DNA from: a virus
Virus record (IMG/VR): IMGVR_UViG_3300044712_001255
Span: 1 to 64,000 of that record
Reading direction: 5' to 3' (one strand)
DNA length: 64,000 bases
Positions 1 to 64,000 of the stretch are shown in pieces. Below the pieces are notes generated by a model. It had not been told where the DNA came from, did no database searches, and worked only from the letters and a program-made list of their open reading frames with translations. The first letter of the stretch is position 1, and every line of letters starts with the position of its first letter. A program made the position numbers and the translations under genes.

Positions 1-919
1 CAATGTTGATATGCTGGCGTGGTACGTTATCACGATCAAATTTCGGTAGAGCACTGGTTATTTGCGTCACATCAATCAACGGTGGATTGTCATAATCTTC
101 AAGCGAATACTCATATGGACATTGCTCGTTAAGCCCAATACCCCAGTCACGTACTATCTCCTTGGTGCCACCATCCAACGAGTGAATTACGGGTAAACCG
201 CAGGCAATTGCCTCAACTACCACGTTTGGACAGTGATCTAACCAAGCAAGGTGCAACATGTAATCAGCTTGACGATACATCTGTAAGCAAGCTTGATGAT
301 TCACATTTCCAGTGAAAAATACGTGTGGTTCACAATCTCTGATGTGACATTTCGTCGGAGAAGAACCCATAACGATCAAACAACTACGTGGATAGAAACT
401 TCTACGTAAGTGAGCAAACATTTCGTAGTTTGATCGAAGACGTTTTTGATTGTGCCAATTTGACGATGCAACAAAAATCTTGTCGTATGATTGACGTATC
501 GGTGTCAAGTCTACAGTTGTCTGATTACGAGGCACCTTGAATACATTGTCAACTTCAAGAAGGTCAATACCATTTGAAATTACGACAAATGACTTTGATT
601 GTCCCCACCACTTGGTGACCTGTGTAGCATTGAATTGTGATTGGAAGATGACTACATTGGCACGATGGTAGGCTGCTTTGATACCCACGTTCTTGTGCAA
701 GAATTCGCGAGGGCTAAACCATACACCATCTAAACGTTGCGCAAATGGTTTTCGTGGGTCTGCTCGAGAAGTCGGCTCAATGAACGTAAGTGAAACGTCA
801 TAATCAACAAGATCTGCGATGACATGACCACGATTAGCTAAAGCTTTTGCTATCCTTCCACCAAACGTATTTGGACCAGAGCGAGACGTAAAGTCAATTC
901 CATCAAACAGAACTTTCAC
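1..919 (-). CDS. GT-B fold glycosyltransferase (GT4-like), C-terminus cut by window edge
   Basis: Predicted glycosyltransferase moving a sugar from an activated donor to an unknown acceptor. I translated the reverse strand from a GTG preceded by an AGAGGAAC Shine-Dalgarno. The reading frame stays open for about 306 codons and leaves the window. The N-terminus (VKVLFDGIDFTSRSGPNTFG) has the glycine-rich loop of GT-B enzymes. The C-terminal half has the donor-site signature HCPNVVVEAIACGLPVI followed by DGGTKE, matching the E-x7-E region of GT4 retaining enzymes. No signal peptide or membrane segment is visible, so a cytoplasmic role is likely. It is the last gene seen of a minus-strand glycosylation operon and starts 3 nt after the upstream gene. 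The acceptor (virion protein, DNA base or host wall sugar) cannot be told. Family assignment is fairly sure; specificity is unknown. Confidence 0.8.
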   Translation of the reverse strand, partial: MKVLFDGIDFTSRSGPNTFGGRIAKALANRGHVIADLVDYDVSLTFIEPTSRADPRKPFAQRLDGVWFSPREFLHKNVGIKAAYHRANVVIFQSQFNATQVTKWWGQSKSFVVISNGIDLLEVDNVFKVPRNQTTVDLTPIRQSYDKIFVASSNWHNQKRLRSNYEMFAHLRRSFYPRSCLIVMGSSPTKCHIRDCEPHVFFTGNVNHQACLQMYRQADYMLHLAWLDHCPNVVVEAIACGLPVIHSLDGGTKEIVRDWGIGLNEQCPYEYSLEDYDNPPLIDVTQITSALPKFDRDNVPRQHINI

Positions 920-922
920 AAC

Positions 923-1312
923 CTAGTTCCTCTTTTTAATTGCTGCAACGATCTCTGCGGCGACAGGCGTTCCACGTAAAAATAGAGCACAATGAGCAAG
1001 TTCCTTTGTGCTCATGTCACTAGTTTTGGGACGCTTGTCGAAGATATTTGGGTCAAGTGCTTCTTCTCGACCGTTGATGGTGACCATGTCATAATACGCT
1101 TGAGATACGTAATTTACGCCAACGTCTGTCATGTGAGCCTTCAACGCAGGCACAAGAATGACAATTTCCTGCACGGTGAGAAAGATTTTCTGATAGATCT
1201 CAATGCACGCTGCCTTGTCAAGTGAACGATCCTTGTCGACAAATTCCTCGCTCAGCCTATCTTTTAACATCGCAGCTACAAGCTTATGAATCTCTAATGA
1301 TCTATCAGTCAT
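923..1312 (-). CDS. Small conserved-type protein of unknown function in glycosylation operon
   Basis: A 129-residue protein that I do not recognise. I chose the ATG giving MTDRSLEIHK because it sits just behind an AAAGAGGT Shine-Dalgarno. That ATG overlaps the end of the upstream glycosyltransferase by only 8 nt, whereas the longer frame would overlap much more. The product is soluble-looking, mostly helical and without cysteine clusters. Its C-terminus is basic (AAIKKRN). It lies between two glycosyltransferases in one minus-strand transcription unit, so it probably belongs to the same pathway, perhaps as an accessory protein, but nothing in its sequence shows a catalytic role. Confidence 0.6.
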   Translation of the reverse strand: MTDRSLEIHKLVAAMLKDRLSEEFVDKDRSLDKAACIEIYQKIFLTVQEIVILVPALKAHMTDVGVNYVSQAYYDMVTINGREEALDPNIFDKRPKTSDMSTKELAHCALFLRGTPVAAEIVAAIKKRN

Positions 1313-2291
1313 TGCATACCTCTTTGATGTACTCACAATACAAGCGAATACTTTCCTTCCAATCAATCAACACAGAATTGTTTTGTATAGGCAAAGATCT
1401 CAAACAATTGGCTCTTTTGGCGCTTAGATCAATGTCTAGCAATTTCACAAGATGATCAAAATCATCATAAGTGTATGATGAATCATTCACAAATTCAACA
1501 GCACCACCACCATCCTTGTGTACGTAAACGGGCAACTGACACGCTAAAGCTTCAAGAATGTGATTAGGACCAGGATCGAAACGTGATGCTGACACATACG
1601 TGTCGTACTTCCCAAGTTCATCTCCCAAGCGTCGACCAGACAATGGCCCAATCACCTTAGTATTTTTGAAAGTGTTTCGATGACGACCAATGTACGTAAA
1701 CGTAAAATCATCTTGTCTTGACGCAACGAGACGATCAAGGGCATCGTAGATATCAAATCCCTTTAGCTCATTGTTTGACCAATGATGGGCTACGATATTA
1801 AGACGCTGTGTTTCTTGCGTCAAGCTTGCATCATTGATCTTCTCATTCAACTTGAAGATATCACGATCAACTCCATTGATGATTACAGAGTTTTGCTGAC
1901 ATTGCCACCTAGAACCATAATACGATCGCAGCCACCTACTGACCCACACAGTTGCGTCAACGTACTGAGACGCTTTGATCCAAACGTCATCCACCCCTCT
2001 AGTAGCTTTACGTGCATCATTCTCGTTGACTCGTAGAATCAACTTGAATTTTTCGCCTTGACTTTCCTGCAACATCTTGTAACCAATCAAACGACCAACG
2101 CCGAGACCGGTAGTTTGCTGATCATCGTCCAGCGCAATTACGAGCGCAGCATCAGGAGGCGTCATATGATCATCAGGTGGAACAATATGCACATCAAATT
2201 CCTCGGCATATCGATACAGGGCCTGCACAAACATATTGCCACCGCCCCAAGGACCACGAACTGGAGCGCGATTCACGTATAGATTGATCAC
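1305..2291 (-). CDS. GT-B fold glycosyltransferase (GT4-like)
   Basis: A 328-residue predicted glycosyltransferase. The start is GTG, overlapping the stop of the upstream small gene as GTGA, which is typical of translational coupling. The N-terminus has a glycine-rich loop (RGPWGGGNMFVQAL, residues about 12-25). The middle contains SVIINGVDRDIF, the usual hinge motif before the donor-binding domain. The C-terminal half carries GPNHILEALACQLPVYV and then DGGGAVEF, matching the E-x7-E donor-phosphate region of GT4 enzymes. The length is slightly short for the family (350-400 residues). It resembles the gene at the window edge in domain plan but not in close sequence, so they are probably distinct specificities. 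Acceptor unknown. Confidence 0.8.
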   Translation of the reverse strand: MINLYVNRAPVRGPWGGGNMFVQALYRYAEEFDVHIVPPDDHMTPPDAALVIALDDDQQTTGLGVGRLIGYKMLQESQGEKFKLILRVNENDARKATRGVDDVWIKASQYVDATVWVSRWLRSYYGSRWQCQQNSVIINGVDRDIFKLNEKINDASLTQETQRLNIVAHHWSNNELKGFDIYDALDRLVASRQDDFTFTYIGRHRNTFKNTKVIGPLSGRRLGDELGKYDTYVSASRFDPGPNHILEALACQLPVYVHKDGGGAVEFVNDSSYTYDDFDHLVKLLDIDLSAKRANCLRSLPIQNNSVLIDWKESIRLYCEYIKEVCND

Positions 2292-2533
2292 TTGTCTTTT
2301 CCGTTGTTGATTAGCGTACCCACAGCGGATGCGCTATAGTCGATGTTTGATATAGAAACACGTAGATGCTCATGTACAGCTTGCAACGCAGAAGCAATTC
2401 GCATCGCTGCGTCTCGTTGTTCATCAAGTTTCTTGCGCAAAGAAGCAACCTCACCTTCAAGAACATTGATACGTTGTCGAAGGTTATCAGCTTCTGCCCA
2501 TGCTATTGCAAGGTGCTCATTGTTATCCGACAT
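2288..2533 (-). CDS. Small coiled-coil protein
   Basis: An 81-residue protein with no recognised family. Residues about 15-60 form a strongly heptad-like helix (DNLRQRINVLEGEVASLRKK and onward), so a dimeric or trimeric coiled coil is likely. It overlaps both neighbours by a few nucleotides, all in the same direction, so it is translated with the flanking glycosyltransferases. It may be an oligomerisation partner or a short structural protein. No catalytic residues or membrane segment are seen. Confidence 0.6.
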   Translation of the reverse strand: MSDNNEHLAIAWAEADNLRQRINVLEGEVASLRKKLDEQRDAAMRIASALQAVHEHLRVSISNIDYSASAVGTLINNGKDK

Positions 2534-3263
2534 AACCTCTACCTCTCAAGAACTCTGCCTCTGAGCGCTGGAATTTTGCGTCTGACGTTTGATACGTCTC
2601 AGGCACGTCATCAATCGTATAATGATACATCACACGCGGTATGAACACACGTCGCTTAGCGCGATGTAGACATGGTAAGTAAATTGCTTGGTCACCTGCA
2701 CGGCGTATGTAGGCGCCGTCTTCACCTCTGAAGTTCTCATCATGAACTCCAGAAATTAGACTCTTACGAAATGTCTTTAAATGACTTGACACCCACGGAT
2801 GTTTGTATGGGTCAGCGCCTTCTTGCATTGGTGCGCTGATGTTCTTGTCAGAGAATCCCCATCGATGAGCTGTCCACGCTATATCACAGCCAGTCTGATT
2901 GTAATACTCATTGATGATGTAGAGCGCATCAAGGTCTGTCAGCCAATCATCAGCGTCTATGCGGCAGACGATATCATCTTCTTCACACTCTTTGATTCCA
3001 GAAAGTACGTTTGCAACTTCCCACAATTTTTCCGTATTGAAACGAAGACTAATACGCTTGCAGCCACTTTCTTTGAGGGACTTGAATCGTGTGACAATCC
3101 GAGAACATTCAATACGTTGGTCGTAGTCGGACATATCGTCAATCAATATCAACTTCCAATACGGATACGATTGCCCGACTAACGAATGCAACAATGTTGG
3201 CAACGTGGATGACGCGTTGTAACACGGCGCAATGAAAACAAATTGGTTATTTGTTGTCACCAC
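2523..3263 (-). CDS. GT-A fold glycosyltransferase (GT2 family)
   Basis: A 246-residue glycosyltransferase of the GT2 type, which uses a nucleotide sugar and a divalent metal. Residues 8-20 (FVFIAPCYNASST) are the classic first strand and loop. LILIDDMSD (about 38-46) binds the nucleotide, and the metal-binding D-x-D is in CRIDADDW (D103, D105, D106). Translation starts at a GTG nested in the end of the upstream methyltransferase gene; a second GTG one codon later would give a GTGA overlap and is equally possible. It is a single catalytic domain without membrane helices, so a soluble enzyme acting with the other transferases of the island is likely. Confidence 0.85.
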   Translation of the reverse strand: MVTTNNQFVFIAPCYNASSTLPTLLHSLVGQSYPYWKLILIDDMSDYDQRIECSRIVTRFKSLKESGCKRISLRFNTEKLWEVANVLSGIKECEEDDIVCRIDADDWLTDLDALYIINEYYNQTGCDIAWTAHRWGFSDKNISAPMQEGADPYKHPWVSSHLKTFRKSLISGVHDENFRGEDGAYIRRAGDQAIYLPCLHRAKRRVFIPRVMYHYTIDDVPETYQTSDAKFQRSEAEFLRGRGYVG

Positions 3264-3982
3264 TCTCCCTCAACGCCGGGGGCCGTGAGAAGCACCTGCC
3301 CGTAATCAATTTCATCATCTGATTTGCCTCGTTCATCAAGAAACATTCGCCTGTCCATGATGATGAGTTCCTTACTAGCAAACTCTATCTCATCGATCAA
3401 GCGTTTGCACTCAATATCTGGAGACGGGGGGTTGGTGTGATAGTCGTCAAATAAGACGAACTTCCAATTTCGATCCTTTACCAATTCCCAGTCGAGCTTT
3501 GTAGCTGCGTACGAATGATCACCATCAACGTACGCAAAATCTACGTTCAGATCCTTCAGCTCTCCAGCTAATACGTCGCCAGATTTACCGCGATAGAAGT
3601 TGATGTTCTTAAACCACTCGTGTGGAAAAATACCAGTCAACCCCTTGACGTATTCTTCACTAAGATTTGGATCGATTGTGTAGACTTTACCATCATCTCC
3701 ATTGTCAACCATTGCCTTGGCGGCACACATTGTGCCGTACCCACGACCAAAGCCGATCTCAAGGAAGCTCTTTAGCTTGAACTTTCTGATGAGATAATAG
3801 ATGAGAATTCCTCTTTCATAGTTGCTGCGATAGAACGCACCATACTTTGCGTAGTTGGGTTCATCTGGGCGGCGATTACGCTTTGCTGTAAATTCTGCTA
3901 TTGAGTCAAAGTCGCCCAACACAATAGAATCAAGCGCAACGTCAATTTGAACAAGCTTGTCTTTGATATTGATTCTCTTCAT
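3257..3982 (-). CDS. Class I SAM-dependent methyltransferase (Methyltransf_24-like)
   Basis: A 241-residue predicted methyltransferase. Motif I is FLEIGFGRGYG (from about residue 73). The acidic end of strand 2 is YTIDPN, and the family-typical VDGDHSY (near 150) is followed by VLFDDYH. The ATG I chose (MKRINIKDK) overlaps the upstream stop as TAATG and has AGGA just before it; a longer frame running into the fused glycosyltransferase gene is unlikely to be used. Proteins of this family often methylate sugars or hydroxyls next to glycosyltransferases, which suits this operon. A paralogue of the same family lies at 50349-50939. Substrate unknown. Confidence 0.75.
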   Translation of the reverse strand: MKRINIKDKLVQIDVALDSIVLGDFDSIAEFTAKRNRRPDEPNYAKYGAFYRSNYERGILIYYLIRKFKLKSFLEIGFGRGYGTMCAAKAMVDNGDDGKVYTIDPNLSEEYVKGLTGIFPHEWFKNINFYRGKSGDVLAGELKDLNVDFAYVDGDHSYAATKLDWELVKDRNWKFVLFDDYHTNPPSPDIECKRLIDEIEFASKELIIMDRRMFLDERGKSDDEIDYGQVLLTAPGVEGEW

Positions 3983-5982
3983 TACTTCCTCACGATCTTG
4001 GGCTCTGACATTGCGATCTTGATGCTTGGCGTGTGTTGGCCTGTCCACTTGCTGTGGAACACATGACCACCGGTGAGCGCTGACAGAGAAATAGCCAACA
4101 TCTTAATCATTTCATCCGTGACATCTGCCCATGGCACACCGAAAAACATGTTATTCTCAGCGGTATCTGCTGATGACTTATTGTAGAGGTCGTTCCAATG
4201 ATTCTGCCAATAGTCTCGATATAAACGTATCTTCCGTTCCATGTCATACCAGCTGTAGTGGAAGACACTCGGTACATCACGAACAATCTGGTTCATCACT
4301 TCCTGGTACTTCTGCAATGCACCGTCCTGATTATTGAGCGCAGCTTGTCGCAGCCCCTCAAGTTCAGCGTTCCAAAATGTGATGTGTGGAATTGGATCAC
4401 CAGTTTCGGTGTGAATTAGATCACATCCGTCAGTTCCTGGGCGAGCGTAAAGTTCTCCCTTGTCATCTTGCGCACGTAACTGACGTGGAATACCGTGAGT
4501 GATATACGGCTTGTTACGTGTCAAACGCCACTTCCACGGAGTGACGTCGATTCGTACCTTGTCTGCGCTTCCCCAATACTCAACAACAGGGAGACATACG
4601 ACATCAATTCCTGACGTTATTGATCGGCAAACTTCCTTCACCTTTTCTACGTGATCTTCATGGACAATTTCATCGCTGTCCATTTGCCAACAAAATTCCT
4701 TTGTGCACATTTTGCGAGCTTCGGCTTTTTGCATCCCGTCAAAGATTGCATGTCGAGGCGCAGCCCAATCACGAGGAATTTGTTTCACTTTCAAACGTTC
4801 GATTACAGACCCGTCGATTTCGTTAAATCGTTGGTACCCAAGCGCCATTTGTTGTAGAACGCTCCACGTTCCGTCTGTTGATCCACCGTCTACGACGCAA
4901 ACCTCATCGCAAAACTGCAACATAGATTCAATACATTCACGAAATGGATATCCTTGTTGCTTGCAATTGTAAGTCGTTGTGTATCCAGAAATGCTGGGCA
5001 CGTAATCGATGATCTTCTTGATGCTGTTCCAAAAAAGACCTGGAGCTGCATAGAGATATTGTTCGATCTCCTCTAAGTTGTCTGTTGCAAACCACTCTTC
5101 ATCCTTGTGCTGAACGTAGTTGTTAAGCTGCAGCTGACAACCTAAAAGTTTTGCTTCGATGACAAGACGTGGACATGTGTCAGCGCCCATAGGTAAATAC
5201 ACGAGTCCTGTACACGCTGCCAGCGTTGCAAGTAATTCATTGTAAGGCTTGTTCCAAACGACTGTGGTAGGCTTGTCATTGTCCTTTGCCCACTGCATTG
5301 CTTGGGAATACCCCTTAATTGGAGAATTTGAGCCAAGTACTACCCACTCCGGCGAGCGTTCCTTCCCGGCTGAAAGTTCACGTAACACTTTAATCTTTGC
5401 AAGCGTCTCAGCAGAGAGCACTGAGCTCAAGACGATATTGTCTCGTTCTGCGAGAAACGGAAACATTGTATGATAGCGAGCCTGCTGAGCTTCTGACATC
5501 CAATAAAGAGCTTGGGCGCCTAAGAAGAACGCAGATACCATCTTTCCATGCATTTGGTTGTGGCAATCGCATGGAACTTGTTCTGCGGCGAAATGAATCT
5601 CAGGTGACCTGTACTTGCAATATTTGTAGTCATATTCAAGCACTGCGTACTTGATGTTTCCAACGATAGTTGGAATCAACTGCATATTCATCTGCGTCCA
5701 ATTGCCGAAGATCCAAAACTTTTGGTGTGCTTCCTGCAAAAGCTTGATTGTTAGGTCCTTTGAATGAAGCTTAAACACCTTGAAAGGTGAAGAATCGATC
5801 AAAGCCTGAGTTGTTAGTTCGGCACCACCCACGTAGTCTTCAACAAACATGTCTGATACAACGACAATGTCTGTGTCTTCTGGGATGCTGATAGAATCGA
5901 ATAGTTGCTGGGATATGTTGAACACGTTGCTATCGTACACCGTGATGATGTTTGTGTTCAACCCGCGTCGACGCGGTTTCAT
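3982..5982 (-). CDS. Two-domain glycosyltransferase (GT-B-like N-terminus fused to GT-A C-terminus)
   Basis: A 666-residue fusion and the first gene of the minus-strand island. Residues 1 to about 325 look like a GT-B donor domain: VVVSDMFVEDYVGGAELTTQ near the start, WVVLGSNSPIKGYSQA in the middle, and DTCPRLVIEAKLLG as the E-x7-E-like region. Residues from about 335 form a GT2 domain with GYTTTYNCKQQGYPF, then CVVDGGSTDGTW and the metal site QMDSDEIVHEDH. The last part has the HGIPRQLRA and HITFWNAE stretches seen in GT2 enzymes acting on proteins or glycans. The fusion suggests two consecutive sugar additions by one protein. The start is ATG with no strong Shine-Dalgarno. It is transcribed away from the GroEL-like gene, so its promoter must lie in the 90-bp divergent gap. 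Confidence 0.8.
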   Translation of the reverse strand: MKPRRRGLNTNIITVYDSNVFNISQQLFDSISIPEDTDIVVVSDMFVEDYVGGAELTTQALIDSSPFKVFKLHSKDLTIKLLQEAHQKFWIFGNWTQMNMQLIPTIVGNIKYAVLEYDYKYCKYRSPEIHFAAEQVPCDCHNQMHGKMVSAFFLGAQALYWMSEAQQARYHTMFPFLAERDNIVLSSVLSAETLAKIKVLRELSAGKERSPEWVVLGSNSPIKGYSQAMQWAKDNDKPTTVVWNKPYNELLATLAACTGLVYLPMGADTCPRLVIEAKLLGCQLQLNNYVQHKDEEWFATDNLEEIEQYLYAAPGLFWNSIKKIIDYVPSISGYTTTYNCKQQGYPFRECIESMLQFCDEVCVVDGGSTDGTWSVLQQMALGYQRFNEIDGSVIERLKVKQIPRDWAAPRHAIFDGMQKAEARKMCTKEFCWQMDSDEIVHEDHVEKVKEVCRSITSGIDVVCLPVVEYWGSADKVRIDVTPWKWRLTRNKPYITHGIPRQLRAQDDKGELYARPGTDGCDLIHTETGDPIPHITFWNAELEGLRQAALNNQDGALQKYQEVMNQIVRDVPSVFHYSWYDMERKIRLYRDYWQNHWNDLYNKSSADTAENNMFFGVPWADVTDEMIKMLAISLSALTGGHVFHSKWTGQHTPSIKIAMSEPKIVRK

Positions 5983-5995
5983 CTAGATTTAAATT

Positions 5996-6024
5996 TTGAC
6001 CATTTGCCTTGTCCAGAGTAGAAT
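5996..6024 (+). promoter_or_regulatory. Sigma70-type promoter for the GroEL-like gene
   Basis: TTGACC and TAGAAT are separated by exactly 17 bp, the best housekeeping-type promoter seen in the window. The expected start point is near 6031, leaving a leader of about 40 nt that contains a small TCTCTT/AAGAGA hairpin just upstream of the gene. It lies in the gap between the divergent glycosylation island and the rightward genes. Confidence 0.65.
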
Positions 6025-6072
6025 CTGATCTAGAGTCTCTTAAAGAGATTTTAAGCTTCTGCTGAGACACAA

Positions 6073-7314
6073 ATGTCAAATACTACTAATCTAGTTAATG
6101 TACTTGCGGACGTGTACGCGGGCGAGGAACTTTCATGCGCAAAACGCAAAGAATTACTTTCGTTATATGATCTCATTCAAGACAAATTGATGCTATCGCA
6201 TGGCGAAGTGTCAATCGCTCAGGGATCTTCATTTGATGTGAAGACTAATGATGCAATACACGCCAGACTGCGTGAAATGATCTTGTCATTTGCCACGAAT
6301 GCTGAGGTGATTGGCCCAGGATCATTTACACATGTGATAAAGAATGCTATTGAACAACGTGGAGATGTGTCTACGTGGAGAAATGCTATTGATGGTGGTG
6401 CCACACGGCCAACGTTACTTGACGTTGAATGGCTCATAAATGAGCTTAATCTTGGTAACCTTCGCCACGCATTTGAAGAAGCTGTCAACTTTGCAGGGTT
6501 TGCCGGCCGAATCAAAGTTGAACAAACATCACATCATTTACCGATTGTTGAAAAATCACGTGGGTATACGTTTGATGTCAACGTCAATTCTACGTTCATT
6601 GGAAAATTTCGTGATGTTCGAGTTGTTGCGATTGACGGATTTCTAGAACATGAGTCTGAGGTTCACGGTCTATTAGAGTCATCTCACAATGCAAAAGAAC
6701 CATTTCTGTTATTCATTCGTGGAATGTCGCAAGATGTGGAACACACAATTTCCGTGAATTGGCAACGTGGAACATTACGTGCTATTCCAATCATTGTTCC
6801 ATTCGATGTTGATGGGATCAACATGATAAATGACATTGCCGTGGTATGCGGTACTGATGTTATTTCTTCTCACAAAGGACAACTAATATCAGCTGTGAAA
6901 TATTCTGACCTTTCGTACGTACCTGAAGTTGATGTTTGGGCAAATAGAATCACGATAATAAATGCTGCAACTCGTGTAGCAGTGAACCTACAAATACAAG
7001 AACTTAGACGTAAGCGTTCTGACGTCAAAGATGAATTGACTTCACTTTATGATAAGCGTATAAAGTCACTGTCGCCTGGACTCGTGACGATCAAAATACC
7101 AGATGGTGTTATGTTTCGCTGTAATCGACAACGAGTGGATTTTGCATTACGAGCGTACAGAAGCCTGGTGAATCACGGCACTGTGATCGTGAATGACGAA
7201 AAAATGTTGCTTGACACAGCGGTGGCAGTGACAACATATGCTCCAAAGTTAGTCGCAGCGCTAGATGATCTTGGTGCAGTGATTAACGTTTGTGCTTCTC
7301 AGGCTTCACAGTAG
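6073..7314 (+). CDS. Divergent GroEL-like (Hsp60) chaperonin lacking recognisable ATP-binding motifs
   Basis: A 413-residue protein in which I recognise the middle of GroEL. Residues about 133-172 (FEEAVNFAGFAGRIKVEQ, then VEKSRGYTFD) parallel the GroEL segment IAEAMDKVGKEGVITVED, then VEGMQFDRGY. Residues 208-268 (KEPFLLFIRGMS, NDIAVVCGTDVIS) parallel KPLLIIAEDVEG and QDIAILTGGTVIS of the apical domain. Residues 300-375 parallel the second intermediate segment (SLYDKRIKSLSPGLVTIKI versus EKLQERVAKLAGGVAVIKV). The ATP-site motifs GPKGRNV and DGTTT are absent from the N-terminus, and the C-terminal equatorial part (about 130 residues) is missing. It may therefore bind substrates or form mixed rings with host GroEL rather than hydrolyse ATP. 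It has its own strong promoter. This rests on remembered family sequence, not a search. Confidence 0.62.
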   Translation: MSNTTNLVNVLADVYAGEELSCAKRKELLSLYDLIQDKLMLSHGEVSIAQGSSFDVKTNDAIHARLREMILSFATNAEVIGPGSFTHVIKNAIEQRGDVSTWRNAIDGGATRPTLLDVEWLINELNLGNLRHAFEEAVNFAGFAGRIKVEQTSHHLPIVEKSRGYTFDVNVNSTFIGKFRDVRVVAIDGFLEHESEVHGLLESSHNAKEPFLLFIRGMSQDVEHTISVNWQRGTLRAIPIIVPFDVDGINMINDIAVVCGTDVISSHKGQLISAVKYSDLSYVPEVDVWANRITIINAATRVAVNLQIQELRRKRSDVKDELTSLYDKRIKSLSPGLVTIKIPDGVMFRCNRQRVDFALRAYRSLVNHGTVIVNDEKMLLDTAVAVTTYAPKLVAALDDLGAVINVCASQASQ

Positions 7315-8167
7315 CAACTTGCTGCATGTTACCACCTGCGTATGCCTTGATCACTTCCCCAGCTTCTTCTGGTGGTTTACCCTTTAGATCTTCTACGGCT
7401 TTTCTTGATAGCTTCTTTTGCTTGTCAGGAGATACTGAAGCGCGTTGTTGCGCTTCTTGATGTTTTCTCTCTGATTTTGCCTGCGCTACTTGCTTGTCTA
7501 TTTTGCCTGACAATACCTGTGAATCTTTGTCAAGTTGATCGAATGTCTTTTGCAACTTGATTACAGACATCGGAGAAATACGTAGAATTTCGTCTGGTGA
7601 CGCGTCAACTTCGACATCAAGTTGTTTCAGCTGTGTTGAAATATCATCAACGATACTCTCAATTGTCGTATTTTTTTCATCATCTGACATCTTTGTGTTT
7701 GTTTGCAAAGAAACGTCAATGATATCTTGCAAAGATGAGTTGGTATTTAGTTGTTGCTGTATGCCGATCTTATATGAATCTGTAAGAAACATAGATTTCA
7801 ATCCGGTCAAAATTGTATTGATCTTTTGCATTACTGCGACTAATGACGGGAATGCCGCAGAAACATCTTTGCTTTTGCCAGATTGATCTATTTTCTTGTT
7901 CAGAATCGGAATTTTGTCGTCATTAAATGTCTGAGAGTCAGCCTCTCTCAACGCGGCAAACAATACTTTGTGAATTGCGTCAGATAACGCATCATTCGTA
8001 TCGTTCTTAAGTGAATTGTCAATGTCTAACAATTGCTTGTAGAACTTCTTGAATAACAACGTTGTTTGTGCATCAAAGAATTGTCGAGGCTGTCTAGTTT
8101 CACCAGCTTCTTTCAAAACAATCAGATTACGCATCAATCGTCTAGATCTTAGTGTCTGATGGTCCAT
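7283..8167 (-). CDS. Unknown protein on the opposite strand
   Basis: A 294-residue protein with no family I recognise. It is largely helical and charged, rich in Asn, Lys, Asp and Gln, with a C-terminal 80-residue basic stretch (QAKSERKHQEAQQRASVSPD and onward). No membrane segment, cysteine cluster or nucleotide site is visible. It runs against the surrounding rightward genes: its 3' end overlaps the end of the GroEL-like gene by 32 bp, and its start faces the next rightward gene across about 50 bp. The ATG has no clear Shine-Dalgarno; a Met at residue 12 (MRNLIVLKEAGE) is an alternative start. The N-terminal MRNLIVLKEAGE is reminiscent of short conserved starts in other phage virion proteins, but that is weak. 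Confidence 0.6.
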   Translation of the reverse strand: MDHQTLRSRRLMRNLIVLKEAGETRQPRQFFDAQTTLLFKKFYKQLLDIDNSLKNDTNDALSDAIHKVLFAALREADSQTFNDDKIPILNKKIDQSGKSKDVSAAFPSLVAVMQKINTILTGLKSMFLTDSYKIGIQQQLNTNSSLQDIIDVSLQTNTKMSDDEKNTTIESIVDDISTQLKQLDVEVDASPDEILRISPMSVIKLQKTFDQLDKDSQVLSGKIDKQVAQAKSERKHQEAQQRASVSPDKQKKLSRKAVEDLKGKPPEEAGEVIKAYAGGNMQQVATVKPEKHKR

Positions 8168-8218
8168 GACGTTTACGTAGATAGGTAGGTGGTTAGATTG
8201 TATCTCAGGAAGACTTCC

Positions 8219-8494
8219 ATGTCAAACACTGAAGCTATTTTGAAAAACTTTCGTGACGTTTCTTTGAATGCAAAGGATTCTACAAAGCAAATGTTTGTAG
8301 CAGCTGTACGATCAAAGAAGCTTACGCTGAGCGACGCTCAACTTGCACTTGTGTTTCAAATCATTGACGCAGGTATCGATAATGCTTGGGGAAATTCCGA
8401 GAAGATGATGAAGAATGTTATCGCAAAGGCGATTACTGAACCAGCTGCGACAACGCCGGCAACAAAGGCACCAGCAAACCCAAAAAAGAAATGA
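8219..8494 (+). CDS. Small unknown protein with Ala/Pro/Lys-rich tail
   Basis: A 91-residue protein. I placed the start at the ATG giving MSNTEAILKNF because AGGAAG lies 6 nt upstream; the frame extends ten codons further but without a ribosome site. The first 75 residues are helical (DAQLALVFQIIDAGIDNAWG). The last 18 are an Ala-Pro-Lys tail ending in NPKKK that could contact nucleic acid. Function unknown. It is the first rightward gene after the divergent unknown gene. Confidence 0.6.
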   Translation: MSNTEAILKNFRDVSLNAKDSTKQMFVAAVRSKKLTLSDAQLALVFQIIDAGIDNAWGNSEKMMKNVIAKAITEPAATTPATKAPANPKKK

Positions 8495-8534
8495 ACCGAT
8501 TTGCACTTTGGCACTTATGGATTTTTGAGTTATC

Positions 8535-8996
8535 ATGGCGAACGGCATTAAGCATTTGATTAGATGCAGGTGTGTCCTGCCTCAGTTCAAGAACTCAAAT
8601 TCTCCCCCGCAGCATCGGTTCATTGTGTTTTCTGTAGTAAATGATGATGATTCTGTTGTGCCAAAGTTTGCGCAATGCAACAACTGCGGAATCATTCACA
8701 AGGTCATAGACGTTTGTCGCTCAGAGTTTACGACAAAAGAAGATATGACATCATTAAAAACGATCGAAGATGTTAAAGCTTCGATTCCTGAGAAGGCTGC
8801 GTTAGCCCTTGAACGTCACAGAGCTGATTTAGCTACGTGGGAAGCCGTGCAATTCATTATAGAAAATAAAAAGTGGGGTGAAGTGGTTGTATTGTCAACT
8901 GACGAGGCAGAAGGCTTGCGACAGGGGAAATACATTCACATTCTTGGCGAAAGCTTGTTTAAGATAGAATCTTTCGCATCGGAGTACGCAATATGA
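8535..8996 (+). CDS. Zinc-ribbon-like protein of unknown function
   Basis: A 153-residue protein. Cysteines C11 and C13 (IRCRCVLPQF) and C48 and C51 (QCNNCGIIH), with C61 nearby, have the spacing of a zinc ribbon folded around a short beta sheet; the remainder is alpha/beta (GEVVVLSTDEAEGLRQGK). I recall similar small zinc proteins in T4-like phages but cannot name a function. The start codon lacks a good Shine-Dalgarno. The stop overlaps the next start as ATGA, so the two are translated together. Confidence 0.6.
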   Translation: MANGIKHLIRCRCVLPQFKNSNSPPQHRFIVFSVVNDDDSVVPKFAQCNNCGIIHKVIDVCRSEFTTKEDMTSLKTIEDVKASIPEKAALALERHRADLATWEAVQFIIENKKWGEVVVLSTDEAEGLRQGKYIHILGESLFKIESFASEYAI

Positions 8997-9235
8997 ACAT
9001 TGGTGAGTTTTCTTCCGAGCGTGATGCAAAGGAAAATCTAACGGCTCGGCAAATTGTGCAAGAGGTTTTGAACTTTGGTGTGAATGACAGGATGATTTTG
9101 CTGATCATACACCAACTAGCGCTTAATCTCGAGAACGTCGAGCACATGAAAGCAGTCGCTCGAGCTGTGGCAGGACTACAAAGCAACGTGTTTCTGATGG
9201 ATCGAACAGATGACGGAGAACTAAAAGATGGGTAG
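8993..9235 (+). CDS. Small unknown helical protein, coupled to ClpP gene
   Basis: An 80-residue mostly helical protein (DRMILLIIHQLALNLENVEH) that I do not recognise. It overlaps the zinc-ribbon gene by 4 nt and the ClpP-type protease gene by 8 nt, so three genes form one coupled unit. No catalytic signature is seen. A role as adaptor or regulator of the protease is conceivable from position alone. Confidence 0.6.
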   Translation: MNIGEFSSERDAKENLTARQIVQEVLNFGVNDRMILLIIHQLALNLENVEHMKAVARAVAGLQSNVFLMDRTDDGELKDG

Positions 9236-9821
9236 AATTGTCGTAAAATCACAGGCAGGTGTTACACGTCCGAGAATGGCGACAACTATCAAGTTGCCAT
9301 TGATGGCTGGGAATTCTGAATCTAGGCTGGTGTATTTGACTGGAGATGTGACAGAAGAATCTATAGCTGAAGTACAGCGTACCATCTTAGATCTTTCGAC
9401 TCACAGCAAGCAGCCAATTCATCTTGTCGTATCCACATACGGTGGCGCCGTGCATGAAATGTTCTCATTGTATGATGTGATGAAGTTTGTGCCATGTCCC
9501 ATTCACACAGTTGCACTTGGTAAGGTGATGTCTGCTGGTAGCCTAATTTTTGCTGCTGGTGAAAAGGGCAATAGGTTGATTGGTGCGTCAACAAGGGTGA
9601 TGATTCACGCATTGTCGGCTGGATTCTATGGCAATTACTTTGAACTTCTAAACAGCGTTGATGAAGTGAAGGAATTGCAGAGGATGTATGTTGAGCGTTT
9701 GGCAAGGGAGACAAAGATGTCTCCAAAGAAGATTGAAGACTTGCTGAACTCAAAACTCGACATGACGATAACGCCAAAGCAAGCAGTTGAACTTGGTATC
9801 GCAGATCGCATCATTGAGTAA
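9228..9821 (+). CDS. clpP: ClpP-family serine protease
   Basis: A 197-residue ATP-dependent protease core subunit homologue, the usual ClpP length. ClpP cleaves unfolded polypeptides in a 14-mer barrel fed by a ClpX- or ClpA-type unfoldase. The catalytic triad can be placed: Ser102 in GKVMSAGSLIF, His127 in TRVMIHALSAG, and Asp178 in KLDMTITPKQAVELGIAD. The substrate-binding strand is VVSTYGGAVHEMF. No unfoldase gene is in the window, so host ClpX would have to feed it, or it may act as a head-maturation-type protease as in some phages. Its distance from the head genes and the presence of a separate gp21-type protease argue against the latter. The phage tmRNA at 49473 makes tagged substrates, a possible functional link. 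Confidence 0.9.
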   Translation: MGRIVVKSQAGVTRPRMATTIKLPLMAGNSESRLVYLTGDVTEESIAEVQRTILDLSTHSKQPIHLVVSTYGGAVHEMFSLYDVMKFVPCPIHTVALGKVMSAGSLIFAAGEKGNRLIGASTRVMIHALSAGFYGNYFELLNSVDEVKELQRMYVERLARETKMSPKKIEDLLNSKLDMTITPKQAVELGIADRIIE

Positions 9822-9852
9822 TTGTTTGTGTAGAAAATGATCGTGCTAGGTA

Positions 9853-11511
9853 ATGTTGTTCAACATGCCTAAGCACGATCTTCTGAAATATTTCCCGTTC
9901 TCAACAATCAGGCCACAACAACAAGAAGCAATTGCGTTTGCATTGAATGCATTTGAATCTGGCAAACGATTTGTCGTGTTGGAACTTGGCACAGGCGTTG
10001 GCAAGTCAGCCACAGGAGTCTGTATTTCTAGATACATGCGTTCTCACAGCGTGGCTGACACAACGTATGGCGTTGGATCGTGGTTTCTAACAACGCAAAA
10101 GATCCTGCAGCAGCAATACATGCGTGATTTTGGTGGTCCACGTCCTACTGACATGAAGACCATCAAGTCTTCTACGAGTTTCTGTTGCCAGATGCATGAT
10201 GATTCTGAGGAGTGTGACAAGCTGACATGCGGTGAAATTCACCGTCTGATGAACGCAAATCAGATTTTCAAAATGCTGTACAAGACCTGCGTGACAAAGT
10301 GCAGGTATAAGCAAGAAAAGTCTGTTTGGATGGAGGCATTGGAAAGCTGCACAAATTATGCATACTTCTTTGCAGAATCACAGTATGCAAAGCAAATTCA
10401 GCCTCGAGAGTTGCTTGTGCTTGATGAGGCGCACACCATAGAAGAACAGCTCAGTAGTTTCGTTGAAATCTCCGTTAGCGAGAGATTCGCTCAGCAACAT
10501 CTTGATGTGAAAATGCCACGTTCATTCGCTAACATGGCGGCTGCGGTGTCATGGATTCGATCAAAATATCTCAAGGCATTGCGCAAAAAGGTGGAAGAAA
10601 TGGGCAAAATGCTTGAGGATATGACGGATGCTGCCAAAAAGATAAAGTCATTTCAAGACTTTGCGCAACGCCACGACCTTCTAGATAAACACATGTGTAA
10701 GGTGAACAGGTTCCTCAAGTCGTACAGAGAAGAAAATTGGGTGATGAACGAGGTGGCACCGCAAGGTAAGGCAATGCGGAAGTTGGAGTTTAAACCTGTT
10801 GATGTGAGTGAATTTGCTCATGATCATCTTTTCAACTTCGGAAAGCACGTTTTGCTGATGTCGGCGACAATTCTTGACAAAGACGTGTTCTGCCGTTCTC
10901 TTGGCATAGACGTTACGCAGACAGAATTTTTGAGAATTGGTTCTCCATTTGATGTTTCAAACAGACCGATTCACATTATGCCCGTTGCGTCTATGTCAAA
11001 GGCTCGTATTGACGAGTCTCTTCCAACGATGGTAGAAGCTGTGAAATTCATTGTTGATCAACACAAGAATGACAAGGGAATTATTCACTGCGTAAATTTC
11101 AAAATAGCACAGTATTTGATTGAGCATTGTGGAAATCCGCGTCTTGTGACACATGACTCTACAAATCGAGATCTGATCTTGAAGATGCACGAAGAGTCAC
11201 CGCAACCATCAGTACTTGTCAGTCCTTCTATGATGGAAGGCGTTGATCTAGCTGATGACAAGAGCAGATTCCAGATTCTGTGCAAAGTTCCATTCCCGTA
11301 CTTGGGTGACAAAGTTATTCAGAAACGTATGCAACGTGATTCACGTTGGTATGACTACAAGACAGTAATGATGACAATCCAGGCGTTCGGTCGTTCTGTA
11401 AGAAATGAGGATGATCATGCAATTTCGTATGTGATAGATTCTGATTGGGAACGTTTCTTCCGTAAGACGAAAAGTATGTTTCCTGACGAGTTCATTCAGG
11501 CGATACGTTGA
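9853..11511 (+). CDS. DinG/XPD-type superfamily 2 DNA helicase
   Basis: A 552-residue ATP-dependent 5'-3' helicase of the Rad3/XPD/DinG group. Walker A is GTGVGKSA (about residues 46-53), the DEAH box is LVLDEAHTIEE (about 190), motif III is MSATILD (about 336), and the arginine-finger motif VI is GRSVRNEDD (about 512). Between motifs I and II lie several cysteines (FCCQMHDDSEECDKLTC, then YKTCVTKCRYK) in the region where this family holds an iron-sulphur cluster. It probably unwinds R-loops or recombination intermediates during phage replication. The first ATG has only AGGTA immediately before it; an ATG four codons later (MPKHDLLKY) is an alternative start. Confidence 0.88.
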   Translation: MLFNMPKHDLLKYFPFSTIRPQQQEAIAFALNAFESGKRFVVLELGTGVGKSATGVCISRYMRSHSVADTTYGVGSWFLTTQKILQQQYMRDFGGPRPTDMKTIKSSTSFCCQMHDDSEECDKLTCGEIHRLMNANQIFKMLYKTCVTKCRYKQEKSVWMEALESCTNYAYFFAESQYAKQIQPRELLVLDEAHTIEEQLSSFVEISVSERFAQQHLDVKMPRSFANMAAAVSWIRSKYLKALRKKVEEMGKMLEDMTDAAKKIKSFQDFAQRHDLLDKHMCKVNRFLKSYREENWVMNEVAPQGKAMRKLEFKPVDVSEFAHDHLFNFGKHVLLMSATILDKDVFCRSLGIDVTQTEFLRIGSPFDVSNRPIHIMPVASMSKARIDESLPTMVEAVKFIVDQHKNDKGIIHCVNFKIAQYLIEHCGNPRLVTHDSTNRDLILKMHEESPQPSVLVSPSMMEGVDLADDKSRFQILCKVPFPYLGDKVIQKRMQRDSRWYDYKTVMMTIQAFGRSVRNEDDHAISYVIDSDWERFFRKTKSMFPDEFIQAIR

Positions 11512-11563
11512 TCGTTTACGTCTAGATGCTGTTTGATACATTTCAAACCGAACCGGAGATACT

Positions 11564-11785
11564 ATGACTACAAAAGACAGCACTACAGACAACGAACTTC
11601 TTGGAATGTGGAATGAGATTCGTCAGCTTGTCGATGATATTGACGTTGATGCGCTGAAGAATGCAAATGGCGTTGCGTCAGCAGGCGTTCGACTTCGCAA
11701 GGGCCTACGATTGCTCAAGGCAAAGGCTAGTAAGCTTGTGAAGCTGTCTGTTGAAAAGGGCAAGGCCGAACACGCAAAGAAGTAA
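11564..11785 (+). CDS. Small basic histone H1-like (Hc1-like) DNA-binding protein
   Basis: A 73-residue protein with an acidic N-terminus and a strongly basic C-terminal half (ASAGVRLRKGLRLLKAKASK, ending AEHAKK). The arrangement of a short helix followed by A-x-R-L-R-K and a Lys-rich helix resembles the Hc1-like small histone proteins found in chlamydiae and several phages, which compact DNA. The start has CGGAG a few nucleotides upstream. It may coat phage or host DNA, but assignment to the family is by pattern only. Confidence 0.5.
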   Translation: MTTKDSTTDNELLGMWNEIRQLVDDIDVDALKNANGVASAGVRLRKGLRLLKAKASKLVKLSVEKGKAEHAKK

Positions 11786-11804
11786 CGCGTGAGTTTCATA
11801 AAGC

Positions 11805-11830
11805 CGAGCCTGCCAATGCTGGTGGGCTCG
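11805..11830 (+). terminator. Probable intrinsic terminator
   Basis: An 11-bp stem (CGAGCCTGCCA with TGGTGGGCTCG, two G-U pairs) around the loop ATGC, followed 6 nt later by a run of four T. It sits just after the histone-like gene, at the end of the ClpP-helicase group. The T tract is weak, so attenuation is possible. Confidence 0.5.
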
Positions 11831-11874
11831 ATGCCATTTTGTGACCAAGTTGCCTAGATATAGCTGAGGAAAAT

Positions 11875-12231
11875 ATGCCCGCACCCAGAGCAGTTCTATA
11901 TGATGTTCATCATAAAGGTTTGAAGATTCATGTTCCGCACACAAAAATATCTGCAAGTGGAATGTTGAAGTCGGGCGCACCAGTAGACGAACTTGATGAA
12001 GTGATCGTAACGCAAATTGTCGTTCCTCCTCCCACGCCTGTTTATGTTCCCGTAGAGGTTCCAGTCGTTGAACCAATCGTGACGCAGGCCATTGAAGAGC
12101 CAGTTGTCGCAGAACAGATTGTTCAGGAGCCAGCACCAGTTATTGATGACCCAGCTCCAGAACAGACGCCAGAAGTTACTAATGATGATGCTGATAAGAA
12201 GGTCGTAAAGAAGAAGTTTGGTCGTAAGTGA
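11875..12231 (+). CDS. Pro/Val/Glu-rich unknown protein
   Basis: A 118-residue protein with a short folded-looking N-terminus (AVLYDVHHKGLKIHVPHTKI). A long low-complexity middle of Pro, Val, Glu and Ile follows (VVPPPTPVYVPVEVPVVEPI), and then a basic tail (KKVVKKKFGRK). This type of extended acidic-proline segment is common in phage proteins that bridge other proteins. GAGGAAA precedes the ATG at good spacing. It ends directly against the 3' end of the opposing sigma-like gene. Function unknown. Confidence 0.6.
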   Translation: MPAPRAVLYDVHHKGLKIHVPHTKISASGMLKSGAPVDELDEVIVTQIVVPPPTPVYVPVEVPVVEPIVTQAIEEPVVAEQIVQEPAPVIDDPAPEQTPEVTNDDADKKVVKKKFGRK

Positions 12232-12492
12232 TCACAGTTCTAACGACTCTCTTATCTTAGTCTTGATCCCTTTCTCAATTTGACAAATTCTCATACGAGA
12301 TACATTGAACATTTGTCCAATCTTTTCAAGGGTATAGGGTCCGTCTTCTGCGGCTATGACGCTGCAATTTTGTTTCTCTTCCATAGAGACCCAATGACTA
12401 CACGTTTTACGTTCGCAAGAAATGCAACGATCTCTGTGCTCTTTGAAACAAGTCGTGCCGACTACGGGAAGTTTTTTGATAGTTGTTGGCAT
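12232..12492 (-). CDS. Cys-rich protein with sigma70 region 4-like helix-turn-helix
   Basis: An 86-residue protein with two parts. The C-terminal 40 residues (YTLEKIGQMFNVSRMRICQI) follow the sigma70 region 4.2 pattern closely; compare the usual YTLEEIG...V.RERIRQIE. That region reads the -35 element and touches the RNA polymerase beta flap. The N-terminal half has C15, C23, C26, C31 and C43, suggesting a zinc site in place of the rest of a sigma factor. It is too short to be a full sigma factor and may instead act as a transcription regulator or polymerase-appropriating factor. It is divergent from the PhoH gene and has AGAGGA 13 nt before its ATG. Confidence 0.7.
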   Translation of the reverse strand: MPTTIKKLPVVGTTCFKEHRDRCISCERKTCSHWVSMEEKQNCSVIAAEDGPYTLEKIGQMFNVSRMRICQIEKGIKTKIRESLEL

Positions 12493-12519
12493 AAGGAAGA
12501 CAATTCCTCTTTTCTATGT

Positions 12520-12525
12520 TAGAAT
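12520..12525 (+). promoter_or_regulatory. Extended -10 element before PIN-PhoH gene
   Basis: TAGAAT preceded by TGT gives a TGnTAGAAT extended -10. No good -35 is found at 16-18 bp. The predicted leader of about 40 nt carries the AGGGAA ribosome site of the PhoH gene. It lies in the gap between two divergent genes. Confidence 0.4.
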
Positions 12526-12572
12526 GTAATCACAAGCCGATTGCATGTACAAAACGATCGCGCAGGGAACAA

Positions 12573-13958
12573 ATGCAGAAAACGTACGTCATCGATACAA
12601 ATGTGTTGCTAAGTGATCCCAATGCTCTTCAATCATTTGAAGACAACTCTCTCATAGTTCCTCTCGCAGTATTAGAGGAACTTGATAGGCATAAGAATAG
12701 ACAAGATGATGTTGGCGCTTGCGCACGTCAAGTGAACAGAAATCTTGACAAGTTGCGAGAAAAAGGAAACTTGCTAGAAGGCGTTAAGACTGCCGGTGGT
12801 GGTACATTACGCATAGCAAGCATCGATCCAAACGCAACGTTACAGTTACTACCTCCAGAACTTGAGGGCGCAAAGGTCGACAATTTGATCATTGCGTTTA
12901 TGTTACAACAACGTGCATCAGGTAATCAGTCAATTTTGGTGTCAAAAGACATCAACGTTAGAATAAAGTGCGATGCGCTTGGAATCAAATGCGAAGATTA
13001 CAAGAAGATGCGTGTTGCCGATGATCCTAAAAAGTTCTATCGTGGCGTTGTTGTACACGAAGTATCAAAAGAGTTCATCAATCAATTCTACGCTGATGGT
13101 GGCATCACGCCAGATCCTTCTTGGGAATTGTTTCCAAATCAGATCGTTGTGTTGAAGAATGTCAGTGGAAATCAGACGCAATCTTCTGCGATTGCACGAT
13201 TTGTTTCTGTTGAGGAAAATGATCGTTGGCTACGGCCCACCCTAAAAATCGAATCTAGTTTTGGGTTGAGGCCTAGAAACAAGGAACAGAATTTTTCTCT
13301 CGACCTCCTGTATGACCCAAGCATCAAGTTGGTGACGCTTGTTGGCCCGTCTGGTACTGGTAAGACATTATTGGCAATTGCTGCCGGCCTTGAACAGAAT
13401 GTTCATATCGGTGATAAGAAGCTAGCAAGGTACGGTAGACTTGTTGTCACCCGTCCAGTTCAGCCAGTGGGTAGAGATATCGGTTTCTTGCCGGGTTCTT
13501 TGTATGAAAAAATGGAGCCTTGGCTCGCTCCTGTGCGTGACAACTTGGCGTTTCTGATGTCAAGTGGAGGCAAAAAGAAGCCTCAGATGAAAGCGACTGA
13601 TGCCTCTGGACAACGCATTGATCCGTACATGTCATTGATGATCGAAAAGGGTGTCATTGAGATCGAGGCGATCTCGTACATCAGAGGCAGATCAATCCCA
13701 GATTCTTATATCGTGATTGATGAAGCACAAAATTTGACGATTCATGAATTGAAGACAATCATCACACGTGTGGGAGAGAACACCAAGATCATTCTTACGG
13801 GTGATATTGAGCAGATCGACAACGTAAACGTCGATGTTTTTAGCAATGGGTTGTCTTATGCTATCGAGAAGTTCAAGAACACACCCATCGCTGCACACGT
13901 TACGCTTCTAAAGGGCGAGCGCAGCGAGTTAGCTACAATAGCAGCACAACTTCTATAA
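12573..13958 (+). CDS. phoH: PIN-PhoH fusion (RNase domain plus PhoH ATPase)
   Basis: A 461-residue protein combining a PIN-type nuclease domain (residues 1 to about 140; YVIDTNVLLSDPNAL and VPLAVLEELDRHK hold the acidic site) with a PhoH ATPase. The ATPase has Walker A GPSGTGKTLLA near 257, RPVQPVGRDIGFLPG, and Walker B VIDEAQN near 381. The family is known as PhoH2-type RNA helicase/ribonuclease in bacteria, and phoH is widespread in phages. I chose the ATG after AGGGAA; the frame extends 19 codons upstream without a ribosome site. Likely role: RNA processing or turnover during infection. Single-domain phage PhoH proteins lack the PIN part, so the full fusion is worth noting. Confidence 0.9.
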   Translation: MQKTYVIDTNVLLSDPNALQSFEDNSLIVPLAVLEELDRHKNRQDDVGACARQVNRNLDKLREKGNLLEGVKTAGGGTLRIASIDPNATLQLLPPELEGAKVDNLIIAFMLQQRASGNQSILVSKDINVRIKCDALGIKCEDYKKMRVADDPKKFYRGVVVHEVSKEFINQFYADGGITPDPSWELFPNQIVVLKNVSGNQTQSSAIARFVSVEENDRWLRPTLKIESSFGLRPRNKEQNFSLDLLYDPSIKLVTLVGPSGTGKTLLAIAAGLEQNVHIGDKKLARYGRLVVTRPVQPVGRDIGFLPGSLYEKMEPWLAPVRDNLAFLMSSGGKKKPQMKATDASGQRIDPYMSLMIEKGVIEIEAISYIRGRSIPDSYIVIDEAQNLTIHELKTIITRVGENTKIILTGDIEQIDNVNVDVFSNGLSYAIEKFKNTPIAAHVTLLKGERSELATIAAQLL

Positions 13959-14015
13959 TTCAAGCGTTGATTCGGTACCTACATCGCCGCCTGCTGTATA
14001 TTTGTCTCAGACGGC

Positions 14016-15011
14016 ATGAGCGGTATTCTCGACAGCAAGACAAGAGTTTTAGACGTAGTTCTAACAGATGAGGGTCGTCGACAACTTGCATCTGGTAAGC
14101 TACGTCTAAAATATGCGTCATTCACGGATGACGGTGCGTTCTATCGTGCAGATGACGACGGTGTGACTGCTGATGACGCCACGCAAAGATTGTACCTTGA
14201 GAATTGTGAGCTCCCTCAGGACCAGGTGACGTTTCAATCAAACGTTGCAGGTAAAGTGACTCCGTTTAAAAACATCAGCGGTATTACGATAGCTGACGGC
14301 AAGATCATTTCAAATATCTCAAGCTCATTGCTGACGGGATCTAATGATGGATTGATTCTGTCTGGCAGTGATCTTGTTGTGTCTGTTGACGAGTTGCTCA
14401 ACGCATCTATTGACAGCTTCACAAAGCTACGAACTATTGGCACGGTGAATCATCTTCTAGATGATTTCAACTTCGCCGTTTCAGAGAATTCAATACGTTT
14501 TGTTATCACCAATGACAAGCCATTAGCAAAAACGCAACGAAAGATAGCTAACATCACTCAACTCGAGGGGTTGATAGCAGATCCACGCTTTAGTAATCAA
14601 GCAAATTTCCAGTTTTTGCCACCCATACAACGTATGTCTTCTGTCATTGACAAAAAGGACGTTGCTACAATCATTAAAACTTATGGCGTAGGTGACTATG
14701 TTCCTTGGGGGCTTACTTCTCCATTGACGATTTCAAACATAAATGATGAATTGTCGTCGTACGCCAATTTAGGTTTCAGCAAACGTATCAAGTTTGATCC
14801 AACTTCATATGATAATACGTTGTTTGGACAATTCTTTGAACAAACGGAGAATGAATTACGTAAGCTTGACGTGATTGATTACGGAACACATGCGTACGTT
14901 GGCGAGAGCGGACGTGATGTTTGGCAACACGTATTTTTTGCCGGTCGTATGTTGGTGGATGATAACGGAGATGATACGTTCATTCACTACTTTACGTTAG
15001 TGTTTTCTTGA
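14016..15011 (+). CDS. Virion structural protein with LTDxGRxxLA N-terminal module
   Basis: A 331-residue protein opening the tail/baseplate gene block. Its N-terminus (LDVVLTDEGRRQLASG, residues 12-27) is shared with the protein at 23612 (LDAVLTDTGRQFLARN), and I recall this pattern in uncharacterised virion proteins of T4-like phages. The remainder is beta-rich with no catalytic motif. There is no Shine-Dalgarno before the ATG; a TATATT hexamer ends 13 nt upstream, so a very short leader is possible. Exact position in the particle is unknown. Confidence 0.65.
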   Translation: MSGILDSKTRVLDVVLTDEGRRQLASGKLRLKYASFTDDGAFYRADDDGVTADDATQRLYLENCELPQDQVTFQSNVAGKVTPFKNISGITIADGKIISNISSSLLTGSNDGLILSGSDLVVSVDELLNASIDSFTKLRTIGTVNHLLDDFNFAVSENSIRFVITNDKPLAKTQRKIANITQLEGLIADPRFSNQANFQFLPPIQRMSSVIDKKDVATIIKTYGVGDYVPWGLTSPLTISNINDELSSYANLGFSKRIKFDPTSYDNTLFGQFFEQTENELRKLDVIDYGTHAYVGESGRDVWQHVFFAGRMLVDDNGDDTFIHYFTLVFS

Positions 15012-15019
15012 GGTGAACG

Positions 15020-17503
15020 GTGTCAATCATATACAGCGCAGACGCTCTCAGTCATGGCATCATATCGATAGATGAGCAACGATTTGCAAAACTCTATAAT
15101 GTCATGGATTCACAGGCTGGCAAGGTGCTATGCTTTAGGATGTGGTGTTCTGTTGACATTAATCGTGTATTTCAACAAAAAGCATTCATCATCAGGACTA
15201 CAGTATCTTCTCAACTAGTGCCATCGCCGTCTGTTACAGTGAATTTAGAAGGTCAAATAGATAATCAACAGGTTGTACAAAATATGTTGTTGCGTATGGC
15301 AAGACTACGTAACAGCCGTTCACAGATAAAATCATATCAATTGGCTAAGGTTGAAAGCGACATCTCAGCGTTCGTAAATAACGAGTCAGTTCAAGCATTA
15401 AACGCTGGAGTATCTGTTGAAAATGTTCCATCGCAATGGAATAAACAACTTGTTAATCGACAAGTTGCTAATCTACATGAAGCGGGCGATGAGACCGCCG
15501 TGCTTGATAAGTTGGCGTGGTCTACTGGTACGGTACGGAATGCAACTACAACAGCTGCAACAAGAAAATTGATGCTCGACATGATCATGCGTAGCGGGAT
15601 TGATCCAAGTTATGTAGCTGTTATGCATGATCGATCGTTAACGTCAAAACAACAAGTTGATGGTACGGTTCGACAAGCACCGCTTGCGAAAACAAATGAT
15701 GAAGATCATACATCGCAAACAAGACTATTGAACTTTCATGTTGCATCAAACGTAGAAACAACACCAAATACATCTGGTGATATAAGAAATACGTCAAAGA
15801 TAGTGCAAGTATTGGAAAGCACATTACAAAAATCATACGTTATCCCTATTGATGTGCAATTTTCAATTGCAGATCTTCCGTATGATGTTGTTGAGGTTAA
15901 ATTTGAACTTTTGAATGCAAAACGTCAAGCAATCGATACTGTTGTGGTTAGATTACCAGTTCACAATCATTATTCAAGCTATCGTTATCCCATAAAGGCG
16001 CCAAAAGTAAGCCTGTCTCGTGGTAAAGATGATAGTGATGTCACGTTAGAGATAACAAATCTTGACGATAAGACAAGCGGCATCAAGTTGCTACGCAAGA
16101 CGATACAACGTACCATATCTTCTATTGATGATTACGCTGAAGTTGGTGATTTTGATCTATCGCCGGGATCAAAAAGAATAAGCATTCCTGTTGTTGGAAC
16201 ATGGAATTCATATGTGATTTTACGTGTTATCCCATACGGAGTTCAAGGTGAATTATCTAATGAATTCACTAACGTAGTCATTCGACCAAAAAAGGTGTAT
16301 CAACTAACTTCAATTTCGTTAGTTACGAAGATTGTTGATACGGGTATTCAACTTGAGCTTAGGCGCATTCCTTACAACGTTACGTCAGTGCAATTCCTAG
16401 TTCGTAATAAGACATTGCATGAAACTCGATGGTCATTTCTTGGATCTCCACAAGTGATATCTGAAGAGACACGTGCAATTGACACGATATCAGTTGTTGA
16501 TACGCATGTCAAGAATCAACGCATTTACGAGTATTCAGCAAAGCTTTTCTATGATAACGGCGAAGAAGAGCAATGTGGTAGCGCGTTGTTAGAGTTCATC
16601 AAACCACAAGCAAACATAGTTGATACGAAGGTTACTAACGTTACGACACATACGCGTGATGATGATGGCGAAACGAATGTATCATTTTTGATTAATACAC
16701 AGCTTCTAGATAACAACTTCGATATGTTACATGGGTTGTTGAAGGTGCGTGAGATTGACGCCTTTTTTAGCAATGAAGTTGAAAAGGAACGTGCACTTTT
16801 CAAAAAGCTTGTTGCTCATAACGTACAACGAGTGAATATTGTTACGGGTGAACGAGAAGATTTTGGTGTGATTACGAGCGAATCATTTGATGATGCAAAG
16901 ATGCGTGTCAATAGCTCAGTAAAACCGCTGGATGAAGATTACGCGTATCGATACGAGATTTATCCTCTGCTAAGATCGCCTGAAACATTGTTCAAGACGT
17001 TCAATAAGCAGGTAGTTGATCAACGATCAAAGAGACCGTACGTGTTCAATCCAGCAAAATTCTTGCATCCACTGGCACATGATACTGGTACGTTGTATAC
17101 ACCTCTTGGAACACAAATGCTAAGTTCAAAGAGTGATTTTTCACACGGTGTTTTAGGAAATGTTGTAGCAGTAGACGCTACGTTTGGTACGAATACATTC
17201 AATATAGAAAATGTTGATTATTCCTGGAACGATCACGATACGATTAAGCTGTCTTGGCAAACTGAGGGTGATATGACAGCTATCGATCATTTTCTAGTGT
17301 CGAAAGATGTTATGGGCATTCGTACGATCATAGGAAAGACACATTCATCTTATTTGCACAATAACGTTGTGTTTTTGCATCATCTTAACAAGAATGATAT
17401 TGGTGCGTTTCGATATGTTGTGACGGCTATCACAAATGATTATCAAGTCGTTGGTAACGTTGGAGTTAGTGACGTCGTGGAGGTTACAAATGTCAACGGC
17501 TAA
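15020..17503 (+). CDS. Large virion structural protein with FN3-like segments
   Basis: An 827-residue protein starting at GTG behind AGGTGAACG. From about residue 320 the sequence has repeating beta-sandwich character (GKDDSDVTLEITNLDD, YVILRVIPYGVQGELSN) resembling fibronectin type III-like repeats. The N-terminal 250 residues are helical and Gln/Asn-rich. No enzyme motif is seen. It is followed, with a short overlap, by two more very large proteins in the same frame direction. Such a run is typical of baseplate or tail-sheath-associated proteins, but I cannot match any T4 gp by sequence. Confidence 0.65.
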   Translation: MSIIYSADALSHGIISIDEQRFAKLYNVMDSQAGKVLCFRMWCSVDINRVFQQKAFIIRTTVSSQLVPSPSVTVNLEGQIDNQQVVQNMLLRMARLRNSRSQIKSYQLAKVESDISAFVNNESVQALNAGVSVENVPSQWNKQLVNRQVANLHEAGDETAVLDKLAWSTGTVRNATTTAATRKLMLDMIMRSGIDPSYVAVMHDRSLTSKQQVDGTVRQAPLAKTNDEDHTSQTRLLNFHVASNVETTPNTSGDIRNTSKIVQVLESTLQKSYVIPIDVQFSIADLPYDVVEVKFELLNAKRQAIDTVVVRLPVHNHYSSYRYPIKAPKVSLSRGKDDSDVTLEITNLDDKTSGIKLLRKTIQRTISSIDDYAEVGDFDLSPGSKRISIPVVGTWNSYVILRVIPYGVQGELSNEFTNVVIRPKKVYQLTSISLVTKIVDTGIQLELRRIPYNVTSVQFLVRNKTLHETRWSFLGSPQVISEETRAIDTISVVDTHVKNQRIYEYSAKLFYDNGEEEQCGSALLEFIKPQANIVDTKVTNVTTHTRDDDGETNVSFLINTQLLDNNFDMLHGLLKVREIDAFFSNEVEKERALFKKLVAHNVQRVNIVTGEREDFGVITSESFDDAKMRVNSSVKPLDEDYAYRYEIYPLLRSPETLFKTFNKQVVDQRSKRPYVFNPAKFLHPLAHDTGTLYTPLGTQMLSSKSDFSHGVLGNVVAVDATFGTNTFNIENVDYSWNDHDTIKLSWQTEGDMTAIDHFLVSKDVMGIRTIIGKTHSSYLHNNVVFLHHLNKNDIGAFRYVVTAITNDYQVVGNVGVSDVVEVTNVNG

Positions 17504-20500
17504 TACGAAAGCAAACGTTTCACTTAACGTTAACATTGCGACAATAGTGCCCTGGAACGTCGCCAATAGCACGCCAAATACGACATCAGTGACTACGTCT
17601 GTTTCAAAGACTAAGTCTGAGACGTACTTGTTAGCCACAAATCGTCATTTTTCTGGTGGTACATTAGGATCACAATTCTCAACAATATCACAAATCATTA
17701 CGAATATTGCTGATTTTAAGATTAGCACATCAAGTCCGGGCACGGACTCTAAGAGGGCGTACTTGAGTTACACGCATCGTGGTAACAATGTCATTCCAAA
17801 TAAACCTCTAACTGTGCGTCAATTTGATAACGTTGAAAAACTACTTGGTGTTGTACGAACGAGACCGGAAGTTATCATGGTCTCAGAATTCGTACCGCTG
17901 TATAACAAGTTAGATAACACAAATGGTACACGTACACAAACAGATGCAGGCGCATACGTAGACGCTAAGTTTGATTGGCACTCCATACAAAGACAAAAGC
18001 TTAGCAACATCTTGAATGGTGTTTTTTCAACTGCAAATGAGCAAGATACTAATGAGATAACAACGCAATTTGCAGACTATTCAAAGAAGATTGATCAAAT
18101 CATAACAGTTGCTCAAGATCTACAGGCGATCATTAACAAGGCGAATACAACAAAAAAGCAATTTGACTTCAGGAATCTACCATATCCAAGCATTGAGAAT
18201 ACTTTGCAAGGCAACTGGAGCACGTACGACACATACGTCGACCCAAATAACAAAAGTGTAACGCTAACAAAGAAATCAGCGCTATTGAGTTTTGCGCAAG
18301 CTTCATGGGGCGACAGCGTATCACTTGCGCAGTTTCTAGGATTGATGGGATATCAGAATGACAACATTGAACAACAATACACTTCCACCAAGGTATGGTT
18401 GCAAGCGTTGTATGAAGCAAAGTCAATGTTTGAAACGCATTCTTTGTCGTTAGCTGATCTGTCAAAAGTACAACAAGCAAGAGACACAAATTCATCAAAG
18501 TTATTGAAACCACCAGGGCGTTTCATGTTTAATGATACGTCAAATAGCTTCGATAAGGAATCAATACCAACCATCACTGAGATCATCAGTATGACGACAA
18601 CGTCAAATCTGAGCAGAAGATCTTACTTTTCAAATGTAATAGCTGGCGCATATGTCAGTTTGTTTCGTGAAATCCCGGGTGGTGATGTCATTAACGCGTC
18701 AACGTATTTGACATTGCTTAGCAAGGAATTTCGTTACAGCTATGGGTTAGCGACCAACAACGGACTAGGATCATTTTTTCGTAACATAGGATTTATCTCT
18801 CAAACAGCTGCGGCTCCTGGCGCAAATTTGAGCGTTTTTGCAAACATATTTGGTACGCTATTTGATTTTCCAACTACTGATCGTATCTTGATTGAAAACA
18901 ATTTCAATAATCAGTCGCTAGCGTCAATGTGTTGGACGTTTGACAAAACGCGTAATAACGGGCTCGTATTGAACACGCAGGCAATTGCAACAAATGGTGT
19001 GCAATCTGGCGCAGAATACTACGTTGACAGCGTGTTTGACATTGCAAATATTGTAGACGCTAATAAAGCATTTGATTTGACACGTGTCAAAGATTACGTT
19101 ACTGTAATCGATCAGAAGCTTACCAATTTACGTGGCGCTGCCCGAGCAATGAATTGGTTGTCAGAAAAGTATGATGAGAAAAAGGTCAACGCGGGCGGCA
19201 TAGAAGACCCGGCATTATACTATGATTATGTTTGGAAATTCTTTGTAGACAAAGATTCACAAATGATTCGTACGAATGACGGTATAGTTTCAGCGTTGAT
19301 GCGTTTAGCGAGGGATGATTATGAAATACGATCATGCTTGTTTGTGCTTATTCTAAACTTAATTTCAAGAGCAAATTTTGGTGGCACGTTTCCACCATGT
19401 ACCAACACGGCAGAACGCGATAACACAATCACACAGTTGTCACAAAAAATCATTTATCTGCTTGGACGAAAAGCGAATGTGTCATCAAAGAAGATAACTG
19501 TGAGAAATACGTCAATTGATTATGAAGCTAGGGCGTATGCTAAAAATAATAGTGGATGTTCAGAGGATGACATTCATGAAATTTTGACGCTACGAACGAA
19601 GGATTCAACGCTCGATTCGCTCATAATCTTTATGAAGTCCGTTTACTCAGCATTCAAAAGAAGCGGTGTGATATCTGGCGAAAATCGTACCATGTATTCT
19701 GGCGCAAAGGACACGGTTGTGTTAATGACCGTATTTCATGTTATTTGCATGATCTTTAAGCGTCATTCAAATTTCAAATTTGATATATCGAATCGTGTCA
19801 ATCTAACGGTGATTTCAGAAAAAAATCAACCACGCACATATGATGTTATTGTTGACAACTATGTTGTAGGACCAAATCTCATTAGCGTCAAGAGCGGACA
19901 AAAAATCGTCAAAAAGACGTACGATGCGTGGGTGTTCTCAGCATCAAAGGTGAAGCAAATCTTTACGTTAACAAATGATCAAGCAGTTTCTCAACAAGCA
20001 ACGACGAATCTTTACAACGCTCGTGTTCTAAATCAACAAATGATCACAAGCAAGTTGAATGCAGAGAAAGCTTTGCACATAGCTGGGTACGTTGCGTTGT
20101 TTGGTACGATAAAGCAATTTAGAGACAATCTACAATCGTTCATCTCTTTCGTAGAGATGCGTGAGACTACAAATGGATTCCAGAATATCTTGACACTCAT
20201 ATCAGGGTTGAGGCCAGAATATCGTAACATTCTGTTCTCAGAACAACAATTAATGTTGTTGATTTCTTCAGCATATGATGCATTTGGGGCAAATCAATTG
20301 CAACAACGCGCGCACCGTCACTGGACAGAGCCCGCAATCAACCAGCCTAGATTTGAGCTTAATTCTCTTGAAGAGAACGTTGTTGATACAAACTTACGTA
20401 ATATGTTCAACGCAACGTTCAATGACGGCATGTTCGCGTCAAAAACAGCAGCGAATAAACACATTATCACTGTTGGTTTACCAACGGGATTCATTGAAAA

Positions 20501-21656
20501 GCTCAAACACGACACAGCTGTTAGCACAAATCCAAATGCAAAACCGGTTGTTCGACAAAATGATTTGATTCGATTGAGCGTGTACAAGGTAGACTTGCGC
20601 TTCCCGGACATAGCATTTGTGCCACAACATTTTGTGTTTGAAACTACTAGATTTGCTATCAAAGATCCAACAAAGCGTTTTTACATCAGCGATTACGCAA
20701 CAATAGACGATGTGATAGATGCATTCCCAACACGCGATTTGCTGCAAAATAGCTTTACTAACAGTCCAAATTCAGTGTTTTACGGCGGCAAAATATTCCA
20801 AAGCGTTGAAGTTGCAATGGATACACCTGATTACAGCTTTTTGACAACTGCACAAAAGCGCCGCATTCAGTTGAATCATGTTGTAAGCTACATGCTTGAG
20901 ATCTACCTTAAGGCGCTTACAGATCTCAACGTTTCTGAACGAGCGTTTTGTTTCAATCCTGATGACAATAAAAAACAAGTGAATGCAAAGTTGCTAGACA
21001 TTCTTGTACGTTGTAGATTGCAATCAATCATTTCAACAGGAACACCAGCGTCAATAGTGAATAACACCCAACGTGCTGACACGTCTGGTTACTTGTTTGC
21101 CAATAGCTGCAATGTTGCGTTAGACTACACACAGAATCTTCTTTCACTGCGAGATAATTCAAGGGCAACAGTATCAGGAGACATACAAACTATCCTGAAC
21201 GGTTTAAATGACACTAATCTCGATACAGTGATGCATGAATTAAGAATGATCAATGAGCTGGCAAACACGTACAGCGGCCTTACAAACGCAGACGCAATTA
21301 CGAGATCATACTTTTCGCCACGAATGTACGACAGAATTTTCAATATTATCGTAGATCCTGATGATTTTGAAGTTGACGTTGATAAGACAAATCAATCAAA
21401 ATACGGTAGCAAACTGTTAGGTAGACTTGTTAATCCCGGCGACTCCACACAGGCGGAATTTGAAGACGTACGAAATGTGCCATATCGTAATTCAACGGCA
21501 CGAATTGTTGGTGGTGAATCATTTGTGAATAGATCACATTCATATATGTCATATGAACCAATCTATAAACAGCGCTTTCGTGATAAGAGTTCTGGTGATG
21601 TTACATTTGAGAAATATTTCATTGTTGCGTCAACTTATGATCAGGTGATTTCATGA
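17490..21656 (+). CDS. Giant virion structural protein, unknown role
   Basis: A 1388-residue protein, the second largest in the window. The ATG at this position (MSTANTKANVSLNVNI) follows a perfect GGAGG and overlaps the preceding gene by 14 nt; the frame extends 18 codons upstream without a ribosome site. It is Asn/Thr/Ser-rich with long helical and beta regions and few cysteines. No peptidase, lysozyme or nucleotide motif is evident. Its size and position among baseplate-type genes suggest a baseplate hub or wedge component. A tape measure would normally show long uninterrupted helices, which I do not see. Confidence 0.65.
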   Translation: MSTANTKANVSLNVNIATIVPWNVANSTPNTTSVTTSVSKTKSETYLLATNRHFSGGTLGSQFSTISQIITNIADFKISTSSPGTDSKRAYLSYTHRGNNVIPNKPLTVRQFDNVEKLLGVVRTRPEVIMVSEFVPLYNKLDNTNGTRTQTDAGAYVDAKFDWHSIQRQKLSNILNGVFSTANEQDTNEITTQFADYSKKIDQIITVAQDLQAIINKANTTKKQFDFRNLPYPSIENTLQGNWSTYDTYVDPNNKSVTLTKKSALLSFAQASWGDSVSLAQFLGLMGYQNDNIEQQYTSTKVWLQALYEAKSMFETHSLSLADLSKVQQARDTNSSKLLKPPGRFMFNDTSNSFDKESIPTITEIISMTTTSNLSRRSYFSNVIAGAYVSLFREIPGGDVINASTYLTLLSKEFRYSYGLATNNGLGSFFRNIGFISQTAAAPGANLSVFANIFGTLFDFPTTDRILIENNFNNQSLASMCWTFDKTRNNGLVLNTQAIATNGVQSGAEYYVDSVFDIANIVDANKAFDLTRVKDYVTVIDQKLTNLRGAARAMNWLSEKYDEKKVNAGGIEDPALYYDYVWKFFVDKDSQMIRTNDGIVSALMRLARDDYEIRSCLFVLILNLISRANFGGTFPPCTNTAERDNTITQLSQKIIYLLGRKANVSSKKITVRNTSIDYEARAYAKNNSGCSEDDIHEILTLRTKDSTLDSLIIFMKSVYSAFKRSGVISGENRTMYSGAKDTVVLMTVFHVICMIFKRHSNFKFDISNRVNLTVISEKNQPRTYDVIVDNYVVGPNLISVKSGQKIVKKTYDAWVFSASKVKQIFTLTNDQAVSQQATTNLYNARVLNQQMITSKLNAEKALHIAGYVALFGTIKQFRDNLQSFISFVEMRETTNGFQNILTLISGLRPEYRNILFSEQQLMLLISSAYDAFGANQLQQRAHRHWTEPAINQPRFELNSLEENVVDTNLRNMFNATFNDGMFASKTAANKHIITVGLPTGFIEKLKHDTAVSTNPNAKPVVRQNDLIRLSVYKVDLRFPDIAFVPQHFVFETTRFAIKDPTKRFYISDYATIDDVIDAFPTRDLLQNSFTNSPNSVFYGGKIFQSVEVAMDTPDYSFLTTAQKRRIQLNHVVSYMLEIYLKALTDLNVSERAFCFNPDDNKKQVNAKLLDILVRCRLQSIISTGTPASIVNNTQRADTSGYLFANSCNVALDYTQNLLSLRDNSRATVSGDIQTILNGLNDTNLDTVMHELRMINELANTYSGLTNADAITRSYFSPRMYDRIFNIIVDPDDFEVDVDKTNQSKYGSKLLGRLVNPGDSTQAEFEDVRNVPYRNSTARIVGGESFVNRSHSYMSYEPIYKQRFRDKSSGDVTFEKYFIVASTYDQVIS

Positions 21657-23509
21657 GTGTATCTCAACCCTCTAAGTCAGTACACATTGTTGAATTGCCA
21701 CGTCCCGACAATTTCGCAGTACAGTTTCGATACAACTATTTCGTTTCAGACGAAAGCGTCGTAGAGAACGACACAACATCAAAATATGCAACGAAAAAGG
21801 TGTCAGATACGCCTGATTCTGTATTTGAACAAATCGTTACGTCAAAGGTGCCACGTTGCAACATTTTACGTTGGTCGATGGTGAACTTGAGAATGTTTGG
21901 TGCATCAAATACGTCAACAGAAGACAACACGGGTCTGATTACAAAGAACTTTCAAAAGATTGTCAATGAAGACACGTGTTCAGCGTATGATTTTGTTGCC
22001 ATCCTATTTCAGGACCCTGGCATAGCGCAAAAGATATATGACGCCGTTTCTGGGTCATATTTGCAACAAGGCATTGATACGCCACGCAGTATGATTGATA
22101 ATGTGTATCGTTCTTCGTTGAAGGTTGAACTATCGGCGCCAGCTGACATCAATCCGACATTTGTGAACAACGCTATGGTGCAACCGCTGCGTGGTCATGG
22201 CGTAATAACAGAATCACAGAATCCATTTGGACGTGACGCAAAGGTTGCGTCGTATCTTAAATCGTTGGAAAAGGTGAATGTCAACGCATCGATAAATGCG
22301 CGATTGTTGCCTCAAATGCTGCAAAACGCAGTGAATGACCCAACCGTTGATGATCCTGCTGATTTTAACGCATTGTTAGAATCTGCGCAATCTATTGCGG
22401 CAAATACACAAGGAAATACTGGAGACGTTGCTGACCAAGATTTTGATACATTCGTAACGCACTTTGATGTGCACATCACAGAAGATCCTACATCACAGGA
22501 TACGCCACAACAATTCATTCGAAATGTTGGGTATGTTATTGAAAAGTTTGAATTGCGTTCTGACGGGTCATTTGATAACAAGGATCCTATCATCATTGAA
22601 AATCCACGTATAAGTGAATTCATAGATTTGCAGGCTCGCTACGGCGCAACGTACGCTTACAAGATTCGAACGATATATGAGATTCGGCTCACGGCAATTG
22701 ACGCAATAACCAACCAATTCGTGTTGCTAAGGTCTTTGATAAGCTCAAAATCTACAAAGTTGAATTACGTTGGATGCGTTGAAAACATACCTCCGCCCCC
22801 GCCAGGCGACGTGAATTTTGTGTACGATCGAACTCGTATCAACCCAAATGTTGGTAAACCTGGTTCATTGATGATTCATTGGTCATTTCCCGTGAATTCG
22901 CAAAGAGACATCAAGCAATTCCAGGTTTTGCGTCGACGCTCGATTGATGTGCCATTCGAGGTACTGAAGATATATGACTTCGATGATTCTGTAGTCAAGG
23001 CGACATCACAGGAATCTTATGATGTCAACATCATAGAAAAATTCACGTCACCTCGCACCTTTTGGTATGATGATGACTTCTTACGTGGCTCTCACTACAT
23101 CTATGCAATATGTTGCGTCGATGCTCACGGCTATATTTCAAAATACAGCGCTCAATTTGAAGTGTGGTTCGATTCATACAAGAATGAATTACAGAAACGT
23201 ATTATAAGTCACCAGGGCGCCCCTCGTCCGTATCCAAATCTGTATCTCGAGAATGAGCTATTTGTTGACACTATCCGTGTCAAAGGGCAGAGATCAAAGA
23301 ATCTTGAGATCTTCTTCAATCCTGAGTACTACGAAATCACCAATAACTCAGGACGATCAATTGCATCGTTGGCTACCTCGGCAAACGGTAGATACATTTT
23401 GCAGTTTATCAACGTCGATAATCAAAAACAGCAAACGATTGAAATCAACATTGACGATAACGATCGACAGGTTGGAATGTATCGTCAGATCCCAACAAAC
23501 GTAAGATAA
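21653..23509 (+). CDS. Large virion structural protein with an FN3-like domain
   Basis: A 618-residue protein whose start overlaps the upstream stop as ATGA. Residues about 385-510 contain a beta-sandwich of the FN3 sort (SLMIHWSFPVNSQRDIKQFQ, then YIYAICCVDAHGYISKYSAQ) preceded by a five-proline linker (IPPPPPGD). The N-terminal part is unrecognised. FN3-like domains decorate many phage tail and baseplate proteins and may bind carbohydrate weakly. It belongs to the same transcription unit as the two larger proteins upstream. Confidence 0.65.
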   Translation: MSVSQPSKSVHIVELPRPDNFAVQFRYNYFVSDESVVENDTTSKYATKKVSDTPDSVFEQIVTSKVPRCNILRWSMVNLRMFGASNTSTEDNTGLITKNFQKIVNEDTCSAYDFVAILFQDPGIAQKIYDAVSGSYLQQGIDTPRSMIDNVYRSSLKVELSAPADINPTFVNNAMVQPLRGHGVITESQNPFGRDAKVASYLKSLEKVNVNASINARLLPQMLQNAVNDPTVDDPADFNALLESAQSIAANTQGNTGDVADQDFDTFVTHFDVHITEDPTSQDTPQQFIRNVGYVIEKFELRSDGSFDNKDPIIIENPRISEFIDLQARYGATYAYKIRTIYEIRLTAIDAITNQFVLLRSLISSKSTKLNYVGCVENIPPPPPGDVNFVYDRTRINPNVGKPGSLMIHWSFPVNSQRDIKQFQVLRRRSIDVPFEVLKIYDFDDSVVKATSQESYDVNIIEKFTSPRTFWYDDDFLRGSHYIYAICCVDAHGYISKYSAQFEVWFDSYKNELQKRIISHQGAPRPYPNLYLENELFVDTIRVKGQRSKNLEIFFNPEYYEITNNSGRSIASLATSANGRYILQFINVDNQKQQTIEINIDDNDRQVGMYRQIPTNVR

Positions 23510-23611
23510 ACTGCATGTTGCGATTGAGTACGATATGTTTGATTGGCTGGTATCTCGAGCGTAAGGGATACATATTGGTGCGGTTGAAGCAGCAAAGGAC
23601 TAGATAACAAC

Positions 23612-24328
23612 ATGGGGTTTCTTGATAATAGCACAAATAACCTGATTCTTGACGCTGTGTTAACTGACACAGGGCGTCAGTTTCTTGCGCGTAATGATGG
23701 AAGCTTTTCAATTCACAAGTTTGCGCTTGGTGATGATGAGGTGAATTACGGTATCATCACCAAGTACGGACGCACCGTGGGTAAAGAGAAGATCGAAAAA
23801 AATACACCGATCTTTGAAGCGTTGACTAGCCCAACGCATGCCCTGAAGTACAAGATGGTTTCTGTCAGTAATCCCAATCTAATTCGATTGCCTAATTTTT
23901 CGTTGACAGGTGATCAGAACGTTGATGGATTGAACCAGACAATCACGCTTGGCCGCAATACGTCTAAAACCGCAACGCTGACGATTCAGCAGGTGATCAA
24001 GAATGAATCTCAGATTGACGTAGAACTAAGAGATTCTACGTTTATTGTTGAGATCCCGAACCTATTCGTTGAAATATCTCGTGATACGCCAGAGAACATC
24101 GATGGCCAGCAGCGTGCTACGTACATTATCCCACGTTCTCCGACTGAAAACTCATTCGGTGGATCTGCGGTTCAATTCACGCTTGCCGTCAAGTCGTTGA
24201 CGGACGCAACGTTTACGGTGTATGGTTCAACCGCAAATAAAAACAAGATCAATGCATTCATGAAGGTAACAGGTGTTCAATCGGGCGCCGTAATGGATGT
24301 TTCACTCATCATCGATAAGCTGCTGTAA
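23612..24328 (+). CDS. Virion structural protein, paralogous N-terminus to 14016 gene
   Basis: A 238-residue protein starting MGFLDNSTNNLILDAVLTDT. The segment LDAVLTDTGRQFLARN matches the same region of the protein at 14016, followed in both by a short beta strand and an acidic loop (FALGDDEVNY here). This conserved start is known to me from T4-like phage structural proteins, with no assigned function. The C-terminal part ends in a beta-rich domain (GVQSGAVMDVSLIIDK). The gene begins about 100 nt after the previous one and has no obvious promoter. Confidence 0.65.
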   Translation: MGFLDNSTNNLILDAVLTDTGRQFLARNDGSFSIHKFALGDDEVNYGIITKYGRTVGKEKIEKNTPIFEALTSPTHALKYKMVSVSNPNLIRLPNFSLTGDQNVDGLNQTITLGRNTSKTATLTIQQVIKNESQIDVELRDSTFIVEIPNLFVEISRDTPENIDGQQRATYIIPRSPTENSFGGSAVQFTLAVKSLTDATFTVYGSTANKNKINAFMKVTGVQSGAVMDVSLIIDKLL

Positions 24329-24339
24329 GGAGTTAGAAA

Positions 24340-25578
24340 GTGCCCATCTTCAAAGAAATTTTGCCATCTGACGTCAAGACGACTCGCACGTTTTTGAATC
24401 AGCTTATCGACGTATTACAGGAAGACGTCAGCGCATCAGTATCTCGTAGAAAATACCAAGTGTTCGTCACTGGCGGTGTGGGTCCAGGAGTGACAAGCTC
24501 ACTTTTCCAAACCGTGTATGATCAAGATTTTACGCTTCAAACGGCAAATCCAATCTTTGATATCACATTTGGTATTCGTCCTGGTGGCACAATTGTGGGC
24601 ACCGCACAGACTGGAACTGACGCCGCTGGTAAGGAGCTGTTCAGAAGCTCTTCTTTGATGATGAGGGAAAAGCTCGATAACTATAGACAGTTTGCAAAGG
24701 CTTTGTTAGGAACCACTGACGGCATTTTCACTGCGCCATTTGATTCCAGTACTACAACTGATCAAATGGATGCTGCGCTATTCATACCATTCAAGCGTCT
24801 TTTTGCGAGAGACTCCATTAAGCGTGAAACTTTCGCGATGAAGTTCTACGTGTCAGCATCAGCTGTTGGCCCAAGTGGTCAGACTGATTCATATTCGTTC
24901 AATCCTGGCACAAATTGGGGTACTAATTTATATGTGCCTTCAACTAGCGGTTCAACGATCTATACAGATGTAGGGTCGTCAGCTAACAAACTGTTTACGT
25001 TCGGTGGTCAGGTAGGAAATATCGTAAACTCTGCCGATACATCGCAAAATGTTGGGTTGATGTTCTACGATCGTGGCGTTGCTGTATTTGATCTTGAAAA
25101 GATTACAAGCGCAAGTCAGTTCATGTCTGGTACCATTGATGCAATGTCTCCATTGGGACTCACGGTGTTGGGTGGAGCTAGCACGGAGACTTGGAAGAGA
25201 TCAAAGTTCTCTCCAGATTTTCTTGTGTCTGCTAGTATTGATAACGTAATTGATCATCTTTGCTACTCCAGATTCGGTAGTGGTAATGCTACGGCAATCA
25301 CGTTCCAAAATATCACAAATATCAATTCAACCTTGATCTTTTGTAGGGCGGCCGCTGATGAATTCAATTATTCATCAAACCCAACGTACATTGATTCTGA
25401 CAATCGTATTGTTGTAATTGACAATGGACAGGAAGACACACAACAATCATTTACGTTCATTACGTCTGTTGGACTATATGATGCAAATGATAACTTGTTG
25501 GCCGTAGCAAAGTTGAGTCGTCCAGTTGAGAAATCGCCCGAGAGAGATCTCACGTTACGTATCAGACTAGACTTCTAA
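24340..25578 (+). CDS. Virion structural protein with shared C-terminal module
   Basis: A 412-residue protein starting at GTG after AAGGAG. The N-terminus (PIFKEILPSDVKTTRTFLNQ) and the C-terminal VGLYDANDNLLAVAKLSRPV, ending in a R-x-R-L-D-F tail, are patterns I recognise from large T4-like phages, where the C-terminal tail recurs in several tail proteins. The downstream protein at 25602 ends in the same module. The module may be an assembly or docking tag. The central part is beta-rich with no catalytic residues. Confidence 0.7.
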   Translation: MPIFKEILPSDVKTTRTFLNQLIDVLQEDVSASVSRRKYQVFVTGGVGPGVTSSLFQTVYDQDFTLQTANPIFDITFGIRPGGTIVGTAQTGTDAAGKELFRSSSLMMREKLDNYRQFAKALLGTTDGIFTAPFDSSTTTDQMDAALFIPFKRLFARDSIKRETFAMKFYVSASAVGPSGQTDSYSFNPGTNWGTNLYVPSTSGSTIYTDVGSSANKLFTFGGQVGNIVNSADTSQNVGLMFYDRGVAVFDLEKITSASQFMSGTIDAMSPLGLTVLGGASTETWKRSKFSPDFLVSASIDNVIDHLCYSRFGSGNATAITFQNITNINSTLIFCRAAADEFNYSSNPTYIDSDNRIVVIDNGQEDTQQSFTFITSVGLYDANDNLLAVAKLSRPVEKSPERDLTLRIRLDF

Positions 25579-25601
25579 CGTTGCCATGTGCGTTGTGAAC
25601 G

Positions 25602-28121
25602 ATGACAATCGTATCTATAAAGGATGATGACGTCACAGCATTTTCTGTTGTAACCACGCCTACGCGCTATTACGCGTCTAGTTCAACTGGTGGTGTCACT
25701 GGCTCAGTACATCTCTATACACATCGATCAACAATCGAAAAGGAACTTCATCCGTTAGATGCATTCATCGATCTTACACACGATGATGCAAATATCGAGG
25801 CGATGATTGAAGACATACAATCTGCTGTAAAAGTTGATCCAACGATCAACTTTTCTTCTAGAATGCAGGAGTATCTCACAAAAGTTCATCAACAATCATC
25901 GTCGGCTCGATTGGCACAAACGCATGATGTGATTCGATTTACTCCCTCTGTGTCATTTACGTCCAACACAGCACGTAAGCTTATCGTAAAGAACATTTTG
26001 AATGCGTATTACAGGGTGGTGTATCCATCTGCCCAGTGGGCGTATACAAACTACAATAGCCTAAACTTTTTCACATCATCAACTGTTCCTGAATCAACTG
26101 CTTTGTTGTACCCGATGCAACCTAGTCCTGTTGAGCACATTGATCACGTAACTGGCACATACATTCCAAGCGGGGCGTTTAGTTTTGACTTCTACATCAA
26201 TGCTCACCACGCAACAAATCGTGCAGGCACAATCTTACATGTTTCATCAACATACGCGTTATCGTTAGTGCCTGGATCGTATCTGGACGCTAATGGCCAA
26301 GCCGAAGCGTTCCGATTGATGTTACAACTAAGCCACTCGGCTGACGTACCACCTTCACGTGCAATGTCTTTGGCTGGGTCTGGGTACCCTAATGACTTGA
26401 TATTTTTGTCGAATAACAATTCTATTAAGAAAGACAATTGGCATCATGTGATTGTTCGTTGGGGAACGAAATTTATCAATGATGGAACAGGATCATTCGT
26501 AATTGATGGCGTAGAGTCTGGACAATTCTCATTACCGTCTGGAACAATTGCGCCGCTTGAATATGCTTCGCCTCAAGGTGATCCTGACATTCTTGTTGTC
26601 GGTAACTACTATGAAGGTAAGAACACCGGGAATGATGCGCAAGCACTATTCTTTGCTACAAGTCCAGCAAAGCGTGATGGGTTAGCAGAACTTGTTGGCG
26701 CGATTGAATCAATTGATGAACCTGCAGATTATTGGTTGCGCCACCCACTCAACGCTGAATTACATGACGTTGCAATACGTCGTCGGTATTTGACAGATAC
26801 TGAAATCACGATATCTGGTAATAAGGCACCTGAATCGTTAGACAATTCATTTGCGTTCTACCTTCCACCATTTTTCGTGCAAAGTTCTTCTTTCCGCCAA
26901 TATGTCTTCGGTCACGGTGGTATCATGCAAACGCCGTTCTTTGAAGTTGACGGAACAACGGACGACCCATTCAATATTGCGCTATCATTTGGTGTAAATG
27001 GACATTACATCAACCTTGAAAACTTTGTCAAGGATTTTGCGTCACATACATTCCCGCGCATCTTGGATTTGACTGGGTCCACTATAGATCATACCACAGA
27101 AGCGCGACCAGCTAATGAATTTTTGTATGATCAGATGTCAGTACGTAAGCGTAATCTGACGTTGTTACCATGTGATGATGGCAACTTCATACCTGGATGG
27201 GAGTTGCTACAAAATGAGACTCGTGCCACGAAGTTAGTTGATGATCTTGGTAATCAAGATCTTTCATTGATTCACATTGACAACATGGTAAACGAAAAGT
27301 CATTGTTGTTTGGTACAGAATTCACTGACATTTTCAACACGAGTTATGATAACGCCGTAGCTCAGGCAGCGTGGGCAACTGGTACAACGTCTCTTGATGA
27401 AAAATCAACGCAGTTCATTAATGAGTTGATTGGATTCACGCCAGAACAACCTGGCATGCTACCTGGTTCTGCGTTTACTCATTACGCTAAATCTGTTGAT
27501 GCGTTAGTCGCGTCCGGTACATATGAACCAGGCGTTGCAGCTGATTCACCACTGACAATTTTCAATCGAACGAGAGACCCAAGCAGCAATCAGGTGACGT
27601 TCTTTGATATTAGCAATCTATTTTATGGTGATCGTATCTCGCCAAAGTCATTGTCAATAACAGACAACAACATGACAGGTTCGGGCGGCGCCATTTCTAT
27701 TACGTTGAAAGACAATGGAAATGGTGGGTTGTATCGTTGCGATTGTTTGACGCCAGCTGCTACGTGGAACAATGTTGGTAATGTTTACTACGATGAAGGC
27801 ATTGTTTTGATCAAGAGCCCTCACCTCTATTTCTTCGGCAAAGACCAGTATCAACTACAGTTTAAGGGTGAGAGAAAAGTACATGTGATGAATACTAGCG
27901 TGATCGCTGACCGAAATCATATCAATTCATCTTCGAATCCAAATTGGATGGCGTTATCAGCGTCATCTGCGCCGGCAGATCCAGATCCACAGTTTGTTTA
28001 TATCACTGGATTGAACTTTCATGATGAGAACTTGAATGTTGTCATGAAAACACAACTTGCACAACCCATCATGAAGCGTCACAGGGATCGCCTGGTATTT
28101 CGAGTAAAGTACGATTTTTAG
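25602..28121 (+). CDS. Virion protein with LamG/concanavalin-like domain
   Basis: An 839-residue protein. Residues about 190-400 look like a laminin G/concanavalin-type lectin sandwich: GAFSFDFYINA opening, the hallmark DNWHHVIVRW (W and H of LamG_3), then GSFVIDGVESG and ELHDVAIRRRYLTDTEI closing. The C-terminus (VYITGLNFHDENLNVVMK, tail RVKYDF) shares the terminal module of the preceding protein. The domain probably binds glycans on the host or holds neighbouring tail proteins. No Shine-Dalgarno is evident before the ATG. Confidence 0.7.
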   Translation: MTIVSIKDDDVTAFSVVTTPTRYYASSSTGGVTGSVHLYTHRSTIEKELHPLDAFIDLTHDDANIEAMIEDIQSAVKVDPTINFSSRMQEYLTKVHQQSSSARLAQTHDVIRFTPSVSFTSNTARKLIVKNILNAYYRVVYPSAQWAYTNYNSLNFFTSSTVPESTALLYPMQPSPVEHIDHVTGTYIPSGAFSFDFYINAHHATNRAGTILHVSSTYALSLVPGSYLDANGQAEAFRLMLQLSHSADVPPSRAMSLAGSGYPNDLIFLSNNNSIKKDNWHHVIVRWGTKFINDGTGSFVIDGVESGQFSLPSGTIAPLEYASPQGDPDILVVGNYYEGKNTGNDAQALFFATSPAKRDGLAELVGAIESIDEPADYWLRHPLNAELHDVAIRRRYLTDTEITISGNKAPESLDNSFAFYLPPFFVQSSSFRQYVFGHGGIMQTPFFEVDGTTDDPFNIALSFGVNGHYINLENFVKDFASHTFPRILDLTGSTIDHTTEARPANEFLYDQMSVRKRNLTLLPCDDGNFIPGWELLQNETRATKLVDDLGNQDLSLIHIDNMVNEKSLLFGTEFTDIFNTSYDNAVAQAAWATGTTSLDEKSTQFINELIGFTPEQPGMLPGSAFTHYAKSVDALVASGTYEPGVAADSPLTIFNRTRDPSSNQVTFFDISNLFYGDRISPKSLSITDNNMTGSGGAISITLKDNGNGGLYRCDCLTPAATWNNVGNVYYDEGIVLIKSPHLYFFGKDQYQLQFKGERKVHVMNTSVIADRNHINSSSNPNWMALSASSAPADPDPQFVYITGLNFHDENLNVVMKTQLAQPIMKRHRDRLVFRVKYDF

Positions 28122-28128
28122 TGATGTC

Positions 28129-28527
28129 ATGCCAAAACGCAAACGTCGTAGACGTAGCAGATATCATAGAGGTCTACATCAATCGACAAAATTGACGAAT
28201 GGACCGGCGAAGTACCGCAGTGGCTGGGAGCTTGCGTATATGCAATGGCTCGATACAGAACCCTCTGTATTGAATTACGCATATGAAGTCATGAAGATTC
28301 CTTACTTGAGCAACGTGCGTACAGGTAAGATGCGCAACTATTTCCCTGATCTATTGGTGAGTTACGTAGACGGTCACCAAGAATTGATTGAGATTAAACC
28401 GTCTCGTAAGGTGAAACAGGCCACTAACGTGAAGAAGGCTAAGGCTGCTCAAGTATGGTGCAGTGCCCACGGTGTCACACTGAAAATATTGACAGAGCAC
28501 GAATTGAAGAGCCTAGGCGTGTTATAA
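28129..28527 (+). CDS. TnsA-type PD-(D/E)XK nuclease, T4 gp4-like head completion protein
   Basis: A 132-residue nuclease-fold protein with a highly basic N-terminus (KRKRRRRSRYHR). Its active-site pattern is YRSGWELAYMQWL (the Glu), then NYFPDLLV (the Asp) and QELIEIKPSRK (E-x-K), as in TnsA and the T4 gp4 (gp50) head completion protein. In T4 this protein acts on filled heads at the portal vertex before tail joining. The usual length is about 150 residues, so it is complete. It follows the tail genes closely and precedes a gene with its own promoter. Confidence 0.75.
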   Translation: MPKRKRRRRSRYHRGLHQSTKLTNGPAKYRSGWELAYMQWLDTEPSVLNYAYEVMKIPYLSNVRTGKMRNYFPDLLVSYVDGHQELIEIKPSRKVKQATNVKKAKAAQVWCSAHGVTLKILTEHELKSLGVL

Positions 28528-28552
28528 CGGTTTATCTACGAAGTACTGGTGT

Positions 28553-28558
28553 TACAGT
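28553..28558 (+). promoter_or_regulatory. -10 element placing transcription start at the resolvase start codon
   Basis: TACAGT ends exactly 6 nt before the ATG of the RuvC-like gene, so transcription would start at or within a base or two of the start codon. There is no Shine-Dalgarno in between and no strong -35. The same spacing recurs at four other genes. Confidence 0.5.
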
Positions 28559-28564
28559 GGCATC

Positions 28565-29149
28565 ATGTTAGTTTTAGGCATTGATGCTTCTACAACAATC
28601 ACTGCGTTTTCTGTGATTGACGCAAACAACAATTATGATCCCAAGAAGCATTTTGTTGACTACTGGGTTGAAGACTTTAAGGGGTGTTCTACGTTTTGGG
28701 AGAAGTGTGACAAGATTGTTGCCAAGTTAGTTGACATAGACAATGATATCAAGAACTGCGCGCCAGCATTTGATAAACCAAAAATTGAGGCGTTCTACAT
28801 AGAAGAACCCATGAAGCGATTCTCACCTGGAATGTCATCTGCCGAAACCATAAGCACGTTGCAACGTTTCAATGGCATCGTATGTTACCTAACGCGTGAA
28901 AGATTTGGTATTGACGTGAAGTATGTCAACGTGTCAGCTGCACGTAAGGCGTCTGGTGTTCGTGTTGTGCAGACTAAAAAGGATCCATTGGGTCGTAATG
29001 CAAAACATCAGACTTTTGATCACATGCTTGTCAACGATTTGTCTCACATTCAATGGCCAACAAAGAAATCAGGTAAGCCTAAGGACTGGGCATATGATGT
29101 CACAGATTCATATGTGGTAGCTCGCGGTGGCAGTATACTGAACAAGTAA
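28565..29149 (+). CDS. RuvC-like Holliday junction resolvase
   Basis: A 194-residue RNase H-fold nuclease that should cut four-way junctions in replicating phage DNA before packaging. Visible signatures are the first-strand aspartate D7 in LGIDASTT, acidic E80/E81 in AFYIEEP, and the C-terminal pair D178/D181 in WAYDVTDSYVVA. The length is slightly more than bacterial RuvC (about 170). It lies between a nuclease and the primase, in a replication and recombination group. There is no Shine-Dalgarno; a -10-like hexamer sits 6 nt before the ATG, so the mRNA is probably leaderless. Confidence 0.82.
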   Translation: MLVLGIDASTTITAFSVIDANNNYDPKKHFVDYWVEDFKGCSTFWEKCDKIVAKLVDIDNDIKNCAPAFDKPKIEAFYIEEPMKRFSPGMSSAETISTLQRFNGIVCYLTRERFGIDVKYVNVSAARKASGVRVVQTKKDPLGRNAKHQTFDHMLVNDLSHIQWPTKKSGKPKDWAYDVTDSYVVARGGSILNK

Positions 29150-29161
29150 ACAGACGCAGTT

Positions 29162-29167
29162 TACAAT
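29162..29167 (+). promoter_or_regulatory. -10 element placing transcription start at the primase start codon
   Basis: TACAAT ends exactly 6 nt before the GTG start of the primase gene. TGAACA, four of six matches to the -35 consensus, lies 17 bp upstream. No ribosome site can fit between. Confidence 0.5.
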
Positions 29168-29173
29168 TGTTAC

Positions 29174-30142
29174 GTGCATACTCTCACCGAAAAGGTGAAC
29201 TTCATTCGGCGTGTTTTTGGGCAATATGAACTTGCTCGAAATGAAAAGAACATTGCCGTTAAGTGCCCATTTTGTAGCAAGATTACGTCAGACAAGAAAA
29301 AGCTTGTCATACGATTGTCTGACGATGCGTGTCATTGTTGGGTTTGTGGGTATAAATCACGTTCTCTTGTGAAGGTTCTTAAAAAGAAATCTCCCAATGA
29401 CGTACGTGAATACGTTGACAAGTTCTATCCAGAACTTCGAACGAAGTACCAAAAACAAGATGTTGCTCCACAACAAGAAGTTGTGCAGTTACCAAAAGAT
29501 TTTGTGTTGTTGCAGCTTGCTTCAATGTCAAACCCAGATTACCGAGCCGTGAAGAAGTACGTCGAAGATCGCAACATTTCAGATAGAGACATGTGGTTCT
29601 ATAAGCTTGGTGTTTCTAACGAACCACGTTGGCAACGTCGAGTGATAATTCCTTCTTTTGACGACATTGGGCTGTTAAATGATTACGTAGGTAGAGCAAT
29701 CAACCCGAACGTCTATAACAAATATGATTCTCCAACTGACGATAAGCTCTCGCACATTTTCAATGAGATGTACATTGATTGGAAAAAGCAGCTAGTTCTT
29801 TGCGAGGGACCATTTGACATGATGAAATGTGGTGAGAACACTGTTCCACTATTGGGTTCTGAGCTGAATGAGGAATCATTGTTATTTGAACGTATCATAG
29901 TCAACAATACGCCGATTGCTTTGGCACTCGATTCTGATATGCTTGAAACAAAGGTTCCTAAGATGTCACGAGTCCTTCAAGAATATGATATAGATGTGAA
30001 GGTTGTTCGTGTGCCAGATGATCCTGGTGCTCTTACGAAAGAAGAATTTCAAGAGTGTTTGATGAACGCAACGCCGCTTACGTGGGAGTCAAATCTCAAG
30101 AGCAGGCTCAAAAAGATGGCGTCATTACGTTTGACACTTTGA
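29174..30142 (+). CDS. DnaG-type DNA primase (zinc finger plus TOPRIM)
   Basis: A 322-residue primase that makes RNA primers for lagging-strand synthesis. The N-terminal zinc ribbon is KCPFC (C31, C34) with CHCWVCGY (C55, C58). The TOPRIM core is LVLCEGPFDMM near residue 210 and ALALDSDM near 253. It is shorter than bacterial DnaG because the C-terminal helicase-interaction domain is missing, as in T4 gp61-type phage primases. The start is GTG with no Shine-Dalgarno but a -10-like hexamer 6 nt upstream, suggesting a leaderless message. It is followed by the single-chain SbcCD gene. Confidence 0.85.
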   Translation: MHTLTEKVNFIRRVFGQYELARNEKNIAVKCPFCSKITSDKKKLVIRLSDDACHCWVCGYKSRSLVKVLKKKSPNDVREYVDKFYPELRTKYQKQDVAPQQEVVQLPKDFVLLQLASMSNPDYRAVKKYVEDRNISDRDMWFYKLGVSNEPRWQRRVIIPSFDDIGLLNDYVGRAINPNVYNKYDSPTDDKLSHIFNEMYIDWKKQLVLCEGPFDMMKCGENTVPLLGSELNEESLLFERIIVNNTPIALALDSDMLETKVPKMSRVLQEYDIDVKVVRVPDDPGALTKEEFQECLMNATPLTWESNLKSRLKKMASLRLTL

Positions 30143-30181
30143 ATTGTAAATGGTTGAATTTACTTGGTAGTATGGAGTCCG

Positions 30182-33100
30182 ATGGTACGTGTAGCTCACC
30201 TTGCTGATGTTCATTTTAGGGGTTTGTCACGGCACTCAGAATACAGAGAAGTATTTGATGCCTTCGCAGAAGATGCTAAGCAGGCGAAGGTAGATGCTAT
30301 ATTAGTAGCAGGCGATATTTTTCACACGAAAACAACGGGTATAAGCCCTGAGTACATTCAAGAGATTTCTCGTTGGATGACACTGTTATCTACAATTGCA
30401 CCAACGCATATTACGCTTGGTAATCACGACGGCAACTTGGTCAATATGTCACGTCAAGATGCCGTGACGCCCATCTATGACATCGTTCAAGCAAACGTAC
30501 CTGCGGGTCGTCTGTTTTTGCACAAGTTTAGTGGCGTGTATGATTTCTTGCCTGGCATAAAACTGTGCGTATTGAGTATCTTTGATGAAGACAACTGGAA
30601 GGTAGTGAATCCGGTTGACGGACACATCAACATTGCAACTTATCATGGTCCTGTCAAAGGTGCTCAGACTGAATCAGATTGGACCATTGACGATGGGTTG
30701 TTGGTGGATTCGTTCTCTAGATACGATTTCGCAATGCTGGGTGATATTCACAAGACACAATTCCTTGGATATCGAAAAACTAAGAACGGTGAAAAGCCAT
30801 GGATAGCGTACCCCGGGTCAACGCTTCAGCAGACATACAAGGAATCGCTAGACCACGGTTATTTGCTATGGAACATTGAATCACGTGATGATTTTAATGT
30901 TGAGTTTCGCATTCTTCCCAATCCACGTCCATTTGTAACGCTGAATTGGCATGATGACGTTGAAGCAACTGCCAATGATGCGTTTAAGTACGAAAAGGGA
31001 TCTAGATTTCGTATCAAAAGCGATGTGCATCTTACGCAAAAAGACATTCAGGGATTGTCATCAATCCTCAAGAATGATCGTAACGCATCTGAGGTTACTT
31101 TCAAAATTGACGTGGCTGAGAAGATAAGTGCGCAGGCTCAATATGGTTCTCTTGACTTAGCACACGAAGATATTAGAAATCCTGAGGCTATTGTGAAACT
31201 TATTATGAAGTTTCACGAAAACACAAAGCTTGATGACGATGAGTCAAAGCAAATCAAAGACTTAGTACGAACATACCTCCAGCAAGCTACCTTAGGAGAT
31301 GAAGTATCTCGAGGTTCAAAGTGGTCTCTGCGTCAGCTTAAGTTTGATAACACGTTCACATATGGGCCAAATAACGTAATCAATTTTGACAAGTTGTCTG
31401 GTGTGACTGGAATTTTTGGGCCAAATCGTGTTGGTAAATCTTCAATACCTGGAACTCTTGCATATGTGCTGTACAATGATACAGACCGTGGTTCGATAAA
31501 GAATCAATACGTGTGTAACATTCGCAAGCCCTTTTGTTATGGAAGGGCGTTGATTGCGGTAAATGGCGTTGATTATGTGATTGAACGACAAACAACAAAG
31601 TTTGAGTCAAAGAGCGGCGTTGAACATGCTATCACTTCATTGAATGCTTGGCGAGTTCTACCAAATGGTGAGCTTGAAGATCTTGCTGGTGAAGCCCGCA
31701 ATGATACTGAAAAGGTGATTCGTAGGTTACTTGGTACGTCTGATGATTTTTTGATTACCGCGTTGTCGTCACAGGGTGATGCTGATTCATACGTCAAGTA
31801 TGGGTCAACAAGACGCTGGCAAGTACTTGCAAGATTTCTTGACATTGATGTCTTTGCCAAGATGGCAGATCTTGTGAAAGAAGACATCAAGGTTGCAAAG
31901 GCACAACTACGTAACTACCCAGAAAAGAATTGGTCTGAGCTTGCCGTTGCGCTAAAGGCCGATTTTAAAAGCTGTGATCACGATCTAGCACAAAAGGTAG
32001 CAGATTTGCTCGTTGTGCAGAATCAACTTGCGTTGTTGCGAGCGCAACTGGCAAAATACGATGACATCACGCCAGTTACTGAAGATGAACTTTCTTCTGC
32101 TAAGACAAAGAAAGTAACTCTCACAAGTAGATTAGGAAAGCTACAACGGCAAATTGACACGTGCAACGCATCAATTAAAACTATCAATGATGATAGTGAT
32201 AAACTACGAGATGAATTGCAAACATATGATGTTGAAACTCTCAACACAAGATTGGTATTATTGAAGTCGCTACGTGAACAACTTGCAACGTTGCGTCACA
32301 ATAGTGAAAAGCAACAAACGGCATCATCTACTGCAAAGAAATCTGTGAAGTTGCTTGATACTGTTCCTTGTGGAGACACGTTTCCAACGTGCAGATTCAT
32401 CAAAGATGCTCACGAAAATCGTAAAAATTTAGCTACGCTTGAAGCTACGACAAAGGCTGCGCTCGATGCAGTCTCAGAAGCTGAAGACACATTACAGACT
32501 CTAATAGCTGAAAGGGTTGAAGACGCGTTGTCTAACATTCAACGAATTCAGGAACAAATTAAGACATTCGATATTGATCTCTTGAAAAAAGAGAATGAAA
32601 TCGTTCGCCTGCAAGCTGAGTTTGATGCAACCACGATCGCCCTACGTGATGCTACGGCTGCTCTTGGCAAGCTTGAAGAGTCTGTACACAATGATCAGAA
32701 CACGGCAATCATCGACCTACAACAACAAATAGATGCTCTCGATGCTGAGGCTCATGCAATTGATAAAGAAAAACTTGCGCTTGCTTCTCGAAAGGGACGC
32801 ATCGAATCAGACGTATTGAAGTTAGCAGATGAAAGACGTCAACGCGAAAAGATTCTAAAGAGCATGAAGGTACATGAGTTGTTGTTCTTGGCGTTTTCAA
32901 AGAAGGGCATTCCAAGAATGATCATCAGCACGCAGTTGCCTGCGATCAATGCAGAGATTTCAAAAATCTTGTCTGGCATCGTGAATTACACTGTTGAATT
33001 TGAAAATGATGAAGATTCTGACAAGCTTGATCTATACCTCAACTACGGAGATTCTCGTCGTATCATTGAGCTTGGTTCTGGCATGGAGAAGATGATGGCG

Positions 33101-33349
33101 TCAATAGCCATTCGTGTCGCAATGACAAATGTATCTTCTTTACCGCGACCAGATATTTTCATCATTGATGAAGGATTTGGTAATCTTGATGAGAGTAATC
33201 TTGAATCATGCACTCGCTTGTTGCGGTCACTCACCCAATACTTCAGGAATGTGCTTGTCATTAGCCATGTTGATGCTATCAAGGATGCAATTGATAACAT
33301 GATCGAGATTACAAGGGACGAACGTGAGTCTCGAGTGGTGTATGATTGA
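30182..33349 (+). CDS. Single-chain SbcD-SbcC (Mre11-Rad50) recombination nuclease-ATPase
   Basis: A 1055-residue fusion of two proteins that are normally separate (T4 gp47 and gp46). Residues 1 to about 390 are the SbcD phosphoesterase nuclease, with D9 and H11 in LADVHF, GDIFH near 45, and GNHDG at 80-84. The rest is SbcC: Walker A GIFGPNRVGKSS near 410, two long coiled-coil arms meeting at a hook CGDTFPTC near 729 (wider than the usual C-x2-C), signature ELGSGMEKMMAS, and Walker B IFIIDEGFG near 992. It processes DNA ends for recombination-dependent replication. I chose the ATG behind GGAG; a TTG six codons upstream is in frame but has no ribosome site. A TAGTAT hexamer lies 8 nt before the ATG. 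Confidence 0.9.
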   Translation: MVRVAHLADVHFRGLSRHSEYREVFDAFAEDAKQAKVDAILVAGDIFHTKTTGISPEYIQEISRWMTLLSTIAPTHITLGNHDGNLVNMSRQDAVTPIYDIVQANVPAGRLFLHKFSGVYDFLPGIKLCVLSIFDEDNWKVVNPVDGHINIATYHGPVKGAQTESDWTIDDGLLVDSFSRYDFAMLGDIHKTQFLGYRKTKNGEKPWIAYPGSTLQQTYKESLDHGYLLWNIESRDDFNVEFRILPNPRPFVTLNWHDDVEATANDAFKYEKGSRFRIKSDVHLTQKDIQGLSSILKNDRNASEVTFKIDVAEKISAQAQYGSLDLAHEDIRNPEAIVKLIMKFHENTKLDDDESKQIKDLVRTYLQQATLGDEVSRGSKWSLRQLKFDNTFTYGPNNVINFDKLSGVTGIFGPNRVGKSSIPGTLAYVLYNDTDRGSIKNQYVCNIRKPFCYGRALIAVNGVDYVIERQTTKFESKSGVEHAITSLNAWRVLPNGELEDLAGEARNDTEKVIRRLLGTSDDFLITALSSQGDADSYVKYGSTRRWQVLARFLDIDVFAKMADLVKEDIKVAKAQLRNYPEKNWSELAVALKADFKSCDHDLAQKVADLLVVQNQLALLRAQLAKYDDITPVTEDELSSAKTKKVTLTSRLGKLQRQIDTCNASIKTINDDSDKLRDELQTYDVETLNTRLVLLKSLREQLATLRHNSEKQQTASSTAKKSVKLLDTVPCGDTFPTCRFIKDAHENRKNLATLEATTKAALDAVSEAEDTLQTLIAERVEDALSNIQRIQEQIKTFDIDLLKKENEIVRLQAEFDATTIALRDATAALGKLEESVHNDQNTAIIDLQQQIDALDAEAHAIDKEKLALASRKGRIESDVLKLADERRQREKILKSMKVHELLFLAFSKKGIPRMIISTQLPAINAEISKILSGIVNYTVEFENDEDSDKLDLYLNYGDSRRIIELGSGMEKMMASIAIRVAMTNVSSLPRPDIFIIDEGFGNLDESNLESCTRLLRSLTQYFRNVLVISHVDAIKDAIDNMIEITRDERESRVVYD
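33341..33346 (+). promoter_or_regulatory. -10 element at the start of the zinc-binding small gene
   Basis: TATGAT ends exactly 6 nt before the GTG of the downstream small gene and overlaps the last codons of the SbcCD-like gene. No ribosome site or strong -35 is visible. Because it is inside coding sequence, chance occurrence is more likely than for the other four sites. Confidence 0.35.
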
Positions 33350-33352
33350 TTA

Positions 33353-33637
33353 GTGAAAATAAGCAATGACAGAATCGTTGTAGAACACGATAGTCACCTA
33401 ACGATCTATCCAGATGAGATGGGTGAATTGATTCCCGCCGCGTGTCCTGTGTGTGATCATTTGCTACGTACGTCTGATGATGAAATGATGTACGTAAAAT
33501 TTGGTTGCTGTGATGCGTGTGCAGCGGAATGGGCCTGGCGTGACACGAAATCGTGGAATGATGGAATTCGTCCTACAAAAGACGATATTGAAAAGCGATG
33601 CGCCTGTAGACCAAAGTTGTTTTTAAGCGTGGCGTGA
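33353..33637 (+). CDS. Small Cys-rich, probably zinc-binding protein
   Basis: A 94-residue protein with CPVC at 31-34, CCDAC at 52-56 and CAC near the C-terminus, a pattern fitting one or two structural zinc sites. I recall similar small proteins next to the terminase in T4-like phages, but no function is known to me. It starts at GTG right after the SbcCD-like gene, with no Shine-Dalgarno. Confidence 0.6.
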   Translation: MKISNDRIVVEHDSHLTIYPDEMGELIPAACPVCDHLLRTSDDEMMYVKFGCCDACAAEWAWRDTKSWNDGIRPTKDDIEKRCACRPKLFLSVA

Positions 33638-33645
33638 TATCGGTG

Positions 33646-33651
33646 TATAGT
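33646..33651 (+). promoter_or_regulatory. -10 element ahead of the terminase-region genes
   Basis: TATAGT (preceded by TG) lies 20 nt before the ATG of the next gene. The predicted leader contains AGGAG at good spacing. No convincing -35 is seen. Confidence 0.4.
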
Positions 33652-33671
33652 TATTGCAGGAGTCACAGCAC

Positions 33672-34073
33672 ATGCCGACAAGCAAAGAGATCGATATCAA
33701 TGCACTGGGTCAGGCCATTGATACAACGTGGGGTCGTTCGTCTACGCCCCTCACTGCTACAACGTCTGTCAAAATGCAATTGATGGGTGCTGGCCTGTTA
33801 AAGGTAGTATTCAATAACGTAGTCACATTCAGGTCACAAGAAAGTTTTTCTCGTGTCAAGGCGTCGTGTGCCGATGAGGCAACTCGCATCATCAATGAAA
33901 CGATGAAGAATGTCAAGGCTTCGTACAAAGATCTCGCGCACCCTGATTGCAAGGCAACAATAACCTTGAAAGAAACGTCTTCAAACGACAGCGTTGAGAT
34001 GCTTTCAATGAATGTGTATAACCCAAAGCGCACTGCGAAGTATTGTCGGACGGCTGTGTTTGAATTTGCATGA
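33672..34073 (+). CDS. Unknown protein directly upstream of terminase
   Basis: A 133-residue alpha/beta protein (KVVFNNVVTFRSQESFSRVK) that I do not recognise. The ATG follows AGGAG; an in-frame TTG upstream lacks a ribosome site. Its stop overlaps the terminase ATG (ATGA), so the two are translationally coupled. That position is often held by the small terminase subunit, but the predicted fold is not the coiled-coil helical type typical of gp16, so I do not assign it. Confidence 0.6.
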   Translation: MPTSKEIDINALGQAIDTTWGRSSTPLTATTSVKMQLMGAGLLKVVFNNVVTFRSQESFSRVKASCADEATRIINETMKNVKASYKDLAHPDCKATITLKETSSNDSVEMLSMNVYNPKRTAKYCRTAVFEFA

Positions 34074-35716
34074 GCACACCGATAAGTCAAAAACAACAAG
34101 TCGCAGAAATCGTAAAATGTGGTAAAGATCCGGCATATTTCATTCGAAAGTATGTCAAGATCCAGCATCCTCTAAAGGGATTGATCCCATTTGAGATGTA
34201 CCCATACCAGGATACGTGCCTCGAAGATTTTGAGAAGCATCGTTTCAATATTGTTCTTAAGTCAAGGCAGCTTGGCTTGTCAACGTTAGGCGCAGCGTAT
34301 GCTTTGTGGCTAGCGATATTCTATCGTGAAAAGAACATTCTTGTTATTGCAACGAAGCTTTCTACCGCAATCAACTTCATCAAGAAGGTGAAAGTTGCTC
34401 TGGCGGCACTGCCTGCTTGGCTGAAGATTCCCAAGGAGATTGGCATTGCAAAGTCGGAAGTATCATTTGATAATGGCTCGCAGATCAAGGCAGTGCCCAC
34501 TGCGGAAGACGCTGGACGTTCAGAGGCTTTGTCGTTATTGATTGTCGATGAGGCTGCATTCATTAGAGATTTCGGGGAGATCTGGACAGGTCTTTTCCCA
34601 ACTCTCAGTACTGGCGGACGTGCGTTGATCATTTCAACGCCAAATGGCGTAGCAGGTGTCGGGGCACAATACTACCGGATGTGGACTGAGGGTGAGGCGG
34701 GACAAAACGATTTCAATACAGTGCGTCTTGAGTGGACAATTCATCCAGAGCACGACAAGAAATGGTACGACGATCAGTGTCGTCAGTTAGGTGATCCAAA
34801 GCGCATTGCGCAGGAGTTGCTATGTGACTTCTTATCGTCAGGAGACACGTACCTTCAACCAGAAGATTTGTCATGGGTACGAAGCCAAATCAAGGATCCC
34901 ATTTCAAGGGAGGGCCCGTCTCATAATGTGTGGATCTGGCACCGCCCAAACCCAGCACACAAGTACATCATATCAGCAGACGTAGCTCGTGGCGATGGAG
35001 CTGACTATTCAACGTTTCACATCTATGATTTTGAAGGATGTGAGATGGTCGCAGAATTTATGGGTAAGTTGCCGCCAGATCGTTTCGCAGAATTGCTTGA
35101 AACGTGGGGACACACGTATAATGATGCATTGATAGCGCCAGAGGTAAACACATATGGGTACATGACATGTGTTAAGCTTCGTGATGATGGATATCCCAAG
35201 TTATTCTACAAAAAGAACAAGGGTGATCCGTTCAACTATCTTCCAAAACAGGACGAGCTTCCAGGTTTCGATAATCAACAAAAGTCACGTACTCAAGTAC
35301 TATCAAAGCTTGAGGAGATGATTCGTAACAAACAACTGTGGATTCATTCTCGACGCCTGTATGAGCAGCTCAATACGTTTGTTTGGAATAACGGCAAGGC
35401 AATGGCGTCATCAGATAGCCACGATGATCTTGTTATCTCCGCTGCTATTGGCGCGTGGTTGTGTGGTGACGGCGGCAAAGTAAGCGAAACAGAACTACAA
35501 ATGATGTACGCAATGTTGAATGCGTCGAAGGTTGAATCCTCAGGCAGAGGATCAAAGTTGGAGGACATTGATCGCATCAAACCGCTTACGAGCGCAAACA
35601 TGTCTGCGTACAACTCTGCAAACATTGGAAAGCCACGAGATCCAACGGCTGTGCAGAGAAATTCATCTCGTAAGATGGGAAATGAACTTTCTGACTTCAC
35701 GTGGCTTCTTAGGTGA
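34070..35716 (+). CDS. terL: Terminase large subunit (T4 gp17-like)
   Basis: A 548-residue DNA packaging motor ATPase and nuclease that pumps DNA into the prohead through the portal. The N-terminal ATPase has Walker A KSRQLGLST (residues 64-72) and Walker B LLIVDEAAF near 157, then ALIISTPNG as the coupling motif. The C-terminal RNase H-type nuclease has SADVARGDGADYS near 303, APEVNTYGY and the final acidic site in HDDLVISAA. The length is close to gp17 (about 610). It is coupled to the upstream gene and followed by a new promoter and the portal gene. Confidence 0.95.
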   Translation: MSTPISQKQQVAEIVKCGKDPAYFIRKYVKIQHPLKGLIPFEMYPYQDTCLEDFEKHRFNIVLKSRQLGLSTLGAAYALWLAIFYREKNILVIATKLSTAINFIKKVKVALAALPAWLKIPKEIGIAKSEVSFDNGSQIKAVPTAEDAGRSEALSLLIVDEAAFIRDFGEIWTGLFPTLSTGGRALIISTPNGVAGVGAQYYRMWTEGEAGQNDFNTVRLEWTIHPEHDKKWYDDQCRQLGDPKRIAQELLCDFLSSGDTYLQPEDLSWVRSQIKDPISREGPSHNVWIWHRPNPAHKYIISADVARGDGADYSTFHIYDFEGCEMVAEFMGKLPPDRFAELLETWGHTYNDALIAPEVNTYGYMTCVKLRDDGYPKLFYKKNKGDPFNYLPKQDELPGFDNQQKSRTQVLSKLEEMIRNKQLWIHSRRLYEQLNTFVWNNGKAMASSDSHDDLVISAAIGAWLCGDGGKVSETELQMMYAMLNASKVESSGRGSKLEDIDRIKPLTSANMSAYNSANIGKPRDPTAVQRNSSRKMGNELSDFTWLLR

Positions 35717-35719
35717 TAC

Positions 35720-35725
35720 TATACT
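35720..35725 (+). promoter_or_regulatory. -10 element between terminase and portal-region genes
   Basis: TATACT immediately downstream of the terminase stop, 24 nt before the next ATG. A second A/T hexamer (TTATAA) overlaps it. The leader carries GCGAGG as ribosome site. No strong -35. Confidence 0.35.
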
Positions 35726-35749
35726 TATAACGTTAGCGAGGCCCAACAA

Positions 35750-36217
35750 ATGAAGACTCAGATCAGCCGAAAGCGGATAAATCAGATCGTCAGCGAAGAA
35801 CTTGCAAAATTTCTTGTTGAGGAAGATGAAAAGAAGGGCAAAGAAACACCACCTCACGCCATCTCCAAGGCTGCTAGTGAATTCAAGGCCGCCGTTAGCA
35901 AGTCTCTCAAGCAGGCTGTGAAAGAATCTCTTGAGGGCTTCAAGGCTTCCGTGAAGAAGTTTGATGAGTCTGGCATTCCAAAAATGCCCGATGAACTCAC
36001 TGAAAAGCTCGCTGGTATTTCTGACGGTATGAATCAAATGAGCGAATTGCTCGATCAGCTTGATCCCGTCATCTCAGAAATTGAAGAGATACTCGATCAC
36101 ATGATCAATAACCCAGGCGAATATATCGTAAAGCCTGAAGAGAAGTCGTTTGCTCAAGAATACCCAGCTGCAGTTGACGTCAAGTCGCCTGCTGATGGTC
36201 CTATGATCTCTGGCTGA
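35750..36217 (+). CDS. Helical virion-associated protein of unknown role
   Basis: A 155-residue acidic, helical protein. Its N-terminus (SRKRINQIVSEELAKFLVEE) is an amphipathic helix of the kind that also opens the proteins at 41606 and 42143. The central region (EFKAAVSKSLKQAVKESLEG) and the following segments have heptad character, so a coiled coil is likely. It sits between terminase and portal, so a head or neck protein is probable. Confidence 0.6.
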   Translation: MKTQISRKRINQIVSEELAKFLVEEDEKKGKETPPHAISKAASEFKAAVSKSLKQAVKESLEGFKASVKKFDESGIPKMPDELTEKLAGISDGMNQMSELLDQLDPVISEIEEILDHMINNPGEYIVKPEEKSFAQEYPAAVDVKSPADGPMISG

Positions 36218-36286
36218 AATATACGTTCGATTGATCCTTGGTAGGATCTAGACAGCTGACCTTACCAATGGGCCAGCGAGGTAAAG

Positions 36287-39200
36287 ATGACAAAAAAGAA
36301 AGAAGACGCATCGCTGTTTCAACGTTTGACTCGCCTGTTTCGTTCAGGTGGCAAACTACGTCGTAAGGTAAAGACGTCTGATACGTTGCAAGCGGTGCCA
36401 GATAAGACAAAGTCGTCTGGCGTTCTTCTTTTTCAAAAGTCGATGTCTCCGACGTATGCGACTGTAACAAGCAACGCATACAATCTTTCTGAACGCCTGA
36501 TGCGATATCAGGATTTTCAAGAGATGGAATACACCGCTGAATTAGCATCAGCGCTTGACATATACGCTGATGAGTCTGTTCCACAAGATGACAAGGGACG
36601 CGTTCTTCACATCCATTCAGAGAACGAGAAAATCAAAGAGATTCTTGAGGACTTGTTCTACAATGTGTTGAACATCAGTTTTAACGGGCGTCCATGGGTA
36701 AGAAATCTTTGTAAGTACGGATGCTTCTTTTTGTATCTTGACGTATCGCCAGAATATGGCGTGATGAATGCTTTCCCAATCCCGGTGAACGAGATTGAGC
36801 GTGAGGAAAATTACGATAGAGAAGATCCGTTCGCTGTAAGATTTCGTTGGGTGACGCTTGGCAACAAGACGTTAGAGAATTGGGAAGTTGCTCACTTTAG
36901 GCTTTTGGGCAATGACATGTTCTTGCCTTACGGCTCTTCTGTTTTGGAACCAGCTCGACGCATTTGGCGACAGCTAATTCTTGCTGAGGACGCGATGCTT
37001 GTGTATCGTGTCGTAAGAGCTCCAGAACGTCGAGTATTCTACATTGACGTTGGTAATATCCCGGCAGACGAAGTTGATGCTTACATGGAGAAGCAGAAAA
37101 CACAGCTTCGTTCCAGCAGCGTTGTTGAGAACACCACCGGAAAACAAGATCTGCGGTACAACCCCATGCCGGTGCATAAAGATACACCCGTACCATTATT
37201 GGATGGTCGTACGGTGACGATAGAAAACTTAGCGCAAGAAATATCAGAGAACCCAAATAATGATGTGTGGGTTTATTCTGTGAATGACAGTGATCATAGA
37301 ATTGTTCCCGGTAGAGTTATATGGTGTGGTAAGAACTACTCCGCAGAAAAACTCATAAAAGTATGGTTAGATAACGACAGTTATGTCACGACTGCGCCTG
37401 AGCATCCATTTGTAATGCGTGACGGGTCAAATAAGAGAGCAGACGAACTTGTCGTGAATGACAGTTTAATGCCATTCTATCGTATAGAAACTAATAACGG
37501 GTATGAAGAAATTTATGACCCTCGTAGCAATGCATACGTCAAAACTCATAAAGTTGTTGCTAGTAATGTTTTAGTTGAGGAGTGGAATAACACAGAACAT
37601 AAGGTTGTTCATCACAAACATCCTGAGATCATTGGGAATAAGAGAAATAATCATCCAGATAATTTGCAAGTGATGTCATTTTGGGATCATCGAAGGTGGC
37701 ATATTGATAGATTACCATTGACATTACACAGACCTGATGTTTTACAAAAGACGCGTGAACGTTTGACGGCATGGAATAAGAGCTCGATAAAGAAACAACG
37801 TGTTTCTGAACTGAATAAGGAACGTAATTCTGTTGTAGCTATGGCAGGCTATAATGGAAGTGAGCTTCATAAATCACATAATGAAAATCGTCGTCAAGGC
37901 CAGAAGCGATCATGGGCAACAAATAAACAACAACGTTCACAAACTATGAAATGGATCATACCCGATGAATTTTTTGTCATCGGCGCACAGAAATTGCGTG
38001 AAGATCCTACGCTTAATAGACAAAGATTTCATGCTACAATGATGGCTGATTCTAATGTGATACGTTTGCTTAGAAGGGCGCAAATTACTAAGCGTGACGT
38101 CAATAAGATGTCAGAGGCAGCGTGGATTCGTCAATTACAAGAAAACACCGGCGCAACGTTTGGCACATTTAAGAGAACGACATTGGGCGATGCGTATGTT
38201 GCTCGCAAAAATCATAAAGTTTCACGAGTTGAGCATCTTGATGTGCAAGGTGAAGACGTCTATTGCATGACAGTTGTTGGACCAAACGGAGAAAATGACA
38301 GACACAACTTTGCAGTTTGTGGTTTGACGCCTTCAACTGATGGATCAACAAATGTAACGCAAGTAGATGGAATTATTCTTAAAAACTCAATTGAAGAGGA
38401 CTACTTCATAGCTGTTCGTGGCGGTGATACTGGCACAAAGATTGATACTCTCGCCGGCGGGCAAAATGCTGCCGCCGTTGAAGACGTCGAGTACATTCAG
38501 AAGAAGATGATTGCTGCTATCAAGATTCCACGTGCGTATCTTGGATATGATGACATGCTTTCGTCAAAGGCAACGCTGGCGCAAGAGGACATTCGTTTTG
38601 CGCGTACCATCAATTCAATTCAAAAGACCGTTGTTGCTGAGTTCAATAAGATCGCAATCATTCACCTATTTTCACATGGATATGATGGCGAAGATTTGAT
38701 GAACTTTACGCTAAGGCTGACCAACCCTTCGTCAATCGCAGAACAACAGAAGCTTGAGCTTTGGCGCGCAAGATTCGATATTGCTGGCACGGCGCCAGAT
38801 GGTATGCTATCAAAGCGCTGGATTGGAAAGACAATTCTCAACCTCACGGATTCTGAAATTCGTGAGATTCGCGAGGACATAGTCGCTGAAGGAGGAGAAG
38901 CTGAAGCCGGTGGCGGCGGAGGTGGAGGAGGCGGCGGTGGAGGGGGTCTGTTTGGTGGTGGAGGTGACCTTGGTGGTGGCGAAGGCGAAGCCGGTGGTGA
39001 AGAAGCCGCAGGCGGTGAAGAAGCAGCGCCAGAAGAAACAGAAGAGACTGAGGGCGATGTTCTCAAATCATCTGAAGATCACTCAGGTACGCCTATAAAG
39101 GTGACTGCTCGCGTAAAGTTACCGTCCGATAACGGATACGCAGGTACTGGAACGTATCAAAATTCTTCTGATATTTCCTCATCGAGATCTCAGCCCACAG

Positions 39201-39592
39201 ACGCAAAGAGCAAGCGTCATTCCAATTACGTCAATCGTGAAAAGAAAGGCCCAGAAGGTGGGTATCGAGATTTTGAAGGTGTTATATCTGCCCAACAAAA
39301 GGTGGGAGATCATACAGATATGAACTCTTTCAAAACATTGTTTGGCACGAAGGTATCTCGTCGTTATGGCGAATCAGTTGAACAGCCAGAGCGTACTATG
39401 TTGGCGATGGCACCTGATATGATTTCCTTATTTGAAAAGATGTCTCATGTCGGATTCGGTCGCAAGAAGGCGACGTTACGTCAAGGTGTCAATAGTGACA
39501 TCATCAGAGACAGCGTTGATATCCAAGATGAGATTGACGCAGGCGCAGGAGTCTTGTTAGAGGACCTAGATATTGTTGAGAACGAGGACTAA
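36287..39592 (+). CDS. Portal protein (T4 gp20-like) interrupted by an intein
   Basis: A 1101-residue precursor of the portal, the dodecameric DNA channel at the head vertex. Extein features include ESVPQDDKGRVL and YGSSVLEPARRIW. Near 705-760 it has EEDYFIAVRGGDTGTKIDTL then GGQNAAAVEDVEYIQKKM, the conserved gp20 stretch with TLAGGQN. Removing the intein (residues 295-700) joins ...LRYNPM to SIEEDYF, restoring the family pattern M-S-x-x-E-D-F/Y. The mature portal would be 695 residues, longer than gp20 (about 520). The excess is an unusual C-terminal tail with a glycine run (about 875-905), an acidic Glu/Ala region and a final basic-acidic segment. GAGGTAAAG precedes the ATG. Confidence 0.92.
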   Translation: MTKKKEDASLFQRLTRLFRSGGKLRRKVKTSDTLQAVPDKTKSSGVLLFQKSMSPTYATVTSNAYNLSERLMRYQDFQEMEYTAELASALDIYADESVPQDDKGRVLHIHSENEKIKEILEDLFYNVLNISFNGRPWVRNLCKYGCFFLYLDVSPEYGVMNAFPIPVNEIEREENYDREDPFAVRFRWVTLGNKTLENWEVAHFRLLGNDMFLPYGSSVLEPARRIWRQLILAEDAMLVYRVVRAPERRVFYIDVGNIPADEVDAYMEKQKTQLRSSSVVENTTGKQDLRYNPMPVHKDTPVPLLDGRTVTIENLAQEISENPNNDVWVYSVNDSDHRIVPGRVIWCGKNYSAEKLIKVWLDNDSYVTTAPEHPFVMRDGSNKRADELVVNDSLMPFYRIETNNGYEEIYDPRSNAYVKTHKVVASNVLVEEWNNTEHKVVHHKHPEIIGNKRNNHPDNLQVMSFWDHRRWHIDRLPLTLHRPDVLQKTRERLTAWNKSSIKKQRVSELNKERNSVVAMAGYNGSELHKSHNENRRQGQKRSWATNKQQRSQTMKWIIPDEFFVIGAQKLREDPTLNRQRFHATMMADSNVIRLLRRAQITKRDVNKMSEAAWIRQLQENTGATFGTFKRTTLGDAYVARKNHKVSRVEHLDVQGEDVYCMTVVGPNGENDRHNFAVCGLTPSTDGSTNVTQVDGIILKNSIEEDYFIAVRGGDTGTKIDTLAGGQNAAAVEDVEYIQKKMIAAIKIPRAYLGYDDMLSSKATLAQEDIRFARTINSIQKTVVAEFNKIAIIHLFSHGYDGEDLMNFTLRLTNPSSIAEQQKLELWRARFDIAGTAPDGMLSKRWIGKTILNLTDSEIREIREDIVAEGGEAEAGGGGGGGGGGGGGLFGGGGDLGGGEGEAGGEEAAGGEEAAPEETEETEGDVLKSSEDHSGTPIKVTARVKLPSDNGYAGTGTYQNSSDISSSRSQPTDAKSKRHSNYVNREKKGPEGGYRDFEGVISAQQKVGDHTDMNSFKTLFGTKVSRRYGESVEQPERTMLAMAPDMISLFEKMSHVGFGRKKATLRQGVNSDIIRDSVDIQDEIDAGAGVLLEDLDIVENED
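37169..38386 (+). other. In-frame intein with HNH endonuclease domain, proline at position 1
   Basis: A 406-residue protein-splicing element. Block A is DTPVPLLDGRTV and block B is TTAPEHPF. Block F is VYCMTVVG with Cys (precursor residue 660) where Asp is most common, then the HNFAV motif, and the end is GIILKN followed by Ser+1. By extein homology the first intein residue is Pro, not Cys or Ser, and the usual penultimate His is Lys. An HNH homing domain (HKVVHHKHPEIIGNKRNN, about residues 437-475) lies in the middle. Loss of the N-terminal nucleophile with a block F Cys is the mark of class 3 inteins, but the accompanying Trp (block B) and Thr (block G) of that class are not seen. Confidence 0.85.
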
Positions 39593-39595
39593 GAA

Positions 39596-40453
39596 ATGAG
39601 CACACGACATCGTAAGAAGCGCAATGCTGGACTCATGTATGAGTTTTTGGTTCGCACAATTTCTCGTGCGTTGTTGGACGACGACAAGCGTCGTCAGGCC
39701 ATTTCTCTTCGCATACTAAAACGTCATTTCAAGCCAGGATCTGAGCTATTCAGGGAGTTTCGTATTGCGAACGCCTTGTATAAGTCTACTGTATCATCAC
39801 CTGCCGTAGCTGCATCAATTATGCAAGAGGCAAAGGTTGCCGTGAAGGCTCTTGATGGTGCTCGCCTGGAACGAGAAAAATCAATTCTCATACGTGAGGT
39901 AAACCACAACCTGCAAGATCCTACATTCTACGATCAATCGATCAAGGACTATAAGGTGCTTGCTACGATTCAAACTCTGTTTGATGAATGGCGTGAACCT
40001 ACTGACATCGCCCTCCTTGCCGAGTACGAAGATAAGGTGAATCAGTGGCTTGTTACAAATAAGCAGATTGCCGAGTCGATTGATACAGACGCTGATCCTG
40101 GTACGGTGCGTCTTGTTTCACGAATAATGACACAGCGACTCAACGAAAAGTATTCTGATGCGTTGAATGAAGATCAGAAGGCTCTTGTGAGGGCGTACGC
40201 ATTGAGTGAAGCTGTTGGTAGTTCTGATACGATTAGACAACACCTTGAATCTGTCAGAACAAGATTACTACAGCAGATTAGAGAGCACGAAAGTGCCGCA
40301 GGGGGCGACAGGGAAAAGATAAATGAAGTGAAGCAAATGTTGCTGGATGAAAACATCACAACAATTGATGATGATACCGTAACACGTTTTATGCTTTACT
40401 CGAAGTTGTGTGCTGATCTTGCGCTCTCAGAGGTGCAGAATGCAAAAGTCTAA
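39596..40453 (+). CDS. Conserved head-module protein, function unknown
   Basis: A 285-residue helical protein placed between portal and protease. I recognise its pattern (N-terminal basic RHRKKRNAGLMYEFLVRTIS, then KSILIREVNHNLQDPTFYDQ and YKVLATIQTLFDEWR) from large T4-like phages, where it accompanies the portal, but no role has been established that I know of. It may be a prohead core or assembly protein. No enzyme motif is visible. Its 3' end overlaps the protease start by 14 nt. Confidence 0.7.
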   Translation: MSTRHRKKRNAGLMYEFLVRTISRALLDDDKRRQAISLRILKRHFKPGSELFREFRIANALYKSTVSSPAVAASIMQEAKVAVKALDGARLEREKSILIREVNHNLQDPTFYDQSIKDYKVLATIQTLFDEWREPTDIALLAEYEDKVNQWLVTNKQIAESIDTDADPGTVRLVSRIMTQRLNEKYSDALNEDQKALVRAYALSEAVGSSDTIRQHLESVRTRLLQQIREHESAAGGDREKINEVKQMLLDENITTIDDDTVTRFMLYSKLCADLALSEVQNAKV

Positions 40454-41108
40454 TAGACAACGGCTTCTAAGATCCTGGCCAACAAACTTCAACTTTTCTG
40501 TTGACAAGTTGAATGAATCATCTGGATTTGGCGTTGTTTCCGCTGATCAAGAACGCACCATTCTACGTGGTATCATACAAAAAGCAGATACTCTCAACCA
40601 AAATGGAAGAATCTATCCACGTGCAATCTTGATGCGTGAGGTACAAAACTATCAGAAGTACATTGCTGAACGTAGGTCAACTGGTGAATTAGATCATCCA
40701 GATTCATCTGTTGTCAGCCTGAAAAATGCATCGCACCTTATCACTAAGGCGTGGATGGAAGGTGACGTTGTCTATGGAGAGTTGATGGTACTGTCAACCC
40801 CGTCAGGACAGATTCTGATGAATCTTCTAGCAGATGGCGTGAAGCTTGGTATTTCATCACGCGGTGTGGGTACAACGAAACGTGATGGTGATTATCACGT
40901 TGTGCAGGATGATTTTCAAATCATCTGCTGGGATATGGTGAGCGAACCCTCAACGCCAGATGCGTTCATGTTGCCCACTAATTCTGCATATATGCCAGAA
41001 GGAAGAGAACTTGTTGGCATGCCGTCGATCTCCGAAAATATCGATTCGCATCAACCACGAATTTCTTTGCATTCTACTTTGGATGATATCCTATCATTTC
41101 GAAAGTGA
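40440..41108 (+). CDS. Prohead maturation protease (T4 gp21-like)
   Basis: A 222-residue serine protease that cleaves scaffold and capsid proteins in the prohead. The catalytic His lies in TGELDHPDSSVVSLKNAS and the catalytic Ser in LGISSRGVGT. Both are followed by the family-typical IICWDMVSEPSTPDAFM. I chose the ATG MQKSNRQR, which follows AGAGG and overlaps the upstream gene by 14 nt; a start ten codons earlier has no ribosome site. The length agrees with gp21. Order relative to portal, scaffold and capsid genes is that of T4. Confidence 0.9.
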   Translation: MQKSNRQRLLRSWPTNFNFSVDKLNESSGFGVVSADQERTILRGIIQKADTLNQNGRIYPRAILMREVQNYQKYIAERRSTGELDHPDSSVVSLKNASHLITKAWMEGDVVYGELMVLSTPSGQILMNLLADGVKLGISSRGVGTTKRDGDYHVVQDDFQIICWDMVSEPSTPDAFMLPTNSAYMPEGRELVGMPSISENIDSHQPRISLHSTLDDILSFRK

Positions 41109-41123
41109 TGACGGTCATGTCTT

Positions 41124-41609
41124 ATGAGCGGTCACTTTGATGATGGAATTCTGGATGCAGTTTGTGCGCTTATCACAGACGTAGCGTCGGCAAAAGTAAC
41201 CGCTGCTCACATGATTGACGTGATGCGGCACACAAATTGTATTGGGCTGTCTGCGCCACAAATAGGCGTAACATCACGTATGATATTGTTGAACGGTCAT
41301 GTTCTTGACATGACACGTCAAGAGATCATTATGCTCAATCCAAACATCATAGTCAAAGCTGATGAATGGCGATCAATGTCTGAGACGTGTACATCATTCC
41401 CAGGATTCAGCGCAACAATTCCTCGAGCAAAGAGTGTCTTTGTTGAGTACATTGATTTGAGTGGAACAGTGCGCCGTGAAGAATTTCAAGACATTGCCGC
41501 TCGCGTTGTTCAACATGAAATTGATCACCTTGACGGAATCACGATACTGGATCGAGCACCGAGACCCATCAGGAAGAAATATATTTCATCTAAGAGGAGT
41601 CGCCAATGA
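41124..41609 (+). CDS. def: Peptide deformylase
   Basis: A 161-residue metalloenzyme that removes the formyl group from new N-terminal methionines. The three motifs are visible: GLSAPQIG at 41-48 (motif 1), ETCTSFPG at 87-94 with Cys89 as metal ligand (EGCLS in most), and QHEIDHLDG with His131, Glu132 and His135 (motif 3). Phage deformylases are known to be short like this one. It sits inside the head module, directly after the protease and overlapping the next gene by 4 nt. Likely role: keeping up co-translational processing during heavy late protein synthesis. Confidence 0.9.
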   Translation: MSGHFDDGILDAVCALITDVASAKVTAAHMIDVMRHTNCIGLSAPQIGVTSRMILLNGHVLDMTRQEIIMLNPNIIVKADEWRSMSETCTSFPGFSATIPRAKSVFVEYIDLSGTVRREEFQDIAARVVQHEIDHLDGITILDRAPRPIRKKYISSKRSRQ

Positions 41610-42064
41610 AGGTAACTAAAGAATGGTTGAAGGGTCTTATCAAGGAATGCCTCGTAGAGATCTTACGAGATGGGCTTAATGAATCAGCTGCGCCATTAGC
41701 TGAAGCTGCACGTCGTCCTGTGCAGCAGCAACGACAACTTCCAAAACAAAATGTTCAGCAACGACCACCACAACAACGAATGAATCAAACATTGGCGATG
41801 GCAGTAAAACAATCAGCGGGTGGAAATCCAGTGATGGAGTCAATCCTTGCCGATACGGCTGCAACAACCTTACAGCAACAAATTCAAGCAGACGGTATGT
41901 CACGACCTAATGTTCCACCAGCGGCTTATGCAGGCGATGAACCTGATATCGCCGCGTTGCAAGAAGCGGCAAATAAAGACGGTGATAGTCCATGGGCAGC
42001 GTTGGCATTTGATACACCAAAGCCTGACGCAACATCATTGTTGGCTATGGGATTTAAACCGTAA
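41606..42064 (+). CDS. Gln/Pro-rich head-module protein with short N-terminal helix motif
   Basis: A 152-residue protein. The N-terminal helix (KVTKEWLKGLIKECLVEILR) is followed by a Gln-Pro-Arg low-complexity stretch (VQQQRQLPKQNVQQRPPQQR), then an Ala-rich segment and a final LLAMGFKP. The disordered middle suggests an internal or linker protein of the head. The start overlaps the deformylase gene (ATGA). No enzyme motif. Function unknown. Confidence 0.6.
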   Translation: MKVTKEWLKGLIKECLVEILRDGLNESAAPLAEAARRPVQQQRQLPKQNVQQRPPQQRMNQTLAMAVKQSAGGNPVMESILADTAATTLQQQIQADGMSRPNVPPAAYAGDEPDIAALQEAANKDGDSPWAALAFDTPKPDATSLLAMGFKP

Positions 42065-42142
42065 CGCTGTTGTCAAACGCAATTCTAAGCATTCTTTGTG
42101 AGTGTGCCTATTTACTTCTAGCACTTTTGCTGAGAGGTATCC

Positions 42143-42412
42143 ATGCAATTGAACGACAACATGTTACGTAAGCTAATCCTTCAAGAGGCCGCGAAGTTTG
42201 GCAAGATGAAGCCAGCTGATTCCGTGAAGGCCAAGGAAACTGGTCCTGATGAGCTTGCTGATTCTCTTGAGAAGCACGAAGATTTCACCGTAAAGGAGCA
42301 CCTCCAACAGGCACGTGACCTGCGACTCGAGGAAGCTCGCTTGACTCGTCGACTGGAGTCTGTCCGTCGTCGCCGCAAGAGCATCATTGAGTCGTTGCTG
42401 AAGCGCGTATAA
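42143..42412 (+). CDS. Small helical head-module protein
   Basis: An 89-residue helical protein with an N-terminal MQLNDNMLRKLILQEAAKFG and a very basic coiled-coil C-terminus (RLTRRLESVRRRRKSIIESL). GAGAGG precedes the ATG. Position between protease and scaffold and the charge pattern resemble small prohead core proteins of T4 (gp67/gp68 type) only in a general way. Function unknown. Confidence 0.6.
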   Translation: MQLNDNMLRKLILQEAAKFGKMKPADSVKAKETGPDELADSLEKHEDFTVKEHLQQARDLRLEEARLTRRLESVRRRRKSIIESLLKRV

Positions 42413-42423
42413 GGAGCTGAACA

Positions 42424-42987
42424 ATGGCACTCGGAGACGGAATTCACACGACATATTACGATGGCGTTTCTTGGTCAGTTGCTGACAGAGAAAAAGTCAA
42501 CAAGGATATGTTTGAAAAATTGTTCAAGACAAGTCCTTTTGTTAACAAAGGATACGATAAAAGTGTTGTCTTGGATACTGCTCGTAAGTACATGTTTGGA
42601 CATAAATCAGGTTACGTCCAGGGTGTGCCGGCTTCTGGCGGCGTAAATGCCATGTTTCCGAATGGTGTCAACATGGCGTTCCAGGGCGTTGGAGACATTG
42701 CAAAGGATGTTGTGCACAAAGTTGCAGGTGATCCTGCTAATGCATACGTACCTGATGTAAGATCACCCGGCGCTAATGAAGACGGAAGCGTTAACATAAC
42801 ACCTCAGGATAGTGATCCGAAGATTGAGTTCAAGGATATCAAGCCAAATTACCAGGTTGGTACAGATGGTACTCGCGATCCAGCAAATACTGGTAAGTCA
42901 ATTCATGACGCAATTATTGGCGCTACGCAGGAGCAACAAGTGACTTTGAAGTTGGGCGCCGCATTTGCAGGTGAGTGGAAATCATAA
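42424..42987 (+). CDS. Unknown head-module protein
   Basis: A 187-residue protein, Gly/Asp/Asn-rich with little hydrophobic core at the C-terminus (PNYQVGTDGTRDPANTGKSI). No family is recognised. AAGGAG precedes the ATG at ideal spacing, and the next gene follows within 15 nt, so it is co-expressed with the scaffold and capsid genes. A minor head component is the most likely role. Confidence 0.6.
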   Translation: MALGDGIHTTYYDGVSWSVADREKVNKDMFEKLFKTSPFVNKGYDKSVVLDTARKYMFGHKSGYVQGVPASGGVNAMFPNGVNMAFQGVGDIAKDVVHKVAGDPANAYVPDVRSPGANEDGSVNITPQDSDPKIEFKDIKPNYQVGTDGTRDPANTGKSIHDAIIGATQEQQVTLKLGAAFAGEWKS

Positions 42988-43002
42988 TCAGGAGTGAAAT
43001 AG

Positions 43003-44793
43003 ATGTCAAAGGAACTCTACAAAGAAGCACTCGCAGACGCAAAGCGTCTTCGTGATATTGCAACCAAGGATGCAGAGAATGCTTTGCTCGAGGCGCTCGC
43101 TCCAAGAATCAAGTCATTGATCGATGAACAGATTCTTAACGAGGCTGAGCAGCTTCCTCCTGTCATTAGCAAGCGCCAGACTGTACCGCCAGGTGCGTCT
43201 GTTGTTGCTGATGAAACATGTGATGATGAATGCGTAGCGGCAGAAGAAGAAATTGCTGCCACTGAGGAATGTGAACCAGTGGCACAAGAAATTGATGTCA
43301 TGGTCGCTGCACCTGAGGTTGCTGCCTTGGGGAATCCTAAATTGGGCGCTGCACTACAAACATGCTCAAAGAATATTGAACAGCTAACGTCCTTGGCGAA
43401 GGCTGGTTTCAAGACCACACGCATATTCGAAAGTAAAATCGCAAAAACGATTGCATGTGTGGAGAATACATATGACTACGTGCAAGAGGTTGTTTCTGAT
43501 CTTGCACTCAAGTCAAAGCTTGAAGAAGCGCTGGAAGGCCAGTACGAAAATCTGAAACAACTTCGAGAGGACGCAATGAAGAACCGCAAACAACTGACTG
43601 AAGCTGATGACCTTGACCTCGGCGGTGATGCCGGTGGTGATGACCTCGATCTCGGTGGAGAAGAGGATGTTTCCGGCGGCGACGAGGGCGGTGAGGGCAA
43701 GAAGGTTGAACTCACGGTTAGTTTCGACGCTCCTGGTGATTTTGATACCGATATGCTGAAGGACCTTCAGGTCACTGTCGGCGACGGCGAAGAGGAAGAT
43801 GAGGGCGCTGAGGGTGAGCCCGATGGTGATGAAGGTGGCGACCTTGATCTTGGTGGAGACACTGAGGCTGAGGCTCCTACACTTGAGTCGCTTAGTCATC
43901 TGTCTGATGACACGATCATTGAGCTCGATGAGAACATGCTTCGCCGCGAATTGCGCCGTATGCGTGCCATCAACGAGGAAGGCTTCCCGGTTCCGTCTGT
44001 TGACGGCAACGGCGTAGACGATGCAGCGATGGACGATTTCGGTGGTGGCGATGACGAGGGCGAGCCCCTTGACGTCGACGTTGAAACTGCTGAAAATCAG
44101 AAGGAAGGACGCACTCGTTCTCGTACGGCATCTCGTAGGGCAACCAACGAGTCACGCATCTTCGAAGAAGCAGATGCTGATATGGAGACAGAGGAAGATC
44201 CCGAGAAGAAGACTGAGGAAGTCGCCGAGGGTCTGAAGCGTCGTCTTGCATATGAGCAGCGCATTCAGGCAGCAGCACAGTCTAAGGGTGCTCAGCTGAA
44301 GCGTGAAGGAATCAAGGCTCGCAAGGCAAATGATTCTAAGCGTTATGAGACACTGCGTAAGGCATACGTTGCCGAGTCTCGCCGATTCTCTGAGTCGGTT
44401 CGTAGAACAGAACAGATTAAGGCACGCCTCACTGAGGCTGCTCGTAGCAATCGCTCAAATAGCGGTAGCGCAAAGGCGGATGTCCTCCGCAGAAAGTTGG
44501 AAGAGTCAAATCTCGACAACGTGAAGCTGCAGCTTGCAAACAAGCTGTTGCAGATGTCAAACATTCCGAATGACAAGAAGCTCAAGATCGTTGAGCAGCT
44601 CGATACTGTTAGGTCAGCTCGCGAAGCCAATCTGGTTTTCGAGAGTGCAACCAAGCTCATTGACGCAGCTCCCGCTCCTCGCCGAGTCGGCGCAGGATCA
44701 TCTTCTCGCCCCACCACTTCGGGTGGAGCGTCAACGCTGATGACTGAGGGCTTCGAGGTCAACCGCTGGTCACGATTGGCGGGTCTCAAGTAA
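43003..44793 (+). CDS. Acidic scaffold/prohead core-like protein
   Basis: A 596-residue strongly acidic protein. The N-terminal 100 residues are helical. Residues about 200-290 form repeating Asp/Glu/Gly runs containing the repeated unit DLDLGG (at least four times). About 305-330 is a LDENMLRRELRRMRA helix, and the C-terminal 200 residues are a long charged coiled coil. It lies between protease and major capsid protein, exactly where T4 keeps scaffold gp22, and has the acidic, helical character of such cores, though gp22 is only about 270 residues. It would be degraded by the gp21-like protease. AGGAG precedes the ATG. Confidence 0.65.
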   Translation: MSKELYKEALADAKRLRDIATKDAENALLEALAPRIKSLIDEQILNEAEQLPPVISKRQTVPPGASVVADETCDDECVAAEEEIAATEECEPVAQEIDVMVAAPEVAALGNPKLGAALQTCSKNIEQLTSLAKAGFKTTRIFESKIAKTIACVENTYDYVQEVVSDLALKSKLEEALEGQYENLKQLREDAMKNRKQLTEADDLDLGGDAGGDDLDLGGEEDVSGGDEGGEGKKVELTVSFDAPGDFDTDMLKDLQVTVGDGEEEDEGAEGEPDGDEGGDLDLGGDTEAEAPTLESLSHLSDDTIIELDENMLRRELRRMRAINEEGFPVPSVDGNGVDDAAMDDFGGGDDEGEPLDVDVETAENQKEGRTRSRTASRRATNESRIFEEADADMETEEDPEKKTEEVAEGLKRRLAYEQRIQAAAQSKGAQLKREGIKARKANDSKRYETLRKAYVAESRRFSESVRRTEQIKARLTEAARSNRSNSGSAKADVLRRKLEESNLDNVKLQLANKLLQMSNIPNDKKLKIVEQLDTVRSAREANLVFESATKLIDAAPAPRRVGAGSSSRPTTSGGASTLMTEGFEVNRWSRLAGLK

Positions 44794-44828
44794 TCGCTCT
44801 TTCCAACACTCACACAAACGGAGAAACA

Positions 44829-46736
44829 ATGTCTAGATACTTTACACTCAATCAGCTCGCTGAGGGCATCAAGCAGAAGCACGTCGGTGCAGAGCGTGCT
44901 CGTCTCATCGAGAAATGGGCCCGTACGGGTCTTCTGCGTGGCCTTGATGGCCGCAAGCGCGAAAACATGGCGCAGCTCCTGGAAAACCAGGCTGGTCAGG
45001 TGCTCCTCGAGAGCAACGCCCTGTCGACAGGCGGCGGTGGTCTGACTTCCTCGGGACAGATCCAGGGTTTCAGCAACATCGCATTCCCGATCGTTCGTCG
45101 TGTATTCGGTGGCCTTGTTGCCAACGAGCTCGTGTCGATCCAGCCGATGTCCTTGCCTTCTGGTCTGATCTTCTATATCGACTACACCTACGGCAGCAAT
45201 GTCGGTGGTACAGCCGGTATCGGTCTGTCCAATACGGCGACGGCAGACACATATGCCCGTGGCCAGTCACTCTACAACAACCCCGCAGGTAAGGGAATCC
45301 AGTCTGGATCTCTTGCAACGGGTGGTCAGTATGACCTTGTTGGCACTGGATACACCAAGCTTCACACTGGATCAACTTTGATCTCCGTGAATGCAAACGC
45401 AATCGGTGCATGGTCCGGAGCATCCGACACCTTCGTGTCTGGTACGACCGTGGCGGCTCTCACTGACTTCTCTGGCTCGAATGCTCGCTTCGCTAACTAC
45501 GATCCGCAACTTCAGACTGACCTGTCTCTGAACACGCTCGATTACTGCTTCGCCCACTTCGCAGTTGCTGACATCGTGTCTGCTCTGCCGACAGCGAACG
45601 TTGCTGATGTTGATCAGTTCGCAGTGACCGGTTTCACAACGGCTGGAAGCTCCCAGGCATGGGGACAGGCATATCAGGCAGGAACTGGTGTGTTGAACCT
45701 CCGTCGCCTCAACAAGCGCGGCGATTTCTCTGGCGGCGTGTTCACTCCGAATCCGCTGAACGGAACTCACATCCAGACGGTTGTTCGTCTGTCTGCTGCT
45801 GGCGGTAAGCCAGGTCCAGCAACCACTGGTACCGAGACAACTACCTGCTCCATCACGGTGGCGGATGTTGTGAAGGCTGGTGACTCTGTTGGAGCAACCC
45901 TGACGATTCCGTCGTTTGAGTCTGACTTCGGTTCGACTCCTTCGCCGGCAATCCCGGACATCGACATCAAGATCGAGACCATCTCGATCACCGCAACCAC
46001 ACGCAAGCTGCGTGCTCGTTGGACTCCCGAGCTTGCTCAGGACCTCAACGCGTACCACAGCACTGACGCTGAGGTTGAGCTCACCAGCATTCTCTCCGAG
46101 CAGATCGCTCTTGAAATCGACCGCGAGATCTTGAACGAGCTTCTCCTTGAGGCAAACGGTGCGAACTACTACTGGAGCCGTGCTCCTGGCCGCTTCGTGG
46201 ACAAGACCACTGGCGCTCCGATCCAGCTCGCCAACGCGCTGTCAATCGGTCCGGCCTTCACCGGTACTGTTCAGGATTGGTACCAGACACTTGTCGAGAC
46301 CGTCATCGACGTTGCGAACACCATTCATAGGAAGACCCTCCGTGGAGCGGCAAACTTCTGCGTGACTGGCCCCGACGTTGCCACGATCTTCGAGGCATCG
46401 ATCCTCTACAAGCCGAAGTACACCATCGATGGTGAGGGGCAGATCGCTTCCCCGTTCACTGTCGGAGCCGAGGCTGTTGGAACGCTGTCGAATCGTTTCA
46501 CTGTCTACAAGGATCCTTACTTCCCTCGCAACCGCATCCTAGTCGGTTTCAAGGGTGGAAGCTACCTGGAGACAGGATTCGTGTACGCTCCTTACGTCCC
46601 GCTGATTGTCACCCCGACGATCTACGCGCCAGAGGACTTTACGCCTCGCAAGGGTGTGATGACTCGCTATGGCAAGAAGATGGTCAGAAGCGATTTTTAC
46701 GGCACCGTGACCATATTGGACATGAACATCGTCTAA
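44829..46736 (+). CDS. Major capsid protein (T4 gp23-like)
   Basis: A 635-residue capsid protein, longer than T4 gp23 (521). The N-terminal 65 residues are helical and charged, as in a cleaved delta domain, with likely protease processing near the LLESNAL region. Then come GFSNIAFPIVRRVFGGLVAN and SLPSGLIFYIDYTYG, typical of gp23 proteins. Late motifs are KLRARWTPELAQDLNAYHS and TPRKGVMTRYGKKMVRSDFY. The gene is clearly richer in G and C at third codon positions than its neighbours, indicating selection for high expression. GGAG precedes the ATG, and a strong terminator follows the stop. Confidence 0.93.
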   Translation: MSRYFTLNQLAEGIKQKHVGAERARLIEKWARTGLLRGLDGRKRENMAQLLENQAGQVLLESNALSTGGGGLTSSGQIQGFSNIAFPIVRRVFGGLVANELVSIQPMSLPSGLIFYIDYTYGSNVGGTAGIGLSNTATADTYARGQSLYNNPAGKGIQSGSLATGGQYDLVGTGYTKLHTGSTLISVNANAIGAWSGASDTFVSGTTVAALTDFSGSNARFANYDPQLQTDLSLNTLDYCFAHFAVADIVSALPTANVADVDQFAVTGFTTAGSSQAWGQAYQAGTGVLNLRRLNKRGDFSGGVFTPNPLNGTHIQTVVRLSAAGGKPGPATTGTETTTCSITVADVVKAGDSVGATLTIPSFESDFGSTPSPAIPDIDIKIETISITATTRKLRARWTPELAQDLNAYHSTDAEVELTSILSEQIALEIDREILNELLLEANGANYYWSRAPGRFVDKTTGAPIQLANALSIGPAFTGTVQDWYQTLVETVIDVANTIHRKTLRGAANFCVTGPDVATIFEASILYKPKYTIDGEGQIASPFTVGAEAVGTLSNRFTVYKDPYFPRNRILVGFKGGSYLETGFVYAPYVPLIVTPTIYAPEDFTPRKGVMTRYGKKMVRSDFYGTVTILDMNIV

Positions 46737-46760
46737 TAGAAACAACCACTTAGGTGGTCA

Positions 46761-46791
46761 AAGGGCTCGGGCAACCGAGCCCTTGTCGTTT
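46761..46791 (+). terminator. Strong intrinsic terminator after major capsid gene
   Basis: A 10-bp perfect stem (AAGGGCTCGG and CCGAGCCCTT) with a GCAA tetraloop, followed by a T-rich tail (TTGTCGTTT). A smaller ACCAC/GGTGGT hairpin lies just upstream. It ends the head transcription unit 25 nt after the capsid stop codon. Confidence 0.85.
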
Positions 46792-46816
46792 AATGTACTA
46801 GACACAACGTACCATG

Positions 46817-46822
46817 TATAAT
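46817..46822 (+). promoter_or_regulatory. Consensus -10 element for the homing endonuclease gene
   Basis: A perfect TATAAT ends exactly 6 nt before the ATG, with no Shine-Dalgarno between, so the mRNA is expected to be leaderless. No strong -35 is seen at 17 bp. It follows directly after the capsid terminator. Confidence 0.55.
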
Positions 46823-46828
46823 TGAGAC

Positions 46829-47692
46829 ATGATCAAGTGTAAAGAGTGTGGATATGAATGCTCGGCACAAAATGCGTTAGGCTATCACTTACGTTCTCAT
46901 GGAATGTCTTACGATGATTACGTTGTGAAACATGATCACAATGGTGTTTGGCCAATATGCTCATGTGGCAAACGATTGCAACGTAAAAAGGGAGGGTTTA
47001 GCAAACATTGCGGCAAATCATGTGCGTCAAAAGGCGCTAACAACGGAATGTTTGGTAAGAAGGGCGACGATTCTCCGAACTTTGGGTTGATTCGTTCAGA
47101 GCAACAACGTAAGAATTATTCGAAAGGCGCAAAGAAACGTTGGGAATTACACGGCGATAACCTTCGATCTATGATGAAGACACCAGAATATCGACAATCC
47201 CAAAGAGATGCAAACATAATATCGTATGCAACAACAGATCGTGCTGAGAAAACATCTCAATCTGTTAGAAAATTTTGGCAATCTGATTCTGAGATCACTA
47301 AACAACGTCGTAAAGAAGCGTCTAACAGAGCGATTCAATTGCTAGAGATTGGAAAGATTGGTCCACAAGCTCCGTTCAAGGCAGAGTGGATATTAAATCC
47401 TTTCACAAATCAACAAGAATACATGCATTCGTCTTGGGAAACTTTGTTCTTAAATGAATGCATAAAATCAAACTTTCCAGTTACAAAGGCGCATTTAATT
47501 CGTATTGCATATCTTTTGCCAGATGGTAGCGAACATATTTACGTACCTGATTTTGTTTCAATCGATGGTTCGAATTTGTTGATTGAAATCAAGGGTCGAC
47601 GTACAGAAGTTGATGATATCAAATTCAAAGCTTGCAAAGCATGGTGTGTTCAAAATGGATATGAAGTTGTAATGATTGGTGATGCACGATAA
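46829..47692 (+). CDS. Free-standing homing endonuclease-like protein (zinc fingers, NUMOD3-like, PD-(D/E)XK)
   Basis: A 287-residue selfish-gene type protein. The N-terminus has a C2H2 finger (C4, C7, H20, H24) and a second Cys cluster (ICSCGKRL, then KHCGKSC). A NUMOD3-like DNA-binding stretch follows (NNGMFGKKGDDSPNFGLI). The C-terminal 100 residues are a TnsA-like PD-(D/E)XK nuclease: MHSSWETLFLNE, then YVPDFVSID and LLIEIKGRR. The gene is AT-rich, unlike the capsid gene before it, and has its own promoter and terminator boundary, signs of insertion. It probably cleaves alleles lacking it. It overlaps nothing, but ends close to the next start. Confidence 0.75.
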   Translation: MIKCKECGYECSAQNALGYHLRSHGMSYDDYVVKHDHNGVWPICSCGKRLQRKKGGFSKHCGKSCASKGANNGMFGKKGDDSPNFGLIRSEQQRKNYSKGAKKRWELHGDNLRSMMKTPEYRQSQRDANIISYATTDRAEKTSQSVRKFWQSDSEITKQRRKEASNRAIQLLEIGKIGPQAPFKAEWILNPFTNQQEYMHSSWETLFLNECIKSNFPVTKAHLIRIAYLLPDGSEHIYVPDFVSIDGSNLLIEIKGRRTEVDDIKFKACKAWCVQNGYEVVMIGDAR

Positions 47693-47717
47693 TTCGTGTG
47701 TTAGATATTGGGTAACC

Positions 47718-48287
47718 ATGGACGAGCTAACACAGTTTATCAGAGAGACGGTGGATGACCACCTGCGGTCTCGTGGTATGGACTCTGCCAAAACGTATGT
47801 TGTGGTGGACGAAGCATCAAATGTTGCGACGTTTCTGCTGTTCAATTTGACGGGTCAACTCGTTGGGTATCAACAGTATCGTCCTGACGCAGATAAAAAG
47901 GTTGGCAATGATCCATCACTTGCTCGATACTTCACATACGTCGGGTCAGAAGGCAAGGGCAAGAAGCTTGCTGTGTGGGGGTTAGAAACAGTTGAATGGA
48001 CTGATGATTACCTGTTTGTTGTTGAAGGCATTTTTGATGCCGTAAAGGTGCATAACGCAGGTCACCCTTGCATTGCTGTATTGTGTAATGACCCTCGACC
48101 GATGAAAGCATGGTTCAAGGCAATGGGCAAACACGTGATCGCCGTGTTAGATCGTGACGCAGCTGGTAATAAGCTGCGAAATATTGCAAACGCTAATGTT
48201 GTCGTACCTGAACCATACAAGGATTTGGGTGATATGCCACAGGAAGAGGCAACTCGTTTCATTGACCATGCATTGACGAATACTTAG
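47718..48287 (+). CDS. TOPRIM-domain protein
   Basis: A 189-residue protein with a TOPRIM fold as in primases and small nucleases: YLFVVEGIFDAVKVHNAG (E103, D107) and VIAVLDRDAAGNK (D145, D147). No zinc finger is present, unlike the primase at 29174, so it may be a nuclease of the OLD or RNase M5 sort, or a truncated primase. I chose the ATG MDELTQFIRE; a TTG 14 codons upstream would overlap the endonuclease gene. GGGTAA is the only ribosome-like site. Confidence 0.7.
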   Translation: MDELTQFIRETVDDHLRSRGMDSAKTYVVVDEASNVATFLLFNLTGQLVGYQQYRPDADKKVGNDPSLARYFTYVGSEGKGKKLAVWGLETVEWTDDYLFVVEGIFDAVKVHNAGHPCIAVLCNDPRPMKAWFKAMGKHVIAVLDRDAAGNKLRNIANANVVVPEPYKDLGDMPQEEATRFIDHALTNT

Positions 48288-48292
48288 AAAGC

Positions 48293-49015
48293 ATGGGTTT
48301 GTTGTCTGAAGGGCTTATGGAGCCAGAGGCGATTATCGAAGCGTATATCAAGCAACATGCTTCTGAACTTGCGACATTGCAAGGATGGTTGAGCATTGGA
48401 ACATTTCTACGAAGAGTAGCATCCGAATATTTTACGCCCAAGAAACCAGCTGAGCCACGAGTGAATAGACCATTAAACGCACGTCAGCAACAGGCGTCAA
48501 GAAGCATTTATGAAGTATCAGCCGAGGAACAAAGAATCGCTGAAAGAATTGTCAAGAACAGCGCAAAGATCGCCACTCACTTGTGGGGCATTGTACAAAT
48601 AGCCTCAAAGAAACAAGCAACCGAGATAGACGGCGCAATATCAAATGCGTTAAATACGATGTGGCCAATAATCATAGGGCGACAAAATTCATCATTAGAT
48701 AAGGTAAAATCTTACTTGCAATTGTTATTGTCTGAGGCAGACAATGGTGACAAGGGCGATGATAAGAAGACAACTTCTGGTCCATCAAAAGATCGTGACA
48801 CTGGCGAAATTCTATATCACCTTGACATGGCAACTCGTCACCTTGATGTGTTGGTGGATTATACGCTTGTGATGGGTCATGAAGAAGAGATCGTAAGCAT
48901 TTCTTCGTCTGTCCAAGAACTTGCCCAGAGATTACGTTCTGAGCTTGAGGCTGCTCGTGTTCCTCTTGATGAACGTGAGCCAGAAGGCGGAGAACCGCCC
49001 GCTGGTCCTGGGTGA
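48293..49015 (+). CDS. Unknown helical protein
   Basis: A 240-residue mostly helical protein with a charged middle (RIAERIVKNSAKIATHLWGI) and a Pro/Glu/Gly tail. I do not recognise it. It follows the TOPRIM gene by only 5 nt and may share its message. TACTTA lies 6 nt before the ATG but differs from the -10 consensus at its last base, so I do not call a promoter. No motif. Confidence 0.55.
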   Translation: MGLLSEGLMEPEAIIEAYIKQHASELATLQGWLSIGTFLRRVASEYFTPKKPAEPRVNRPLNARQQQASRSIYEVSAEEQRIAERIVKNSAKIATHLWGIVQIASKKQATEIDGAISNALNTMWPIIIGRQNSSLDKVKSYLQLLLSEADNGDKGDDKKTTSGPSKDRDTGEILYHLDMATRHLDVLVDYTLVMGHEEEIVSISSSVQELAQRLRSELEAARVPLDEREPEGGEPPAGPG

Positions 49016-49036
49016 TACATCTTTCATACAGTAGTG

Positions 49037-49042
49037 TATAGT
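49037..49042 (+). promoter_or_regulatory. -10 element upstream of gene before tmRNA
   Basis: TATAGT preceded by TG, 19 nt before the next ATG, with AGGAGAG as ribosome site in the leader. It could also drive the tmRNA beyond that gene. No strong -35. Confidence 0.4.
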
Positions 49043-49061
49043 CTCTTCAATTAGGAGAGAC

Positions 49062-49469
49062 ATGAGTTTGAAGCTTAAACTGACGCCGGCTGAGACGCTT
49101 GCGCTTTATGACATTGTAACGTTGTTAGATCATGCCAAGGATCTTCCTGAGGATCACCCGCTTGTAGCAGAAACTATCTTGGGAGGCGTGAGACGTAAGC
49201 TTCGATTTCTGATTGAGAAGACTCTTAATACTAGTAAGAGCGACGAGGCAGAACCATTTTACGTTGACGCTGGGAACTTGAAAAAGGAGAAACTTGAGGA
49301 GTGGTTGTCAATTCAACACGAAAAGCTTGCGTCATTGCAAGATAAGCGTGTGGGTCTACCACAACAAGCCGCAGACCAATCTGTAGATGTTGTTCTGGAC
49401 GACCTACAGAATCGACCAGATTATCCAAAGAACTTTGTTCGTCGCGACAAGAAACGTCGTGGACGATAG
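49062..49469 (+). CDS. Unknown protein upstream of tmRNA
   Basis: A 135-residue helical protein (LKLTPAETLALYDIVTLLDH) with a basic C-terminus (RRDKKRRGR). No family is recognised. AGGAGAG precedes the ATG at good spacing. The stop is 3 nt before the tmRNA begins, so both may be on one precursor that is cut to release the tmRNA. Confidence 0.6.
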   Translation: MSLKLKLTPAETLALYDIVTLLDHAKDLPEDHPLVAETILGGVRRKLRFLIEKTLNTSKSDEAEPFYVDAGNLKKEKLEEWLSIQHEKLASLQDKRVGLPQQAADQSVDVVLDDLQNRPDYPKNFVRRDKKRRGR

Positions 49470-49472
49470 AAT

Positions 49473-49827
49473 GGGACCGACAGGATTCGACGGAGGTAAT
49501 AACTAAACAATTGCACGCAGGCGGTGCTCGCGTCCGCCTCAAACAATGTGAGCAAACGTTCAGTTGCAAACGACAACGCAACAGTTCTTCGGGCTGCGGC
49601 TTGAGAACCGATCCTAAGATGAGATAGTTCTTGTAATCTGTGGATCGTCAACCCACCAGAGCTTGGCCAAGCGGTAATTGTGTGATAGGCCGATGGCGAG
49701 AAAAATACACACAGGCCTCCTTTGGCAGCACAAAGGAACTCACCCGTCAGGGATATGATGGGCAAGCGTGTGAATGAAATTGAATAGAGAAGACTTGCGG
49801 ACGGTGGTTCAAATCCACCCGGTTCCA
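49473..49827 (+). ncRNA. ssrA: Transfer-messenger RNA (tmRNA)
   Basis: A tmRNA of about 355 nt that would rescue stalled ribosomes and tag the nascent chain. The 5' end GGGACCG pairs with CGGTTCC at the 3' end (7 bp), including the G3-U70 pair and A73 that identify alanine charging. The D-like loop has the tmRNA-typical GGATTCGACGG. The T arm is GGTGG/TTCAAAT/CCACC. The 3' CCA is not encoded: the bases after A73 are CTA. A resume codon follows CAGTT, keeping the A at -4. The tag frame ends in TGA. Pseudoknot stems lie between. Phage-borne tmRNAs are known (Bxz1-type actinophages), and this is a complete example. Confidence 0.95.
49566..49604 (+). other. tmRNA tag reading frame
   Basis: The tag coded in the tmRNA reads ANDNATVLRAAA then TGA, twelve residues starting from the resume codon GCA. 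The start A-N-D resembles bacterial tags (ANDENYALAA in E. coli), and the last three residues are hydrophobic alanines, as needed for ClpXP recognition, though the usual final Leu-Ala-Ala is Ala-Ala-Ala here. Frame and start are inferred from the conserved resume site. Confidence 0.85.
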
Positions 49828-49879
49828 CTATGATCAATTTTCATTAGTTCCACCATTTTTACGTTTCATAAGAGAAGCG

Positions 49880-49885
49880 TACAGT
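49880..49885 (+). promoter_or_regulatory. -10 element after tmRNA
   Basis: TACAGT 16 nt before the next ATG, with GCGAGGA as ribosome site in the short leader. No strong -35. Confidence 0.35.
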
Positions 49886-49901
49886 TATTAGCGAGGACAC
49901 T

Positions 49902-50087
49902 ATGTCAGCACAAACAGATATTTTGGCAGAGAAGATCAGAGAAATTGAAACGCAGCTAACGGAGGCTAAGACTTCCGGGAATGCGGATCGCATCACAGAG
50001 TTGCAGACACGCAAGGATGATCTCGCAAAGCAGCTTGCTACTGCAAATTCATCGTTGAATGAGGGACGTCAACTTTTGAAGGGGTAA
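49902..50087 (+). CDS. Small coiled-coil protein
   Basis: A 61-residue protein that is almost entirely heptad-like (EKIREIETQLTEAKTSGNAD and onward), so a short coiled coil is expected. GAGGA precedes the ATG. It is followed after one nucleotide by another small gene. Function unknown. Confidence 0.55.
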   Translation: MSAQTDILAEKIREIETQLTEAKTSGNADRITELQTRKDDLAKQLATANSSLNEGRQLLKG

Positions 50088-50088
50088 T

Positions 50089-50316
50089 ATGCCACAGAAT
50101 CCTCCCGTAGATCTATATCAGCCGCTTGTTGCAAATCGTGTTGGGCCACCGCCTGTTGTGATTCGTGCGATTGTAACACCTCATCAGGCAGGCCTCGTAG
50201 AAGGTGTGCCAGCGTCAACTACGCGTGGTGAACATTACGTGTTGCTGTCAATTCTACCAACGGAACTGCGTCGTCGTGTTGAGCTTGCAGTACAGACAGT
50301 TACGCAGGGTCAGTGA
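50089..50316 (+). CDS. Small unknown protein
   Basis: A 75-residue Pro/Val-rich, probably beta protein (VNRV-like start VDLYQPLVANRVGPPPVVIR). It starts behind AGGGGTAAT at the end of the coiled-coil gene. No motif recognised. A small structural or regulatory protein is possible. Confidence 0.5.
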   Translation: MPQNPPVDLYQPLVANRVGPPPVVIRAIVTPHQAGLVEGVPASTTRGEHYVLLSILPTELRRRVELAVQTVTQGQ

Positions 50317-50348
50317 TACAGTGATATGATACTTGATACGATGCCAGG

Positions 50349-50939
50349 ATGGCGTATCATGGGTATTTGCAACTGGTAAAGGAATTTTTATATTCCAAGG
50401 AAACACCTACGTTTCTTGAAATAGGTGTTGATAACGGCGCCTCATTGGTGCCGTTGGTCGTTTTCCTTACACGCACAAAGCAACGTTTCTTCGTATCGGG
50501 AATTGATGTTCGATTTCATGAGCATCTAAAGATCATTCTTGGTAACATCGACTTGTCAGAGGGACAAGTCATTCAGATGTTCGAAGAGAGTAGCCTCAAG
50601 GTTCTTCCAGCGCTTGTAGAAGCAAAGGCAAAGTTTGATCTTCTACTCATAGACGGCGATCACAACTATTACACAGTTGCGCAGGAATTGCAATATGTGC
50701 CAGACCTCACCCACGATCATAGCATGATTATCATTGATGATTATGCAGGTCGATGGTCAGATAAGGACCTTTGGTATTCGCAGCGAGACGGATATCAGAA
50801 TGTGACATCTGCAACAACACCCGTTGATACTGAAAAACACGGTGTGAAAGCAGCTGTTGATGAATTTGTTGCTGCACATCCAGAGTGGAAGATTCATACA
50901 CCAATTCCTGGAGAGCCTGTTCTACTCGTTAAACAGTGA
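50349..50939 (+). CDS. Class I methyltransferase, paralogue of the glycosylation-island enzyme
   Basis: A 196-residue methyltransferase of the Methyltransf_24 type. Motif I is FLEIGVDNGAS (22-32), strand 2 ends in GIDVRFH, then LLLIDGDHNYYT (near 102-113) and MIIIDDYAGRW. The same order of motifs is present in the protein at 3257. Substrate unknown; a sugar or small molecule is usual for the family. TATGAT lies 18 nt before the ATG. Confidence 0.75.
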   Translation: MAYHGYLQLVKEFLYSKETPTFLEIGVDNGASLVPLVVFLTRTKQRFFVSGIDVRFHEHLKIILGNIDLSEGQVIQMFEESSLKVLPALVEAKAKFDLLLIDGDHNYYTVAQELQYVPDLTHDHSMIIIDDYAGRWSDKDLWYSQRDGYQNVTSATTPVDTEKHGVKAAVDEFVAAHPEWKIHTPIPGEPVLLVKQ

Positions 50940-50951
50940 TCTCTCAAGGCA

Positions 50952-50957
50952 TACAAT
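50952..50957 (+). promoter_or_regulatory. -10 element placing transcription start at next start codon
   Basis: TACAAT ends exactly 6 nt before the ATG of the following gene. No Shine-Dalgarno can fit between, and the -35 region is weak. Confidence 0.5.
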
Positions 50958-50963
50958 AGACGT

Positions 50964-51620
50964 ATGCATAAGGTAATTGAATACGTTGATGACTCTGATA
51001 ATGAGCGCCAGACTGAAAGTTGGCAATCAAAGCGCATCGAACAGTACGTGTCTATTGACACTGCGTCCGGACCAATTTTGGTGCGTTCTTCTGCGATAGA
51101 TGAAGCAGTCAGTCGACCTGCTACTGGAAATTCTCCCGACATTCACAATGAGCAAAAGCTATTTCAGCGTCAACAGGCAGACAAGGAATTTCAGACTTTT
51201 CGCGAGGCGGTGAATGAAAGCGTAAAGACTGTTCCCGCTATTGTGTCCGAACAGACTATTACTGATCTACGGGCGCCAATCTATTCAAATATTACAAGCG
51301 ATGATGTTCCTACAGCGCTACACGTTAAGTGTGTAAAGAGGAATGATATGTCTGAAGACACGCTGTTTGATTGGCAGAATCAGACGTATGTGCACCTTGA
51401 ATCTATGCCACCCGAGCTTCGTGATGTGGTTGTTGCGTACACAAGATTGTTGGTGATGAATGACATCGCAGTAAGGATTGGGTCAAAGAACGTTTACTTC
51501 GAAAAGCTAACTGTTGCCGTTGATAACTTTCGTCAAGCAATTCAGTCTCTAAATCGTGCGCATGATCTGCACGAGTATGCCACGCTGGATGAGATCTATG
51601 AGCAGTGTGGCGTACGGTAA
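50964..51620 (+). CDS. Unknown protein
   Basis: A 218-residue charged protein with an acidic/polar N-terminus and a helical C-terminal half (FEKLTVAVDNFRQAIQSLNR). It is not recognised. There is no Shine-Dalgarno; a TACAAT hexamer 6 nt before the ATG suggests a leaderless message. Its end overlaps the DNA methyltransferase start by 23 nt. No catalytic motif. Confidence 0.6.
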   Translation: MHKVIEYVDDSDNERQTESWQSKRIEQYVSIDTASGPILVRSSAIDEAVSRPATGNSPDIHNEQKLFQRQQADKEFQTFREAVNESVKTVPAIVSEQTITDLRAPIYSNITSDDVPTALHVKCVKRNDMSEDTLFDWQNQTYVHLESMPPELRDVVVAYTRLLVMNDIAVRIGSKNVYFEKLTVAVDNFRQAIQSLNRAHDLHEYATLDEIYEQCGVR

Positions 51621-52356
51621 TGCGTTAGATGAGCTTCGTAAGTTACCTGACGCAAGCATAGATCTCATATACACTGACCCTCCGTTCAACACAGGACAGC
51701 ACCAAAAATCTGCAAGATCAGGGTTAAGTTACCTTGATAAGCACGATGATTATATGTCTTGGGTGAAGCAGTGGGTCAGTGAATGTCATCGTGTGTTGGC
51801 AGATCATGGTACAATCTATTTGCATTTGGACGAAAGAGAAGCTTACAAGGTACGTTTGCTTGTCTTAGATGCCATTTTTGGTGAGCAAAATTATCTATCA
51901 ACAGTGATATGGGCATATGATTTTGGAGGTCGCGGCAAAGATAGGTGGCCAGCAAAACACGATGTCATCCTAGTGTATGCAAAGTTAAAGGGAAAGCACA
52001 CATTCAATTGGGACGCCATTGAACGTATCCCGTACATGGCGCCTGGCCTGCAAAAGGATCAAACCCGCGCTACAGCTGGCAAAGTTCCAACAGACGTGTG
52101 GTGGATGTCAATTGTTGGTACGAATTCAAAAGAACGTATTGGATATCCCAATCAGAAACCACGTAAGTTGATTGAACGAGCAATACAGGCGTCATCCAAC
52201 CCAGGTGCAATTGTATTAGACCCATTCGCTGGATCTGGTACAACTGGAGATGCCGCTGCGTCTCTTGGACGCAAGTTTATGCTATTTGACAATAATCCTG
52301 ATGCAATCAAGGTGATGAATGAGCGTCTTGCAGGGTACCTAACTTGTTCGAGTTGA
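51598..52356 (+). CDS. DNA methyltransferase (beta-class, N6-adenine or N4-cytosine)
   Basis: A 252-residue DNA methylase. The catalytic motif is YTDPPFNTG (DPPF at 27-30) and the AdoMet-binding motif FAGSGTTG lies near 207, so motif IV precedes motif I, as in the beta class. I chose the ATG MSSVAYGNAL because GGATGAG precedes it; starts further upstream lie in the overlapping gene. No restriction gene is nearby, so it is probably a solitary enzyme that shields phage DNA or alters host DNA. Target sequence unknown. Confidence 0.9.
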   Translation: MSSVAYGNALDELRKLPDASIDLIYTDPPFNTGQHQKSARSGLSYLDKHDDYMSWVKQWVSECHRVLADHGTIYLHLDEREAYKVRLLVLDAIFGEQNYLSTVIWAYDFGGRGKDRWPAKHDVILVYAKLKGKHTFNWDAIERIPYMAPGLQKDQTRATAGKVPTDVWWMSIVGTNSKERIGYPNQKPRKLIERAIQASSNPGAIVLDPFAGSGTTGDAAASLGRKFMLFDNNPDAIKVMNERLAGYLTCSS

Positions 52357-52375
52357 ACGCTGGAGGACTAGTTAA

Positions 52376-53182
52376 ATGACCATGAGAACCATCGGCAAAG
52401 GAACATCAGGAGATGATGTTTCACAATGGCAAACATTTTTACGTGGTCTTGAATACAACGTTGTTATCAACGGAGAATTTGATGATGCAACAGAAACTGC
52501 AACGATAGCGTTTCAAGGTAATGTTGGGTTATATGCTGATGGACTTGTCGGAGACGATACATACAAGGCTGCAATAGATGCAGGATTTCATGTCGTTCTC
52601 GATGATTTTGATAACGAATTTGGCACGAAGTGGCCGCCGCAATCAATCAATTACATCACGCCAGCAGAGAGAGAACAACTATTTGGAAAGTTTAGCTATA
52701 AGTCAACACCCGTAGCAGGAATGCCTGAGGCTATCACAATCACGGATGGGTGGGCTTCTCGCAACATTGCTGTGTATGAAATCCCTCAGTTAGCAGGTAT
52801 CTTGGGTGCTCCGAAAAATTGTAAGGTAGAAATCAACAAGAAAGCTGCACCTCAAATCATCAAAACATTTCAAGATTGGGAAGACGCTGGACTAAAAGAT
52901 CGTGTGATAGCATGGGCAGGATGTTGGGCTCCACGATTCATAAGGGGTTCAACTACTACGCTGTCAAATCACTCTTGGGCAACTGCATTTGATATCAACG
53001 CTGGCCAAAATGGATTGGGTTGTACGCCTGCGCTAAAGGGAAAGTTGGGTTGCGTAAGAGAATTAGTACAGATAGCTGCAAGCAATGGGTTATTCTGGGG
53101 CGGGTGGTGGGGATATTCAAATTCCGGCTCTGGAAGATCTGACGGTATGCATTTTGAGGTTGCTTATCTAATTGAAAGCTAA
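52376..53182 (+). CDS. Endolysin: PG-binding domain plus M15-type peptidase
   Basis: A 268-residue lysin. Residues 5-70 are a peptidoglycan-binding type 1 domain (KGTSGDDVSQWQTFLRGLEY, then INGEFDDATETATIAFQ). Residues about 150-268 are a VanY/M15-like metallopeptidase with zinc ligands H199 and D206 in SNHSWATAFDIN and H259 in DGMHFEV, which cuts cell-wall peptide crosslinks. There is no signal peptide, so a holin or other export aid is needed; none is recognised here. GGAGG lies 10 nt before the ATG. It is placed before the tail-fibre genes. Confidence 0.88.
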   Translation: MTMRTIGKGTSGDDVSQWQTFLRGLEYNVVINGEFDDATETATIAFQGNVGLYADGLVGDDTYKAAIDAGFHVVLDDFDNEFGTKWPPQSINYITPAEREQLFGKFSYKSTPVAGMPEAITITDGWASRNIAVYEIPQLAGILGAPKNCKVEINKKAAPQIIKTFQDWEDAGLKDRVIAWAGCWAPRFIRGSTTTLSNHSWATAFDINAGQNGLGCTPALKGKLGCVRELVQIAASNGLFWGGWWGYSNSGSGRSDGMHFEVAYLIES

Positions 53183-53185
53183 TAG

Positions 53186-53644
53186 ATGACTGCTATTCGG
53201 GTCACAGAGGGCGTTGTTGACGCCCAATACGTAATACTGCAACCCGACCCAGATTTACCCAACGCTCGGCAGCTCATCACAGGGTCTGGAATCATACTAA
53301 CGGACAACCCAGCGTCTGGAACTTTAACAATCTCAATAGATTCTGCGTACATTCAAACTTTAGTTTCTGCGTCCACTCGAACGGTATCAAGAGCAAGTGT
53401 TACGCAAAGAGTCCCTGCGGGTACAAATGTGACATTTGGATCCAACCTTGACGCGTCATTAGCAAATTACACAGGGAAAAATTTCTCAACAAACGTAGAC
53501 GTATTTTTGAATGGTAGATTTCTTTGGCCTGGCATATTGTCGTCTTCGTGCGACGTTTATCCTGGAGATTCTCCTGCGTCTGGAGATCTAAAGTTCACTG
53601 ATGATTTAATGTCGGGATCTGTTGTTAGTCTTATCGTGTATTGA
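53186..53644 (+). CDS. Tail-fibre-associated protein
   Basis: A 152-residue beta-rich protein (QLITGSGIILTDNPASGTLT, then VDVFLNGRFLWPGI) like the head domain of phage fibre or appendage proteins, with the FLNGR pattern known from T4-like short fibre or receptor-type proteins. It starts 3 nt after the endolysin stop and ends just before a terminator. No enzyme motif. Family assignment is loose. Confidence 0.6.
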   Translation: MTAIRVTEGVVDAQYVILQPDPDLPNARQLITGSGIILTDNPASGTLTISIDSAYIQTLVSASTRTVSRASVTQRVPAGTNVTFGSNLDASLANYTGKNFSTNVDVFLNGRFLWPGILSSSCDVYPGDSPASGDLKFTDDLMSGSVVSLIVY

Positions 53645-53671
53645 CACAGAATAATCGAGTTATTCTTGTGT
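53644..53671 (+). terminator. Probable intrinsic terminator after endolysin group
   Basis: Stem ACACAGAATAA with TTATTCT-T-GTGT around TCGAG: 7 uninterrupted A/T-rich pairs and 4 more after one bulge. It is followed by a T-rich tail containing CTTCTTCATTT. It starts within the stop codon of the preceding gene and separates the lysin from the fibre operon. Confidence 0.6.
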
Positions 53672-53765
53672 TGGCTTCTTCATTTACGCACAATGAAAAA
53701 ACTAACCATTTCCTGAAGACACGAATGCTCAATTGCAAGTGTTGTGTCTGATAGTTACTCGTTGA

Positions 53766-54239
53766 ATGACATTCAAAACACCAGATCAATTTCCTGGCGT
53801 GTCTATCGAAGAAGGACAAATCTTTGAAGACGTAGGCGTTGTTCCAACACAACAGGGCGAAGTACGTTATTTGTCTGGGTCATTCATTATGAGTGATTCA
53901 TTGGGCGCATTCAATCCGCGTCATACTGGATCAACGTTTGATGAACAACAACATGAAGGATTATATACACTTACGCATTTTCAAACTATGAATACGTTTG
54001 ACGAAGTGATCTACACAGGGTTGCCACGACGAATTTCAAATGTAATTTCTTGGGATAGTCCATCAAAAATTCGTAAGGTGCGTGAGCAACGTTACATATA
54101 CACGCAACACAGGGTAACGCAGTTGATAGATGCACAATATGATGCTATTGGTACACTAAAATACGTACTCACAGAAAGTGTTTCATATGTTGATTCACTT
54201 AGCTTTTATGTTTCAAATATCAACAGGACAAGAAACTGA
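53766..54239 (+). CDS. Tail-fibre-region structural protein
   Basis: A 157-residue protein (KTPDQFPGVSIEEGQIFEDV). It is not recognised beyond being beta-rich and located first in the fibre operon. There is no Shine-Dalgarno; a GATAGT hexamer ends 10 nt before the ATG. Its stop overlaps the next start by 1 nt (TGATG). Confidence 0.55.
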   Translation: MTFKTPDQFPGVSIEEGQIFEDVGVVPTQQGEVRYLSGSFIMSDSLGAFNPRHTGSTFDEQQHEGLYTLTHFQTMNTFDEVIYTGLPRRISNVISWDSPSKIRKVREQRYIYTQHRVTQLIDAQYDAIGTLKYVLTESVSYVDSLSFYVSNINRTRN

Positions 54240-54895
54240 TGCCGTCAACAGTAGCAATCATTCAAATTGATGATTCGTCTGACAAGACGATTCATGGCAT
54301 TTGGCAATTCGACAAGAGTCTTGGTGGTACAATCGTCTTGCCATTTGTTACGGGCGCTTTACCTGCGTCTGGTATGACACACGAAGTCATCATATCTGGT
54401 ACATATATGTACACCTGGGATGGCGTTGCGTGGGTACCACTGCAGACAGTGTGTCCCGCCGGCGCCGATCCAAACGCTCAATATCTTGTATTATCATCGT
54501 CGACATTTAATCCGAATGAACGTGTATTAGTTTTGGGAACGGGGCTGTCAGGATCAGATGGCGGCCCGACATCTGTATTTTCAGCAAGTGTTGATTTCCG
54601 TCAAACATCATTTGTGAATGATACAGGACCATTTGAATTATTGGCGCAAGCAGAATCAGCGTACAAGGTGACGCAAAATACAGTATTTCCGCTGACTGTT
54701 TCGTGGTACGCAGACGCTGGACACACTACACTATTACAACGCAAAACTATGGTACGTAATGCGCAACAAAATCCAACAACAATAAATTGGTTCTTATATG
54801 AAGCTGATGGCGTGTCATTGCGGCGGCAATATCAGGAAACCATTACTTATACAGGCGTAAATGAGACGAACCGAATCCGTACAAGGATACTATGA
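54239..54895 (+). CDS. Tail-fibre-region structural protein
   Basis: A 218-residue beta-rich protein (MTHEVIISGTYMYTWDGVAW is a common phage fibre/appendage pattern, W-D-G-V-A-W). It overlaps both neighbours by 1 and 4 nt, so it is coupled to the giant fibre gene. No enzyme motif. It is probably a fibre attachment or chaperone-like protein, but that is inference. Confidence 0.6.
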   Translation: MPSTVAIIQIDDSSDKTIHGIWQFDKSLGGTIVLPFVTGALPASGMTHEVIISGTYMYTWDGVAWVPLQTVCPAGADPNAQYLVLSSSTFNPNERVLVLGTGLSGSDGGPTSVFSASVDFRQTSFVNDTGPFELLAQAESAYKVTQNTVFPLTVSWYADAGHTTLLQRKTMVRNAQQNPTTINWFLYEADGVSLRRQYQETITYTGVNETNRIRTRIL

Positions 54896-57800
54896 GCATT
54901 GATTCACCTGCATCAATACTGTTTGACACGAATGGCACAGAACTAGCCGTTACTGGCTCGACACCTATTCCATCTGGAACTCGTGGATTGTTAGTGCTTG
55001 GAGTCGATTCTTCTGGTAATGCTCAATTTTTAGCAATAGATTCTTCTGGTAATCAAGTCATTGTAGGGGATGGACTTAGCGGGTCAATTCGTGTTCAGGG
55101 CGTAGTGGGTGGCGCGCCACTCATCGCTACGTTGTCGGGATCAAATACGATTACTGGCTCAGTTGGAATTACAAATTGGCCGATTACGCAGAATGTTACA
55201 GGTTCTGTTCTGATTTTGAATCAAGTGAGCATAACTACGACAGGCTCATTACCCGTTGCGATAATAAGTCAACCAAATATCACCGGATCGGTGAATATCA
55301 CAAATCAACTGTTGAACGTAACGGGTTCAGTTGGAATCAATGGCATAACGTTCCCATCATCACAGACGGTGACTGGCTCGGTTGCAATTCTGAATCAAGT
55401 ATCAATCACAACATCTGGAACATTGCCAACGACTATTGTCGGCGTTTCTACGATCACAGGCTCAGTGAGTGTAACAGGGTCTGTTGGAATTACCAATTTC
55501 CCTGTTGTGCAACGAATAACGGGATCGGTGGGCGTTGACGGAATCACATTTCCAGAATCGATTGTTGTTACGTCCACTGGTTCTCTAGCCGTCGCAGTAC
55601 AAAGCCTACCAAATATCACAGGTTCAGTAAATGTTACAAATTCATTATTGAATGTAGCCGGTAATGTAATTGTTACGTCTACTGGTTCATTGCCTGTGGT
55701 GATTCAAGGAACACCAACGATAACGGGATCAGTCGCTGTAGTTACGCCGATAAGCATAGCAGGTGTTGTATCTGTCACAACTACTGGATCCTTGTCTGTA
55801 GCTGTTCAATCATTGCCTAACATTACCGGTTCTGTCAATATCACAAATCAGGTGCTCAATGTCACAGGTTCAGTTGGCGTCGATGGAATCACATTCCCAG
55901 AATCGATCGCAGTTACATCAACAGGATCACTTGCTGTAGCCGTACAGACGTTACCAAATATAACAGGGTCTGTCAATGTAACAAATTCTGTATTAACGAT
56001 CACAGGATCGGTGGGAGTGAATGGCATTACATTCCCGTCTTCACAGACAGTGACTGGTTCTGTTAGTATCACAAACCAAGTCACTGTTACATCGACGGGT
56101 TCACTGGCTGTTTCGCTTTCAGGGGTAGACGTAATCTCTGGCGCATTGTCGACTGGATTTATCAATTCAGTTGATCTAAGTAACTCGACTTCCACGCCGA
56201 TGACTGGTAGCGGAATCTTTCAAGGGTCCACTATTGATCTATTGGGATACGCATCATTAGCTTATTCTGTCTTCTCTGATAAGGATAGCGCAACAAATGG
56301 CGTAATTGTACAGTTTAGTCCGAATGGGAACGACTGGGATGATCGCGTCAAGAACACGTATACAGCCGACGGCACGGTATCTGATCTCGTCGTTCGCCCT
56401 CACGACAGGTACGCGAGAATCAAGTATATCAATGGTAATCAGGCACAGTCTACGTTTCGTTTCCAGACGATCCTGAGCAGGATACCAACAATGGGAGATT
56501 CGATTGGCATCGATCATCCGCCAACATCAGGCGATGATGCGATGCTTGTCAAGGCGATCATATCAGGTAAATCGAGTGCAGGTGGAGGCGCATACGTTGA
56601 CGTGAAGGTCAACCCAGCAGGATCTTTGTTGCTGGGCGGGGGTGTTACACCAACTGATACGTACGCGAATCCAACAGACGCTTTACCTTCCGTCGCGTTC
56701 AACATGGGATGGAATGGCACAAGTTGGGATCGTATCACAAGTGATGGTATTAACACTGATGCAACGGTGCAATATACGTCCGGTACTTTACATGTTCGTT
56801 CATTCCCGCAACTATTCAACGGAACAACATGGGATCGTCAACGTGGCACGATTGCGAACGGTCTGCTGGTAGATGTATCACGCATCATCAGCGGCGTGTC
56901 TGTATATACGACGGGAACATTGCAGACTACTGGTTCAGTAGGAATCACCAATCAAGTTGTTATCACCACAACGGGATCTTTGCCTGTGTCTGTGGGTAAC
57001 TTTCCGACATCATATTCAATCACAAGCACGGGATCGCTTGCAGTCGCAATACAGTCACAGCCAAATATCACAGGTAGTGTAAACGTCACAAATAGTTTAT
57101 TCAATGTCACTGGGTCTGTTGGCGTCAATGGCATCGTGTTTCCAACAACACAGACAGTGACGGGTTCTGTTGCCATATTAAACCAAGTTGTTATAACATC
57201 AACAGGATCATTACCAGTTACGTTTTCTGGTGTTTCAAATATTACTGGTTCCGTAGACGTAACAGGAAGTGTTGGTGTTACTAACTGGCCAGCTACATTG
57301 ACTGTAACTGGTTCTGTGTTATCATTGCCTGCCGGCATTCAACCCATCACCGGGTCGGTTGCGATCTTGAATCAAGTATCAATTACGACATCTGGAACAT
57401 TGCCTGTAACATTTTCTGGTACGTCTACAATTACTGGTTCAGTTGGAATATCACAGGAAGTCGCAGTAACTGTTCAAGACAAAATAACATCATATACCTT
57501 TAACGCAATAAATTCATCTGTAACGTTAGCGGTGAATGGTCGTCAGGGTATCGCGATTCGTGTACCCGCAGGAAATACACATGATGGCTCAATAAACATT
57601 CAATATTCAATGGATGATGGTGCAACATGGTTAGGTCTTGCTGCGTATTACGCAGGTGATCTACAATATACTCTTGATTCTACAAAATCAAGTGCCATCT
57701 ATCCGGCGGCGTGGGTGGCGCAAGGACAAACGTACGTGTGTGATGTGCCGTCAGGTATTACACATGTCAGATTGAATACAAATACTTGGACATCAGGCGC

Positions 57801-60360
57801 GGTGACAGTGTCTATTTCATTGACAGCTGCGCATACCGTGTTTCCATATCACAGATTTGAGGCTCAAAATCATGCTGCGGCTCCGACGACATGCGCAGTG
57901 ATTGGTGGCGTTGTTGCAAATGATTCAAGCACAGTGCGTTTTGCAACTGTAAAAGAACCGAATACGACAGCATTAATGTCAGATCCTGCGCTTGTCGTAG
58001 CAATCAACCCGACTACGACAGCGTCCGTAAATGTGTTAAACAGTGTATCTGTCACTGGTTCTGTGGGTATCACGAACTGGCCAGTCGTGCAACAGGTGAC
58101 GGGTTCTGTTGAACTCGTCGGTTCAATCACAGCAACAAACCCATCGGTACTATTGACAGGTAGCACAGAACCGAGCTATGCTACGCTCGTTGCCGGTCTC
58201 GACGAAGACACAGGTCAGGTGATTCCTATCAATGTGGGTCCCATGGGCCACCTTGGCATCGCAGGCAACACAATGGTTGGGTACGCGGGTGAAGTGACTG
58301 TTTGGTCGGCAACAGGTAATACAGCGCCGGCAGTTGACGCATATGGAGGTCTTTACACACGTGGTCAGGTGATGACTGACGAAGGTAGCTTCAATGAAGA
58401 TTTTCGTCTGACGCTGAGTAGTTCGCTTGCGGGTACTGTGATTTTCACAAGTGGGTCTAGCACAGTTACAGGTACTGGCACGTCTTTCTTGACGCAAGTA
58501 AACTACTATTCGTTCATCAAAGCCGAATCAGATACAGACGCCTTTTGGATTCCTGTCGATAACGTGACATCTGATTCAGAACTTACGTTGACAGCACCTT
58601 ACGCTTCCGCGACCGTCACAGGTTCTGCCGTTGTATCGAACTGGCAGCCTCACGTTGGTGCGGGTGGTCTCATTGCGATGTCAGGTTCGTCGGTGAACGT
58701 CGGTGCCGGTCCGACGAGCGGGTCTGTGACTGGGTTTCACACGATCGCTGACTATATCCCAGTCTTGGGAACAATGAAGTTCTCTCTGTCACAGCGAATC
58801 GCCAACCAACAACTGTTCTTTGGGTTCTTCAATGACATCGACAACCCGCAGATGACAGCAGGGTTCCTCTTTGATGGCACCACAAATACAACAGTCAAGA
58901 CAGTGTCTTCAACGACGTCATACGATCTAGACACGCAGACGACACCCGTCACGCTTCCCAACGGCGTGACATCAGCGGTCCAGAACACGTATCAGGTCAT
59001 CGCCCGTCAGGGTAACCTAGCGTTTCTTGTCAACGGGTATCAGGTCTCGACTCATAACCAACACGTGCTGTCGCCCTACGCTGACCTGAAGTTCGGTTTC
59101 TACGCTCGCAACCTTGCCAACGTTTCAAATGCTACGACGGCGTCAATCGATTCGGCGATCTTTGAGTCGATCGACAGGCTAGACGCTCAGGTCTGGAACA
59201 CCAACCCAGACTGGTTGCAGACAACAGTAAACGGTAAGACGACCACAGGTGTCACTGTACCGATCCAGGTTAGCACTGCCGGTATCGTCACAGTCGCAGG
59301 CGCCGTCACTGTCACAAATGCGACAGCCGCAAACCTCAACGCTCGTGTTGTTGGGCCCAATACACCATCTGACGCATTTGCTAACCCAACAACAGCAGTG
59401 CCAGATCAAGCATTTCTACAAATTTGGAATGCATCTGGTAACTCTTGGACTCGTGCCCGTGGCATGAATACCAACGTTGACTCAGTTGCTGTAACAACAG
59501 GATCTACGGCGTTAGCTGTTGGGGCTCATTTGTTCGGATATAACGATACGTCAACAGCATGGGATCGCATTCGTACTGTTAATGGTGCGCTTACAGTAGA
59601 TTTGACATGTTCAGTGGCAACGGGTTCAACTGCGCCGCAACAAGCAATTGCTCTCGGTGCAGTTGATTCTGGTAACATTATTCGTGGTCTTCAGGTCACA
59701 AATTCATCAGCATCATTCTGGTTGAAGACACAAAATCCAAGTGAGTATTTGACAGGCTCTGGCGCACCACAATACGCAACATTAATTGGTGGCTCTGATA
59801 ATGGAACAATGAGAGCGTTCCATGTTGAGTCGGATGGTACGTTACGTATTGACCCAACTGGGACGACTACACAACCAATATCCGGTGCTGTGAACGTAAC
59901 AAACACAGTTCTTACCGTCACAGGCTCAGTGCTTTCGCTCCCAGCTGGTACGCAATCAATCACCGGTTCAGTTGCAATTCTGAATCAAGTATCAATTACT
60001 ACGTCAGGCTCGTTGCCAGTTACTCTTGTAGGCGTATCAACGATAACTGGTTCAGTAGCTACACTACCAATACGTGCGAATAATCAGACAACAACGTCAG
60101 TGTCTGCGTCAACAGGCGCAGTGACTTTGTTAGCGGCAAATGGAAGTCGTTTGGCGGCATCAATCTATAACAACACCAACCAAGATTTGTACGTAAAGTA
60201 TGGTTCTGGTGCATCACTAACGCCAGCGTTGTGGAAGGTACGTATTACCAAGAGTGGTGGGTACTTTGAATTTCCACAGCCGGTATTCACGGGTCTAGTA
60301 TCAGGCGTATGGGCGGCGTCCGGATCAGGTTCTGCATTGATATCAGAAGAGACGCCGTAA
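54892..60360 (+). CDS. Giant repeat-rich tail fibre protein
   Basis: An 1822-residue fibre, the largest gene here. Residues about 80-420, 670-860 and 1665-1735 are runs of an imperfect unit containing T-G-S-V-x-I-x-N-Q-V and V-T-S-T-G-S-L-x-V-x-V. About 29 copies of TGSV are present by my count, suggesting a long beta-solenoid shaft. Between them are globular modules: a repeated WN-x-x-x-W-x-R module (near 590 and 1500), an FSTVP-like domain near 870-990, and a concanavalin-like domain near 1280-1420 in more GC-rich DNA. The C-terminus is a receptor-tip-like beta domain (QDLYVKYGSGASLTPALWKV). Coupled to the previous gene. It is probably host-range determining. Confidence 0.8.
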   Translation: MSIDSPASILFDTNGTELAVTGSTPIPSGTRGLLVLGVDSSGNAQFLAIDSSGNQVIVGDGLSGSIRVQGVVGGAPLIATLSGSNTITGSVGITNWPITQNVTGSVLILNQVSITTTGSLPVAIISQPNITGSVNITNQLLNVTGSVGINGITFPSSQTVTGSVAILNQVSITTSGTLPTTIVGVSTITGSVSVTGSVGITNFPVVQRITGSVGVDGITFPESIVVTSTGSLAVAVQSLPNITGSVNVTNSLLNVAGNVIVTSTGSLPVVIQGTPTITGSVAVVTPISIAGVVSVTTTGSLSVAVQSLPNITGSVNITNQVLNVTGSVGVDGITFPESIAVTSTGSLAVAVQTLPNITGSVNVTNSVLTITGSVGVNGITFPSSQTVTGSVSITNQVTVTSTGSLAVSLSGVDVISGALSTGFINSVDLSNSTSTPMTGSGIFQGSTIDLLGYASLAYSVFSDKDSATNGVIVQFSPNGNDWDDRVKNTYTADGTVSDLVVRPHDRYARIKYINGNQAQSTFRFQTILSRIPTMGDSIGIDHPPTSGDDAMLVKAIISGKSSAGGGAYVDVKVNPAGSLLLGGGVTPTDTYANPTDALPSVAFNMGWNGTSWDRITSDGINTDATVQYTSGTLHVRSFPQLFNGTTWDRQRGTIANGLLVDVSRIISGVSVYTTGTLQTTGSVGITNQVVITTTGSLPVSVGNFPTSYSITSTGSLAVAIQSQPNITGSVNVTNSLFNVTGSVGVNGIVFPTTQTVTGSVAILNQVVITSTGSLPVTFSGVSNITGSVDVTGSVGVTNWPATLTVTGSVLSLPAGIQPITGSVAILNQVSITTSGTLPVTFSGTSTITGSVGISQEVAVTVQDKITSYTFNAINSSVTLAVNGRQGIAIRVPAGNTHDGSINIQYSMDDGATWLGLAAYYAGDLQYTLDSTKSSAIYPAAWVAQGQTYVCDVPSGITHVRLNTNTWTSGAVTVSISLTAAHTVFPYHRFEAQNHAAAPTTCAVIGGVVANDSSTVRFATVKEPNTTALMSDPALVVAINPTTTASVNVLNSVSVTGSVGITNWPVVQQVTGSVELVGSITATNPSVLLTGSTEPSYATLVAGLDEDTGQVIPINVGPMGHLGIAGNTMVGYAGEVTVWSATGNTAPAVDAYGGLYTRGQVMTDEGSFNEDFRLTLSSSLAGTVIFTSGSSTVTGTGTSFLTQVNYYSFIKAESDTDAFWIPVDNVTSDSELTLTAPYASATVTGSAVVSNWQPHVGAGGLIAMSGSSVNVGAGPTSGSVTGFHTIADYIPVLGTMKFSLSQRIANQQLFFGFFNDIDNPQMTAGFLFDGTTNTTVKTVSSTTSYDLDTQTTPVTLPNGVTSAVQNTYQVIARQGNLAFLVNGYQVSTHNQHVLSPYADLKFGFYARNLANVSNATTASIDSAIFESIDRLDAQVWNTNPDWLQTTVNGKTTTGVTVPIQVSTAGIVTVAGAVTVTNATAANLNARVVGPNTPSDAFANPTTAVPDQAFLQIWNASGNSWTRARGMNTNVDSVAVTTGSTALAVGAHLFGYNDTSTAWDRIRTVNGALTVDLTCSVATGSTAPQQAIALGAVDSGNIIRGLQVTNSSASFWLKTQNPSEYLTGSGAPQYATLIGGSDNGTMRAFHVESDGTLRIDPTGTTTQPISGAVNVTNTVLTVTGSVLSLPAGTQSITGSVAILNQVSITTSGSLPVTLVGVSTITGSVATLPIRANNQTTTSVSASTGAVTLLAANGSRLAASIYNNTNQDLYVKYGSGASLTPALWKVRITKSGGYFEFPQPVFTGLVSGVWAASGSGSALISEETP
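55140..56125 (+). repeat. Tandem degenerate protein-coding repeats (first block) in fibre gene
   Basis: Degenerate repeats encode TGSVxxxN and TSTGSLxVAV units. Longer duplicated modules are visible, such as GVDGITFPESIVVTSTGSLA and GVDGITFPESIAVTSTGSLA about 350 bp apart. Codon choice differs between copies, so they are old repeats kept by selection on protein, though some DNA stretches of 20 bp or more remain near identical. Confidence 0.8.
56930..57470 (+). repeat. Second block of fibre repeats
   Basis: The same TGSV/TSTGSL units return after a globular module. The stretch encoding VAILNQVSITTSGTLPV is nearly the same in the first block, here and at the end of the gene, giving three copies 2 to 2.6 kb apart that could recombine. 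Confidence 0.75.
59890..60065 (+). repeat. Third, short block of fibre repeats
   Basis: It encodes VLSLPAGTQSITGSVAILNQ and following units, matching VLSLPAGIQPITGSVAILNQ of the second block. It forms the last shaft piece before the C-terminal tip domain. Confidence 0.75.
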
Positions 60361-60378
60361 TTTAGAATAGGAAAGAAT

Positions 60379-61932
60379 ATGCCTCTTTTTCCATCTGTTG
60401 ACGCACAAACCGTATTCAATAACGCCCAAGAGCCTTCCGGGTGGCGACCTACCGGCGGCATGGGTACGACGGAGACATATGCAAGTTCATCGTCAGCAAT
60501 CAGCGTAAATGATGGTACACGTACTTTTTCTATCACGCCTATTGGAAATTCATTCACATTCTACGTGTATGGCGTGCCATTCACAAAATTCTCAGCAGAT
60601 TCCATAACATTCACAAATACTGAGGGCACTTGGTTTTTCTACTATGATATAAACGGCGTATTACAATCTACGCAGAATAACGCTAATTGGACTAATACGT
60701 TACTCGGTAATGGCGCGTTAGTTGCATCAATCTATTGGGACGCTCAAAACGCTCAAACAATTTTGTTTTCTGAGGAGCGACATGGGTTCATGCAAGGTGA
60801 TATCCATCTTGAAATGCATAATACGTTTGGTACGGAATGGGTATCTGGTGGCGTAATCACTAATAGCGTCTCTGGCTCAGGCAACGTAGCGGCCGACGCA
60901 CAATTAGATGTTTCAACCGTAACAATCTATGATGAAGACATTAGAATGACATGGGCAAATGGGTTGCCACAAAAGTTAGCAACGCCAGCTAGAATTCCGA
61001 TTTATTATCGTTATGGTAATCTAGGTGTTTGGCGTAAAAAAGCGGCTGATGATTACCCAATGATTTATCCAGGCGCCGCACCATTTGCTACGGGATCAAG
61101 AGTGCCATATAATCAGAACACTGGTACAAATTGGCAACTTACGGATATTGGTAATGCGAATTACGTATTGATACACTATTACGCAACGAACGATATTCGT
61201 GAGCCAATTATCGGTATTCAAGGACAATCTGTATATACTACGTTAGCGTCTGCACAATCCGGTGTTCAGACTGAACTTTTGAGAATTTCGTCAATAAACA
61301 AGACGTTAAGCGCTGAGATTGCACCGTTAGGTAGTGTTATAGTGCAATCAGCAAATGCATATGCAAATACACCAAAGGCGAGATTTGTTGCTGTAGATGC
61401 TTCAAATAACACATATGTCGATTTTCGTGGTAACACGTATCGAGGGGGAGCGTCTGCTGGCATCACAGTGCACGGGCAATTGTCTGGGCTGTCAGCAGAT
61501 GATCACCAACAATACATCTTGGTTGACGGTAGTCGTCCGTTCACTGGTCCTCAATCAATGGGCAACAATAACTTGTCTAATATCAAGGTTGCTTATTACA
61601 ATACGTGGCAAGTGATTACAGCATCAACAGCAACGACAACTGTAGATTTTTCTTCATATCAACAGGCTACAGTGTTGTTGGCAACAAGCTCAACAACAAT
61701 TACGCTTGCACAACCACCTGGGCCTGGCACGTTTCGCTTGACACTGATTCAAGATACAACTGGTTCACGTAGCGTATCATGGGCGGTATCTGGTACTGGC
61801 GTGCAGCTGTGGGGTGTTTCAGGATCACTACAAATTGCAACGTCAGCGTCAGCTCGTACCGCTGTAGGGCTTTGGTATGACAACTTTCTTTGGACGGGTG
61901 TTGCTTCGTCACCAATGCAGAGGATTGTCTAA
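60379..61932 (+). CDS. Tail fibre protein
   Basis: A 517-residue fibre protein. Residues about 365-400 contain GQLSGLSADDHQQYILVDGS followed by RPFTGPQSMGNNNLSNI. This is the GL-x-x-DDH-x-QY-x-x-x-D-G-x-R element recurrent in phage fibres. The N-terminal part is beta-rich and the C-terminus ends in a small beta domain. AGGAAAG precedes the ATG. Its stop overlaps the next start (TAATG). Confidence 0.8.
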   Translation: MPLFPSVDAQTVFNNAQEPSGWRPTGGMGTTETYASSSSAISVNDGTRTFSITPIGNSFTFYVYGVPFTKFSADSITFTNTEGTWFFYYDINGVLQSTQNNANWTNTLLGNGALVASIYWDAQNAQTILFSEERHGFMQGDIHLEMHNTFGTEWVSGGVITNSVSGSGNVAADAQLDVSTVTIYDEDIRMTWANGLPQKLATPARIPIYYRYGNLGVWRKKAADDYPMIYPGAAPFATGSRVPYNQNTGTNWQLTDIGNANYVLIHYYATNDIREPIIGIQGQSVYTTLASAQSGVQTELLRISSINKTLSAEIAPLGSVIVQSANAYANTPKARFVAVDASNNTYVDFRGNTYRGGASAGITVHGQLSGLSADDHQQYILVDGSRPFTGPQSMGNNNLSNIKVAYYNTWQVITASTATTTVDFSSYQQATVLLATSSTTITLAQPPGPGTFRLTLIQDTTGSRSVSWAVSGTGVQLWGVSGSLQIATSASARTAVGLWYDNFLWTGVASSPMQRIV

Positions 61933-62645
61933 TGGCAATTACAATAGGCACCGCGGCGTCAATAGGCGCGTATCCATTAAATCCAGTGAGCGTAAGTCAT
62001 ACGTTAGGATCGAGCACTAACAGAGCTGTCATCGCGTTTTTTTGTCTTCACGGTGCAACATCATACACAATAACGCAAGCAAAATACAATAATGTCAATA
62101 TGGTGTTAGCTGGTTCAGGAATTTGTCCTGCTCTTTACAGCCGAGCAATTGCTATTTACGCGTACTATTTGCTTGAGGCAAATTTACCGGCGGCAGGCAC
62201 ATATACATGCACATTTCAGTCAAGTGCGGGATATGCTGGTGGTCTCTTGGTACTTGATTTGGCCGGCGTCGTTCAATCAGCCCCTAGCTACACAGCAACA
62301 GGAAATAGTAGAAATCCTGATTTGACTGGCGCATACAATTATACGATAAATGCAGCAGCATCAACTACGTTGATTCTTGATGCAACATCAACTGAGATTA
62401 ACAACACAAATACGCCCGATGCAGGACAAACAGACGTATTTGGTACCGTCAATGAAACTGGTAGCACATATTGTTGGGGGTCACGAAAGTTCGCCTCAGG
62501 TGCTGGATCTCAAACAATGGGATGGACTCCTGGTGGTCAATATTCTCACTACGAACAATTGTTACTTGCAATAGACGCATATGCTACGCCAGCACCCCCA
62601 GGAAACCCTGCGCTTGATAATGCTTGTTTCATGAGTGGCTTTTGA
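61932..62645 (+). CDS. Tail-fibre/appendage beta-sandwich protein
   Basis: A 237-residue Ser/Thr/Gly/Ala-rich beta protein (TYTCTFQSSAGYAGGLLVLD, then EQLLLAIDAYATPAPPG) of the jelly-roll type often found in phage receptor-binding or decorating proteins. I chose the ATG MAITIGTAAS, which overlaps the previous stop by 1 nt, over an upstream start lying in that gene. No enzyme motif. Confidence 0.65.
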   Translation: MAITIGTAASIGAYPLNPVSVSHTLGSSTNRAVIAFFCLHGATSYTITQAKYNNVNMVLAGSGICPALYSRAIAIYAYYLLEANLPAAGTYTCTFQSSAGYAGGLLVLDLAGVVQSAPSYTATGNSRNPDLTGAYNYTINAAASTTLILDATSTEINNTNTPDAGQTDVFGTVNETGSTYCWGSRKFASGAGSQTMGWTPGGQYSHYEQLLLAIDAYATPAPPGNPALDNACFMSGF

Positions 62646-62650
62646 TGTAG

Positions 62651-62656
62651 TATACT
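62651..62656 (+). promoter_or_regulatory. -10 element in fibre region
   Basis: TATACT, in the same context (AGTATACTT) as a typical -10, 15 nt before the next ATG. No ribosome site is visible in the short leader, and no clear -35. Confidence 0.35.
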
Positions 62657-62671
62657 TGCCTACATATCGTT

Positions 62672-63121
62672 ATGACGATTCAACAACTTCGTAACTGTAA
62701 TATGGGTCGTCGGTTAGCGAATGCAACCGGGTCGAATGGTGTTGGGTACACGTTGATCAATTACGATGGAAGCACATATCAACCACGTACTGTATCGGGC
62801 GTATACCAACTCGCTATTGATAGTGGAATTTATTCAGCATACATCACTTTTCCTGATCAATGGCGAGGTCAGATTTTGTGGGATACGGGGACGTTTTTTT
62901 CTGGATCTGTTCCATATTTTGCGACAGAACAATACAACTACGAAGAAAATAACCCACGAGTCGATAGCATCTACAATATCGAATATGGTCGCTGGCGAAT
63001 TGTTGCAAATCAGATGATTTTTTATAAAGATGATAACGTCACAGAAGTTGCACGCTTTAACTTGTTTGATGAGAACGGTGCGCCGACGATGGACGCTGTG
63101 TTCGAGCGTCAGAAAGCTTGA
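62672..63121 (+). CDS. Fibre-region structural protein
   Basis: A 149-residue beta-rich protein (VSGVYQLAIDSGIYSAYITF, then RWRIVANQMIFYKDDNVTEV). The last segment, with F-x-L-F-D-E-N-G-x-P, resembles C-terminal linker motifs in phage appendage proteins. There is no Shine-Dalgarno but a -10 element 15 nt upstream. It is probably part of the fibre network. Confidence 0.6.
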   Translation: MTIQQLRNCNMGRRLANATGSNGVGYTLINYDGSTYQPRTVSGVYQLAIDSGIYSAYITFPDQWRGQILWDTGTFFSGSVPYFATEQYNYEENNPRVDSIYNIEYGRWRIVANQMIFYKDDNVTEVARFNLFDENGAPTMDAVFERQKA

Positions 63122-63124
63122 TGT

Positions 63125-63472
63125 GTGGGTATTGTTAATAAAATCATCACTAGAGGATTTGGATTTGCTCGTGATGGCATAGGAAATCGAGCGGGTCCTG
63201 TCACTCGTGGGTATGGCGGCAAGTTCATTGAACAAATAGTTGAACTTGTTCGTCACCGAGTTTTAGGCGGAAAAGCAAAGCGTCGCTATGAAGACATTGA
63301 TGAAATTATCGTGCATGCAAAACTGATTGACGTGAATGACGCTCCACCATCGCATAAAATTGAGGGATGGGTGCGAGTCAAGGTGTCAGGTGAGTACGTT
63401 CGATCGTTGGTGAAGTTGGTGACTAGCAGAGTAAAATCGTACCTAGTTAAGGCAACTCGCATCAAGCGATAG
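63125..63472 (+). CDS. Unknown basic protein
   Basis: A 115-residue basic protein (start GTG, 3 nt after the previous stop). The N-terminus GIVNKIITRGFGFARDGIGN is Gly-rich; the rest is beta (VHAKLIDVNDAPPSHKIEGW) with a basic end (KATRIKR). I recall similar small proteins in fibre and structural regions of large phages but no function. No Shine-Dalgarno. Confidence 0.5.
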   Translation: MGIVNKIITRGFGFARDGIGNRAGPVTRGYGGKFIEQIVELVRHRVLGGKAKRRYEDIDEIIVHAKLIDVNDAPPSHKIEGWVRVKVSGEYVRSLVKLVTSRVKSYLVKATRIKR

Positions 63473-63495
63473 GAACGACATAGTTATTGGGAGCT

Positions 63496-64000
63496 ATGCA
63501 ACCACTTAAAGAATCAATAGATCTTGATGTCGATAGCGTCAATGAGTTACTGTTCAAGGTTCAGGTTGAAGGAACTGATGTCGCGCCTGCTCGCGTAAGG
63601 TTGGCAGTTGAAGGCGATGATGTGTCATATATGTTCAAAGGACATAGCACAGAACAACCAGGAATAGTGCAATTTGACATTCCAAACATGGCAGGTCGTT
63701 TGAAGGAGGGGCTTTATTCGTCTAGGGTTGAAGTATTCATCGACAATCGATACTTTGCGCCAGTTGAATTTGACATAAACTTCAAGCAACCTCTTAAGGT
63801 ATCCGCAGAAAGCATAGTCGTCAATCGACCGCGAAAACAGGATGTATCGGTAAAGGTTACGCCTGTCATTATCGAACAGCCTGTTCAACAACGACCACAA
63901 GTTACCAGACATGTTGGCCCACAACCCGTCAAAATCGAAGAAGATACGCCAGTCAAACCACGCGTAAGCCAACAACAAAGAACTCCAGTAGTTGAAACAA
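63496..64000 (+). CDS. Unknown structural-type protein, cut by window edge
   Basis: An open frame of 168 codons leaving the window. GGGAG precedes the ATG. The first 110 residues are an alpha/beta domain (LDVDSVNELLFKVQVEG, then LYSSRVEVFIDNRYFAPVEF), a pattern I recall from T4-like phage proteins near head or neck genes. From about residue 125 it becomes Pro/Gln/Val-rich and probably disordered (VIIEQPVQQRPQQVTRHVGP). Function not known. Confidence 0.6.
   Translation, partial: MQPLKESIDLDVDSVNELLFKVQVEGTDVAPARVRLAVEGDDVSYMFKGHSTEQPGIVQFDIPNMAGRLKEGLYSSRVEVFIDNRYFAPVEFDINFKQPLKVSAESIVVNRPRKQDVSVKVTPVIIEQPVQQRPQVTRHVGPQPVKIEEDTPVKPRVSQQQRTPVVET

Follow-up and report, generated by a model that had tools for sequence, protein, structure and literature searches.

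The window analysed here, a 64,000-nucleotide stretch from the record of a large phage (324,468 bases), carries on its plus strand a T4-type portal gene with an in-frame intein whose first residue is proline. The portal ORF matches Pfam Portal_T4 (E 1.5e-70) and the PHROG 213 portal family (5.1e-67), contains an intein splicing domain detected by Pfam PF14890 (1.9e-10) and NCBIfam TIGR01445 (1.8e-9), and is flanked by a terminase gene upstream and by genes encoding a prohead protease and a major head protein downstream. The length of 695 aa given in the original prediction for the portal once the intein is removed agrees with the 1101-aa ORF minus the 406-aa insert. Between these last two genes sits one for a peptide deformylase (41124–41609), and a window ORF at 30164–33349, apparently a fused nuclease, matches SbcD-like and SbcC-like families. 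A second intein in the same phage record (L002, about 105,268–105,756) is class 1 with Cys1, and its host gene resembles ribonucleotide reductase. The features of the portal locus are given below, with intein residues numbered from Pro1 and inteins of this type called Pro1 inteins.

36287–39592, plus strand: T4-type (gp20-like) portal ORF with the intein inside, 1101-aa precursor
37169–38386, plus strand: intein, Pro1 to Asn406, 406 aa, stop-free; supported by empty alleles, T4 gp20 alignment, AF2 and Foldseek
37169–37171, plus strand: Pro1 (A:1), in 81/81 Pro1 inteins; 117 related class 1 inteins have Cys (111) or Ser (6)
37325–37327, plus strand: Cys53, a second family-specific cysteine, in 80/81 Pro1 inteins
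37394–37396, plus strand: Ala76 (B:7), replacing the usual Thr; Ala in 52/81 Pro1 inteins
37403–37405, plus strand: His79 (B:10), conserved without exception in Pro1 inteins and in related class 1 inteins
37409–37411, plus strand: Phe81 (B:12), where WCT class 3 inteins have Trp; among 80 Pro1 inteins F 49, Y 10, W 8 and others 13
37544–37702, plus strand: HNH homing endonuclease core, HHKHPE..NKRNNHPDNLQVM..DHRRWH, matching PHROG 7545 HNH endonuclease
38264–38266, plus strand: Cys366 (F:4), nucleophile and first branch point in the proposed route, present in 81/81 Pro1 inteins
38303–38305, plus strand: His379 of the block F motif DRHNF, an invariant column in the 60-sequence alignment
38378–38386, plus strand: Leu404-Lys405-Asn406, positions G:5, G:6 and G:7, scored in 80 Pro1 inteins
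38387–38389, plus strand: Ser+1, first C-extein residue; +1 is Cys in 45, Ser in 28 and Thr in 7 of 80 Pro1 inteins

The intein-free portal sequence, used as a query, returned 80 portal relatives, most of them 61–83% identical, of which 76 could be scored and 4 could not. The site is empty in 70 of the 76, reading for example RYNPM/SVEEDFF, RYNPM/SVEEDF or RYNPL/SVDEDY (the slash marks the insertion point), and the other 6 carry an intein at exactly the RYNP[ML]/ site. T4 gp20 (PDB 3ja7) aligns gap-free across the same point (..NMSMTEDYW), which falls in the conserved portal core. The junctions were assigned to Met294/Pro1 and Asn406/Ser+1 because no other cut reproduces the empty site; other left junctions were ruled out, as RYNPMS is restored solely by cuts at M/P and N/S. 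The Pro-first left junction that had been predicted is thereby fixed by about 70 intein-free alleles and T4 gp20, and the alignment with intein-free portals, set beforehand as a possible refutation, did not move it to a Cys, Ser or Ala. The insert is missing in homologues, is predicted to adopt the HINT fold, contains blocks A, B, F and G, and has an Asn end followed by a C/S/T residue at +1, all as in inteins. The AF2 model of the window precursor computed with a 60-member family alignment has a mean pLDDT of 91.2 and its top Foldseek matches are intein structures; the model computed with no alignment (pLDDT 35) was unusable. The HNH endonuclease match covers residues 400–474 of the portal ORF (E 6.4e-6), and this core is missing from the mini-intein relatives.

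The block F cysteine, recognised earlier as Cys660 of the portal ORF and as occupying the class 3 nucleophile position, is Cys366 at F:4. The reported lack of the class 3 Trp and Thr was borne out, with Phe81 at B:12 and Leu404 at G:5, as was the replacement of the penultimate His by Lys (Lys405 at G:6). The block G departures extend across the family, since G:5 is Thr in 1/80 and G:6 is His in 0/80 Pro1 inteins, while the last residue is Asn in 79 and Gln in 1. The Arg of DRHNF is found in 81/81. Two further positions separate the Pro1 inteins from the 117 related class 1 inteins: none of the latter has Cys at residue 53, which is mostly Ala (97), and none has Ala at B:7, where they carry Thr, Ser or Asn.

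Used alone as a query against viral contigs, the window intein sequence gave no match, and alignment queries were required. Alignment-based scans, of which the best 80 of 147, of 529 and of 566 relatives were taken, yielded at least 80 distinct Pro1 inteins (80–81) in metagenomic phage portal genes, all with F:4 Cys and His B:10. Family statistics refer to the 80 distinct Pro1 inteins with both ends scored, and residue-column comparisons to 81 Pro1 versus 117 class 1 inteins taken from similar loci. The first relatives came from translated inserts of related portals, with Pro1 at the site of the window intein in L070, L073, L074 and L086 and at a second site, before a CKYGD motif, in L069, L078 and L085; across the family three portal insertion sites are used (RYNP[ML]/, W.RN[LMT]/ and LPGG../). 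The residue preceding the intein is Leu in 41 and Met in 26 of the 80, His B:10 is present in 80/80, and +1 is C/S/T in 80/80. The count of covariation between Pro1 and F:4 Cys was redone on loci from other queries because the first scan pattern contained YCM and was biased for F:4 Cys. Among loci from queries with no Cys-containing pattern, Pro1 occurred with F:4 Cys in 57/57 distinct inteins, and F:4 of the related Cys1/Ser1 inteins was D in 47, T in 28, C in 22 and another residue in 7. N-terminal searches with residue 1 left unspecified gave solely P, C and S among the matches listed, bar one alignment artefact. Judged from these alignments the Pro1/Cys F:4 pattern is far from chance, and it does not represent many independent events, since the Pro1 inteins form one clade.

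The Pro1 family is so far almost wholly metagenomic. Annotated phage records (n = 50,697) gave weak, distant matches at most, and the 84,980 genomes of GTDB gave one contig with Pro1 inteins, binned as Candidatus Wolfebacteria, on which a 1878-aa portal ORF (L338, 1408–7044) carries four inteins (Ser1, Cys1, Pro1, Pro1). T4-type portal genes are a hotspot for inteins, which occupy at least six different sites in them (L338, L150, L132, L085). A Pro1-intein portal at L109 (1987–5055) has 7 TGA codons in 1022 aa and is open solely with TGA as Trp, so the family is present in recoded phage too; its reading as a broken frame was dropped. No description of Pro1 inteins or of a Pro1 portal family was found in the literature searched, which does not prove novelty because most subscription papers lay outside its scope.

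Several lines of evidence bear on whether these inteins splice. Twelve of the 80 are mini-inteins of 157–255 aa that have lost the endonuclease and kept intact frames, and codon comparison of close pairs gave dN/dS values of 0.065–0.23. Residue conservation, intact mini-inteins and low dN/dS together argue that the Pro1 inteins are functional. Loss of splicing in a portal that tolerates the insert or is dispensable, one of the options raised in the original prediction, is accordingly disfavoured and appears very improbable: the class 1 nucleophile, the WCT Trp and Thr and the penultimate His are indeed all missing, and one intein related to class 3 is a known pseudogene (PMC3196547), but that pseudogene has no His B:10 and its exteins are not a functional gene, whereas here the catalytic residues are invariant across a large and divergent family, the portal frame is intact, and endonuclease-less copies persist under apparent purifying selection. 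We give almost no weight to an autocleavage element, akin to bacterial intein-like domains, that would produce a two-piece portal with no splicing; the unusual position 1 and block G would suit it, but the Asn/Gln end (80/80) and the C/S/T at +1 (80/80) are ligation requirements, and the insertion site is inside the conserved portal core. The conserved Pro1 and internal Cys in at least 80 phage relatives point to a second lineage of inteins initiated from within. The window intein is not a lone oddity, is probably not dead, and most likely splices via its F:4 Cys. We place at roughly 75% the probability that it is a splicing-competent member of a phage-portal lineage that starts with Pro and initiates splicing from an internal Cys.

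In class 3 inteins, Cys F:4 attacks the N-junction, the N-extein is passed to the +1 residue, and Asn then cyclises (PMC5222942, PMC4031507). The sequences themselves show the junctions, the insertion sites, the conserved residues of the family and its selection, together with a predicted fold; beyond these we infer a corresponding five-step route for the window intein. His79 (B:10) would hold and strain the Met294-Pro1 bond. Cys366 (F:4) would then attack the Met carbonyl to form a thioester-branched intermediate and free the Pro1 amine, after which the N-extein would be transferred to Ser+1. Asn406 is predicted to cyclise with no penultimate His, probably aided by the DRHNF histidine, and an O-to-N shift would join Met to Ser and restore the 695-aa portal. 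The N-H contact of Thr B:7 may be dispensable because the Pro1 bond is a rigid tertiary amide with no N-H, in keeping with B:7 being Ala in most members of the Pro1 family but in none of the related class 1 inteins. As to Cys53, our guess is that it assists or acts as a redox partner.

Studies of other inteins bear on individual steps. Class 3 splicing depends on Cys F:4 and is helped by Trp B:12 and Thr G:5; loss of Thr G:5 can matter minimally, while Trp B:12 matters in the class 3 inteins tested and so counts against the Pro1 route (PMC5222942). The AceL NrdHF intein performs class 3 splicing with Met at B:12 and with neither the F:13 nor the G:6 histidine, and Gly at position 1 abolishes its splicing, a sign that junction strain matters (PMC7891396). 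Among mycobacteriophage class 1 inteins there are examples with Gly, Lys or Ser as the penultimate residue (PMC5050341). For a hindered Leu/Met-Pro amide as acyl donor, no tested precedent was found in the literature searched.

By residue pattern, the empty alleles fix Pro at position 1, where class 1 inteins have Cys, Ser or Thr, and Ser+1 and Cys F:4 set the window intein apart from class 2. A class 2 route, in which the +1 residue attacks the N-junction directly, is improbable: Cys+1 occurs in 45/80 Pro1 inteins and the KlbA class 2 inteins also have no His G:6 (PMC4031507), but the Ser/Thr+1 of the window intein and 34 others are poor nucleophiles for an amide, and known class 2 inteins use Cys+1 together with Asp F:4 (PMC4031507), a position that is invariantly Cys in the Pro1 family. 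The working definition of class 3, no Cys1 and a Cys F:4 (PMC7891396), describes the window intein, whereas the WCT signature does not, with Phe81 for Trp (Trp in 8/80 of the family) and Leu404 for Thr; for these reasons we file it as a class 3-like variant, possibly of second origin.

To compare the two groups, WCT class 3 controls were taken from database hits in a homology search of named phages and viral contigs, for which the query was a consensus-like peptide. Among 72 controls, position 1 is Ala in 69, Ser in 2, Asp in 1 and Pro in none, Trp B:12 is present in 70/72, and Thr G:5 in 61/61 scored with a pattern that required His G:6. Trees were computed with residue 1 and F:4 omitted, on an alignment of only about 130 columns; of the five laboratory inteins that served as class 1 references, gp41-1 and Ssp DnaB were checked against the PDB. 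One clade (100/99) unites the Pro1 inteins with three Cys1 inteins that share their block F; it is separate from the WCT clade and nests with class 1 portal inteins that have the same extended N-half. With class 1 references included, the WCT inteins join class 1 gp41-1 (99/97). For a joint Pro1 and WCT clade, p-AU was 0.46 in the set with no class 1 outgroups, 0.067 with the five laboratory inteins and 0.025, a rejection, with 13 WCT sequences; these three values favour a separate origin without proving it. Placing every F:4-Cys intein in a single clade was rejected (p 0.0085).

These results make it unlikely that the window intein is simply a member of the established WCT class 3 lineage from which Trp and Thr have disappeared. 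Such descent would explain the non-nucleophilic position 1 and F:4 Cys common to both, would accord with the first two p-AU values, and has a parallel in the WCT deviations seen in about 5% of class 3 inteins (PMC7891396); against it stand the near-uniform Ala1, Trp B:12 and Thr G:5 of the controls, with Pro1 in 0/72, the grouping of WCT with gp41-1, the rejection with 13 WCT sequences, and the position of the Pro1 clade beside class 1 portal inteins. The suggestion of a class 3 variant is supported in the sense of a probable F:4 Cys nucleophile. By sequence the window intein stands closest to class 1 portal inteins, with the WCT inteins in a group of their own in the trees; alignment with class 3 shows the F:4 Cys common to both, but Trp, Thr and the penultimate His missing family-wide. 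The best reading of the sequences is that the route would be that of class 3 and the lineage would lie among class 1 portal inteins, lacking the Trp and Thr of the WCT triplet as well as the penultimate His.

Possible intermediates occur at the second site, where three inteins (L148, L159/L232 and L235) combine Cys1 with a YCM block F and Cys53. They nest inside the Pro1 clade with fair support, but monophyly of the Pro1 inteins by themselves was not rejected (p 0.167). The trees favour, though not significantly, a derivation of these three from Pro1 ancestors; they may be descendants of a Cys1 ancestor or reversals. A further group of Cys1 inteins, at the same portal site as Pro1 inteins (L132:4789, L150, L152, L248, L257), carries its F:4 Cys within DTGC and in most cases retains the penultimate His; at that site L087 (4637–5746) has a Cys1 intein with a Gln end and Ser at F:4. 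We tentatively propose, at rather less than even odds, that internal-Cys splicing arose a second, independent time from class 1 portal inteins with Cys1 and F:4 Cys; the strained Leu/Met-Pro bond, perhaps with Cys53, would replace the WCT apparatus, the penultimate His would be dispensable, and the Pro1 inteins would be in effect a fourth mechanistic group with living intermediates. In published accounts class 3 inteins are a monophyletic group with the WCT signature as its unifying mark (PMC3196547), and their direct evolution from class 1 has been argued to be impossible (PMC7664689). If Pro1 inteins without W and T do sit among the class 1 portal inteins, with Cys1/F:4-Cys relatives at the same site, the question of class 3 origin would become directly testable. 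Natural mini-inteins of 157–175 aa, from a family that has S, T or C at +1 and would cut at Leu/Met-Pro, could also serve in protein ligation.

Compared with known systems, the Pro1 family resembles the WCT class 3 inteins (Bethlehem DnaB, Msm DnaB-1, Bvi IcmO and phage TerL) in the non-nucleophilic position 1, Cys F:4, His B:10, C-terminal Asn, +1 nucleophile and two proposed branched intermediates. It differs from them in having Pro rather than Ala1, no consistent Trp B:12, Thr G:5 or His G:6, often Cys+1, an HNH rather than mostly LAGLIDADG endonuclease, a longer N-half and a block F insertion, and a separate clade in trees. The split class 3 intein AceL NrdHF (PMC7891396), whose splicing has been demonstrated, shares the F:4 Cys, a deviating B:12 and the lack of a G:6 His, but has Ala1, keeps Thr G:5, is split, lies in another gene and has no F:13 His, whereas the Pro1 family keeps DRHNF. 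Class 2 inteins (KlbA, Ala1) also lack a nucleophile at position 1 and the penultimate His, but use Asp F:4 and Cys+1. The closest sequence relatives are the class 1 inteins of T4-type portals, which share the gene, the insertion sites and the position of the HNH domain, and differ in Cys1 or Ser1, a usual Asp or Thr at F:4, Thr or Ser at B:7 and mostly Ala at residue 53.
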